From: an uncultured Ignavibacteria bacterium | GTDB taxonomy: Bacteria; Bacteroidota; Ignavibacteria; SZUA-365 | Length of the DNA: 33,665 nt | Direction of reading: 5' to 3' | Assembly (NCBI GenBank): GCA_913061095.1 | Contig: CAJXVM010000035.1 | Coordinates: 1-33,665, forward strand | Part shown: positions 1 to 33,665 of the stretch, piece by piece | How positions within the stretch are numbered: position 1 is the first letter of the stretch | Layout: the number at the start of each line of letters is the position of its first letter | Program-made: the position numbers and the translations under genes | Notes under the pieces: model-generated | What the model saw: only the letters and a program-made list of their open reading frames with translations | What the model was told of the DNA's origin: nothing | Database searches by the model: none

Positions 1-63
1 ATTCACTGGTACGGCGAGTTCGACGCCTGGCTGCAGCGCTGGATCGGCGCCGGGGGACGCTAG
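1..63 (+). CDS. C-terminal end of an unidentified protein (partial)
   Basis: An open frame enters from the left edge and ends at a TAG at 61-63. It gives only 20 residues, IHWYGEFDAWLQRWIGAGGR. That is too little to assign a family. The next gene starts 6 bases after this stop, so the two are probably co-transcribed. The G-rich end of this gene (cgggggacg) may serve as the ribosome binding site of the next. It is the only in-frame explanation of the first 63 bases, but it could be a chance open frame. Confidence 0.45.
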   Translation: MHWYGEFDAWLQRWIGAGGR

Positions 64-69
64 TCCGCC

Positions 70-2004
70 ATGCCCGATACCTACGCCTCGCTGCAGGAGC
101 GCCTCGATGCGCGGATCGTGCGGCTGCGGCGGCGCAGCACACGTTTCGTGCGGCTGCGCGTCGCGCTGTTCCTGCTGATCCTCACCGGGGCGGGCATGCC
201 TGCTCCGGACGGCATGCGCGTGGGTATCGCGGCCGGAGCGACGGTGGCGTTCATCGCGGTCGCCGTGGTGCATCGGCGCATCGACGGGAGCATCGACCGC
301 CACCGGAAATGGAAAGAGATCAAGCGCGAGCAGGAGGCGCGACGCCGGCTGGACTGGGACGCGCTGCCTGCAGCGGTGTCGCCTGCGTTCGACGACGGGC
401 ATCCGTTCGTGTCGGATCTGAATCTGTTCGGCGCGGCATCGCTGCACCGTCTGCTGGACATGTCCGTTTCGCATCGCGGCAGCGCGCTGCTGGCCTCATG
501 GCTGGCCGATCCCGCTCCTGCGCTCGACGACATTCATGCGCGGCAGCGCACGGTGCGCGGACTCGTTCCGTTCGCGCATTTCCGCGAACACATGCGGCTC
601 GCCTACACGATGGTCGCGCGTGACCGCCTCGACGGCGACGCCTTTCTCTCATGGCTGCGCCGCGCGTCACTGCCGGGATCGATCCGCATTGTGCTGCCGC
701 TGACGCTTGCGCTGGCCGCGGCGAATCTTGCGCTGTTTCTTCTGTGGGGGTTCGGAGTGCTGGGTCCCTGGTTCGTGCTCTCGTTTTTCATCTACGGATC
801 GGTGTATTTCCTGTTCTCCAACGTGCGGGATGCCTTTCTCGAGACGGCGATCCATCTCGACGCGGAGCTGGGGCGGCTGAAGACCGTCTTCCGTTTTCTC
901 GAGCGCTATCCCGTCGCGGGTCGTCCCGCACTGGAAGAGTTGACCGCGCCGTTCCGTGACGCGGAGCAGTCGCCGTCCCGCCTGATCCGGAGCATCCTGC
1001 GCAACGTCATCGCCGCGGGACTGAGCATGAATCCGGTCATGATGCTCATCCTCAATATCGCATTCCCGTGGGATTTCTGGTTTGCCGTGCGGCTCGAACG
1101 CCGGCGCAGAGCGGTGGAGTCCCTGCTTCCGGGCTGGCTCGATGCGCTGCACCGTCTCGAGGCCCTGCAGTCGCTGGCGAATTTCGCGGCGCTGCATCCC
1201 GCATATATCTTCCCGGACGTTTCTGGCGGGGATGCGGCGGATGGCGCATCGCGTGATGCCGCGTCACGTGCCGCAGCATCGGAAACCACCCAGGGAAAGC
1301 GTGCCGAAGGAAGTGCCGGACCGGGGAATGCTGCGACAGGGGAGGGCACAACGCGTGAGGTGTTGTTCGATGCACGGGAGCTGGGGCATCCGCTGATTCC
1401 GGCGGATGAGCGGGTGTGCAACGATTTCCGCGTCGAGCGGGAGGGGATGATTTTTCTCGTGACCGGATCCAACATGTCGGGCAAGAGTACTTTCCTTCGG
1501 ACGGTGGGCGTGAATCTTGTGCTGGCGTATGCCGGGGGTCCGGTCGTGGCCGCGCATTTCTCCGCGCGCCTGTTCCGGCTGTACACCTGCATTCAGATCA
1601 ATGATTCGCTGCGCGAGGGCGTGTCGTATTTCTACGCGGAGGTACGGCGGCTGCGGGGACTGCTCACGCGCCTCGACGCCGCGGAGTCCGTGCCGCTGTT
1701 TTTCCTCATCGACGAAATCTTCAAGGGAACGAACAACATCGAGCGGCACGTGGGGAGTGAGGCGCTGCTCACGGCGCTGGCCGGACGGCGCGGTTCGGGC
1801 ATCGTCTCGACGCATGACATCGAGCTGACCGCGCTGCCCGAGCGTATCGGCGACATGGTGAACCTGCACTTCCGCGAGCACATCGAAGACGGGGAGATGC
1901 GCTTCGACTACCGACTGCGGCCGGGACCGTGTCCGACCACCAATGCCCTGGTCATCATGCGCATGGAGGGGCTGCCGGTCCCGCCTTCGCCCTCCGCGCC
2001 TTGA
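70..2004 (+). CDS. Membrane-anchored MutS-like ATPase
   Basis: This 644-residue protein carries a MutS-type ABC ATPase domain. The Walker A is GSNMSGKS (466-473), the Walker B is FFLIDE (544-549) followed by IFKGTNN, and the H-loop is STHD (580-583). The N-terminal half has four hydrophobic segments, near 29-41, 51-68, 206-228 and 231-250, with a helical MutS core-like region after them. The mismatch-recognition domain I of classical MutS and the Smr nuclease of MutS2 are absent. Similar MutS-like proteins with membrane segments are common in Bacteroidota and have no settled function, so it should not be called the mismatch repair MutS. An alanine-rich low-complexity linker (about 385-430) precedes the ATPase domain. 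The ATG lies 6 bases after the preceding stop. A 20-bp hairpin begins on the base after the TGA stop. Family assignment is firm; a role in DNA transactions at the membrane is inference. Confidence 0.9.
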   Translation: MPDTYASLQERLDARIVRLRRRSTRFVRLRVALFLLILTGAGMPAPDGMRVGIAAGATVAFIAVAVVHRRIDGSIDRHRKWKEIKREQEARRRLDWDALPAAVSPAFDDGHPFVSDLNLFGAASLHRLLDMSVSHRGSALLASWLADPAPALDDIHARQRTVRGLVPFAHFREHMRLAYTMVARDRLDGDAFLSWLRRASLPGSIRIVLPLTLALAAANLALFLLWGFGVLGPWFVLSFFIYGSVYFLFSNVRDAFLETAIHLDAELGRLKTVFRFLERYPVAGRPALEELTAPFRDAEQSPSRLIRSILRNVIAAGLSMNPVMMLILNIAFPWDFWFAVRLERRRRAVESLLPGWLDALHRLEALQSLANFAALHPAYIFPDVSGGDAADGASRDAASRAAASETTQGKRAEGSAGPGNAATGEGTTREVLFDARELGHPLIPADERVCNDFRVEREGMIFLVTGSNMSGKSTFLRTVGVNLVLAYAGGPVVAAHFSARLFRLYTCIQINDSLREGVSYFYAEVRRLRGLLTRLDAAESVPLFFLIDEIFKGTNNIERHVGSEALLTALAGRRGSGIVSTHDIELTALPERIGDMVNLHFREHIEDGEMRFDYRLRPGPCPTTNALVIMRMEGLPVPPSPSAP

Positions 2005-2024
2005 CCACACGCTCACGCGTGTGG
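2005..2024. repeat. 20-bp hairpin repeat, copy 1 of 5
   Basis: The sequence is CCACACGCTCACGCGTGTGG: perfect 8-bp arms around the loop TCAC. It begins on the base after the stop codon of the MutS-like gene. Identical copies are at 2736, 9454, 9519 and 9585. No T-run follows, so it is not a typical intrinsic terminator, although it could stabilise the 3' end of the mRNA. Confidence 0.85.
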
Positions 2025-2075
2025 CTACTGCAATCCGTTGCGTCACGATGTAACCATTGTCCCTCACGTTCCCCA

Positions 2076-2104
2076 TTGACTATCATCCGCATTACCTGTA
2101 CATT
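2076..2104 (+). promoter_or_regulatory. Promoter of the toxin-antitoxin operon
   Basis: TTGACT (2076-2081), a 17-base spacer and TACATT (2099-2104) form a good sigma70-like promoter about 30 bases upstream of the antitoxin ATG. The -10 box lies within the TGTACA palindrome at 2095-2117, as expected for autorepression. Confidence 0.55.
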
Positions 2105-2117
2105 CTTCCTGTACAGG
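2095..2117. promoter_or_regulatory. YefM/YoeB-type operator with two TGTACA cores
   Basis: CCTGTACA (2095-2102) and TGTACAGG (2110-2117) form a perfect 8-bp inverted repeat around TTCTTCC. TGTACA, itself a palindrome, occurs twice, with starts 13 bases apart. In E. coli the YefM-YoeB complex represses its own promoter by binding a pair of palindromes with TGTACA cores. The same core beside a YoeB-type toxin, on the -10 box, argues strongly for an autoregulatory operator. Confidence 0.75.
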
Positions 2118-2132
2118 TCAAGGAACACGCAT

Positions 2133-2420
2133 ATGGCAAAATCCACCACATACACACACGCGCGGGAGACGCTCGCGGCGCTCTGCGATGAGGTCGCATC
2201 GACGAGGGAGCCGGTGATCATCACGCGGCGGAACAGGGAGGATGTCGCGCTGATTGCGGCTGATGAGTTGGCGGGACTGCAGGAGACCGCGCATCTGCTG
2301 CGCTCGGAGCGCAATGCGCAGCGTCTTCTGAAGGCGCTGCTGCGGGCGCAGTCCGACGAGGGAACACCATCGACACTGGAAGAACTCAGGGAGAAGCTGG
2401 GCGTTGACGAAGCGGAGTAA
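2133..2420 (+). CDS. yefM: Phd/YefM-family antitoxin
   Basis: This 95-residue protein is predicted to neutralise the YoeB-type toxin encoded next and, with it, to bind the operator upstream. The N-terminal half shows the Phd/YefM DNA-binding pattern: a helix (ARETLAALCDEVAST), then EPVIITRRNREDVALIAADE, then helices running into a flexible acidic C-terminus (EELREKLGVDEAE), the usual toxin-wrapping segment. The ATG at 2133 follows AAGGAA at 2120-2125. An upstream extension of the frame would run through the promoter and operator and is rejected. The toxin ATG lies 25 bases after this stop, the usual antitoxin-first order. Family assignment is firm; the gene name follows the partner toxin. Confidence 0.9.
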   Translation: MAKSTTYTHARETLAALCDEVASTREPVIITRRNREDVALIAADELAGLQETAHLLRSERNAQRLLKALLRAQSDEGTPSTLEELREKLGVDEAE

Positions 2421-2445
2421 AGGGAAGCGCGCAAATCGCGGGAAC

Positions 2446-2712
2446 ATGAACGTTCACCGGGAAGCGGTGTTTCATGAGGAGTTCATCGAGGACCTGCGCG
2501 TCTGGGTGAAGGACGACCGGAAGACCGCCCTGCGGGTGCTCGCGCTCGTGGAGGATGTGCTGCGCGATCCGTTCCGGGGCCGGGGCAAGCCGGAACCGCT
2601 GAAATTCCTGCTTTCCGGCTGCTGGTCGCGGCGCATCACGCAGGAGCACCGGCTGGTATACCGTGTAACGGATGAGCGTGTGGATTTTTTGCAGGCACGA
2701 TATCATTATTGA
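2446..2712 (+). CDS. yoeB: YoeB/Txe-family mRNA-cleaving toxin
   Basis: This is an 88-residue homologue of E. coli YoeB (84 residues), a ribosome-dependent endoribonuclease that cuts mRNA in the A site. The match is plain by eye: GRGKPEPLK, WSRRITQEHRLVYRVTD and the terminal RYHY. The catalytic residues known in E. coli (E46, R65, H83, Y84) correspond to E50, R69, H87 and Y88, so the toxin looks intact. I chose the ATG at 2446 because it gives the family length. A TTG at 2404, overlapping the antitoxin gene, is possible but adds 14 basic residues with no family counterpart. The gene is co-transcribed with the antitoxin and ends 23 bases before a copy of the 20-bp hairpin repeat. Confidence 0.93.
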   Translation: MNVHREAVFHEEFIEDLRVWVKDDRKTALRVLALVEDVLRDPFRGRGKPEPLKFLLSGCWSRRITQEHRLVYRVTDERVDFLQARYHY

Positions 2713-2735
2713 ATGGTTGTGTGGCAGGCCCGTAA

Positions 2736-2755
2736 CCACACGCTCACGCGTGTGG
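2736..2755. repeat. 20-bp hairpin repeat, copy 2 of 5
   Basis: Identical to the hairpin at 2005-2024. The two copies therefore bracket the toxin-antitoxin operon in direct orientation. Bases after the hairpin (ctgcagtctgctgtgg) also loosely resemble those after copy 1 (ctactgcaatccgttg). Confidence 0.85.
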
Positions 2756-2789
2756 ATCCTGCAGTCTGCTGTGGCATGAGGCAGCCACC

Positions 2790-2835
2790 GTCCCTCGATA
2801 CGTCCCGAGCTCCGCTCGGGACTACACGGGATGAC
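2790..2835 (-). repeat. Palindromic dispersed element, copy A
   Basis: Read on the minus strand it starts GTCATCCCGTGTAGTCC and ends CGTATCGAGGGAC. The centre is a perfect 9-bp hairpin, GTCCCGAGC and GCTCGGGAC around a 3-base loop (2802-2822). It has the same ends as copies B (3577-3618) and C (5484-5525), with a different stem. Its GTCA end abuts the 9-bp array. Confidence 0.8.
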
Positions 2836-2915
2836 GATCCTCACGATCCTCCCGATCCTCACGATCCTCCCGATCCTCACGATCCTCCCGATCCTCACGA
2901 TCCTCCCGATCCTCA
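2835..2915. repeat. 9-bp tandem array (nine units)
   Basis: Nine consecutive units alternate CGATCCTCA and CGATCCTCC, so the true period is 18 bases in 4.5 copies. The array ends 5 bases before the -35 box of the egtB promoter. Such near-perfect repeats are prone to slippage, which here would change the sequence upstream of the promoter without touching a reading frame. Confidence 0.9.
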
Positions 2916-2920
2916 CGCAC

Positions 2921-2949
2921 TTGCAAACCTCCTCCGGGGTCTGTACAAT
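2921..2949 (+). promoter_or_regulatory. Promoter of egtB-egtD
   Basis: TTGCAA (2921-2926), a 17-base spacer and TACAAT (2944-2949) resemble a sigma70-like promoter about 34 bases before the egtB ATG. The -10 box overlaps a TGTACA hexamer (2942-2947), the core motif of the YefM operator upstream. This may be chance. Confidence 0.5.
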
Positions 2950-2982
2950 AGAAACACAACGGCCACAGATCCTGAGGATTTC

Positions 2983-4398
2983 ATGACCCATACCGGTACC
3001 GCAACGGGCGTCGTCTCCGTGCAGATCAACGAATCACTCGACGAGTATTACCGGCGCGTGCGCGGGTTTTCCGAACAGCTGTGCGAGACGCTGAAGACGG
3101 AGGATTATGTCGTGCAGACGATGCCCGATGTGAGTCCGACCAAGTGGCACCTCGCGCATACGAGCTGGTTTTTCGAAGCCTTCCTGCTGTCGACGTACCA
3201 GCCGGGCTACGAATCCCCGCATCCGCTGTACGGCTACCTCTTCAATTCCTATTACGTGCAGATCGGCGAGCGCTTCGACCGGCCGCATCGGGGATTGCTC
3301 TCGCGTCCTACCGTCGAAGAGGTTTTCGCTTACCGCGCGCATGTCGATCGGCATGTGCTCGACCTGCTCTCCACCGCGGATGCGGCGCAGCTCGCCGAAA
3401 TCGCACCCATCGTAACGCTCGGTCTCAACCACGAGCAGCAGCATCAGGAACTGCTGCTGACGGATATCAAGCATGTGCTGTCGGTGAATCCCCTGCGGCC
3501 AGTGTACAGGCAGGAAGCAGGAGGCAGGAGGGAGAATGCAGGAGGCAGTAGGCAGGACGCAGGAGTTCAGCGGAACGTCATCCCGAGTAGTCCGCCGGAG
3601 GCGGACGTATCGAGGGAACACGCCGCCGCCCGTACCGGGGCACATGAAGCGCCCCCGCTTAACTGGATTTCCTTCGACGAGGGACTGTATGAGATCGGCT
3701 ACGAGGGCGAGGGGTTCCGTTTCGACAACGAGGAGCCGCGGCACCGGGAGTTTATCGAAGCATTTCAGCTCGCCTCGCGCCCGGTGACGGCGGGCGAGTT
3801 CATGGCGTTCATCGAGGACGATGGATATCGACGCGCGGAGCTGTGGCTCTCCGACGGCGCGGCGACGGTGGAGGCAGAGGGCTGGGAAGCGCCGCTGTAC
3901 TGGGAGCTGCATGACGGCGCATGGTGGCAGTTCACGCTCAGCGGCTTTCGTCCCGTGCAGCCCGATGAGCCGGTGACACATGTGAGCCTCTATGAGGCCG
4001 ACGCCTTCGCGCGCTGGGCCGGCGCCCGCCTTCCCGGCGAAGCCGAATGGGAGGTCGCCGCCGCCACGGTCCCGCCCGAGGGCAACTTCGCGGATACCGG
4101 CTGCTGCCATCCGGCGGCGCTGTCGGATTTTGAGGCCGAGGGACTGCAGCAGATGTTCGGGGATGTGTGGGAATGGACGCGCAGTCCGTATGCGCCCTAC
4201 CCCGGATATCAGCCGCCACCCGGCGCGGTCGGCGAGTACAACGGAAAGTTCATGTCCAGCCAGAACGTGCTGCGCGGCGGCTCCTGCGCGACCTCGCGCG
4301 ACCACATCCGCAATACGTACCGCAATTTCTTCTATCCACATCAGCGATGGCAGTTCACGGGCATCCGCCTCGCAAAGGACGCAGGAGGTGCGCGATGA
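2983..4398 (+). CDS. egtB: EgtB, iron-dependent sulfoxide synthase of ergothioneine biosynthesis
   Basis: EgtB joins hercynine to a cysteine-containing thiol using O2, the C-S bond-forming step of ergothioneine synthesis. The 471-residue protein has a DinB-like N-terminal domain with the three iron-binding histidines: H59 in HTSWFFE, and H150 and H154 in HEQQHQE. A formylglycine-generating-enzyme-like domain follows (about 219 to the end), ending in the typical YRNFFYPHQRWQFTGIRLA. The ATG at 2983 follows GAGG at 2974-2977; the frame is open further upstream, but only through repeats. Residues 176-219, between the two domains, are an odd linker. It is encoded by eight heptamers plus an in-frame copy of the palindromic element. 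The stop overlaps the egtD start (ATGA), so the two genes are translationally coupled. No egtA, egtC or egtE is in the window. Confidence 0.95.
   Translation: MTHTGTATGVVSVQINESLDEYYRRVRGFSEQLCETLKTEDYVVQTMPDVSPTKWHLAHTSWFFEAFLLSTYQPGYESPHPLYGYLFNSYYVQIGERFDRPHRGLLSRPTVEEVFAYRAHVDRHVLDLLSTADAAQLAEIAPIVTLGLNHEQQHQELLLTDIKHVLSVNPLRPVYRQEAGGRRENAGGSRQDAGVQRNVIPSSPPEADVSREHAAARTGAHEAPPLNWISFDEGLYEIGYEGEGFRFDNEEPRHREFIEAFQLASRPVTAGEFMAFIEDDGYRRAELWLSDGAATVEAEGWEAPLYWELHDGAWWQFTLSGFRPVQPDEPVTHVSLYEADAFARWAGARLPGEAEWEVAAATVPPEGNFADTGCCHPAALSDFEAEGLQQMFGDVWEWTRSPYAPYPGYQPPPGAVGEYNGKFMSSQNVLRGGSCATSRDHIRNTYRNFFYPHQRWQFTGIRLAKDAGGAR
3510..3618 (+). repeat. Heptamer array plus palindromic element copy B inside egtB
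   Basis: Eight 7-bp units based on GCAGGAG fill 3510-3565. After an 11-base joint comes element copy B (3577-3618), starting GTCATCCCGAGTAGTCC and ending CGTATCGAGGGAA. Its perfect hairpin is GTCCGCC and GGCGGAC around GGA (3590-3606). Copy B is 42 bases, exactly 14 codons, and is read as VIPSSPPEADVSRE. The same order, heptamers then GTCATCCC, occurs on the minus strand at the end of recQ. The array length is not fixed by codon phase: one unit more or fewer would frameshift egtB. Confidence 0.85.
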
Positions 4399-5354
4399 CG
4401 CAGACCGCAACGGTGCAGAACATCGATGAGCAGACACAGCTTCGCGACGAGCTGCTGGCCGGACTCCGCCGTACGCAGAAAACGCTGCCGAGCAAATATT
4501 TTTACGACGACGTCGGATCGGCGTTGTTCGAAGACATCTGCGCGCTGCGGGAATACTATCCCACGCGTACGGAGATTGGCATCCTGGAACACAACATCCA
4601 CGACATCGCGGCGAGGATCGGTTCGCGCTGCCTGCTGATCGAATACGGCAGCGGCGCGAGCGTGAAAATCCGTCTGCTGCTCGACCACCTGCGCGGTATC
4701 GCCGGCTACGTGCCCATTGACATCTCCGCGGAGCACCTCCTATCCGCCGCGGATGAACTGCGCGCCGAATACCCGAAGCTGCGCATCCTGCCGGTGCCGG
4801 CGGATTACACGCTGGAGTTCGATCTCCCCGACATCGAGTTCCCCTATGACCGGCGCGTGGTGTTCTTCCCCGGATCTACGATCGGGAATTTCACACCGGA
4901 GCAGGCGCGGGATTTCCTCTCGCATATCGCGGAAACGGCGGCGGAAGACGGTGGACTGCTGATCGGCGTGGATCTGAAGAAGGACATCGCGGTGCTGGAG
5001 GCGGCCTACAACGACAGCCGGGGCGTCACGGCCGATTTCAACCTCAACATGCTCGTGCGTCTCAACAAAGAGTTCGACGGGGATTTCGATCTGGATGCCT
5101 TCCGGCACAGCGCGGTGTACAACGCCGCGGTGGGACGAATCGAAATGCATCTTGTCAGCAAGCACGAACAGGTCGCCCGCGTGGCGGGAGAGCAGTTCCT
5201 GTTCCGCGCCGGCGAGAGCATCCTTACCGAGTATTCCTACAAGTACACGCCCGAGGAGTTCGCGGAGCTGGCGGCGCCGTATTTCAATGTCGAATCGGTG
5301 TGGACCGACCAGAAGCGCTGGTTCAGTGTGCAGTACCTCGCCGTGAGGCAGTAA
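4395..5354 (+). CDS. egtD: EgtD, histidine N-alpha-trimethyltransferase
   Basis: EgtD uses three S-adenosylmethionine molecules to convert histidine to hercynine, the substrate of EgtB. The 319-residue protein has the SAM-binding motif LIEYGSGAS (81-89). It also has the family signature FFPGSTIGNF with N165, and E279 and S281 in TEYSYKY; in the mycobacterial enzyme the equivalent residues hold the histidine substrate. The N-terminal LPSKYFYDDVGSALFEDI is also typical of the family. The ATG overlaps the egtB stop by four bases and has a strong Shine-Dalgarno (AGGAGGTG, 4383-4390). The stop codon lies inside the first unit of a heptamer array (GCAGTAA), so the array supplies the C-terminal RQ. 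egtB and egtD form one operon. Confidence 0.96.
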   Translation: MTQTATVQNIDEQTQLRDELLAGLRRTQKTLPSKYFYDDVGSALFEDICALREYYPTRTEIGILEHNIHDIAARIGSRCLLIEYGSGASVKIRLLLDHLRGIAGYVPIDISAEHLLSAADELRAEYPKLRILPVPADYTLEFDLPDIEFPYDRRVVFFPGSTIGNFTPEQARDFLSHIAETAAEDGGLLIGVDLKKDIAVLEAAYNDSRGVTADFNLNMLVRLNKEFDGDFDLDAFRHSAVYNAAVGRIEMHLVSKHEQVARVAGEQFLFRAGESILTEYSYKYTPEEFAELAAPYFNVESVWTDQKRWFSVQYLAVRQ

Positions 5355-5410
5355 GCAGTCGGCAGTAAGCAGTCAGCAGTCGGCAGTCGGCAGTCGGGAG
5401 TAAGCAGTCT
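5348..5410 (+). repeat. Heptamer array at the end of egtD (nine units)
   Basis: Nine 7-bp units, mostly GCAGTCG, GCAGTAA or variants, run without interruption. The first contains the egtD stop codon. Three bases after the array begins element copy D. The order (heptamers, then GTCAYCCCG) matches egtB and recQ. Confidence 0.88.
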
Positions 5411-5413
5411 CTC

Positions 5414-5462
5414 GTCACCCCGAATAGCGAGCGAGCAGAGCGAGTGAGCGTATCGAGGAGCG
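5414..5462 (+). repeat. Palindromic dispersed element, copy D (divergent core)
   Basis: It starts GTCACCCCGAATAG and ends CGTATCGAGGAGC, sharing both ends with the family. The centre is different, an imperfect dyad around GCGAGCGAGCAGAGCGAG. It faces copy C across a 21-base spacer. Confidence 0.6.
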
Positions 5463-5483
5463 GTCGATTGCGTGCACTCCACG

Positions 5484-5525
5484 GTCCCTCGTTACGTCCC
5501 GCTGCGCGGGACTACTCGGGATGAC
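5484..5525 (-). repeat. Palindromic dispersed element, copy C
   Basis: On the minus strand it starts GTCATCCCGAGTAGTCC and ends CGTAACGAGGGAC. The perfect hairpin GTCCCGC/GCGGGAC (5496-5512) has loop TGC. With copy D it fills most of the egtD-recQ gap. The stem could help end transcription from both sides, but no T-run is present. Confidence 0.78.
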
Positions 5526-5537
5526 GTCAGTTTCAGC

Positions 5538-5565
5538 GTCCTGCTTACTGCTTCCTGCCTCCTGC
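5538..5565 (-). repeat. Heptamer array covering the recQ stop codon (four units)
   Basis: On the minus strand the units are GCAGGAG, GCAGGAA, GCAGTAA and GCAGGAC. The recQ stop TAA is the end of the third, and the units encode the terminal AGGRKQ of RecQ. This mirrors egtD, whose stop also lies in a GCAGTAA unit. Confidence 0.85.
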
Positions 5566-8220
5566 GTTCAGCGCTGCCAGCATGATCCGTATTTCCGCAT
5601 AGCTGACGGCTGCATCCACAACTCCCTTTATTTTTTTCAGATTCCGGTCGCGCAGGCGGCGGACGGCGCCGCGGATCTGGTCCTGATGCGCCGGGGGCAC
5701 GAGCGCGTCGAGCTTGAGCTGCATGCCGCGCTGCAGCATTTCCGAAATGTGATTCGAGATGGTGCCCTCGGTCAGACCGCGCTTCTGCGCGATGTCCGCC
5801 AGTCCGAGACCGCGCTCGGCCAGTTCCCAGGTGCTGCGCATCGTGGGCGGCAAATCCTGGAAGGCGGAGCGATTGCGCTCCATGCTGCCGGCGAGGGATT
5901 GCTCGTGCTGGTAATCCTCGATCGCCCGCAGCAGATCGCGGCCGATCTTTTTGAATGACACCGGACCCATGCCCTCGACGGCGAGCAGCTCCTCGCGTGA
6001 CTGTGGACGCGCGTCCGAGACCGCGCGGAGGATGCGGTCTGAGAGCAGCGTGTGCGACGGCACGTTGAGCGAAGCCGCGATGCGACGGCGCACGGCCTTG
6101 AGGGCTTCGAAAAGCACGGGATCCGCCGCGGCGCCTTCCTCCGCCTCGACGGGCGAGGGCACCGGCATCGGCGTCACCTCGTAGCCGAGATGCGCGCGAC
6201 CGACTTCGGTGATGTACACTGAGGGACGCAGCGAGTCGCTTTTCGCGAGCCAGCCCATGCCGATCAGGGCATCCACCGTGTCGGTGACGAGGCGCTTATC
6301 GAGGCCCTGCATTTTCGCGTACGTGCTCGACTCGTACAGGCGATACTGCTTGATGCGCTGCGTCTGCGCGCCCCGCAGGATGTCGACCAGCGTGCTGCGC
6401 CCGAAGCGTCCGCCGGTCTCGGCCGCGCAGTGCAGGATGAGCGCGTGGTAGCGCTCGAAGGTATCCTGCTCGGTTTCCTCCGCGGCGTGAATCACCGTCG
6501 AGGTGCAGGTGTCGCATTTCCCGCAGACACCGCGTACGTCGGCCTCGTCGAAGTACTCGAGAATCATGTTCCGCCGGCAGGCACTGCCGGTGATGTAGCG
6601 CTCCATCGCCTGCAGCTTCTCGAGCTGATGCCGCATCCGGCGCTCGATGGCAGAGTAGTCGATGTGCAGATCCTGCGCCTGCACACGCTGCCCGAGCAGC
6701 GCAATGCCGCTGCCTTTCCTTCCTGCCGTGAAATCAATGATGCGTTCCTCATGCAGGCGGCGCAGCGCGGGCATCAGATCCTCCGCGCGCAGCCCGCTTT
6801 TCTGCGACAGCTCATCGATGAACAGCGGCGTGGGATCGTAGAAGGCGGTGCCCCCGACGACGCGCAGCAGCTGCACCGCGACGGGCTGGAGATCGGGGGG
6901 AGCTGATTCGATCATCCACGTGCGCATGCGCTCGGGCGACAGCAGGAACTGCACGGAGGATTCGCTCCACGATTCGCTGATGCGGCGGATGTACTCGTCG
7001 CGCTCCAGCACGTCGAGCGCGCCGCGCACGGCAGACTCCGAGGCCTCGCCGACCATCGACGCAAGACTCGATGGCGTCAGCGGCAGCAGCCCGTCATAGT
7101 ACTGCCCGAGCTGCGTGCCCGCGAAGTTGTGCAGCTGCGCGTAGACTTTCTGGATCAACGCGCGGTCGGGGAAGGTGTTGCGGATGAAGAATTCCGGCAG
7201 CGAACGGTCCTTGGGATGATAGAGAATCGTGCAGGTGCTCTCCGCGCCGTCGCGCCCGGCGCGCCCGGCCTCCTGATAATACTGCTCGATGGTGGACGGC
7301 ATGTCGTGATGCACCACGAAGCGCACGTCGCGCTTGTCGATACCCATGCCGAATGCCGTGGTCGCCACGATGACCCGCGTGCGGCCGTCCATGAAACGCT
7401 CCTGCACCTCCTTGCGCGCGGTGGATTGCAGTCCGCCGTGATACCCCTCGGCGGGAATCCCGTGCTGCCGCAGCATGATCGACAGCTCCTCGACACTTTT
7501 CCGCGTGCCGGCGTACACGATGCCGCACTCCTCCGCGGAGCAGATGCGGAAGATCTCGTCGCGCTTGTTGACGCCGTTCATGACGCGGAAGGTCAGGTTT
7601 TCACGATTAAATCCGCGCACGATGACCGACGGATTCGCGAGCCCGAGCTGCGTCTGGATGTCCTTGCGCACGTCGGGTGTGGCGGTGGCGGTCAGCGCCA
7701 CGATCTGCGGCGTGCCGAGCTCCTCGATGCTCTCGCGCAGGCGCAGGTAGCTGGGACGAAAGTCGTGCCCCCATTCGCTGATGCAGTGCGCCTCGTCGAC
7801 GGCGAACATGCTGATGCGGATGCCTTTCATGCGCTCGACGAAGGTCTTGCTCTCGAAGCGCTCCGGCGCCACGTACATGAGGCGGTACCAGCCGTTGCGC
7901 GCCCTGTCGAGGCGGTTCATCACCTCGCGGTAATCCAGCATGGAATTGATGAACGTCGCCTTGATGCGCGCGCGTTCGAGCGCCGCCACCTGGTCCTGCA
8001 TCAAGGATATCAGGGGGGATATCACGATGGTGAGCCCGTCGAAGAGCACGGCGGGGATCTGGTAGCAGATGGATTTCCCGCCGCCGGTCGGCATGACGGC
8101 GATGGTATCCCTGCGATGGATGATGGATTGAATGATGGTGTCCTGTCCGGGACGGAAGGACTCGTATCCGAAATGCCGCTGCAGCGCCTGCAGCGCGTCA
8201 TCGAATGTCGGTGTCTGCAT
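5545..8220 (-). CDS. recQ: RecQ-family DNA helicase, long form
   Basis: RecQ unwinds DNA 3' to 5' in recombination repair and fork restart. The 891-residue protein has Walker A PTGGGKS (44-50), DEAH (142-145), and lobe 2 with YYQEAGRAGRDG near 314-325. The zinc-binding cysteines C548, C566, C569 and C572 keep the usual C-x17-C-x2-C-x2-C spacing. They lie unusually far downstream: about 200 residues, including a winged-helix-like stretch (ASMVGEASESAVRGALDVL), separate them from the helicase core. A RQC region, an HRDC domain (about 690-765) and a C-terminal helix-turn-helix (LADIAQKRGLTEGTISNHI) follow. E. coli RecQ has about 610 residues. The ATG follows GGGAG by seven bases. The C-terminus is encoded by heptamer repeats. 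The gene converges with egtD. Confidence 0.95.
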   Translation of the reverse strand: MQTPTFDDALQALQRHFGYESFRPGQDTIIQSIIHRRDTIAVMPTGGGKSICYQIPAVLFDGLTIVISPLISLMQDQVAALERARIKATFINSMLDYREVMNRLDRARNGWYRLMYVAPERFESKTFVERMKGIRISMFAVDEAHCISEWGHDFRPSYLRLRESIEELGTPQIVALTATATPDVRKDIQTQLGLANPSVIVRGFNRENLTFRVMNGVNKRDEIFRICSAEECGIVYAGTRKSVEELSIMLRQHGIPAEGYHGGLQSTARKEVQERFMDGRTRVIVATTAFGMGIDKRDVRFVVHHDMPSTIEQYYQEAGRAGRDGAESTCTILYHPKDRSLPEFFIRNTFPDRALIQKVYAQLHNFAGTQLGQYYDGLLPLTPSSLASMVGEASESAVRGALDVLERDEYIRRISESWSESSVQFLLSPERMRTWMIESAPPDLQPVAVQLLRVVGGTAFYDPTPLFIDELSQKSGLRAEDLMPALRRLHEERIIDFTAGRKGSGIALLGQRVQAQDLHIDYSAIERRMRHQLEKLQAMERYITGSACRRNMILEYFDEADVRGVCGKCDTCTSTVIHAAEETEQDTFERYHALILHCAAETGGRFGRSTLVDILRGAQTQRIKQYRLYESSTYAKMQGLDKRLVTDTVDALIGMGWLAKSDSLRPSVYITEVGRAHLGYEVTPMPVPSPVEAEEGAAADPVLFEALKAVRRRIAASLNVPSHTLLSDRILRAVSDARPQSREELLAVEGMGPVSFKKIGRDLLRAIEDYQHEQSLAGSMERNRSAFQDLPPTMRSTWELAERGLGLADIAQKRGLTEGTISNHISEMLQRGMQLKLDALVPPAHQDQIRGAVRRLRDRNLKKIKGVVDAAVSYAEIRIMLAALNAGGRKQ

Positions 8221-8363
8221 CGTCGTACTCCCTATGTGTGAACGATGGTGAATTGCTGACTGACGTCACGTATGTGGATTCGCTGCATGATACGGTCCTG
8301 CGCAGGCCCAGTTTCAGGTCCGGCAGCGATATGTCCGTGCGTATATCCCCGGTGTCGCCATGG

Positions 8364-8810
8364 TCAGGCGACGGGTTCTCCGGCAGCTCTGCCGCGCACG
8401 GGAGCGGTGTCCCGGTTGACCATTTCGCCGGTGGACGGTTTCGCGGGCTCCGAGGGGTGCGGGTAGTATGCAGCCAGTTCGCCGGCCATGAACTTCGTCA
8501 CGGCGAGGATGACGCCGAGATCGTCGAGATAGCCGACGAGCGGCGCCAGATCGGGTATGGCGTCGAGGGGCGAAATGAAATAGAGCAGGGCCGCGACCAC
8601 GACGGTTTTCCGCTGCCAGGGCACCGTGGCGTCCATGAAATAGCGGTACAGCGCAAGCAGATCCTGCGCGAAACGCAGTTTGCCGCCGACGCGCTCGAGC
8701 TTGTCCTCGAACTGGTCGCGCACCTGCCGCGACTGGCGGCGGTACACTTCCTCGTCACGCTCGCCGCTGATGTCGTAGCCTTCGAAAAACTGATTCAGTT
8801 CTTTGTCCAT
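8364..8810 (-). CDS. DUF1232 (YkvA-like) membrane protein
   Basis: This 148-residue protein has the DUF1232 core, VVAALLYFISPLDAIPDL followed by LVGYLDDLGV. That is a short hydrophobic hairpin with the conserved SPxDxIPD motif. Members are small membrane-associated proteins of unknown function. A charged, probably helical N-terminal half (MDKELNQFFEGYD...) and a low-complexity tail flank the core. I chose the ATG at 8810 because GAGGGAA lies 5 bases upstream; an in-frame ATG ten codons further out has no such site. A promoter candidate is at 8850-8878. The upstream small gene has its own terminator, so this gene is probably transcribed separately. recQ follows in the same direction after about 140 bases. 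Confidence 0.85.
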   Translation of the reverse strand: MDKELNQFFEGYDISGERDEEVYRRQSRQVRDQFEDKLERVGGKLRFAQDLLALYRYFMDATVPWQRKTVVVAALLYFISPLDAIPDLAPLVGYLDDLGVILAVTKFMAGELAAYYPHPSEPAKPSTGEMVNRDTAPVRGRAAGEPVA

Positions 8811-8849
8811 GGATTCCCTCGCACAGAAAAAATACACTACCGAAACCGC

Positions 8850-8878
8850 AAAATAGAGGCAGGTGGACTAAAGAACAA
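8850..8878 (-). promoter_or_regulatory. Promoter of the DUF1232 gene
   Basis: On the minus strand TTGTTC (8878-8873), a 17-base spacer and TATTTT (8855-8850), followed by GC, lie 40 bases before the start codon. The same TTGTTC-N17-TATWTTGC arrangement occurs upstream of the large surface protein (29801-29831). That supports both. Confidence 0.45.
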
Positions 8879-8899
8879 GGGAAAAGGCGGGACAGAAAC

Positions 8900-8932
8900 A
8901 AAAAACCCGCCGAAAACGGGTCTCGACGGGTT
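8900..8932 (-). terminator. Intrinsic terminator after the 62-residue gene
   Basis: On the minus strand AACCCGTCG pairs with CGGCGGGTT (nine pairs including one G-T) around an 11-base loop. Six T residues run from the end of the stem. It lies 28 bases after the small gene's stop codon, in the right orientation. Confidence 0.8.
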
Positions 8933-8960
8933 GTGGATCTATGTAATGAAGTGTGAGCGG

Positions 8961-9149
8961 TCAGTCGGAGAGCCGAAGCTTCGCCAGAATGGCGGATCCG
9001 AGGGTGCTCAGCGGCTTCATGAATGCGTAAATGAGGGCGGCGGCGGTCGGACTCCCGTGACGCGCGTGCGGATGCGGATGCGCTATTGCGACACTGCGCG
9101 CATTGCGATTCCTGAGGCGTGCTTCCGAGATCATCTGCTGTCCAACCAT
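8961..9149 (-). CDS. Small protein of 62 residues, unknown function
   Basis: I do not recognise this protein. It begins MVGQQMISEARLRNRNA, has a histidine/proline-rich middle (AHPHPHARHG), and ends in a hydrophobic, probably helical segment with basic residues (TAAALIYAFMKPLSTLGSA). That tail could sit in or on a membrane. The case for a real gene is good: GGAGG lies 5 bases before the ATG and a clear intrinsic terminator follows 28 bases after the stop. The frame is open for 50 codons further upstream, but no start there has comparable support. The upstream DNA is AT-rich, with a 17-bp palindrome at 9284-9300 that may be an operator. It stands alone between the repeat island and the DUF1232 gene. 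Confidence 0.65.
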   Translation of the reverse strand: MVGQQMISEARLRNRNARSVAIAHPHPHARHGSPTAAALIYAFMKPLSTLGSAILAKLRLSD

Positions 9150-9283
9150 TTTTTCCTCCGTACTGCGGGGTTCACATTTTGCTGCACATATACATATGCA
9201 AATTTCACGCCAGAAAAAAAGCTCCTGAAACAGGACAGATTGGGCAATATGCTTGCATAAATGTGTGAAAATGAGGGACGGCG

Positions 9284-9300
9284 CGTGAACAATGTTCACG
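9284..9300. promoter_or_regulatory. 17-bp palindrome upstream of the small gene
   Basis: CGTGAACA and TGTTCACG flank a central A: perfect 8-bp arms, the geometry of a dimeric repressor site. It lies about 135 bases upstream of the 62-residue gene's start and next to the repeat island. No regulator gene is adjacent. It does not fit the Gram-positive LexA box, which needs four bases between GAAC and GTTC. Confidence 0.4.
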
Positions 9301-9308
9301 GCGGTAAG

Positions 9309-9344
9309 CGCGAGGAGCGCGAGGAGCGCGAGGAACGTGAGGAA
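9309..9344. repeat. 9-bp tandem array (four units)
   Basis: The units are CGCGAGGAG twice, then CGCGAGGAA and CGTGAGGAA. The reverse complement of the 2835-2915 array reads CGTGAGGAT and CGGGAGGAT, so both arrays fit CGnGAGGAn. This one marks the start of the repeat island. Confidence 0.8.
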
Positions 9345-9355
9345 GGGGAATGTAG

Positions 9356-9376
9356 GGCCGAGCCAACGGCTCGGCC
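9356..9376. repeat. Hairpin repeat, 9-bp stem
   Basis: GGCCGAGCC and GGCTCGGCC flank the loop AAC: a perfect stem in the non-coding island. No second copy was found in the window. Confidence 0.7.
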
Positions 9377-9410
9377 TGCTGAAAGCACGGCCTCAACCAC
9401 GGCATGCGCT

Positions 9411-9434
9411 AACCCCACCCGTGAGGGTGGGGTT
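9411..9434. repeat. Hairpin of the GTGA-loop type, copy 1 of 2
   Basis: Perfect 10-bp arms AACCCCACCC and GGGTGGGGTT enclose the loop GTGA. An identical copy is at 9632-9655. The two enclose the tandem copies of the CCACACGC hairpin. Confidence 0.85.
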
Positions 9435-9442
9435 CGGGAAAC

Positions 9443-9608
9443 GCCGTGTGTGCCCACACGCTCACGCGTGTGGATAGCGCAGCCCCTGATATGGACGGGG
9501 GTCGCGAGCCGTGTGTGCCCACACGCTCACGCGTGTGGATAGCCCAGCCCCTGATATGGACGTGGGTCGGCGAGCCGTGTGTGCCCACACGCTCACGCGT
9601 GTGGTTAA
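9443..9608. repeat. 65-bp tandem repeat with three CCACACGC hairpins
   Basis: Two full units (65 and 66 bases, starting at 9443 and 9508) and a third partial unit (from 9574) each carry the 20-bp hairpin, at 9454-9473, 9519-9538 and 9585-9604. The sequence between hairpins is repeated too (cagcccctgatatggacg), so this is one amplified unit, not a repeat-spacer array. Confidence 0.88.
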
Positions 9609-9631
9609 TGCCATTCATGGCGGTATGCGGT

Positions 9632-9655
9632 AACCCCACCCGTGAGGGTGGGGTT
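9632..9655. repeat. Hairpin of the GTGA-loop type, copy 2 of 2
   Basis: Identical to 9411-9434. It ends 24 bases beyond the stop of the leftward lipoprotein gene, so it would lie in that gene's mRNA 3' end. It could protect that end or weakly terminate; no T-run follows. Confidence 0.85.
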
Positions 9656-9679
9656 CGCGGAGCGCCACACGCCCCCACG

Positions 9680-10201
9680 TCAATAATTCGATTCATCGCG
9701 CCACTGTGTGATTTTCCAGGGGGCGGACGCGGAGGGACGCCGCAGGTCGAGGCTGACGCGGCCGTCCACGCGCACGACGTCGCTGGGATTGAAGGTGACA
9801 GTGAGATTGAAACTGCGGGTGACGCTGCTGCGGAGGGAGTCACCCGAGAAGCCGACAATATTATTCCAGACGAGGTTCAGACTGCTGGCGTTCTGGAAGA
9901 GATGCCAGGTGATGCGCATCTCCTCGTCGCGTCCCCAGCTCTCATCGACGCGCCGCTCGTAGTCGCGATACGTGAAGACGAAATCATGCGCGAGCAGTCC
10001 GCCGTATATCGTCGTGTCCTTGAACGTGTAGGCGTAGCGGAAATTCTGGAACAGCCCGTCTACCGTGGTCTGATCGGTGATGAGGTTCGTGCCGCCATCG
10101 TCGGCCACCTCGATCGCGGGCGCAAAGGGATTGCATGCGGAGGCGAGAACGAGCAGGAGCAGGAGCAGCCGGATGCGCCGCAGGCGCAGGAGGTCCGCCA
10201 T
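9680..10201 (-). CDS. Putative lipoprotein, second of a tandem pair
   Basis: The 173-residue protein starts MADLLRLRRIRLLLLLLVLASAC: a basic start, a leucine-rich core and a cysteine at 23 that fits a lipoprotein signal, though alanine at -3 is not ideal. The mature part begins with probable helices (VDGLFQNFRYAYTF), continues as alternating strands and ends WKITQWRDE. That pattern recalls NTF2-like folds, but I cannot name a family. The upstream gene encodes a lipoprotein with a similar plan ending WSITRWTD, so the two are probably diverged paralogues. I placed the start at the signal peptide; the frame is open 34 codons further upstream with no signal. Only 35 bases separate the genes. The repeat island lies directly downstream. 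Confidence 0.72.
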   Translation of the reverse strand: MADLLRLRRIRLLLLLLVLASACNPFAPAIEVADDGGTNLITDQTTVDGLFQNFRYAYTFKDTTIYGGLLAHDFVFTYRDYERRVDESWGRDEEMRITWHLFQNASSLNLVWNNIVGFSGDSLRSSVTRSFNLTVTFNPSDVVRVDGRVSLDLRRPSASAPWKITQWRDESNY

Positions 10202-10236
10202 AGCTGAACGGAGCGAAGCGACAGCGGAGGGTGTCG

Positions 10237-10830
10237 TCAATTTGCGAACCGTCCTTTCCATTCGCTCCAGCTCGTTTCGTCGGTGACGGGGAGGTCGGTC
10301 CACCGCGTGATGCTCCAGATCGAGTTGCGGTCGGTGTGCATGACAAACTGCAGGGTGCCGCGCACGGTCTCGGCGAGATTGCTCACACCATGCCGGAAGG
10401 TGAAGTCGTAGCTTCCTTCATAGATGGCGGAGTCGGCGGCGATGACGGAAAAGTCACCGGTGAGTACGAGACTCGACGGTGCATTGTCTTCCGCAAACGC
10501 TTTCATGGCGGCGAACCAGGCGCGCTCGGACTGCAGCGACCAGGATGCGAATGTGGTCGCGTATCGTCCCGCTGCGGCGGCCGTGGGAATGAACTCGTAA
10601 CGCTGATCCGAATTGAGCGTGTCGACCAGACAGCGCAGGAAGTTTTCCGTACTCTGTTCCGCGGCAGCATTCCGCAGGTTCTCCAGTACGAGATCGGGTG
10701 ACGTCGGCGGCACGAAGGTGCTGCTGCCGCTCGTCGGCGGCTCGGGATCACGGGTCTCGAACAGACCACATCCCGCAAGAAGGATGTAGGAAGCAGCAAG
10801 CAGTATGCGGGCGGTGAGCAGAGGTTTCAT
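10237..10830 (-). CDS. Putative lipoprotein, first of a tandem pair
   Basis: The 197-residue protein has a clear lipoprotein signal: MKPLLTARILLAASYILLAGC with lipobox LAGC and C21 as the lipidated residue. A proline/serine-rich spacer (about 25-45) leads to a compact domain with N-terminal helices (DLVLENLRNAAAEQSTENFL). A sheet-like second half follows, ending in WSITRWTDLP. The helix-then-sheet order and the terminal W-x-I-T-x-W motif match the next gene downstream. The function is unknown; a periplasmic or surface-facing binding role is a guess. The start is 23 bases after the methyltransferase stop, so it probably belongs to the recR-methyltransferase transcript. Confidence 0.78.
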   Translation of the reverse strand: MKPLLTARILLAASYILLAGCGLFETRDPEPPTSGSSTFVPPTSPDLVLENLRNAAAEQSTENFLRCLVDTLNSDQRYEFIPTAAAAGRYATTFASWSLQSERAWFAAMKAFAEDNAPSSLVLTGDFSVIAADSAIYEGSYDFTFRHGVSNLAETVRGTLQFVMHTDRNSIWSITRWTDLPVTDETSWSEWKGRFAN

Positions 10831-10853
10831 TCCAGGTCGCAGTGCAGAGAAGT

Positions 10854-11594
10854 TTATTCCACGGTGCGCGCGAACATCAGACAGCGGGGTGAAGACGCAT
10901 CGAATGGAGCTCCGGCGTAATCGCCGAAGACATGTTCAAGCGTCAGACGATGCTGCTGAAACATACGCCGAAAATCGTCGAGTGTAAACAGCCGTACGGA
11001 TTCACGGAAGATGCGCTCCCGTCCGTCGCGGATGATGCGGATGCGCTTTTCCACGCGGTCATCACGAATGCGGCGCTCCTGCAGGACCTGCGCGCCACCG
11101 ATGTGCTGCTCACTGTCCGGGACGAGCTGCCCGCGCAGCTGTGCGCTGTTGAGGAAATCAAGCATGTACCAGCCGCCGGGAGCGAGCACGCCACGCACCT
11201 GACCGATGACGCTGGCGTTTTCCTCGTCCGTGCGAAAATATCCGAAGGCGGTGAACAGCTGCAGCACGGCGCCGAAGGATGCGGATCGGAACGGAAGCCG
11301 GCGCATGTCACTGCGCACCAGCGCGACGCGTTCTGCATGACGGCGGGTCTTGCGGCGAGCCGCCGTGAGAAGTGTAGGAGAGAGATCCGCCGCCGCGACG
11401 CGATGACCGCGGCGCGCGAGCTCGAAAGCATGCCGTCCGGAGCCGCAGGCGAGGTCCAGCACGCGGCGATCCGCGGCCGCAGCGCCGGTGACGCTCTCGA
11501 ATAGATCCACCGCCTGCCGCGCTTCGGAGCCGTCGCGGTGGGCGTAGAGATCCATGTAGAGTTCGTCGGCGAACCAGGTTCTGTACCAGGACAT
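10854..11594 (-). CDS. Class I SAM-dependent methyltransferase
   Basis: The 246-residue protein has the Rossmann-type SAM site: motif I VLDLACGSGRH (45-55), the acidic end of strand 2 at D70 (VAAADLSP), then VRSDMRRLPF and LAPGGWYMLDF. The substrate cannot be inferred. The N-terminal WYRTWFADELYMDLYAHRD resembles uncharacterised Methyltransf_25-type proteins. Translation is probably coupled to recR: the ATG follows the recR stop after one base, and no separate Shine-Dalgarno is evident. The C-terminal half (about 170-246) would form the substrate lid. Confidence 0.85.
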   Translation of the reverse strand: MSWYRTWFADELYMDLYAHRDGSEARQAVDLFESVTGAAAADRRVLDLACGSGRHAFELARRGHRVAAADLSPTLLTAARRKTRRHAERVALVRSDMRRLPFRSASFGAVLQLFTAFGYFRTDEENASVIGQVRGVLAPGGWYMLDFLNSAQLRGQLVPDSEQHIGGAQVLQERRIRDDRVEKRIRIIRDGRERIFRESVRLFTLDDFRRMFQQHRLTLEHVFGDYAGAPFDASSPRCLMFARTVE

Positions 11595-11595
11595 G

Positions 11596-12192
11596 TCAGA
11601 GTGCGATGCGTCCTTCGAAGGCGCGCGCGATGGTGGCGGCGTCGGTGTACTCGAGATCGCTTCCCATGGGGATGCCGCGCGCGATGCGCGTGATGCTGAC
11701 GCCGAAGGGTTTCAGGAGTTTGGAGAGGTAGAGCGTGGTGGCCTCGCCTTCGACGTTGGGGTTCATGGCGAGGATGATTTCCTCCACACCCTCCTTCGCG
11801 CGGTCGAGCAGCTCGCGGATGTGCAGATCGTCGGGACCGATGCCTTCGAGCGGGGAGAGACTGCCGCCGAGCACATGATACAGTCCGCGGAAATCATTGC
11901 TGCGCTCGATGGCGAAGACGTCGTTGGATTCTTCCACGACGCAGATGACACTGTGCGTGCGCTTCGTGCTGGTGCAGATCGTACAGGGATCCTCCTCGGT
12001 GATGTTGCAGCAGATCGAGCAGGTGCGCACGTGGTCTTTGACCTGCAGAAGCGCCGCGGCCATCTGCTCCACTTCCTGGCGGGGACGCTTGAGCACCCAC
12101 AGGGCGAGGCGCTGCGCCGTTTTGCGTCCGATGCCGGGCAGGCGGGAGAATTCCGCGATCAGGGCGTCGAGGGATGGTGAGGTTGAGAGCAT
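11596..12192 (-). CDS. recR: RecR, recombination mediator
   Basis: RecR works with RecO and RecF to load RecA on gapped, SSB-covered DNA. All family parts are present in 198 residues. The helix-hairpin-helix is SRLPGIGRKTAQRLA (16-30). The zinc site uses C58, C61, C70 and C73. A Toprim domain starts near 83 (VICVVEESND), and the C-terminal part includes RIARGIPMGSDLEY. It lies 19 bases after ybaB, the classic ybaB-recR pairing; dnaX, often the third member, is not here. The start codon lacks a clear Shine-Dalgarno, consistent with coupling to the upstream gene. Confidence 0.97.
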   Translation of the reverse strand: MLSTSPSLDALIAEFSRLPGIGRKTAQRLALWVLKRPRQEVEQMAAALLQVKDHVRTCSICCNITEEDPCTICTSTKRTHSVICVVEESNDVFAIERSNDFRGLYHVLGGSLSPLEGIGPDDLHIRELLDRAKEGVEEIILAMNPNVEGEATTLYLSKLLKPFGVSITRIARGIPMGSDLEYTDAATIARAFEGRIAL

Positions 12193-12211
12193 GGTTCAGT
12201 GATCAGCGCGC

Positions 12212-12550
12212 TCAGAGACCGAGGTTGCCGAGATCGAGCCCCGGGATGTTCGGGATCATGCCGGAGGTCGCCTTCCCCATTTCCTCCTTGGCCATTTTCT
12301 GGGATTCGTCCACCGCCTTGTTCACGGCCGAGAGAATCAGATCCTCGAGCAGCTCCACGTCGTCGGGAGAGACCACGCTTTTCTCGATGGCGATTTTCTT
12401 GATTTCCTGCTTGCCGTTGATGGTGACGCGGACCATGCCGCCGCCGACCTCCACGGTGGTTTCGAGCGCGCGCAGCTTCTCCTGCGTTTCGTTCATGCGC
12501 GTCTGCAGCTCCTGCACCCGCGCCATCATGTCCTGAATATTGAGACTCAT
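12212..12550 (-). CDS. ybaB: YbaB/EbfC nucleoid-associated protein
   Basis: This 112-residue protein belongs to the YbaB/EbfC family, small dimeric DNA-binding proteins that compact DNA and are usually encoded next to recR. It shows the family's plan: a coiled N-terminal helix (IQDMMARVQELQTRMNET), a three-strand core (TTVEVGGGMVRVTINGKQ, then IKKIAIEKSVV), and a C-terminal helix (AVNKAVDESQKMAKEEMGK). The ATG at 12550 fits the family length. The gene lies about 200 bases downstream of sprA in the same direction. Confidence 0.95.
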   Translation of the reverse strand: MSLNIQDMMARVQELQTRMNETQEKLRALETTVEVGGGMVRVTINGKQEIKKIAIEKSVVSPDDVELLEDLILSAVNKAVDESQKMAKEEMGKATSGMIPNIPGLDLGNLGL

Positions 12551-12698
12551 GTGTACTCACAATTCATGGTGAGAAAATGTCCGTCAAAAAATCTCGTGAA
12601 TTTCACGCTTGACCGCAAGTCATGGAGAAATCACGCATTACCCTGAGCGCCGCAACACCCGTCACCTTCTGCCTGTCGAAGGGGGACGATGTCTGGTA

Positions 12699-12745
12699 CC
12701 GTCATGCGTCGACAGGCCCATCATTCGACAGGCTCAGGATGACGG
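12699..12745. repeat. Dispersed repeat of the TTCGACAGGC type with outer palindrome
   Basis: CCGTCAT (12699-12705) pairs with ATGACGG (12739-12745). Inside, TCGACAGGC is repeated twice, and its reverse complement occurs again upstream (GCCTGTCGAAGG, 12671-12682). Such GTCATCCTGAGCCTGTCGAA motifs are familiar intergenic repeats in many bacterial genomes. It fills the sprA-ybaB gap and may end or attenuate the sprA transcript. A smaller palindrome is at 12595-12607. I see no gene between 12551 and 12754. Confidence 0.6.
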
Positions 12746-12754
12746 AGCCTTGTC

Positions 12755-15700
12755 TTACGAGCCCGCGATGGTGATGCGCACCTCGAGCCCGCCTTCGTGC
12801 GATGTGGTGCCGGGGATGCGCGAGCCGACTTCCTCGTCGGGACGCGTACGCTGGTAGCGGTAAAACAATGATGCCTGCACGCGCTGGCTCACGCTGTAGC
12901 GCACGCGCGGCTCGAGGCTGATGCGCGTGATGCCCTCGCGCGGCTGTCCGCCGCTGCCGAGGTCGGTGATGCCGTAGATGCGCGATGAGGTCTTGTTGAG
13001 ACTGAAGGAGAAGTTGAACTGAATGTCGTTCTTCAGCGTGAGACCGAGGAAGGGCGCCTCGAATCCGCTTTTCTTGAATTCCGCATTCAGTGTGAATTCG
13101 TCCGAGTTATCCTCCACGATATTGCTCGCGGAGGTGTTGAGATTGAAGGATCCCTGCTTGTCCCAGCGCACCTGTACGCTGAGATCGCCGCCCATCACCT
13201 GGTTGAAGGCGAGCTGCACGCCGATCAGCGGTTTGAAGCCGGTGCTCACCTGCTGGTTTTCGGTGATGCGGGATCCGTCGTCCTGGCTGTGGCGGTAGCT
13301 CATCGAGAAATTCGAAGTGTAGCGATGCTCGAGCGAGATGCGGTCGGCGAGTCCCTCCAGCAGGCTCCATTTTTCGAGTCCGTCCCAGCGGAAGCCGTAG
13401 TTCAGGCGCGGGAAGAAGTTGCCGAGAATGCCCGACAGCCACGGTACGGCCTCGAATCCTTCCCGGAACGCCTGCGCGAGCAGCTCGGTCTCCGTGCGGG
13501 TCTCGGTCGGATCGTTGAGCAGCTCCTGGTAGCGTTCATCCACCGCGCTCATGTTGGTGTTGAACAGGCTGAACAGGAAGAAATCGGGGAAAGCCATGAA
13601 CGAGCGCTCGAGCTTGCCCGTGGTGGTCGTGCTGATGATAGTCTGACGACCCTGGTCGTCGGTGTTGAGCTGATAGTTCTTGTTGATCGACCAGCGCAGA
13701 TCCCAGTTGAGGTCGAGGCGGGCGCCTTCCCAGAGCGGACGGTTGGTCTTGATCGAGAAGGTGTTGTTCTGCGTGTAATTGTCGGTGTACGTGCCGCTGG
13801 GATTCGCCGCGCGGAGGCCGCGCGCGTAATCTTCCACGCCGATGAACGGAAAACTGCTCTTGAACGCGAGGCGGCCGGATGCGGGATTCGGGTCACTGAT
13901 CAGTCCTAGCTGGTAGAGACGCGAGGGACCCTGGTTTGCATTGGGAGGATTGCCGAACGGAACACTTCCCCAGAATGTAGAGAAGCCGGTTTCGCCGCGC
14001 ACGCCGCCCACCTGGCTGGCGGTGTTCTGCGAATATGTGATCCCGATGTTGTCGTAATCAAGGAAGGGGATTTTTATTCCGTAGATCGCGATCTGGCGCA
14101 GGTAGCGGGCGAGCATCGAGGACTGTCCGTCACCGGCGTCTTCGCCTTCTTCGGAGGAAGCCTCGATGCCGGGAATCGGCGTGTCGCCCGTGAGCATGCT
14201 GATCAGCCGGCCACGTGCGTTCTGGATGTCATCGTTGAGCTGCACGATTTCCTCGAGCTGTTCGTCTCCTGAGGGATTGCGCTTCAGCTCCGCGAGTTCA
14301 CGTTCCTTCTCGACCATTTCCCGCATGTTCTCGATGAATTCGGGATCGGCGTCGGGGTGCTGCTCTTCCAGTTCAGATAGAATATCACTCAGCGGCCGCG
14401 TTTTCAGATCCATGGCGCGGTCGCGTTTCTCTTCCGCCGCCTGGTCGCGCTCCTCGGTGGTCTGACTCTGCCGGCTGCTGCGGCGTCCCGGCGAGGGCGT
14501 GCGCTCGGGCGTGACCGGTCCGCCAGCGGGGGCTGCGGATTCGAACAGCGGATCGAACAGGCTTTTCAGCTTGATGTTCAACTGGCTGTTGACGCTGGCA
14601 TTGTAGCTGGCGCTGCGGCCCTGCTCGGCCTGCTGGATATTCTGCTGCCAGCTGTAGGAAACCTGGTACGACATGGTCAGATCGAGATAGCGGTCGAGAC
14701 TGAAGATCGGCGGAATCAGCGGACGGCTCTGGATGGAGAACTGCTGCTGGTAATTGGTCGGGATGCCGAGGTACAGACCGCCGTTGCGCCCGAAGAACAT
14801 GTCGTTGAAAATGGCCGAGCTCTGCCGCTGCCGCACGATGGGGAGGTTGAAACGGTCGAGCACCGGATCGCCGTTTTCGTCGCGCACCAGCTCGGTTTCC
14901 AGTCCGAGCAGCGAGGTGCGGATATTTGCGCCGTAGCTGCCGCTGAGGTTGAGGAGGCTCTCCTCCGAGAGCGTGAACGCCAGATTCGCGGCGCGGTTGT
15001 GCGTGAACGACCGCACGAAAGGACGCTCACGATAGGGCTCGCGTTCCACTTCCTCGAGGCGCGAGCGCTCGAGTGACGCGTTGGTGGAGATACGTGACGG
15101 GAGGAAGAACCACTTGGCATCTTTATAGAATTCAAGGATGGGAACGCCGGAGAAGATGCTGAACGGCTTCACGTAGGATTCACGGCCGAAGTCATAGCCG
15201 TAACCGACGCGCGCCTGCCACTGCCAGTTGCGGCGGGAGCGGAAAATCGTATTGCGCTCGCGCGTGATGTTGTAGTTGTAGCTAAGCTCTAATCGGTTGA
15301 TGACATTCTGCACGAGCCAGCTTTCGCCGGGCATCTTGAGCTTGACGGTCGGGATGGCCCAGCTGTCGCGGATGGAAAGTGTCTGCGTGGCGATGCGCGC
15401 GTTGCGCACGGCTTCCTCGATCTCACGCTGCGAGGCGCCATCACGCTCGAGCTGCTGCCGCAGTGTCGCAACCATGGCTTCCACTTCGACGTCTGGCTGA
15501 CCCGGCACGAGCAGCGGCTTGGACAGGTTTTCCGAATGCGTGTAGGTGACGCGCATCTGCGTGCCCTGCCACGATTCGGGCAGCGCTTTGTCGAGATTCA
15601 GCGTCGTGGTCATGCTCCAGTTCGTCGTGTAGGCGCGCGTGGAACTGAAGCGCTCGGAAATGCCGTGGAAATACGGATCACTGTGGTTGATCGTGGCGTT

Positions 15701-18700
15701 GATGTCGGCGATGTCAGCCAGGCGCAGATTCATCGATGCGTTGTACGCGTAGCCGTTCTTTGTGTTGGGTTCGATCACGCGCAGCTCGTTGATCCAGACG
15801 CGGCCGGTGAGCGGATCCGTGTCGAGGTTGCGCACGCCGACGCTGATGAACTGCACGCGCACCACGTCGGGATTGCCCTTCACCCAGAAATACGCGCCGG
15901 GCTTGCCGGGCACGGGAAACTGATCATACGTGCTGATGCTGTCGATCTGACTCTTGATCGCCGTCAGTTCGGCGAAGTCGATCGACACCTCGTTGTTTGT
16001 CGACCAGCCCGGTTCGATGGGCGCGCGGTACTCGTAGTAGTTCGCCGTGTCGATGCCGAAGCGCATGACGAGTTCGTAGTCATGATCCGGCAGGTTCTGG
16101 TCGCCGTGCACGTACATCTTGAGCTGGCGGTAGTTGAACAGATCTATGCCGTTGCCGGGGAAAATGCGGAAGGTCTCGCGCAGGCTGTCCCTCGGCAGGT
16201 CGGTCAGATCCAGCGAAAGCGACTGCTCGTTGCCGTAAATCTCCTGGTCGGGACGCGTGCGGTCGCGCGGACGAATCACGCCCGGCGGCGTCGTGTACTC
16301 GTTCGGATTGTCCTCGATGTTCACCACCGACACGGCCATGTACGGATCGTTGCGCAGACGCTCGTACCACTGGTTGCCGACGAAGTTGAATTCCGCGATG
16401 CGGACGTTGAACGGTGTCTGGTCGTCTGCCGTCTGGATGTCGTTGAACATGACGCGCATGTACTCGACGTTGTCGAGCGCCGGCGTGCCGACGGAATCGT
16501 CGGGCTGCGCGAGCGGGATGCGGAACTGGTACCAGCCGTTCGTGCCGCCGCCGACCACGTAGGGATGCGGATTGCTGACATTTCCGGCCGGATCGAAACG
16601 CGCAGTGTCGAGCTCGATGACATAGCGGTAGAAATCGTTCGCCAGGTCGAGGATGCTGTTGTTGTTCAGGTCCTCGGTGTCGGGGAACTGCCCGGCCGGA
16701 TCGTCGATGTTGCCCTGCGTGCCGTTGAACTGCGTCCAGTCGTCCGGGTTGTACGCGAAGTTGTCGCCGCTGGGATCGGGTGCCAGGTCGGGGTACAGCG
16801 CGATCTCCTCCGCGTCGGTGAGCATGTCGAGTCCGACGTCCTCGCCGGGATTCAAAATGCCGTTGCGGATGGACTCGGGCAGCACGTCGTCCTCGGAATT
16901 GAGCTTGCCGTTGGGAATGACATCCTCTGAGATTTTTCCGAGATCGATGATCAGCTTGCCGCCGGTGCCGTTCTCCACCTTCATCCACATTTCGATGTAG
17001 TTGTAGTTGCCGTCCACAAGGTTGGTGGCGTTCACCGGCAGAAGGCGCATCATGCCGGCCCAGTTGCGGGGCTGCAGGTCGAGGTTGGGCGTGTAGTTGT
17101 ACTGGCCCCGGCGCTGCGGGTAGTAGTCGAGGTCGAGCACGGTGACGCGCTGCTCCTCGCGGGCGACGCTCTTGTCGGGCCAGATGTCTTCGACGCGGAC
17201 GGTTCTGTCCGACACGGAGGTGATCGGGATGTTGTACCAGTCGAGCTTGGCGCGGTATGACTGCATGACGCTGTCATCGTCGGCGATCGTCGCCGGCAGT
17301 TCCGGCGGCACGGAGCCGAGGCGCCACACCGAGTAAGCGGTCTGCAGGGGAATGAAAATGCGCGATCCCTCGAAGTCGTCGAGGTAGGCGATGCCCTCGC
17401 CGTTGTCGGAGGGAATGGTGCTGACCTTGCTGCTTTTCTGCGGCATGACCATCGCGGCTTCGCCCTGCAGCGTCAGCGTCGATCGCTCCTTGGTCGAGAG
17501 GAAGGGCAGCGTGTTGAGGGCCTCGGTCAGTACGGGCGCGTCGATTTCAGTCTTCGCGTCGATGCCGAACATCGAGTTGCTGATGGGCTCCTCGCCGATG
17601 CGCACCTTGTCGCTGAGCGTCTTCTGGTTGAGACTCATCCAGGTGAAGCCGAAGTACGATTTCTCACCGAGGTCCACCTCGCCGCGCGCGCCGAGCAGCG
17701 TCTTCGAAGCGAAGGTGAACAGGTCCTGCTTCTCGTACTCGATGTCGAGCTTGGCCTCGGGAACGAGTGCTTCCTCCTTGGTGATGCGCACGGTGCCGAC
17801 CTGCTCGTCGACGGTGTAGTCCACGCCGGGTGTCAGGGGCGATCCGTTGAGCAGCACGCGCACGGATCCCGGCACGACGTTGAATCCGAGATTGTAGACG
17901 GCCGATGAAGAACCGCGCGTGCGTCCCGTGATGATGACTTTGTCGTTCGAACTCTGCCGCGCCTGCGTTTTCGTCTGCGTGTATATCTCGGGGAAAACGT
18001 ACGGATCCATGTCGCTGCGGTTTCCGCCGAAGAGCGCGGCGTACATGTCCTTCATCCCCTGGCCCCACGGCTCCAGCGTGGGGAAGATGATTTCGCCGCG
18101 GGCGGGATTGACGGTCTGGCCGGGAAGGAAGTCGATTTTGCCGTCGGGCGGACCGCCGTTGTCATCGGTATAATCGAGACCGAACAGGCGGATGAGATTC
18201 GCGTCGGTGTTCGGCAGGATTTCCTCGTCGGGCTGGCCGCCGCTGCGGTAAACGATTTTGAAGTTCGCAAGGTCCTGCGCGGTCAGGTTGCGCGTGTTCA
18301 GCGAGTAAATGCTGCGCACCTTGAGCTTCCAGGCATGCTCGAACGACGGACCGAGGTTTTTGGGCTTCACCAGTTTCAGGACCATGCGCGGCGGGATGGG
18401 TTCGCCGTCCTCGTCCACAAAGTCGTATTTGGGCTGGTTCAGACGCTGGTCGCCGGCAAAGGTGCCGTAGATGAGATCGTCGCCGGCTCCTTGCCCGTTT
18501 TCGATGCGGTAAGCGACGGCGATCACCTGGTCGTCCTGGATGCTCTGGTTCAGCGTGATGATACCCGTCTGCGGATTGTAGCTGTAGTCGACGTCCTGCT
18601 GGATGCGCTTGAACTTGCCGACTTCGATCTTTCCCGATTCGGGTTCGACGCGTTCGTTGGGATCGAGCAGATCGCCGTACGGGAAGTCCGCATCTCCGGG

Positions 18701-20401
18701 ATTGTAGGATCCGAGCTGATTCTGGCCGGGACCGATGTCGATGAAGGCGACGACTTCGCGCTCCTCGGGATCGGTGACGACGCCGCTCGAGGTCGGACGC
18801 GAAAGCCAGACTTCGATGTCCTTGATGTACAGGTCGGGACGGATGACCAGCGGGGCGGTGGCCGACGCGTTGATCGCGCGGTAATTATAGTACGCCTCGT
18901 ACGGCGAAACGCCCTCGTCGGGATCCTCGTCGCGGTACTGCTCCTCGATGAAGTAGTGATTGTCGGAATACTCGTAGGCGTGGCGCTCGAATTCCTGTTC
19001 CTCCGCTCCGCCGGTAATGCTCTTGCGTGCGGACTCGCCCTTCTTCTGTGAGGCGATCGTCGCAAGGCGCAGCGGACCCGCCTGGAATTCCGCCTTGATG
19101 CCGAACAGCGCGCCGCTGCCCTGGATGAGAGTGGACGGTGTCTGCAGGGACACGTTTCCGGCTTCGACGGACTGCACGATTTCGTCCTCATAGCCGGTGT
19201 ACTTGATCTTGAGCTGGTTCTCGTAGTCGAACGTGCGCTCGGTGCTCCAGTCCGCCCGGATGCTCAGCTTGTCGCCGACGAGTCCGTTGACATTGATCTG
19301 CACCTGCTGCCGGAAGTTCGGCGAGAACTGTGTAGGCTGCAGGAAGACCGACTGCTGGTCGGAGGTCTCGATTTTGAAGCCGGCGTTGATGTCGATGGTT
19401 CCGTTGATGCGCACGCTGATGCGGCTGCGGTCGCCGAAGATGCTCATCAGCGGGTTCGGCGCGACGGGGATGTCGATCTCGGTGATGTTCCTGAGCAGGT
19501 TCTCGAGGTCGTCGCCTCCCTCGAGTGAATATTCCGAGGCCTTCTCGGCGGTGCGCTGCTGCTGCTCGTAGTTGTAGCGCCCGCGGATGTAATCCTCCAG
19601 AGACATGCGCACGGGGATGCGGACGTCCTTGCCGTTGACCACTTCGCGGATGAGCACTTCGTCCTTTGTGGAATCCACCTCGACGATGCGCCGGATGCCG
19701 CGCGTCGGCTGTCCGTACAGCGGGGATACGCGGCGCGGGAAGGGATTGGAGAGCGGCGAGGGACGCGGGCGCTGCGGGAGGAATTTCGCGCGTGTCGTCG
19801 AATCCATCGGCGGGATGTCCAGGCTGTCCACCCGCGCATTCAGCGCGGTCGCAGAGGCAGGCAGCGACAGCGTTTCAGCGTCCGCTGCCGCGTCGATGTC
19901 GTCGTCATCGAGTTCCGTTTCCTCGGCGACGCTGCGTTCAATGGTGGTGGAGAGTTCGGCGCGCAGAGCGGCGGCGAAATCCTGCAGTTCCATGTCCACG
20001 GTCAGCGGATCGGTGATCACCGCGCTGCCGTTGACGTCTGTCCATTCCCGTGCCGGGGCGTCGGAAATCAGCGACAGCGACGCGGGCATGTCCGCGTTGG
20101 CGTGCTGCATACCGGCGGATGCTGCATCCGCGGAGGCTGCCGCATCCGCAGTGGGCGTCATAGCGTGTCCGGCCGGCTGCGGCAGCTGATAGCTGCGTCC
20201 CCTGCCGCCGAAACCCGGTCGTCCGGGAAGATTCATCGCATTGGCCATGCCGGCGCTGACATAGGCATTCCATTCCATGGCCGCTTCGATGGTGATCAGC
20301 GTCGGCGTCAGCACCGGTTCGGCGCTGGCTCCGAGGAAGATCAGCAGGGAAGCCGCGGACATGGTGATGAGCCTTCCGGCGTGGCGCAGCGAAGAGAGCA
20401 T
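12755..20401 (-). CDS. sprA: SprA, outer-membrane translocon of the type IX secretion system
   Basis: SprA is the giant outer-membrane barrel through which type IX substrates leave the cell; in Flavobacterium it is also needed for gliding. This 2548-residue protein has the family's size. It shows the SprA pattern VEAGNVSLQTPSTLIQGSGA LFGIK, long stretches of alternating beta-strand sequence, and a C-terminal barrel ending YRYQRTRPDEE...GGLEVRITIAGS. I placed the start at the ATG at 20401, after AGGAGAGGT, giving a signal peptide (SLRHAGRLITMSAASLLIFLGASA). A TTG 20 codons upstream lacks both. About 330 residues precede the first conserved part. Residues 1955-2097 are an unusual charged, helical insertion inside the barrel region. 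No other type IX gene is nearby. lptF is divergent. Confidence 0.93.
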   Translation of the reverse strand: MLSSLRHAGRLITMSAASLLIFLGASAEPVLTPTLITIEAAMEWNAYVSAGMANAMNLPGRPGFGGRGRSYQLPQPAGHAMTPTADAAASADAASAGMQHANADMPASLSLISDAPAREWTDVNGSAVITDPLTVDMELQDFAAALRAELSTTIERSVAEETELDDDDIDAAADAETLSLPASATALNARVDSLDIPPMDSTTRAKFLPQRPRPSPLSNPFPRRVSPLYGQPTRGIRRIVEVDSTKDEVLIREVVNGKDVRIPVRMSLEDYIRGRYNYEQQQRTAEKASEYSLEGGDDLENLLRNITEIDIPVAPNPLMSIFGDRSRISVRINGTIDINAGFKIETSDQQSVFLQPTQFSPNFRQQVQINVNGLVGDKLSIRADWSTERTFDYENQLKIKYTGYEDEIVQSVEAGNVSLQTPSTLIQGSGALFGIKAEFQAGPLRLATIASQKKGESARKSITGGAEEQEFERHAYEYSDNHYFIEEQYRDEDPDEGVSPYEAYYNYRAINASATAPLVIRPDLYIKDIEVWLSRPTSSGVVTDPEEREVVAFIDIGPGQNQLGSYNPGDADFPYGDLLDPNERVEPESGKIEVGKFKRIQQDVDYSYNPQTGIITLNQSIQDDQVIAVAYRIENGQGAGDDLIYGTFAGDQRLNQPKYDFVDEDGEPIPPRMVLKLVKPKNLGPSFEHAWKLKVRSIYSLNTRNLTAQDLANFKIVYRSGGQPDEEILPNTDANLIRLFGLDYTDDNGGPPDGKIDFLPGQTVNPARGEIIFPTLEPWGQGMKDMYAALFGGNRSDMDPYVFPEIYTQTKTQARQSSNDKVIITGRTRGSSSAVYNLGFNVVPGSVRVLLNGSPLTPGVDYTVDEQVGTVRITKEEALVPEAKLDIEYEKQDLFTFASKTLLGARGEVDLGEKSYFGFTWMSLNQKTLSDKVRIGEEPISNSMFGIDAKTEIDAPVLTEALNTLPFLSTKERSTLTLQGEAAMVMPQKSSKVSTIPSDNGEGIAYLDDFEGSRIFIPLQTAYSVWRLGSVPPELPATIADDDSVMQSYRAKLDWYNIPITSVSDRTVRVEDIWPDKSVAREEQRVTVLDLDYYPQRRGQYNYTPNLDLQPRNWAGMMRLLPVNATNLVDGNYNYIEMWMKVENGTGGKLIIDLGKISEDVIPNGKLNSEDDVLPESIRNGILNPGEDVGLDMLTDAEEIALYPDLAPDPSGDNFAYNPDDWTQFNGTQGNIDDPAGQFPDTEDLNNNSILDLANDFYRYVIELDTARFDPAGNVSNPHPYVVGGGTNGWYQFRIPLAQPDDSVGTPALDNVEYMRVMFNDIQTADDQTPFNVRIAEFNFVGNQWYERLRNDPYMAVSVVNIEDNPNEYTTPPGVIRPRDRTRPDQEIYGNEQSLSLDLTDLPRDSLRETFRIFPGNGIDLFNYRQLKMYVHGDQNLPDHDYELVMRFGIDTANYYEYRAPIEPGWSTNNEVSIDFAELTAIKSQIDSISTYDQFPVPGKPGAYFWVKGNPDVVRVQFISVGVRNLDTDPLTGRVWINELRVIEPNTKNGYAYNASMNLRLADIADINATINHSDPYFHGISERFSSTRAYTTNWSMTTTLNLDKALPESWQGTQMRVTYTHSENLSKPLLVPGQPDVEVEAMVATLRQQLERDGASQREIEEAVRNARIATQTLSIRDSWAIPTVKLKMPGESWLVQNVINRLELSYNYNITRERNTIFRSRRNWQWQARVGYGYDFGRESYVKPFSIFSGVPILEFYKDAKWFFLPSRISTNASLERSRLEEVEREPYRERPFVRSFTHNRAANLAFTLSEESLLNLSGSYGANIRTSLLGLETELVRDENGDPVLDRFNLPIVRQRQSSAIFNDMFFGRNGGLYLGIPTNYQQQFSIQSRPLIPPIFSLDRYLDLTMSYQVSYSWQQNIQQAEQGRSASYNASVNSQLNIKLKSLFDPLFESAAPAGGPVTPERTPSPGRRSSRQSQTTEERDQAAEEKRDRAMDLKTRPLSDILSELEEQHPDADPEFIENMREMVEKERELAELKRNPSGDEQLEEIVQLNDDIQNARGRLISMLTGDTPIPGIEASSEEGEDAGDGQSSMLARYLRQIAIYGIKIPFLDYDNIGITYSQNTASQVGGVRGETGFSTFWGSVPFGNPPNANQGPSRLYQLGLISDPNPASGRLAFKSSFPFIGVEDYARGLRAANPSGTYTDNYTQNNTFSIKTNRPLWEGARLDLNWDLRWSINKNYQLNTDDQGRQTIISTTTTGKLERSFMAFPDFFLFSLFNTNMSAVDERYQELLNDPTETRTETELLAQAFREGFEAVPWLSGILGNFFPRLNYGFRWDGLEKWSLLEGLADRISLEHRYTSNFSMSYRHSQDDGSRITENQQVSTGFKPLIGVQLAFNQVMGGDLSVQVRWDKQGSFNLNTSASNIVEDNSDEFTLNAEFKKSGFEAPFLGLTLKNDIQFNFSFSLNKTSSRIYGITDLGSGGQPREGITRISLEPRVRYSVSQRVQASLFYRYQRTRPDEEVGSRIPGTTSHEGGLEVRITIAGS

Positions 20402-20413
20402 ACCTCTCCTGCG

Positions 20414-20427
20414 CCCCGTTTTCGGGG
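20414..20427 (-). promoter_or_regulatory. Small hairpin just upstream of the sprA ribosome binding site
   Basis: CCCCG and CGGGG enclose four bases (AAAA on the minus strand). The stem ends one base before AGGAGAGGT (20412-20404), the best Shine-Dalgarno for sprA. A stem this close could affect ribosome access. It is short and may be incidental. Confidence 0.35.
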
Positions 20428-20620
20428 TGACCATACTCATGCGTTTCGCGTGGGAATTCAAACGTCTGCTGCCGTGCGAGTTACCGTGATGTTCTTACGC
20501 GGTAGAGATCAGTTCGATAGGGACCCCTGAGCTGTGAGACGTTCGTTTGGTGTGCGACATGAAGAAACGGGCAATAACTGCCTGTGATATCAACCCGTTT
20601 CCATCGTGAAGAGCAAAATT

Positions 20621-20653
20621 AGGAACTCTTGCGCAGAGGCGCAAGGAACTCTT
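20621..20653. repeat. Hairpin flanked by 10-bp direct repeats in the sprA-lptF gap
   Basis: AGGAACTCTT occurs at 20621-20630 and 20644-20653. Between and overlapping them is a perfect 7-bp hairpin, CTTGCGC and GCGCAAG around AGAG (20628-20645). It lies in the divergent regulatory region and would be in the 5' leader of sprA if the promoter at 20666-20693 is real. Apart from this hairpin and the promoter, 20462-20789 shows no gene. Confidence 0.55.
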
Positions 20654-20665
20654 CGGCAGAAATTC

Positions 20666-20693
20666 GGTATATTTTGCTGAACTGTTTTGCCAA
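20666..20693 (-). promoter_or_regulatory. Candidate promoter of sprA
   Basis: On the minus strand TTGGCA (20693-20688), a 16-base spacer and TATACC (20671-20666) lie about 265 bases before the sprA ATG. That would leave a long 5' leader containing the direct-repeat hairpin. The match is moderate. Confidence 0.35.
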
Positions 20694-20789
20694 GTTTCGG
20701 CTTGTGAAATCCAACAGGACGCAGTTTAGCGTGTTCGATCTCCGCTTGCAATGGTATTTTCCGTGCGCCCGTGCAGAAAGGGAGGATGC

Positions 20790-22412
20790 GTGATTCTCTC
20801 CCGCCACATCCTGCGCGCGCATATCGGTCCGTTTCTCTTCTCGAACGCGATTATCATTTTCCTCTTCCTTCTGCAGTTCCTGATGAAGCGCGCCGGCGAC
20901 CTTGTGGGCAAGGGACTGAGCCCGTGGGTCATTCTCGAACTCATATCCCTCAACCTGGCCTGGATGCTCGTGCTCTCGGTGCCCATGTCGGTGCTGGTCG
21001 CGACGCTGATGGCTTTCGGGAAGCTGTCGTCGGACAACGAACTGACCATCATGCGTGCCAGCGGCATGAGCCTGTACCGCATGACCACCCCGGTATTCCT
21101 TGCGGCGGTGCTGGTGACCGGATCGCTGGTCTGGTTCAACAATTCCGTGCTCCCCGAAGCGAACGTGCGCCTGCAGACGCTGATGACAGACATCGTACGC
21201 ATCAAGCCCACGCTGGCGCTCCAGGCCGGTGTGTTCACCAGCGAGCACGACCTGCCGAACTACCGCATTCTCGTGCGGCGCACATTCGAAAAGAGCAACG
21301 ATCTCGAAGGCGTGACGATATACGATCTTTCGGATCCCGACAACAGCATCGTGGTGACGGCGAAGCACGGCACGGTGAGTTTTTCACCCGATTACTCCGA
21401 TGTCATCATGGACCTGCGGGACGGGGAGATTCACCAGCTCGACAGCCGCACGTTCACCAGCTACCGCAAGCTGCGTTTCAACCGGCACCGGGTGGCCATG
21501 CCTGCCAGCGGATTCGGATTCCAGCGCAGTGACGCCTCGACGACGCGCCGCGACGACCGCACGATGAGCGCCGCGATGATGCAGGCCATCGTCGATTCCA
21601 TCGATACGCTGCGCGACGGCAAGATCGAGCGCTTCGAAGATCGCATGGTCAGTCATCTTCGCGCCTATGTGCAGGGTGCGCCGAAATATTTCGCCGCCGC
21701 ACCCTCACCCGGTACGTCGTTCGTGCGCAATGCCGGGCGGGATGCGCGGCAGCGGGATGCGCGGCAGCGGGTGACGCCCCGGGGATCGCCGCCGCGTCCG
21801 GCTGATCTTCCCACCGGCGATCCGGCGCGGGATATCTCCGGTGCGATGCGAGGTGTATCGGGAACAGCAGGGGATCCGGGTGGCGGCGAGGCCGACACAC
21901 TGACCGCCGAAGAGCCGCCGGAGGCCGCGGTGGATTCGCTCGGCGCGGCCTATCGCGCCTTGACCGACGTGCGGCAGCTGCAGGCCCAGGCGCTCGCGGA
22001 TTTCAGCGGCATCGAGTTCGACGCGAAGCAGATGGACCGCTACCTCGTGGAGATTTACAAGAAATATTCCATCCCCGTCGCCTGCCTGGTGTTCGTGCTC
22101 ATCGGCGCGCCGCTCGGCATGATGGCCCGCCGCGGCGGTTTCGGCATGGGGGCCGGACTGAGCCTCGGGTTTTTCCTGTTTTACTGGGCCTGCCTGATCG
22201 GCGGGGAGAAGCTCGCCGACCGCGGCGCGCTCTCGCCATTCTGGGGGATGTGGATCGCGAATATCATTCTCGGGATTATGGGCATTCTGCTGACCATTCG
22301 CACCGCGCGGGAAACGCGCGTGATCGACTGGTCGGTATTCACGCGTTTCCTGCCGAAGGCCCTGCGCGGAACCGAGGTCGACCGCAGTCATTACAATCCC
22401 CACGAGGCCTGA
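20790..22412 (+). CDS. lptF: LptF/LptG-family permease (LptF position)
   Basis: LptF and LptG are the two membrane subunits of the LptB2FG transporter, which extracts lipopolysaccharide from the inner membrane towards LptC-LptA. This 540-residue YjgP/YjgQ protein has N-terminal membrane segments near 12-32, 50-75 and 97-117. A periplasmic beta-jellyroll-like region (about 130-270) follows, then three C-terminal segments from about 427. It is about 180 residues longer than E. coli LptF. The excess is mainly a proline/arginine/alanine-rich stretch (about 305-395), partly encoded by a 15-bp direct repeat near 21736-21771. The start is a GTG at 20790 after GGGAGG (20780-20785); an upstream in-frame ATG lacks such a site. 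It abuts lptG and is divergent from sprA. Confidence 0.9.
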   Translation: MILSRHILRAHIGPFLFSNAIIIFLFLLQFLMKRAGDLVGKGLSPWVILELISLNLAWMLVLSVPMSVLVATLMAFGKLSSDNELTIMRASGMSLYRMTTPVFLAAVLVTGSLVWFNNSVLPEANVRLQTLMTDIVRIKPTLALQAGVFTSEHDLPNYRILVRRTFEKSNDLEGVTIYDLSDPDNSIVVTAKHGTVSFSPDYSDVIMDLRDGEIHQLDSRTFTSYRKLRFNRHRVAMPASGFGFQRSDASTTRRDDRTMSAAMMQAIVDSIDTLRDGKIERFEDRMVSHLRAYVQGAPKYFAAAPSPGTSFVRNAGRDARQRDARQRVTPRGSPPRPADLPTGDPARDISGAMRGVSGTAGDPGGGEADTLTAEEPPEAAVDSLGAAYRALTDVRQLQAQALADFSGIEFDAKQMDRYLVEIYKKYSIPVACLVFVLIGAPLGMMARRGGFGMGAGLSLGFFLFYWACLIGGEKLADRGALSPFWGMWIANIILGIMGILLTIRTARETRVIDWSVFTRFLPKALRGTEVDRSHYNPHEA

Positions 22413-23519
22413 ATGCGCAGACTCGACCGCTACGTATCCTGGCAGTTCATCCGCACCGTGCTCTTCGCGATCATCGCCTTCAGCACGATTTTCATTCTGG
22501 TCGACATGATCGAGAACCTCGACGATTTCATCGACCAGAACGTGCAGCCGCACATTATCGCGCTGTACTACGTGTATTTCCTCCCGCGCATCTTCAGTCT
22601 CATGGTGCCCGTGGCCATGCTGCTCTCGGCGCTGTTCGTGGTCGGGAAGCTGAGCAACAACAACGAGATGACCATCATCAAGTGTGGAGGCGTCAGCCTG
22701 TACCGCTTCATGCTGCCGCTGCTCGGGATCGGACTCATCGTCAGCCTGCTGATGCTCGGCTTCGACGGCTGGCTGGTGCCGCGCATCAACGCGGCGCGCG
22801 TCAACCTCGAGCGCGAGTATCTCAAGAAGCACCGTGAACTGCGGGCGCGCTACAATCTCTTTTTCCAGGAGAGCGATAACCGCATCCTGACCCTGGAATA
22901 TTTCGATGAGGAAACGATGACGGCGCGGCGCGTGAAGCTGCAGCGCTTCGATGCGCAGGATCCCACCGTCATGCTCAGCCGCCTGGATGCGAAGCGCATG
23001 GAATGGAAGCCTTCCAGCGAAACATGGGTGATGTACGAGGGGATGCGTCGGGAGTTCAATCCCGACACAACGCTGTCCGTGCAGGAGCGGGAGGCGGTCA
23101 CGGGATTCGACAGTCTCGCGCTGGGTCCGATGCTCGTTACGCCCACCATCATCCTGCGCATGCAGCAGAAGCCCGAGGAAATGGAGCTGGAAGCGTTCCG
23201 CGACTACATCGAGCGGCAGCGGCTCGCCGGCAGCGACGTCGCGCGGCTCCTCGTCGACTATCACGGCAAGATCGCCTTTCCATTCGCCTCGCTGATCGTG
23301 GTGTTTTTCGGGGTGCCCTTCGCATCGGTGAAGCGGCGCAGCGGACTCGCCGTACAGTTCGGCATCAGCATTTTCCTCCTCTTTATATATATGGTGAGTC
23401 AGAAGCTGAGCCAGATCTTCGGCTACAACGGCAACATCCATCCGCTGCTCGCGGCCTGGTTCCCGAATCTGCTGTTCTTCATCGCCGGCAGCATCATCAT
23501 GTTTCGTGTACAGAAATAG
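22413..23519 (+). CDS. lptG: LptG/LptF-family permease (LptG position)
   Basis: This is the partner subunit of the LPS extractor. The 368 residues are the usual family length. It starts MRRLDRYVSWQFIRTVLFAI, with membrane segments near 14-32, 58-76 and 98-118. A periplasmic domain of about 150 residues follows, then three C-terminal segments (IAFPFASLIVVFFGVPFA and on). Its ATG directly follows the lptF stop with no gap, so the two are translationally coupled. The F/G labels follow gene order and lengths; the two paralogues are hard to tell apart by eye. A strong hairpin lies 63 bases downstream. Confidence 0.92.
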   Translation: MRRLDRYVSWQFIRTVLFAIIAFSTIFILVDMIENLDDFIDQNVQPHIIALYYVYFLPRIFSLMVPVAMLLSALFVVGKLSNNNEMTIIKCGGVSLYRFMLPLLGIGLIVSLLMLGFDGWLVPRINAARVNLEREYLKKHRELRARYNLFFQESDNRILTLEYFDEETMTARRVKLQRFDAQDPTVMLSRLDAKRMEWKPSSETWVMYEGMRREFNPDTTLSVQEREAVTGFDSLALGPMLVTPTIILRMQQKPEEMELEAFRDYIERQRLAGSDVARLLVDYHGKIAFPFASLIVVFFGVPFASVKRRSGLAVQFGISIFLLFIYMVSQKLSQIFGYNGNIHPLLAAWFPNLLFFIAGSIIMFRVQK

Positions 23520-23582
23520 GATGCCGTCCCCCCGCGTCGGTCCTGCCGCCGATCATTCTTTCCACCCGGGCGTGAAATCCCC

Positions 23583-23617
23583 CTTGAATTTCCCGAAACA
23601 TTTCGGGAAATTTCAAG
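23583..23617. promoter_or_regulatory. Long hairpin between lptG and the queD homologue
   Basis: The arms CTTGAATTTCCCGAAA (23583-23598) and TTTCGGGAAATTTCAAG (23601-23617) pair over 16 positions with one bulged A, around a 2-base loop. No T-run follows, so it is either a factor-assisted 3' stem of lptFG, an operator, or a leader structure of the next gene, whose ATG is 33 bases away. Confidence 0.65.
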
Positions 23618-23650
23618 ACTGTAGTGTTCAGGAGACTTGAAAGGATCGGA

Positions 23651-24085
23651 ATGAAAAGATCACTTCGAATTGCGCGGGAATTTCACTGGGAGATGGGGCA
23701 TCGCCTGCCCTTTCACGAAAGCGGCTGTGCCAATATTCACGGCCATTCGTACCGCCTGCGCGTGGAGATCGAAGGCAGCTGTGACGAAAACGGCATGCTG
23801 ATGGATTACGGCGACATGAAGCGCCTCGTCATGCCGGTCATCGACCGACTCGATCACTGCTTCCTCTGCGACGACAACGACGAGCTGATGAAGGGTTTTC
23901 TTTCGGGCTCCGGACTCAAGCATGTGATCGTTCCCTTCACCACCACCGCCGAAAATCTCGTCTTTTACTTTCTCGATGAGCTCTGGAACATATTCACGCC
24001 ATACCCTCAGGTGACCGCACTGCGGCTGCGGCTGCAGGAAACGGAAATCTCCTATGCCGAGGCGGAGCGCTCCCGCGAGTCATAA
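23651..24085 (+). CDS. queD: 6-pyruvoyl-tetrahydropterin synthase / QueD family enzyme
   Basis: The family converts 7,8-dihydroneopterin triphosphate to 6-carboxy-tetrahydropterin (QueD, queuosine path) or 6-pyruvoyl-tetrahydropterin. The 144 residues contain the zinc ligands H17, H30 and H32, the catalytic cysteine C26 in SGCANIHGHSY, LDHCFL, and TTTAENL. I chose the ATG at 23651 because AAGGA (23641-23645) precedes it at the right distance; nine extra codons upstream have no such site. Queuosine synthesis is the likelier bacterial role. No other que gene, GTP cyclohydrolase or pterin enzyme is nearby, so the product is not settled. Confidence 0.85.
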   Translation: MKRSLRIAREFHWEMGHRLPFHESGCANIHGHSYRLRVEIEGSCDENGMLMDYGDMKRLVMPVIDRLDHCFLCDDNDELMKGFLSGSGLKHVIVPFTTTAENLVFYFLDELWNIFTPYPQVTALRLRLQETEISYAEAERSRES

Positions 24086-24127
24086 TTGCATTGTTTTCAA
24101 GCGATTACTGTGATCCGTGAAAATCAT

Positions 24128-24156
24128 TGCATATTGGATCTTCGTTTCATATTTTC
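24128..24156 (+). promoter_or_regulatory. Candidate promoter of the transaldolase gene
   Basis: TTGCAT (24128-24133), 17 bases and TATTTT (24151-24156) lie in an AT-rich stretch about 50 bases before the ATG. The match is moderate. Confidence 0.35.
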
Positions 24157-24203
24157 AACTGTTGGTTTGGCATCTTCACTTAAAGTAATGTTTGAGGTCA
24201 GGA

Positions 24204-24857
24204 ATGAAATTTTTCATCGACAGTGCGAACATTGATGAAATTCGTGAGGCTGCCAGTCTTGGAATTCTGGACGGTGTTACCACTAATCCCTCGCTTGTGG
24301 CGAAGGAGGGAAAGAACTTCCGCGCGCTGCTCGACGAGATTCTTGCGATCGTCGACGGTCCGGTGAGTGCGGAAGTCGTTGCCACCGATCATGAGGGCAT
24401 CGTCACGGAGGCGAGGGAATTAGCCGCCATTCACAGGAACATCGTGGTGAAGGTCCCACTGATCCGCGAAGGACTCAAGGCGGTTCGCCAGCTCAGTGAT
24501 GAGGGGATCAACACGAATGTCACGTTATGCTTTTCGCCGACGCAGGCGCTTCTCGCAGCGAAGGCGGGGGCCACGTACATCTCACCTTTTATCGGCCGTA
24601 TCGATGACGTCGGCACCGACGGCATGGATCTCATTCAGCAGATTGTCACCATCTATCAGAATTACGGATACAAAACGGAAGTGCTGGCGGCGAGCATCCG
24701 CCATCCCATGCACGTGCTGCAGGCGGCCATGATCGGCGCCGACGTGGCGACCATTCCATTCAAGATCATCGATCAGATGTTCAAGCATCCGCTGACCGAC
24801 ATCGGTCTGCAGCGCTTCCTGGATGACTGGAAGAAGAACGAGGCGAAGCTCGTCTAA
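24204..24857 (+). CDS. tal: Transaldolase, small (TalC/FSA) type
   Basis: The 217-residue enzyme belongs to the short transaldolase subfamily. It moves a dihydroxyacetone unit between sugar phosphates in the non-oxidative pentose phosphate pathway; some relatives act as fructose-6-phosphate aldolases. Visible motifs are [11 protein letters not shown] with D6, GVTTNPSL (24-31), the Schiff-base lysine K83 in [20 protein letters not shown], and [15 protein letters not shown]. The ATG at 24204 follows GAGG at 24195-24198. Length and motifs are complete. Sequence alone does not separate the transaldolase from the aldolase activity. Confidence 0.94.
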
Positions 24858-24899
24858 TCCCGACCATCACTATCTCTTACATATTTCCGGCTGATTGAA

Positions 24900-25985
24900 A
24901 TGAAGCATACGGCTTTTCATGACATTCATGCGCGGCTCGGCGCGAAAATGGTCGAGTTCGCGGGTTTTCACATGCCCATTCAGTACACAGGTATCATCGG
25001 CGAGCACAAGCGCGTCCGCAATACCGTGGGCGTGTTCGACGTCTCGCACATGGGCGAGTTCGAGGTGCGCGGAAAGGGCGCCTTCGACTTCGTGCAGAAG
25101 ATGACAACAAATGACGTCGGCAAGCTCACCGAGGGCGCGGTGCAGTACAGCACGATGTGCTATGATCACGGCGGCATCGTCGACGACCTGCTCGTCTATC
25201 ACTGCGGCGAGTATTTCATGCTCGTCGTCAACGCCTCGAATCTCGACAAGGATTTCGCGTGGCTGAAAGAGCATCTCGACGGTGACACCGAGCTGGTGGA
25301 CGTCAGCGACAGGACGTCTCTGCTCGCCGTGCAGGGACCGAAGTCCATCGACACGATGCGCAAACTCACCGACCTCGATCTCGATTCCCTGGAATTCTAT
25401 CACTTCCTCCGCGGCGAGGTGGCGGGCATCGACTGCCTGATCTCCCGCACCGGCTACACCGGTGAACTGGGATACGAGATCTATTTCGATGCCGATCCCG
25501 CGCTCGGTGAAACAATGTGGAACGCCGTGTTCGAGGCGGGCGCGGAATTCGATATCGAGCCGGTCGGACTCGGCGCGCGCGACACGCTGCGCCTCGAGGT
25601 CGGTTTCTGTCTCTATGGCAACGACATCGACGAGACAACGAATCCCCTCGAAGCCCGTCTCGGATGGATCACCAAGCTGAAGAAGGGCGACTTCGTCGGA
25701 CGCGACGCGATTGCGAAGGCAAAGGAGGCCGGCATCACGCGCAGGCTGATGGGACTGACCGTGGAAGACCGCGCGATCCCGCGGCATGGATACGACATCG
25801 TATCCGGCGGCACGGTCGTCGGGATGGTGACGAGCGGCACCATGTCGCCCTTGCTCGAGAAGGGCATTGCCATGGGCTACGTGCCTGTGGAGCTTGCCGA
25901 GCCCGGTACGGAAGTCGAAATCATGGTACGGCACAAACCGGTGCCCGCGACGGTCACGAAAGTCCCCTTCGTGCAGAAGCAATAA
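24900..25985 (+). CDS. gcvT: GcvT, aminomethyltransferase of the glycine cleavage system
   Basis: The T-protein transfers the methylene group from the aminomethyl-lipoyl H-protein to tetrahydrofolate, releasing ammonia. The 361-residue protein is full length. It has the N-terminal HDIHARLGAKMVEFAGFHMP, VFDVSHMGE, and the active-site aspartates D95-D96 in GGIVDDLLVY. SRTGYTGELGYEI and the C-terminal GMVTSGTMSP complete the pattern. gcvH and gcvP are not in the window. It follows the transaldolase gene by 42 bases and precedes ftsK by 27, so a shared transcript is likely. Confidence 0.96.
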   Translation: MKHTAFHDIHARLGAKMVEFAGFHMPIQYTGIIGEHKRVRNTVGVFDVSHMGEFEVRGKGAFDFVQKMTTNDVGKLTEGAVQYSTMCYDHGGIVDDLLVYHCGEYFMLVVNASNLDKDFAWLKEHLDGDTELVDVSDRTSLLAVQGPKSIDTMRKLTDLDLDSLEFYHFLRGEVAGIDCLISRTGYTGELGYEIYFDADPALGETMWNAVFEAGAEFDIEPVGLGARDTLRLEVGFCLYGNDIDETTNPLEARLGWITKLKKGDFVGRDAIAKAKEAGITRRLMGLTVEDRAIPRHGYDIVSGGTVVGMVTSGTMSPLLEKGIAMGYVPVELAEPGTEVEIMVRHKPVPATVTKVPFVQKQ

Positions 25986-26012
25986 ACAGAGAGGTATCCG
26001 CAACGGAACTGC

Positions 26013-28901
26013 GTGAGGCGCAAAAGCACACATAGCGAGTCGAAGCCGGCTCAGAAGAAGACGCGGCAGGGACTGGATACAAAGCGCAAGCTCGACATCA
26101 TCGGACTGCTGATGATCGTGAGTTCGATGCTGATCCTGCTGGCGCTGGTGTCGCATTCGCATGCCGACGAAACCGTGGCCGACATCGGTTTCGGCGATTT
26201 CGTGCGTCTGTTCGCCGGGGATCCCGAGATCCAGGCGCGGGCCGACACGACGTCGAACTGGCTCGGCCTGTTCGGTGCCATCATCGCGAATTTCTTCATC
26301 AACATCACCTTCGGCTACTTCGCGCTGGTATTTCCCGTGCTGCTGCTCCTATGGGGATGGTCCATTCTGCGGCGGCGCGATCTGCGTGCGCTGGCGTACT
26401 ACACCAACTATTCGCTGGTGCTGGTCTTTCTGCTGTCGACCTTCATGGGACTGATACGGCTCGTGTCGTGGATGCCCGAGCTTTCGGTTGCCTGGTCGGG
26501 GAACATCGGCGATTTCGTCGCGGGACTCATCTCGCGTCTGATCGGCACGACCGGCGGCGTGATCGTCATTCTCACTACTATTATAGTACTGGCGGTCGTC
26601 GTCGTGGATTACGACATCCAGGCATCCCTTGACCGGCTGCGCCGGCTGATGGGATGGCTTCGCGGTTCTGTCTCGGGCAAGGCCGGCGCGCTGAATTCCG
26701 CCATCCGCGCGGAGCGCGAAGCGGCACTGGCGGCATATGGTGCCGATGCCCGGGCGAATGACAGCGAGACCGGTGAGCAGTCCGGGGACCGCGATGCGGC
26801 CACATCCTCCCGCCGCGGACTGCGCAGGAAAACGCAGGAACAGCCCGCCGCTCCCCCGACGGAGGTTTCCATCGCACGCCAGCGGGAAGCTGACGACGCG
26901 GATATCCCCCCGGCATTCGAATCCCCCGCCAATACATCCGCAGCAAAGACGGATGACGGAAAGACGCCGCGATCGAACGGCATCATTTCCCGCGATTCCA
27001 TCGAGGGACTGGGCAGCATTCTCGGTTCGATCCGCGACGCGGCGGGAAAGAAGACGCAGCAGGCGAAGAAGGGTCTGCAGAAAAACGGGGCGGAAGCTGG
27101 GCAGGAGGCAGCGTCCGCGAAAACCGCCCGTGGCGGCGGTGGCACAGCCGCAGGCGCGGGGGCAAGCCCGTCGTCCGGCATGCCGCGCACCGGTGCGCAG
27201 CAGGATGCCCGGCAGGATGCGCCGGCGCAGCGGCCGCAGAACGCGCAGCGGGGCGGCGCGGAGCAGGGCGGCGCGGAAACCGCCGACACGCCGCTGTCTT
27301 CCGTTGTGTCGAACGAGCATGAGCGCAAGGCCGTGCAGCAGGCGATCGCGCGCAAGGTGATGGCGTCGGCGGAGGCCGGTGACGCGGATTCGCTCAACAA
27401 GGAACTCGCCGAAGTGGAGCTGCGGTACAAATTCCCCAATCCCGATCTGCTCGACAGGCAGCAGCAGGTCGAGGGCGTCAGCGACGAGGAGCTTCGCGTC
27501 AAGGCCGCGCAGGTGAAAGAGAAGCTGGCCGTATTCGGCATCGGCATCAAGAGCATTTCGGTGACGCCGGGGCCGGTCGTCACGCTTTTCGAACTTGTGC
27601 CCGATTCGAGTGTGAAGATCAGCAAAATCGTGTCGCTGGCCGATGACCTTGCGCTGGCGCTCGCCGCGAAAGGGATCCGCATCATCGCGCCGATTCCGGG
27701 CAAGAGCGCCGTGGGCATCGAAATCCCGAACAACGAGCCCGAGCTGGTGAATTTCCGCAGCGTTGTGACCGCGCAGGAATTCCGCCGCGCGAAGCATCAC
27801 CTGACACTGGGACTCGGGAAGTCCATCACCGGCGAAGTCGTATGTGACGATCTCGCGCGCATGCCGCATCTGCTCATTGCCGGGGCCACCGGGTCGGGTA
27901 AAAGTGTCGGGATCAACGTGATGATCACAAGCCTGCTTTTCCGCATGAAGCCGCAGGACGTGAAATTCGTGATGATCGATCCGAAGAAGATCGAGCTGGC
28001 GCAGTACCGTGGACTCAACCGGCATTTTCTCGCCACCTGTCCCGACATTGACGAAGACATCATCACCGATTCCGCGAACGCCGTCATCGTGCTCAAGAGC
28101 CTCGAGCTGGAGATGGACATGCGTTACACGAAGCTGGCGAAGGCGGGCGTGCGGCATCTCGACGATTACAACGAGAAGGTGCGCAGCGGCAAGGTGCGCG
28201 ACAGCGAGACGGTGAAGCATTACGTGCTGCCGTACATCGTCGTCATCATCGACGAGCTGGCCGACCTGATGATCACCGCGGCGCGCGAAGTGGAGGAGCC
28301 CATTGCGCGGCTCGCCCAGCTGGCGCGCGCGGTCGGCATTCATCTCGTACTCGCCACGCAGCGTCCCTCGGTGGACGTCATCACCGGTGTGATCAAGGCA
28401 AACTTCCCGGCGCGCATCGCCTATCAGGTAGCGAGCCGCATCGATTCGCGGACGGTGCTTGACGGTCCGGGCGCCGATCAGCTGCTCGGCAACGGCGACA
28501 TGCTTTATCTTGCGAGCGGGCAGCCCAAGCCGGTGCGCATTCAGAACGCGTATCTCTCCACCGACGAGGTGGAGCGCATCGTGGAGTTCATTGCGGATCA
28601 GCGCGGGTATCAGCGTCCTTACACACTGCCGTCGGTGCGCGCGCAGCAGAAGGGCAAGTCGCGCGAGGACGAGATCGGGACGGACGAACTGATGGAGGAG
28701 GCCGCGCGTCTCGTTGTGCGGCATCAGCAGGGATCGGTGTCGCTTCTGCAGCGGCGTCTGAAAATCGGGTATTCGCGCGCGGCCCGCATCGTCGACCAGC
28801 TGGAGGCGGCGGGTATTGTTGGTCCCTACGACGGGAGCAAAGCGCGGCAGGTCATGGTAGAAGACGAAGAAGAACTCGAAGGCATTCTGCAAACGCTGTA
28901 A
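26013..28901 (+). CDS. ftsK: FtsK/SpoIIIE DNA translocase
   Basis: FtsK is the septal motor that pumps chromosome ends into daughter cells and activates dimer resolution. The 962-residue protein has N-terminal membrane segments near 28-47, 84-118, 132-150 and 180-199. A low-complexity Ala/Gln/Arg-rich linker runs from about 215 to 430. The RecA-like motor has Walker A GATGSGKS (624-631) and Walker B IIDE (745-748) followed by LADLM. The sequence ATQRPSVDVITGVIKANFP and a C-terminal gamma winged helix (about 885-950) follow. The start is a GTG at 26013, in a MRRKSTHSESKPAQKK context typical of a cytoplasmic basic tail. lolA begins 10 bases downstream. Confidence 0.96.
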   Translation: MRRKSTHSESKPAQKKTRQGLDTKRKLDIIGLLMIVSSMLILLALVSHSHADETVADIGFGDFVRLFAGDPEIQARADTTSNWLGLFGAIIANFFINITFGYFALVFPVLLLLWGWSILRRRDLRALAYYTNYSLVLVFLLSTFMGLIRLVSWMPELSVAWSGNIGDFVAGLISRLIGTTGGVIVILTTIIVLAVVVVDYDIQASLDRLRRLMGWLRGSVSGKAGALNSAIRAEREAALAAYGADARANDSETGEQSGDRDAATSSRRGLRRKTQEQPAAPPTEVSIARQREADDADIPPAFESPANTSAAKTDDGKTPRSNGIISRDSIEGLGSILGSIRDAAGKKTQQAKKGLQKNGAEAGQEAASAKTARGGGGTAAGAGASPSSGMPRTGAQQDARQDAPAQRPQNAQRGGAEQGGAETADTPLSSVVSNEHERKAVQQAIARKVMASAEAGDADSLNKELAEVELRYKFPNPDLLDRQQQVEGVSDEELRVKAAQVKEKLAVFGIGIKSISVTPGPVVTLFELVPDSSVKISKIVSLADDLALALAAKGIRIIAPIPGKSAVGIEIPNNEPELVNFRSVVTAQEFRRAKHHLTLGLGKSITGEVVCDDLARMPHLLIAGATGSGKSVGINVMITSLLFRMKPQDVKFVMIDPKKIELAQYRGLNRHFLATCPDIDEDIITDSANAVIVLKSLELEMDMRYTKLAKAGVRHLDDYNEKVRSGKVRDSETVKHYVLPYIVVIIDELADLMITAAREVEEPIARLAQLARAVGIHLVLATQRPSVDVITGVIKANFPARIAYQVASRIDSRTVLDGPGADQLLGNGDMLYLASGQPKPVRIQNAYLSTDEVERIVEFIADQRGYQRPYTLPSVRAQQKGKSREDEIGTDELMEEAARLVVRHQQGSVSLLQRRLKIGYSRAARIVDQLEAAGIVGPYDGSKARQVMVEDEEELEGILQTL

Positions 28902-28911
28902 GGAGACTGTC

Positions 28912-29544
28912 ATGAAACGCCATGTCCTGCATATCATCCCGTTGCTGCTGCTGCCTCTGATGGTGGCCTGGGCCATTGACGCCCGGGAGATCATCGAGAA
29001 CGTGCAGGAGCGCTATGACGACATCGAGGATGCGACGATCACGTTTTCGCAGAGCGTCCGCTTCAAGGTGTCGCGCGCCGAGCAGACGACCGAAGGAACA
29101 CTGTTTTTCAAGAAGCCGACGAAATACCGCATCGAGACCGGAGAGCGGACCATCGTGACCGACGGCACGACGTCGTGGTCGTGGAACCCGCGCAACCGTC
29201 AGGTCATTGTCGACAATTATAAAGAGGAGACGCACGCCCTTTCACCCGAGCAGCTGCTGCTCACGTATCCGAAGGATTACTATTCCACGCTGATCGGCGA
29301 GGAGAAGCTGCAGGGCAGGGATGCGTACGTACTGAAACTGACCCCGAAGGAGGACAACACCTTCGCGACCTCGATGAAGATCTGGGTTGGCAGGGACTGG
29401 CTGATCCGCAAGGTGGAGATCACCGACGTCAACGGGGCGGTGACCACGTATGCGATCAGCGAGATCCGTCTCGACACGGGTCTTCCCGACGATTCCTTCA
29501 CCTACAGCATCCCCGGGGATGCCGAGGTGATCGATCTGCGGTGA
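28912..29544 (+). CDS. lolA: LolA-family periplasmic lipoprotein carrier
   Basis: LolA ferries lipoproteins from the inner-membrane LolCDE complex to the outer membrane. The 210-residue precursor has a signal peptide (MKRHVLHIIPLLLLPLMVAWA). The mature protein begins with the family's helix (DAREIIENVQERYDDIEDATITF). GTLFFKKPTKYRIE and DGTTSWSWNP then match the half-barrel strands of LolA. AGGAG overlaps the ftsK stop region six bases before the ATG, so the genes are coupled. LolA-like domains also occur in other carriers, so the exact cargo is inferred. Confidence 0.9.
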   Translation: MKRHVLHIIPLLLLPLMVAWAIDAREIIENVQERYDDIEDATITFSQSVRFKVSRAEQTTEGTLFFKKPTKYRIETGERTIVTDGTTSWSWNPRNRQVIVDNYKEETHALSPEQLLLTYPKDYYSTLIGEEKLQGRDAYVLKLTPKEDNTFATSMKIWVGRDWLIRKVEITDVNGAVTTYAISEIRLDTGLPDDSFTYSIPGDAEVIDLR

Positions 29545-30015
29545 TAACCCGGTCGCGGGCGATGCTTCCGCGTATCCGCCCGGTGAAGGTGCCGGAAAGC
29601 GAATCGAATGTCAGATAACTGTCATCCAACATACTCCATCGCGTCATATATTTGACAATGGAGAAGAGTCTATCAGTTAAGTCATTGTTTTTAAAGAGCT
29701 AAGTTTTTGGCAGGCATTTTGCATCTTGATGCAAGGTTAATCCTGCGTCCAGGAGCGGCGCAGATATTGTGAAAAGTTTGTCAGGAGGCTGTTGTCAAGG
29801 TTGTTCGGCAAGGATGCTGTTGGTATATTGCAGACTTCCGAAATTCGCGACAAACAGCTGAAGCAGAGAGCAACACATTGTTTCATAAATATCGGAGGTT
29901 CTTGAAAGAGAGGAATCAAGAATAACCAGCAGAAACCACACCACCAGAACTTGTTTTATCGCGTTAACCCGTTTATCCATGACCACTTCATTAAATCAAT
30001 GAGGAGTATTTTCGA
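29545..30015 (+). other. Non-coding leader region before the large surface protein gene
   Basis: This 471-base gap is clearly more AT-rich than its surroundings. It holds no convincing gene. Visible are a 7-bp hairpin with a 2-base loop, TTGCATC/GATGCAA (29719-29734), the promoter candidate at 29801-29829, and a 7-bp stem TTCTTGA/TCAAGAA (29899-29922) with a purine-rich loop. A seven-codon ATG frame (29979-30002) has a stop overlapping the Shine-Dalgarno GAGGAG (30001-30006). A consensus TTGACA is at 29652-29657 without a good -10 partner. Confidence 0.6.
29801..29829 (+). promoter_or_regulatory. Candidate promoter of the large surface protein gene
   Basis: TTGTTC (29801-29806), a 17-base spacer and TATATT (29824-29829), followed by GC, match the arrangement before the DUF1232 gene (8850-8878). 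It would give a leader of about 180 bases, consistent with a highly expressed, post-transcriptionally controlled surface protein. Confidence 0.45.
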
Positions 30016-33000
30016 ATGAAGAAAGCCCTAACTTTTCTGTCCGTCTTTGCGATCGCGCTCGTTTTCGGTTCCAGCGCGAACGCACAGATCCGTACAGTGA
30101 AAGGCGACTTCTTCAACATCGTGCGCACGATCGAGCAGACGGCCGACTCCGTGACTTTTGTTGCGGACACGCTGACTCTTGCCGACAGTGGTGGCGGTGT
30201 GAGCAACTTCAACACCGGTGACTCCGTCGCGGTGTTCTTTGTTCAGAACCGCTTCAAGATCGTCAACAACATGCTTACGCAGTCGTTGTTCGATTACATT
30301 CGTGTGCGCGTGGCTTCGGCCAGCACCGGGATGACACTTGCCCGTCAGGCATATGACGGTGTCATCACCAACACCCTTCTGCCTCCGACGCAGACGGACC
30401 CGGCTGCTGCAGGCCGAGACGTGGGTCTTCGCCCCGTCTACCGCCAGGTTGAAGACATCGCTTCTTCCAGCCCCTTCAACAGCGATCCGACGGCGCTTCG
30501 CCAGATGCTCACCTTCCGGGTTCAGAATCCGACGGCGGGCGGCGACGTCATTCAGATGCGCAACATTTTCTTCAAACCGAACATTAATAATCTGACTGGT
30601 CTGGCCGTTCCCCCGGACACGACCAAAGACACGCTTCGCGCGTACCTGCTCGATGGCAGCAGTGGCAACCCGCTGGCGTTTGGCAATGTGATTCCGAGTG
30701 GACAGGCATCTGGTGGTACTGACCTCGCAATCGTTCGACTGCTTCCGGGTACGACCCGCCTTCTCGTGTGGGTGAGTGACTCCGCACAGGCAGTTGATGC
30801 TGGTGAATATATTGGTTCCTTCGGTGATTATTCCCGCGGTCGTTACTTCCTCGGTGACGACGGTCTTCCGTTTGACGGGACGAACACGGCTCATCAGCTG
30901 TTCCGTCCGGGTCCGACGAGGACACTGGGCAGCACCACAGTGGAGAACCCCGATTACGGCATGATGATTGACGGTCTTCCGCCCGAGCGGAATCCGCTTC
31001 GTCTGTCGGAACTCTACCAGGCCCTCGCACCGGCAGGCTACACTGAAGCCGGCTGGTACGTTGCGCTGAACCCCAACCCCGTCTACGGTCTTATTCCGCC
31101 TTATCGCGCGGGTAAGTCCAATGTCACGGCCGAGGACTACCAGCCTGGTCTGGTCACCTCCGCGGTCGATACCCTGCGTTTCATTGACGCATACGGGAAC
31201 CGCACGTGGGACCGCATGACCCAGCCCAAGCTGAAGGCACTCGGTTACACGATCAACAACCCCGCCCCGGATGATCGTACGGTCTATCTGAAGGGTGTCT
31301 CCGCCGCTGACGACACACTGCGTCAGTTCGGTCAGCTCGTGTACCGCCGTCTGGCGTACACCCATGCCGATGTCGGCGCCAACCCGGGTGGTGTTGAAGA
31401 CTCCGTGCGTATCTACGCATGGGCCGATGTAGCCTACACGGATCCGGGCGGCATTCCGCGTACGCTGAGCGCCGTCGGTGATACCTCGGGCGGTTTCCCG
31501 CGCGAGTATATCGCCGGTCTGACCGGTAACACCTACCGTGCACAGGAAGCGTACCTTGACATGCAGGCCGGCGTGCCGAACAACGGCCGCACCAACGGTC
31601 CGCTCTGGTACCCCGACGCAATGGAAGGCAACCCGATGGGCTACCGCTTCCCGGTTGACCCGAACGGTATCGCCTCCCTGCCCCACACCGGTGTGAAGAT
31701 TGTCGTGCGCCCGAACATTCCGCGCGCCATCGACATCATGCCCACCGATCAGTGGAAGGGCACCGCAGACAACAACTACCTGCGTCTCGACATCCTCGTT
31801 GCCGACGGTTATGGCAACACCGTGGATGACAACGAGCGCTTCAAGTTCGAACTCTCGCCGTTCGGTCGTCTGACCAATGGCATCCGCTACCGTCTCAACG
31901 GTATTTTCGATTCGCTCGTCAATCCGATTTCGCCGATTCAGGTTACCGGTGGGAACATTGACTCGGGCCGCGTGTTTGTCGGTACCTCCAACATGGGCCG
32001 CAACAACCGCGTCTTCCGTGCCGCCTCCGGTAGCAACAACATCGGTCCGTATCGCATCCGTGTCCGTTCGAGCTACGCGTTCAACGATCGCGGCAACGAC
32101 GTGTCGGATCCCAACAAGAACGATCTGAATCCGGGCACCGGATTTGATCATGTCAACTTCATCCCCGACGGTTCGCCGAACAACAACTTCGGTATCTGGT
32201 TCGGTCCCGGCACCGGTTACAATGCCAACCTTGGCAAGAACATGGGCCAGACCACAGCCATGGACTCCACCGACGTTGTGTGGGATGGACAGAACTGGAC
32301 GTACTTCCAGGGCCGTCAGCCGCGCGTTGAGCTGGTGATCGGCCGTGACGAGGCGTTTGTCGTCGGTCGCGTCGGTAACTACCAGACGCCGGTCTTTGAC
32401 AAGCTGTATATCCGTCTGACCGACATCTTCGGCAACCCGATGGATATCGCCCCGTACTTCTACCCGAATGCCAACAAGGTATTCGTCGAGCTTCCCGACA
32501 ACCAGCAGTACTGGCCGGCCATTGCGGGCGCCAAGCGTTTCTACGCTTCCGTCTCCGCCAATGTCGCGCTCAGTGGTGCGAACGGTCGTGACAACCCCGA
32601 GGACGTGCTTGATCCGAACACGGGTCAGCTTCTCGAGGCCGAGCTCGTCAACGTCCAGGCCGGAAACGCCCTGCCGGGTATTCCGGGTGACATTCCTGCG
32701 CCGTACGCATACAACGCCGTGCGTTTCTTCATGCGTGCACCGCAGAACGTGACCAAGCTGAGCCTCGCCGGTACGGACATCGTCCGCCTGCGTGCGCATC
32801 TCCAGCTGCAGACGATTCCGGGCGTGGGTGACTTCTCCATCCAGTCCGCAATCGGCGAAGTCAGTGTTATTCCTGACGTCGCAAGCACCGTGGAAATCTT
32901 CAAGTCCACCGGCAAGCCGCAGGGTACGACCGTACCACTGGGCAACTGGGGTCCGGGAACGGTTGCAGACCGCACTGCCGATCTGTATCCGACCGGTACG

Positions 33001-33665
33001 CCGAGCAACGCCGCTGAGGCTGATGAATTCTACAAGGGATACTTCTTCCGTTCGACGGGCGCCGATGTGCCTCCTTCGACGGCAGCAGACTTCCCGTCCG
33101 TGTTCGAGCCGATGGGTTACTCGGACCAGGGTATCGGCAGTTTCCAGGCCAGCGACATCGATCTCGATCATGACGCGACCGCGCCGATTCCGATGGACAC
33201 TGTTGTGGTCTCCGAGCACAACAAGCAGGTCCGTGTCATCGCACGTCTTCTCGACAGGTTCCAGAACCCCATTGGCGGTCGTCTGGTGAAGTTCCATGTC
33301 GAGAGCGAGACCGTGCCCATCACTCCGCCGAAGACCCAGCTCCAGAGCACGACCCAGCGTGGTGGCTTTGGTGAGTTTGGTCAGGTCTTCATTACTGATG
33401 ATACGCTGAAGCGCACCACGATCGGTGACACCGCCCAGGCAGGCTGGGTCTCGGCATACTTCGTCTCCGGCCGCGTCGGCTGGCAGATCGTCCGTATCGC
33501 CATGACTCCTGACACCCTGGCGTTCGATCTCGTGCCGGGTCTCGGCAGCAACCTCGGTGAAGGTACCGCCGTCGGTCCGAGCAAGCGTGGTTTCGCTCCG
33601 CGCGTGATCATCCCGATTTACCAGAAGTCTGACACCACGGTTCGCGTGGAGATCTTCCCGTACAC
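30016..33665 (+). CDS. Very large secreted surface protein with Ig/invasin-like stretches (partial)
   Basis: The frame is open from the ATG at 30016 to the window end: 1216 residues, and the C-terminus is missing. GAGGAG lies 9 bases upstream. A standard signal peptide (MKKALTFLSVFAIALVFGSSANAQ) sends it across the inner membrane. The rest is rich in Asn, Gly, Pro and Asp, and beta-like. Recurrent phrases resemble the start of bacterial Ig/invasin (Big-type) domains: YLRLDILVADGYGNTV, LYIRLTDIFGNPM and VRVIARLLDRFQNPIGG. Cysteines are absent as far as I read. Arg and Gly codons lean to CGT and GGT, unlike the CGC/GGC of neighbours, suggesting high expression. It could be a surface-layer or adhesin-like protein exported by the type IX system; the sorting domain that would test this lies outside the window. 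Confidence 0.82.
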   Translation, partial: MKKALTFLSVFAIALVFGSSANAQIRTVKGDFFNIVRTIEQTADSVTFVADTLTLADSGGGVSNFNTGDSVAVFFVQNRFKIVNNMLTQSLFDYIRVRVASASTGMTLARQAYDGVITNTLLPPTQTDPAAAGRDVGLRPVYRQVEDIASSSPFNSDPTALRQMLTFRVQNPTAGGDVIQMRNIFFKPNINNLTGLAVPPDTTKDTLRAYLLDGSSGNPLAFGNVIPSGQASGGTDLAIVRLLPGTTRLLVWVSDSAQAVDAGEYIGSFGDYSRGRYFLGDDGLPFDGTNTAHQLFRPGPTRTLGSTTVENPDYGMMIDGLPPERNPLRLSELYQALAPAGYTEAGWYVALNPNPVYGLIPPYRAGKSNVTAEDYQPGLVTSAVDTLRFIDAYGNRTWDRMTQPKLKALGYTINNPAPDDRTVYLKGVSAADDTLRQFGQLVYRRLAYTHADVGANPGGVEDSVRIYAWADVAYTDPGGIPRTLSAVGDTSGGFPREYIAGLTGNTYRAQEAYLDMQAGVPNNGRTNGPLWYPDAMEGNPMGYRFPVDPNGIASLPHTGVKIVVRPNIPRAIDIMPTDQWKGTADNNYLRLDILVADGYGNTVDDNERFKFELSPFGRLTNGIRYRLNGIFDSLVNPISPIQVTGGNIDSGRVFVGTSNMGRNNRVFRAASGSNNIGPYRIRVRSSYAFNDRGNDVSDPNKNDLNPGTGFDHVNFIPDGSPNNNFGIWFGPGTGYNANLGKNMGQTTAMDSTDVVWDGQNWTYFQGRQPRVELVIGRDEAFVVGRVGNYQTPVFDKLYIRLTDIFGNPMDIAPYFYPNANKVFVELPDNQQYWPAIAGAKRFYASVSANVALSGANGRDNPEDVLDPNTGQLLEAELVNVQAGNALPGIPGDIPAPYAYNAVRFFMRAPQNVTKLSLAGTDIVRLRAHLQLQTIPGVGDFSIQSAIGEVSVIPDVASTVEIFKSTGKPQGTTVPLGNWGPGTVADRTADLYPTGTPSNAAEADEFYKGYFFRSTGADVPPSTAADFPSVFEPMGYSDQGIGSFQASDIDLDHDATAPIPMDTVVVSEHNKQVRVIARLLDRFQNPIGGRLVKFHVESETVPITPPKTQLQSTTQRGGFGEFGQVFITDDTLKRTTIGDTAQAGWVSAYFVSGRVGWQIVRIAMTPDTLAFDLVPGLGSNLGEGTAVGPSKRGFAPRVIIPIYQKSDTTVRVEIFPY

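Follow-up and report, generated by a model that had tools for sequence, protein, structure and literature searches.

The window, by which we mean the whole stretch of 33,665 nucleotides that was analysed, carries on its minus strand a short frame encoding 62 amino acids, located between a putative lipoprotein gene and a DUF1232-recQ pair. A previous sequence-only reading had described this frame together with a Shine-Dalgarno, a strong intrinsic terminator and a 17-bp palindrome upstream. We found all four elements in place on the minus strand, along with two features that it had not mentioned: a second box (9265-9279) and, at 9198-9212, a -24/-12 element. The locus is composed as follows.

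5545-8220: recQ, after the DUF1232 gene; synteny marker
8364..8837, minus strand: downstream neighbour, DUF1232 (YkvA-like) protein; synteny marker, a separate unit beyond the terminator
8904..8932, minus strand: intrinsic terminator, stem of 12 pairs followed by a T-rich tail
8961..9149, minus strand: small-protein gene, 62 aa, ATG at 9149 and TGA at 8961, N-terminal motif M[VI]GQQM[IL]xExR
9155..9159, minus strand: Shine-Dalgarno GGAGG, 5 bases 5′ of ATG 9149
9198..9212, minus strand: putative sigma-54-type -24/-12 element, TGGCGTGAAATTTGC; transcription start predicted near 9186 from the position of the -12
9265..9279, minus strand: predicted upstream activator box 2, GTCCCTCATTTTCAC, 20 bp from box 1, with a degenerate promoter-distal half
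9285..9299, minus strand: predicted upstream activator box 1, GTGAACATTGTTCAC, inside the palindrome
9680..10303, minus strand: upstream neighbour, putative lipoprotein LP1; synteny marker

The 62-residue gene and its product

As judged from codon-level comparison of nine homologues, the frame is a real protein-coding gene under purifying selection. It had been regarded as the sort of small gene that is easily overlooked, and a frame broken in close relatives had been named as the observation that would speak against it. The frame is open in 9/9 homologues and dN is lower than dS in all 25 computable pairs (of 36 pairs in total), the closest pair having a dN of 0.052 and a dS of 0.99. Third codon positions are the most variable in each third of the gene, and indels among homologues are of whole codons. 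Every copy (n=9) starts with the motif M[VI]GQQM..E.R, in which M1, G3, Q4, Q5, M6, E9 and R11 are invariant, several of them being coded by varying codons; relatives display the conserved residues with synonymous change that had been proposed as a check. A spurious open reading frame was rejected on this conservation of frame and codons in 9 homologues. A longer version starting in frame at GTG 9299 (112 aa) was dismissed and ATG 9149 retained as the start, because conservation of the protein begins at ATG 9149.

The gene is predicted to be a transcription unit of its own, with its own promoter region and terminator, in agreement with its description as free-standing. The terminator is weak evidence when taken alone, as a simple scan yields 3 terminator-like sites in 2.5 kb versus 1.5 expected and a single site is not significant, but one is present 3′ of all nine homologues, where stem energies range from about -14 to -22 kcal/mol and a run of T follows. 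The stem sequences differ among these homologues.

The sequence-only reading could not match the protein, and neither could we: the 62-aa product has no relative in Pfam, NCBIfam, PHROGs (0 families) or PDB (0 sequences). The family is without a name in the libraries and literature that we searched. Structure prediction yields two helices, at residues 3-23 and 34-61, with a mean pLDDT of 70 and a pTM of 0.28 from an alignment of 3 sequences, values too low for the model to serve in a fold search. Where a hydrophobic, basic C-terminal helix had been proposed, a helix is predicted at 34-61, but the amphipathic moment of the C-terminus is only modestly above that of shuffled tails, with P < 0.05 in 3/9 only. 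The net charge of the protein ranges from +3 to +12 in the 9 homologues. The His/Pro-rich centre is present as reported, but its conservation is poor next to that of the N-terminus.

Among the genomes compared, the gene is lineage-specific and sits at a fixed place in a family of uncultured Bacteroidota-type bacteria. The N-terminal codon pattern gave one match per genome in 9 of the 12 family genomes, and none in the control. A protein search of 61 genomes, including the one analysed here, retrieved full-length relatives, which occur in 4/4 other genomes of the same genus (at 53-89% identity) and in some of the other family genomes. A profile built from the nine copies and run against 391 genomes of the class recovered these nine only with E < 1e-22, the next best match having an E of 0.006, and hence no convincing copy was found outside the family among these 391. 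Weaker class-level matches (E of 0.006 or higher) were dropped, since they lacked the N-terminal motif region or contained stops, and candidate duplicates within the genome itself were chance-level matches (E 0.4 and above). Near copies were found in two public records, assigned there to a Bacteroidetes bacterium (89%) and to an uncultured Ignavibacteria bacterium (70%).

All nine carriers have the gene flanked by the putative lipoprotein gene on one side and the DUF1232-recQ pair on the other. In a tenth family genome, G011, the contig ends within the promoter, next to the lipoprotein gene, but still includes both boxes; as this contig holds only the start of the promoter, G011 was excluded from all protein counts. 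In the remaining two (G005 and G007) the neighbour genes are on different contigs and the 62-aa gene was not found. LP1 is present in 16/18 class relatives searched, and at 9680-10830 two putative lipoprotein genes adjoin, neither of them with a Pfam family. The window copy has REP-like palindromes between the lipoprotein gene and the 62-aa gene: identical intergenic copies of CACGCTCACGCGTGTGG (five) and AACCCCACCCGTGAGGGTGGGGTT (two) occur in the window, at 9411-9655 and also at 2008-2024 and 2739-2755, with 0 expected in shuffles. Frames at 2713-5354 are putatively EgtB- and EgtD-like (ergothioneine pathway). A gene for SprA, of the type IX translocon, lies 3.4 kb upstream of the 62-aa gene with other genes between, a nearness that may be a coincidence.

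A tandem box shared across the family

The 17-mer CGTGAACATTGTTCACG at 9284-9300 is the palindrome already described, all of its positions pairing except the middle base. It contains the first of two boxes of the GTGAA-N5-TTCAC type; this tandem pattern is matched once in the window and in none of 100 shuffles. In 9/9 homologues we found box 1, box 2 exactly 20 bp on, and the -24/-12 element at a distance of 86-88 bp, counted from where box 1 begins. All nine promoters have the GG and eight have GG-N10-GC, the ninth having GA at the -12. The full TGGC-N7-TTGC is found in 7/9 homologue promoters, versus 0.44% of random 110-bp stretches. It is the conserved position relative to the boxes that gives the element its weight, since the pattern by itself is nothing unusual here (3 matches in the window versus 2.1 expected). 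PMC4641369 gives the sigma-54 consensus as tGGcacg / tTGCt and places upstream sites at distances of roughly 100 bp and above; the -24/-12 consensus is also quoted in PMC12316311. By its sequence the promoter of the 62-aa gene looks like a sigma-54-type promoter, and would presumably be read by sigma-54.

We then considered the boxes genome-wide. The single-box pattern GTGAA-N5-TTCAC matches 9 places in the genome analysed here (control 0). The tandem box gave 49 matches, corresponding to 44 places in 12/12 family genomes (five symmetric sites match both strands), versus 1 match of the reversed control. A looser one-box pattern, for which control counts were close to match counts in several genomes (3 vs 5 in G000), served for confirming coordinates only. 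Sorted by neighbour, 10 places precede the 62-aa gene (10/10 of its visible promoters, G011 included), 9 an alpha/beta hydrolase, 9 a secreted protein of ~136 aa and 12 a two-gene operon; 2 are at another secreted gene (G000 and G001) and 2 outside these groups. In G005 and G007 the tandem box is found before the operon only. The palindrome had been taken to suggest dedicated regulation, and this idea has to be abandoned because it is one half of a tandem box present at 44 places in 12 genomes, mostly before other genes.

The operon (L185:583-2906; G000:C21), which has the tandem box upstream in all 12 family genomes, encodes a membrane protein of 253 aa and a protein of 502 aa (~500 aa across the family). 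The first protein has paired hydrophobic helices, the second of which carries a glutamate in 9/10 members, and then a long polar tail; as Q replaces the glutamate in the G005 copy, its conservation is not strict. The second protein has a single N-terminal hydrophobic helix followed by a domain of ~470 aa. No Pfam family was found for either, and their candidate relatives among PDB sequences were chance matches. The GldL model TIGR03513 matches the first protein in 2/10 members, with a best E of 0.11. The hydrolase has weak matches to FrsA and to the prolyl-oligopeptidase family, and no family was found in Pfam or NCBIfam for the ~136-aa secreted protein. At L186:1-2155 and L190:1-2419, a tandem box is followed about 135 bp on by TGGCCCG-N4-TTGC, then by ~400 nt of conserved untranslated sequence and the genes of a secreted protein of ~155 aa and of a repeat protein.

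Spacing between box and element is 87-89 bp in 9/9 hydrolase sites; in secreted-protein sites it is 87-89 in 6/9 and 99-100 in 3/9, that is, about one helical turn more. In operon sites, of which 5/12 matched in the direction of the operon and the other 7 were judged from the reverse side, it is 95-98 in 8/12 and about 120 in 2/12, and the promoter element was not identified in the last 2/12. Steps near one helical turn would fit an activator that is required to face the polymerase. The GG of the -24 is kept in all 32 scored promoters, and the GC of the -12 is intact in 8/9 promoters of the 62-aa gene, 5/9 of the hydrolase, 0/9 of the secreted protein and 2/5 scored operon promoters. This frequent loss implies that not all of the regulon follows the sigma-54 consensus.

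The genome encodes 13 strong PF00158 proteins (sigma-54 activator domain), 8 of which have GAF[TS]GA. Within 400 bp upstream of these 13 candidate genes the box was absent except for mismatched cases: L124 has a single-mismatch box 291 bp upstream, inside what appears to be the coding sequence of another gene, and L125 a box with two mismatches. The idea that the activator gene would carry the box in front of itself was hence discarded.

Proposed mechanism and competing readings

Our best reading is that the 62-aa gene belongs to an unnamed, envelope-tied regulon of sigma-54 and an enhancer-binding protein, on which no paper was found in the literature searched. An NtrC-type enhancer-binding protein, one of the 13 strong candidates, would bind both 15-bp boxes, which lie 20 bp from each other and some 105 bp ahead of the predicted start, and would remodel the sigma-54 polymerase at TGGC-N7-TTGC. 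The resulting mRNA would be short and monocistronic, would have a good ribosome site and its own terminator, and would encode a basic protein of ~60 aa. Boxes of the same tandem pattern before the GldL/GldM-like membrane operon, the FrsA-like hydrolase and the small secreted protein suggest that the 62-aa protein is made together with envelope-related factors, and we infer an envelope role for it. Taken jointly, these steps, a lineage-specific small-protein gene switched by sigma-54 and an enhancer and sharing its boxes with envelope-related genes, make up an account that we hold to be probable.

The main alternative for its control is that the boxes serve as sites for an ordinary dimeric activator or repressor, CRP/FNR or similar, with a vegetative sigma factor reading the gene and TGGC...TTGC being no sigma-54 promoter. 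The GTGA/TCAC arms of the box do resemble those of a CRP site, but GTGA-N7-TCAC is one base longer than the CRP spacing, and the layout of the box, 5-N5-5, is that of NtrC boxes. The loss of the -12 GC in 9/9 secreted-protein promoters and a spacing unusually fixed for a looping activator would also be easier to accommodate with such a regulator; yet GG-N10-GC is found in 8/9 copies of the 62-aa gene promoter and GG in all 32 scored promoters. Furthermore, boxes ~105 bp from the predicted start are beyond class I/II contact and at a normal distance for an enhancer. Control by a dimeric regulator is, in our opinion, improbable. A second alternative is that the transcript acts as a small RNA in which the frame is incidental. 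The predicted transcript is short and monocistronic, with a strong terminator, and sigma-54-driven regulatory RNAs reportedly exist, but most variation falls at third codon positions, synonymous changes prevail and indels are of whole codons. Moreover, Rfam yielded no match nearing its cut-off over 8300-9700. On this combination a pure small RNA was rejected, and an incidental frame is extremely unlikely.

What the protein does is open to several readings. Under sigma-54 control as proposed, our guess, which is a tentative one, is that the protein works in the cytoplasm as an adaptor made of two helices: its invariant N-terminus would dock a partner while its basic amphipathic C-terminal helix would lie on the inner membrane. 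A basic small protein that binds nucleic acids or associates with the ribosome would be consistent with the Arg/His-rich middle, the net basic charge in 9/9 and the two predicted helices, but the basic residues of the middle have no positional conservation, the fixed residues being G, Q, Q, M, E and R, and no profile was matched (Pfam, NCBIfam, PHROGs; PDB sequences); we regard it as rather unlikely. A membrane-active peptide, toxin-like or acting by itself on the inner membrane, is likewise improbable. Its small size, its net charge of +3 to +12 (n=9) and the amphipathic C-terminal segment suit this role, but the moment exceeds that of shuffled tails (P<0.05) in 3/9 only, and the best-conserved part is the non-hydrophobic N-terminus. 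Neither a signal peptide nor an adjoining antitoxin frame is evident, and a gene that each carrier has once in its chromosome, at a fixed core position, is unlike toxin-antitoxin modules. Lastly, the protein could act from the cytoplasm on the co-regulated GldL/GldM-like proton motor, as its partner or its brake, in which case one enhancer-binding protein would yield motor, small regulator, hydrolase and secreted product together; this we consider very doubtful.

Relation to known systems

Small proteins controlled by a sigma-54 enhancer switch are a known kind of system, although this protein family and regulon are without a name. The promoter of the 62-aa gene has in common with sigma-54 (RpoN) promoters with NtrC-type boxes its GG-N10-GC and TGGCnnG...TTGC, and a pair of inverted-repeat boxes located some 105 bp upstream of the predicted start. 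It differs from them in that spacing between boxes and promoter is unusually constant and that several promoters of the regulon lack the -12 GC; GTGAA-N5-TTCAC is not among the box sequences in the available part of PMC4641369. The likeness to the GldL/GldM motor of type IX secretion (GldL features in PMC8986121) lies in the two-protein plan of the co-regulated operon, not in the 62-aa protein. Operon protein 1 differs by an extra N-terminus of ~80 aa, besides its marginal TIGR03513 match and the Q of the G005 copy. Similarly, the co-regulated hydrolase resembles FrsA-like esterases, but its match is weak, at 32 bits versus an NCBIfam cut-off of 477. PorXY/SigP, described in PMC10951265, is also a regulator of envelope-machine (type IX secretion) genes in Bacteroidota, but it employs an ECF sigma factor, whereas the signal here is of sigma-54 type. 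A search of the literature on type IX secretion and RpoN gave no title on such control.

These results give an unnamed frame the standing of a gene: its conserved residues are known, its promoter and activator sites are predicted, and its co-regulated partners are named. They outline a candidate sigma-54 regulon around an envelope operon, found in 12/12 family genomes, in bacteria on which experimental work is scarce. Sigma-54 control of this operon would be a novelty if its proteins do form a secretion or gliding motor, and if the small protein is a partner or brake of this motor, the envelope machine of the lineage would be placed under sigma-54 instead of the PorXY/SigP route.
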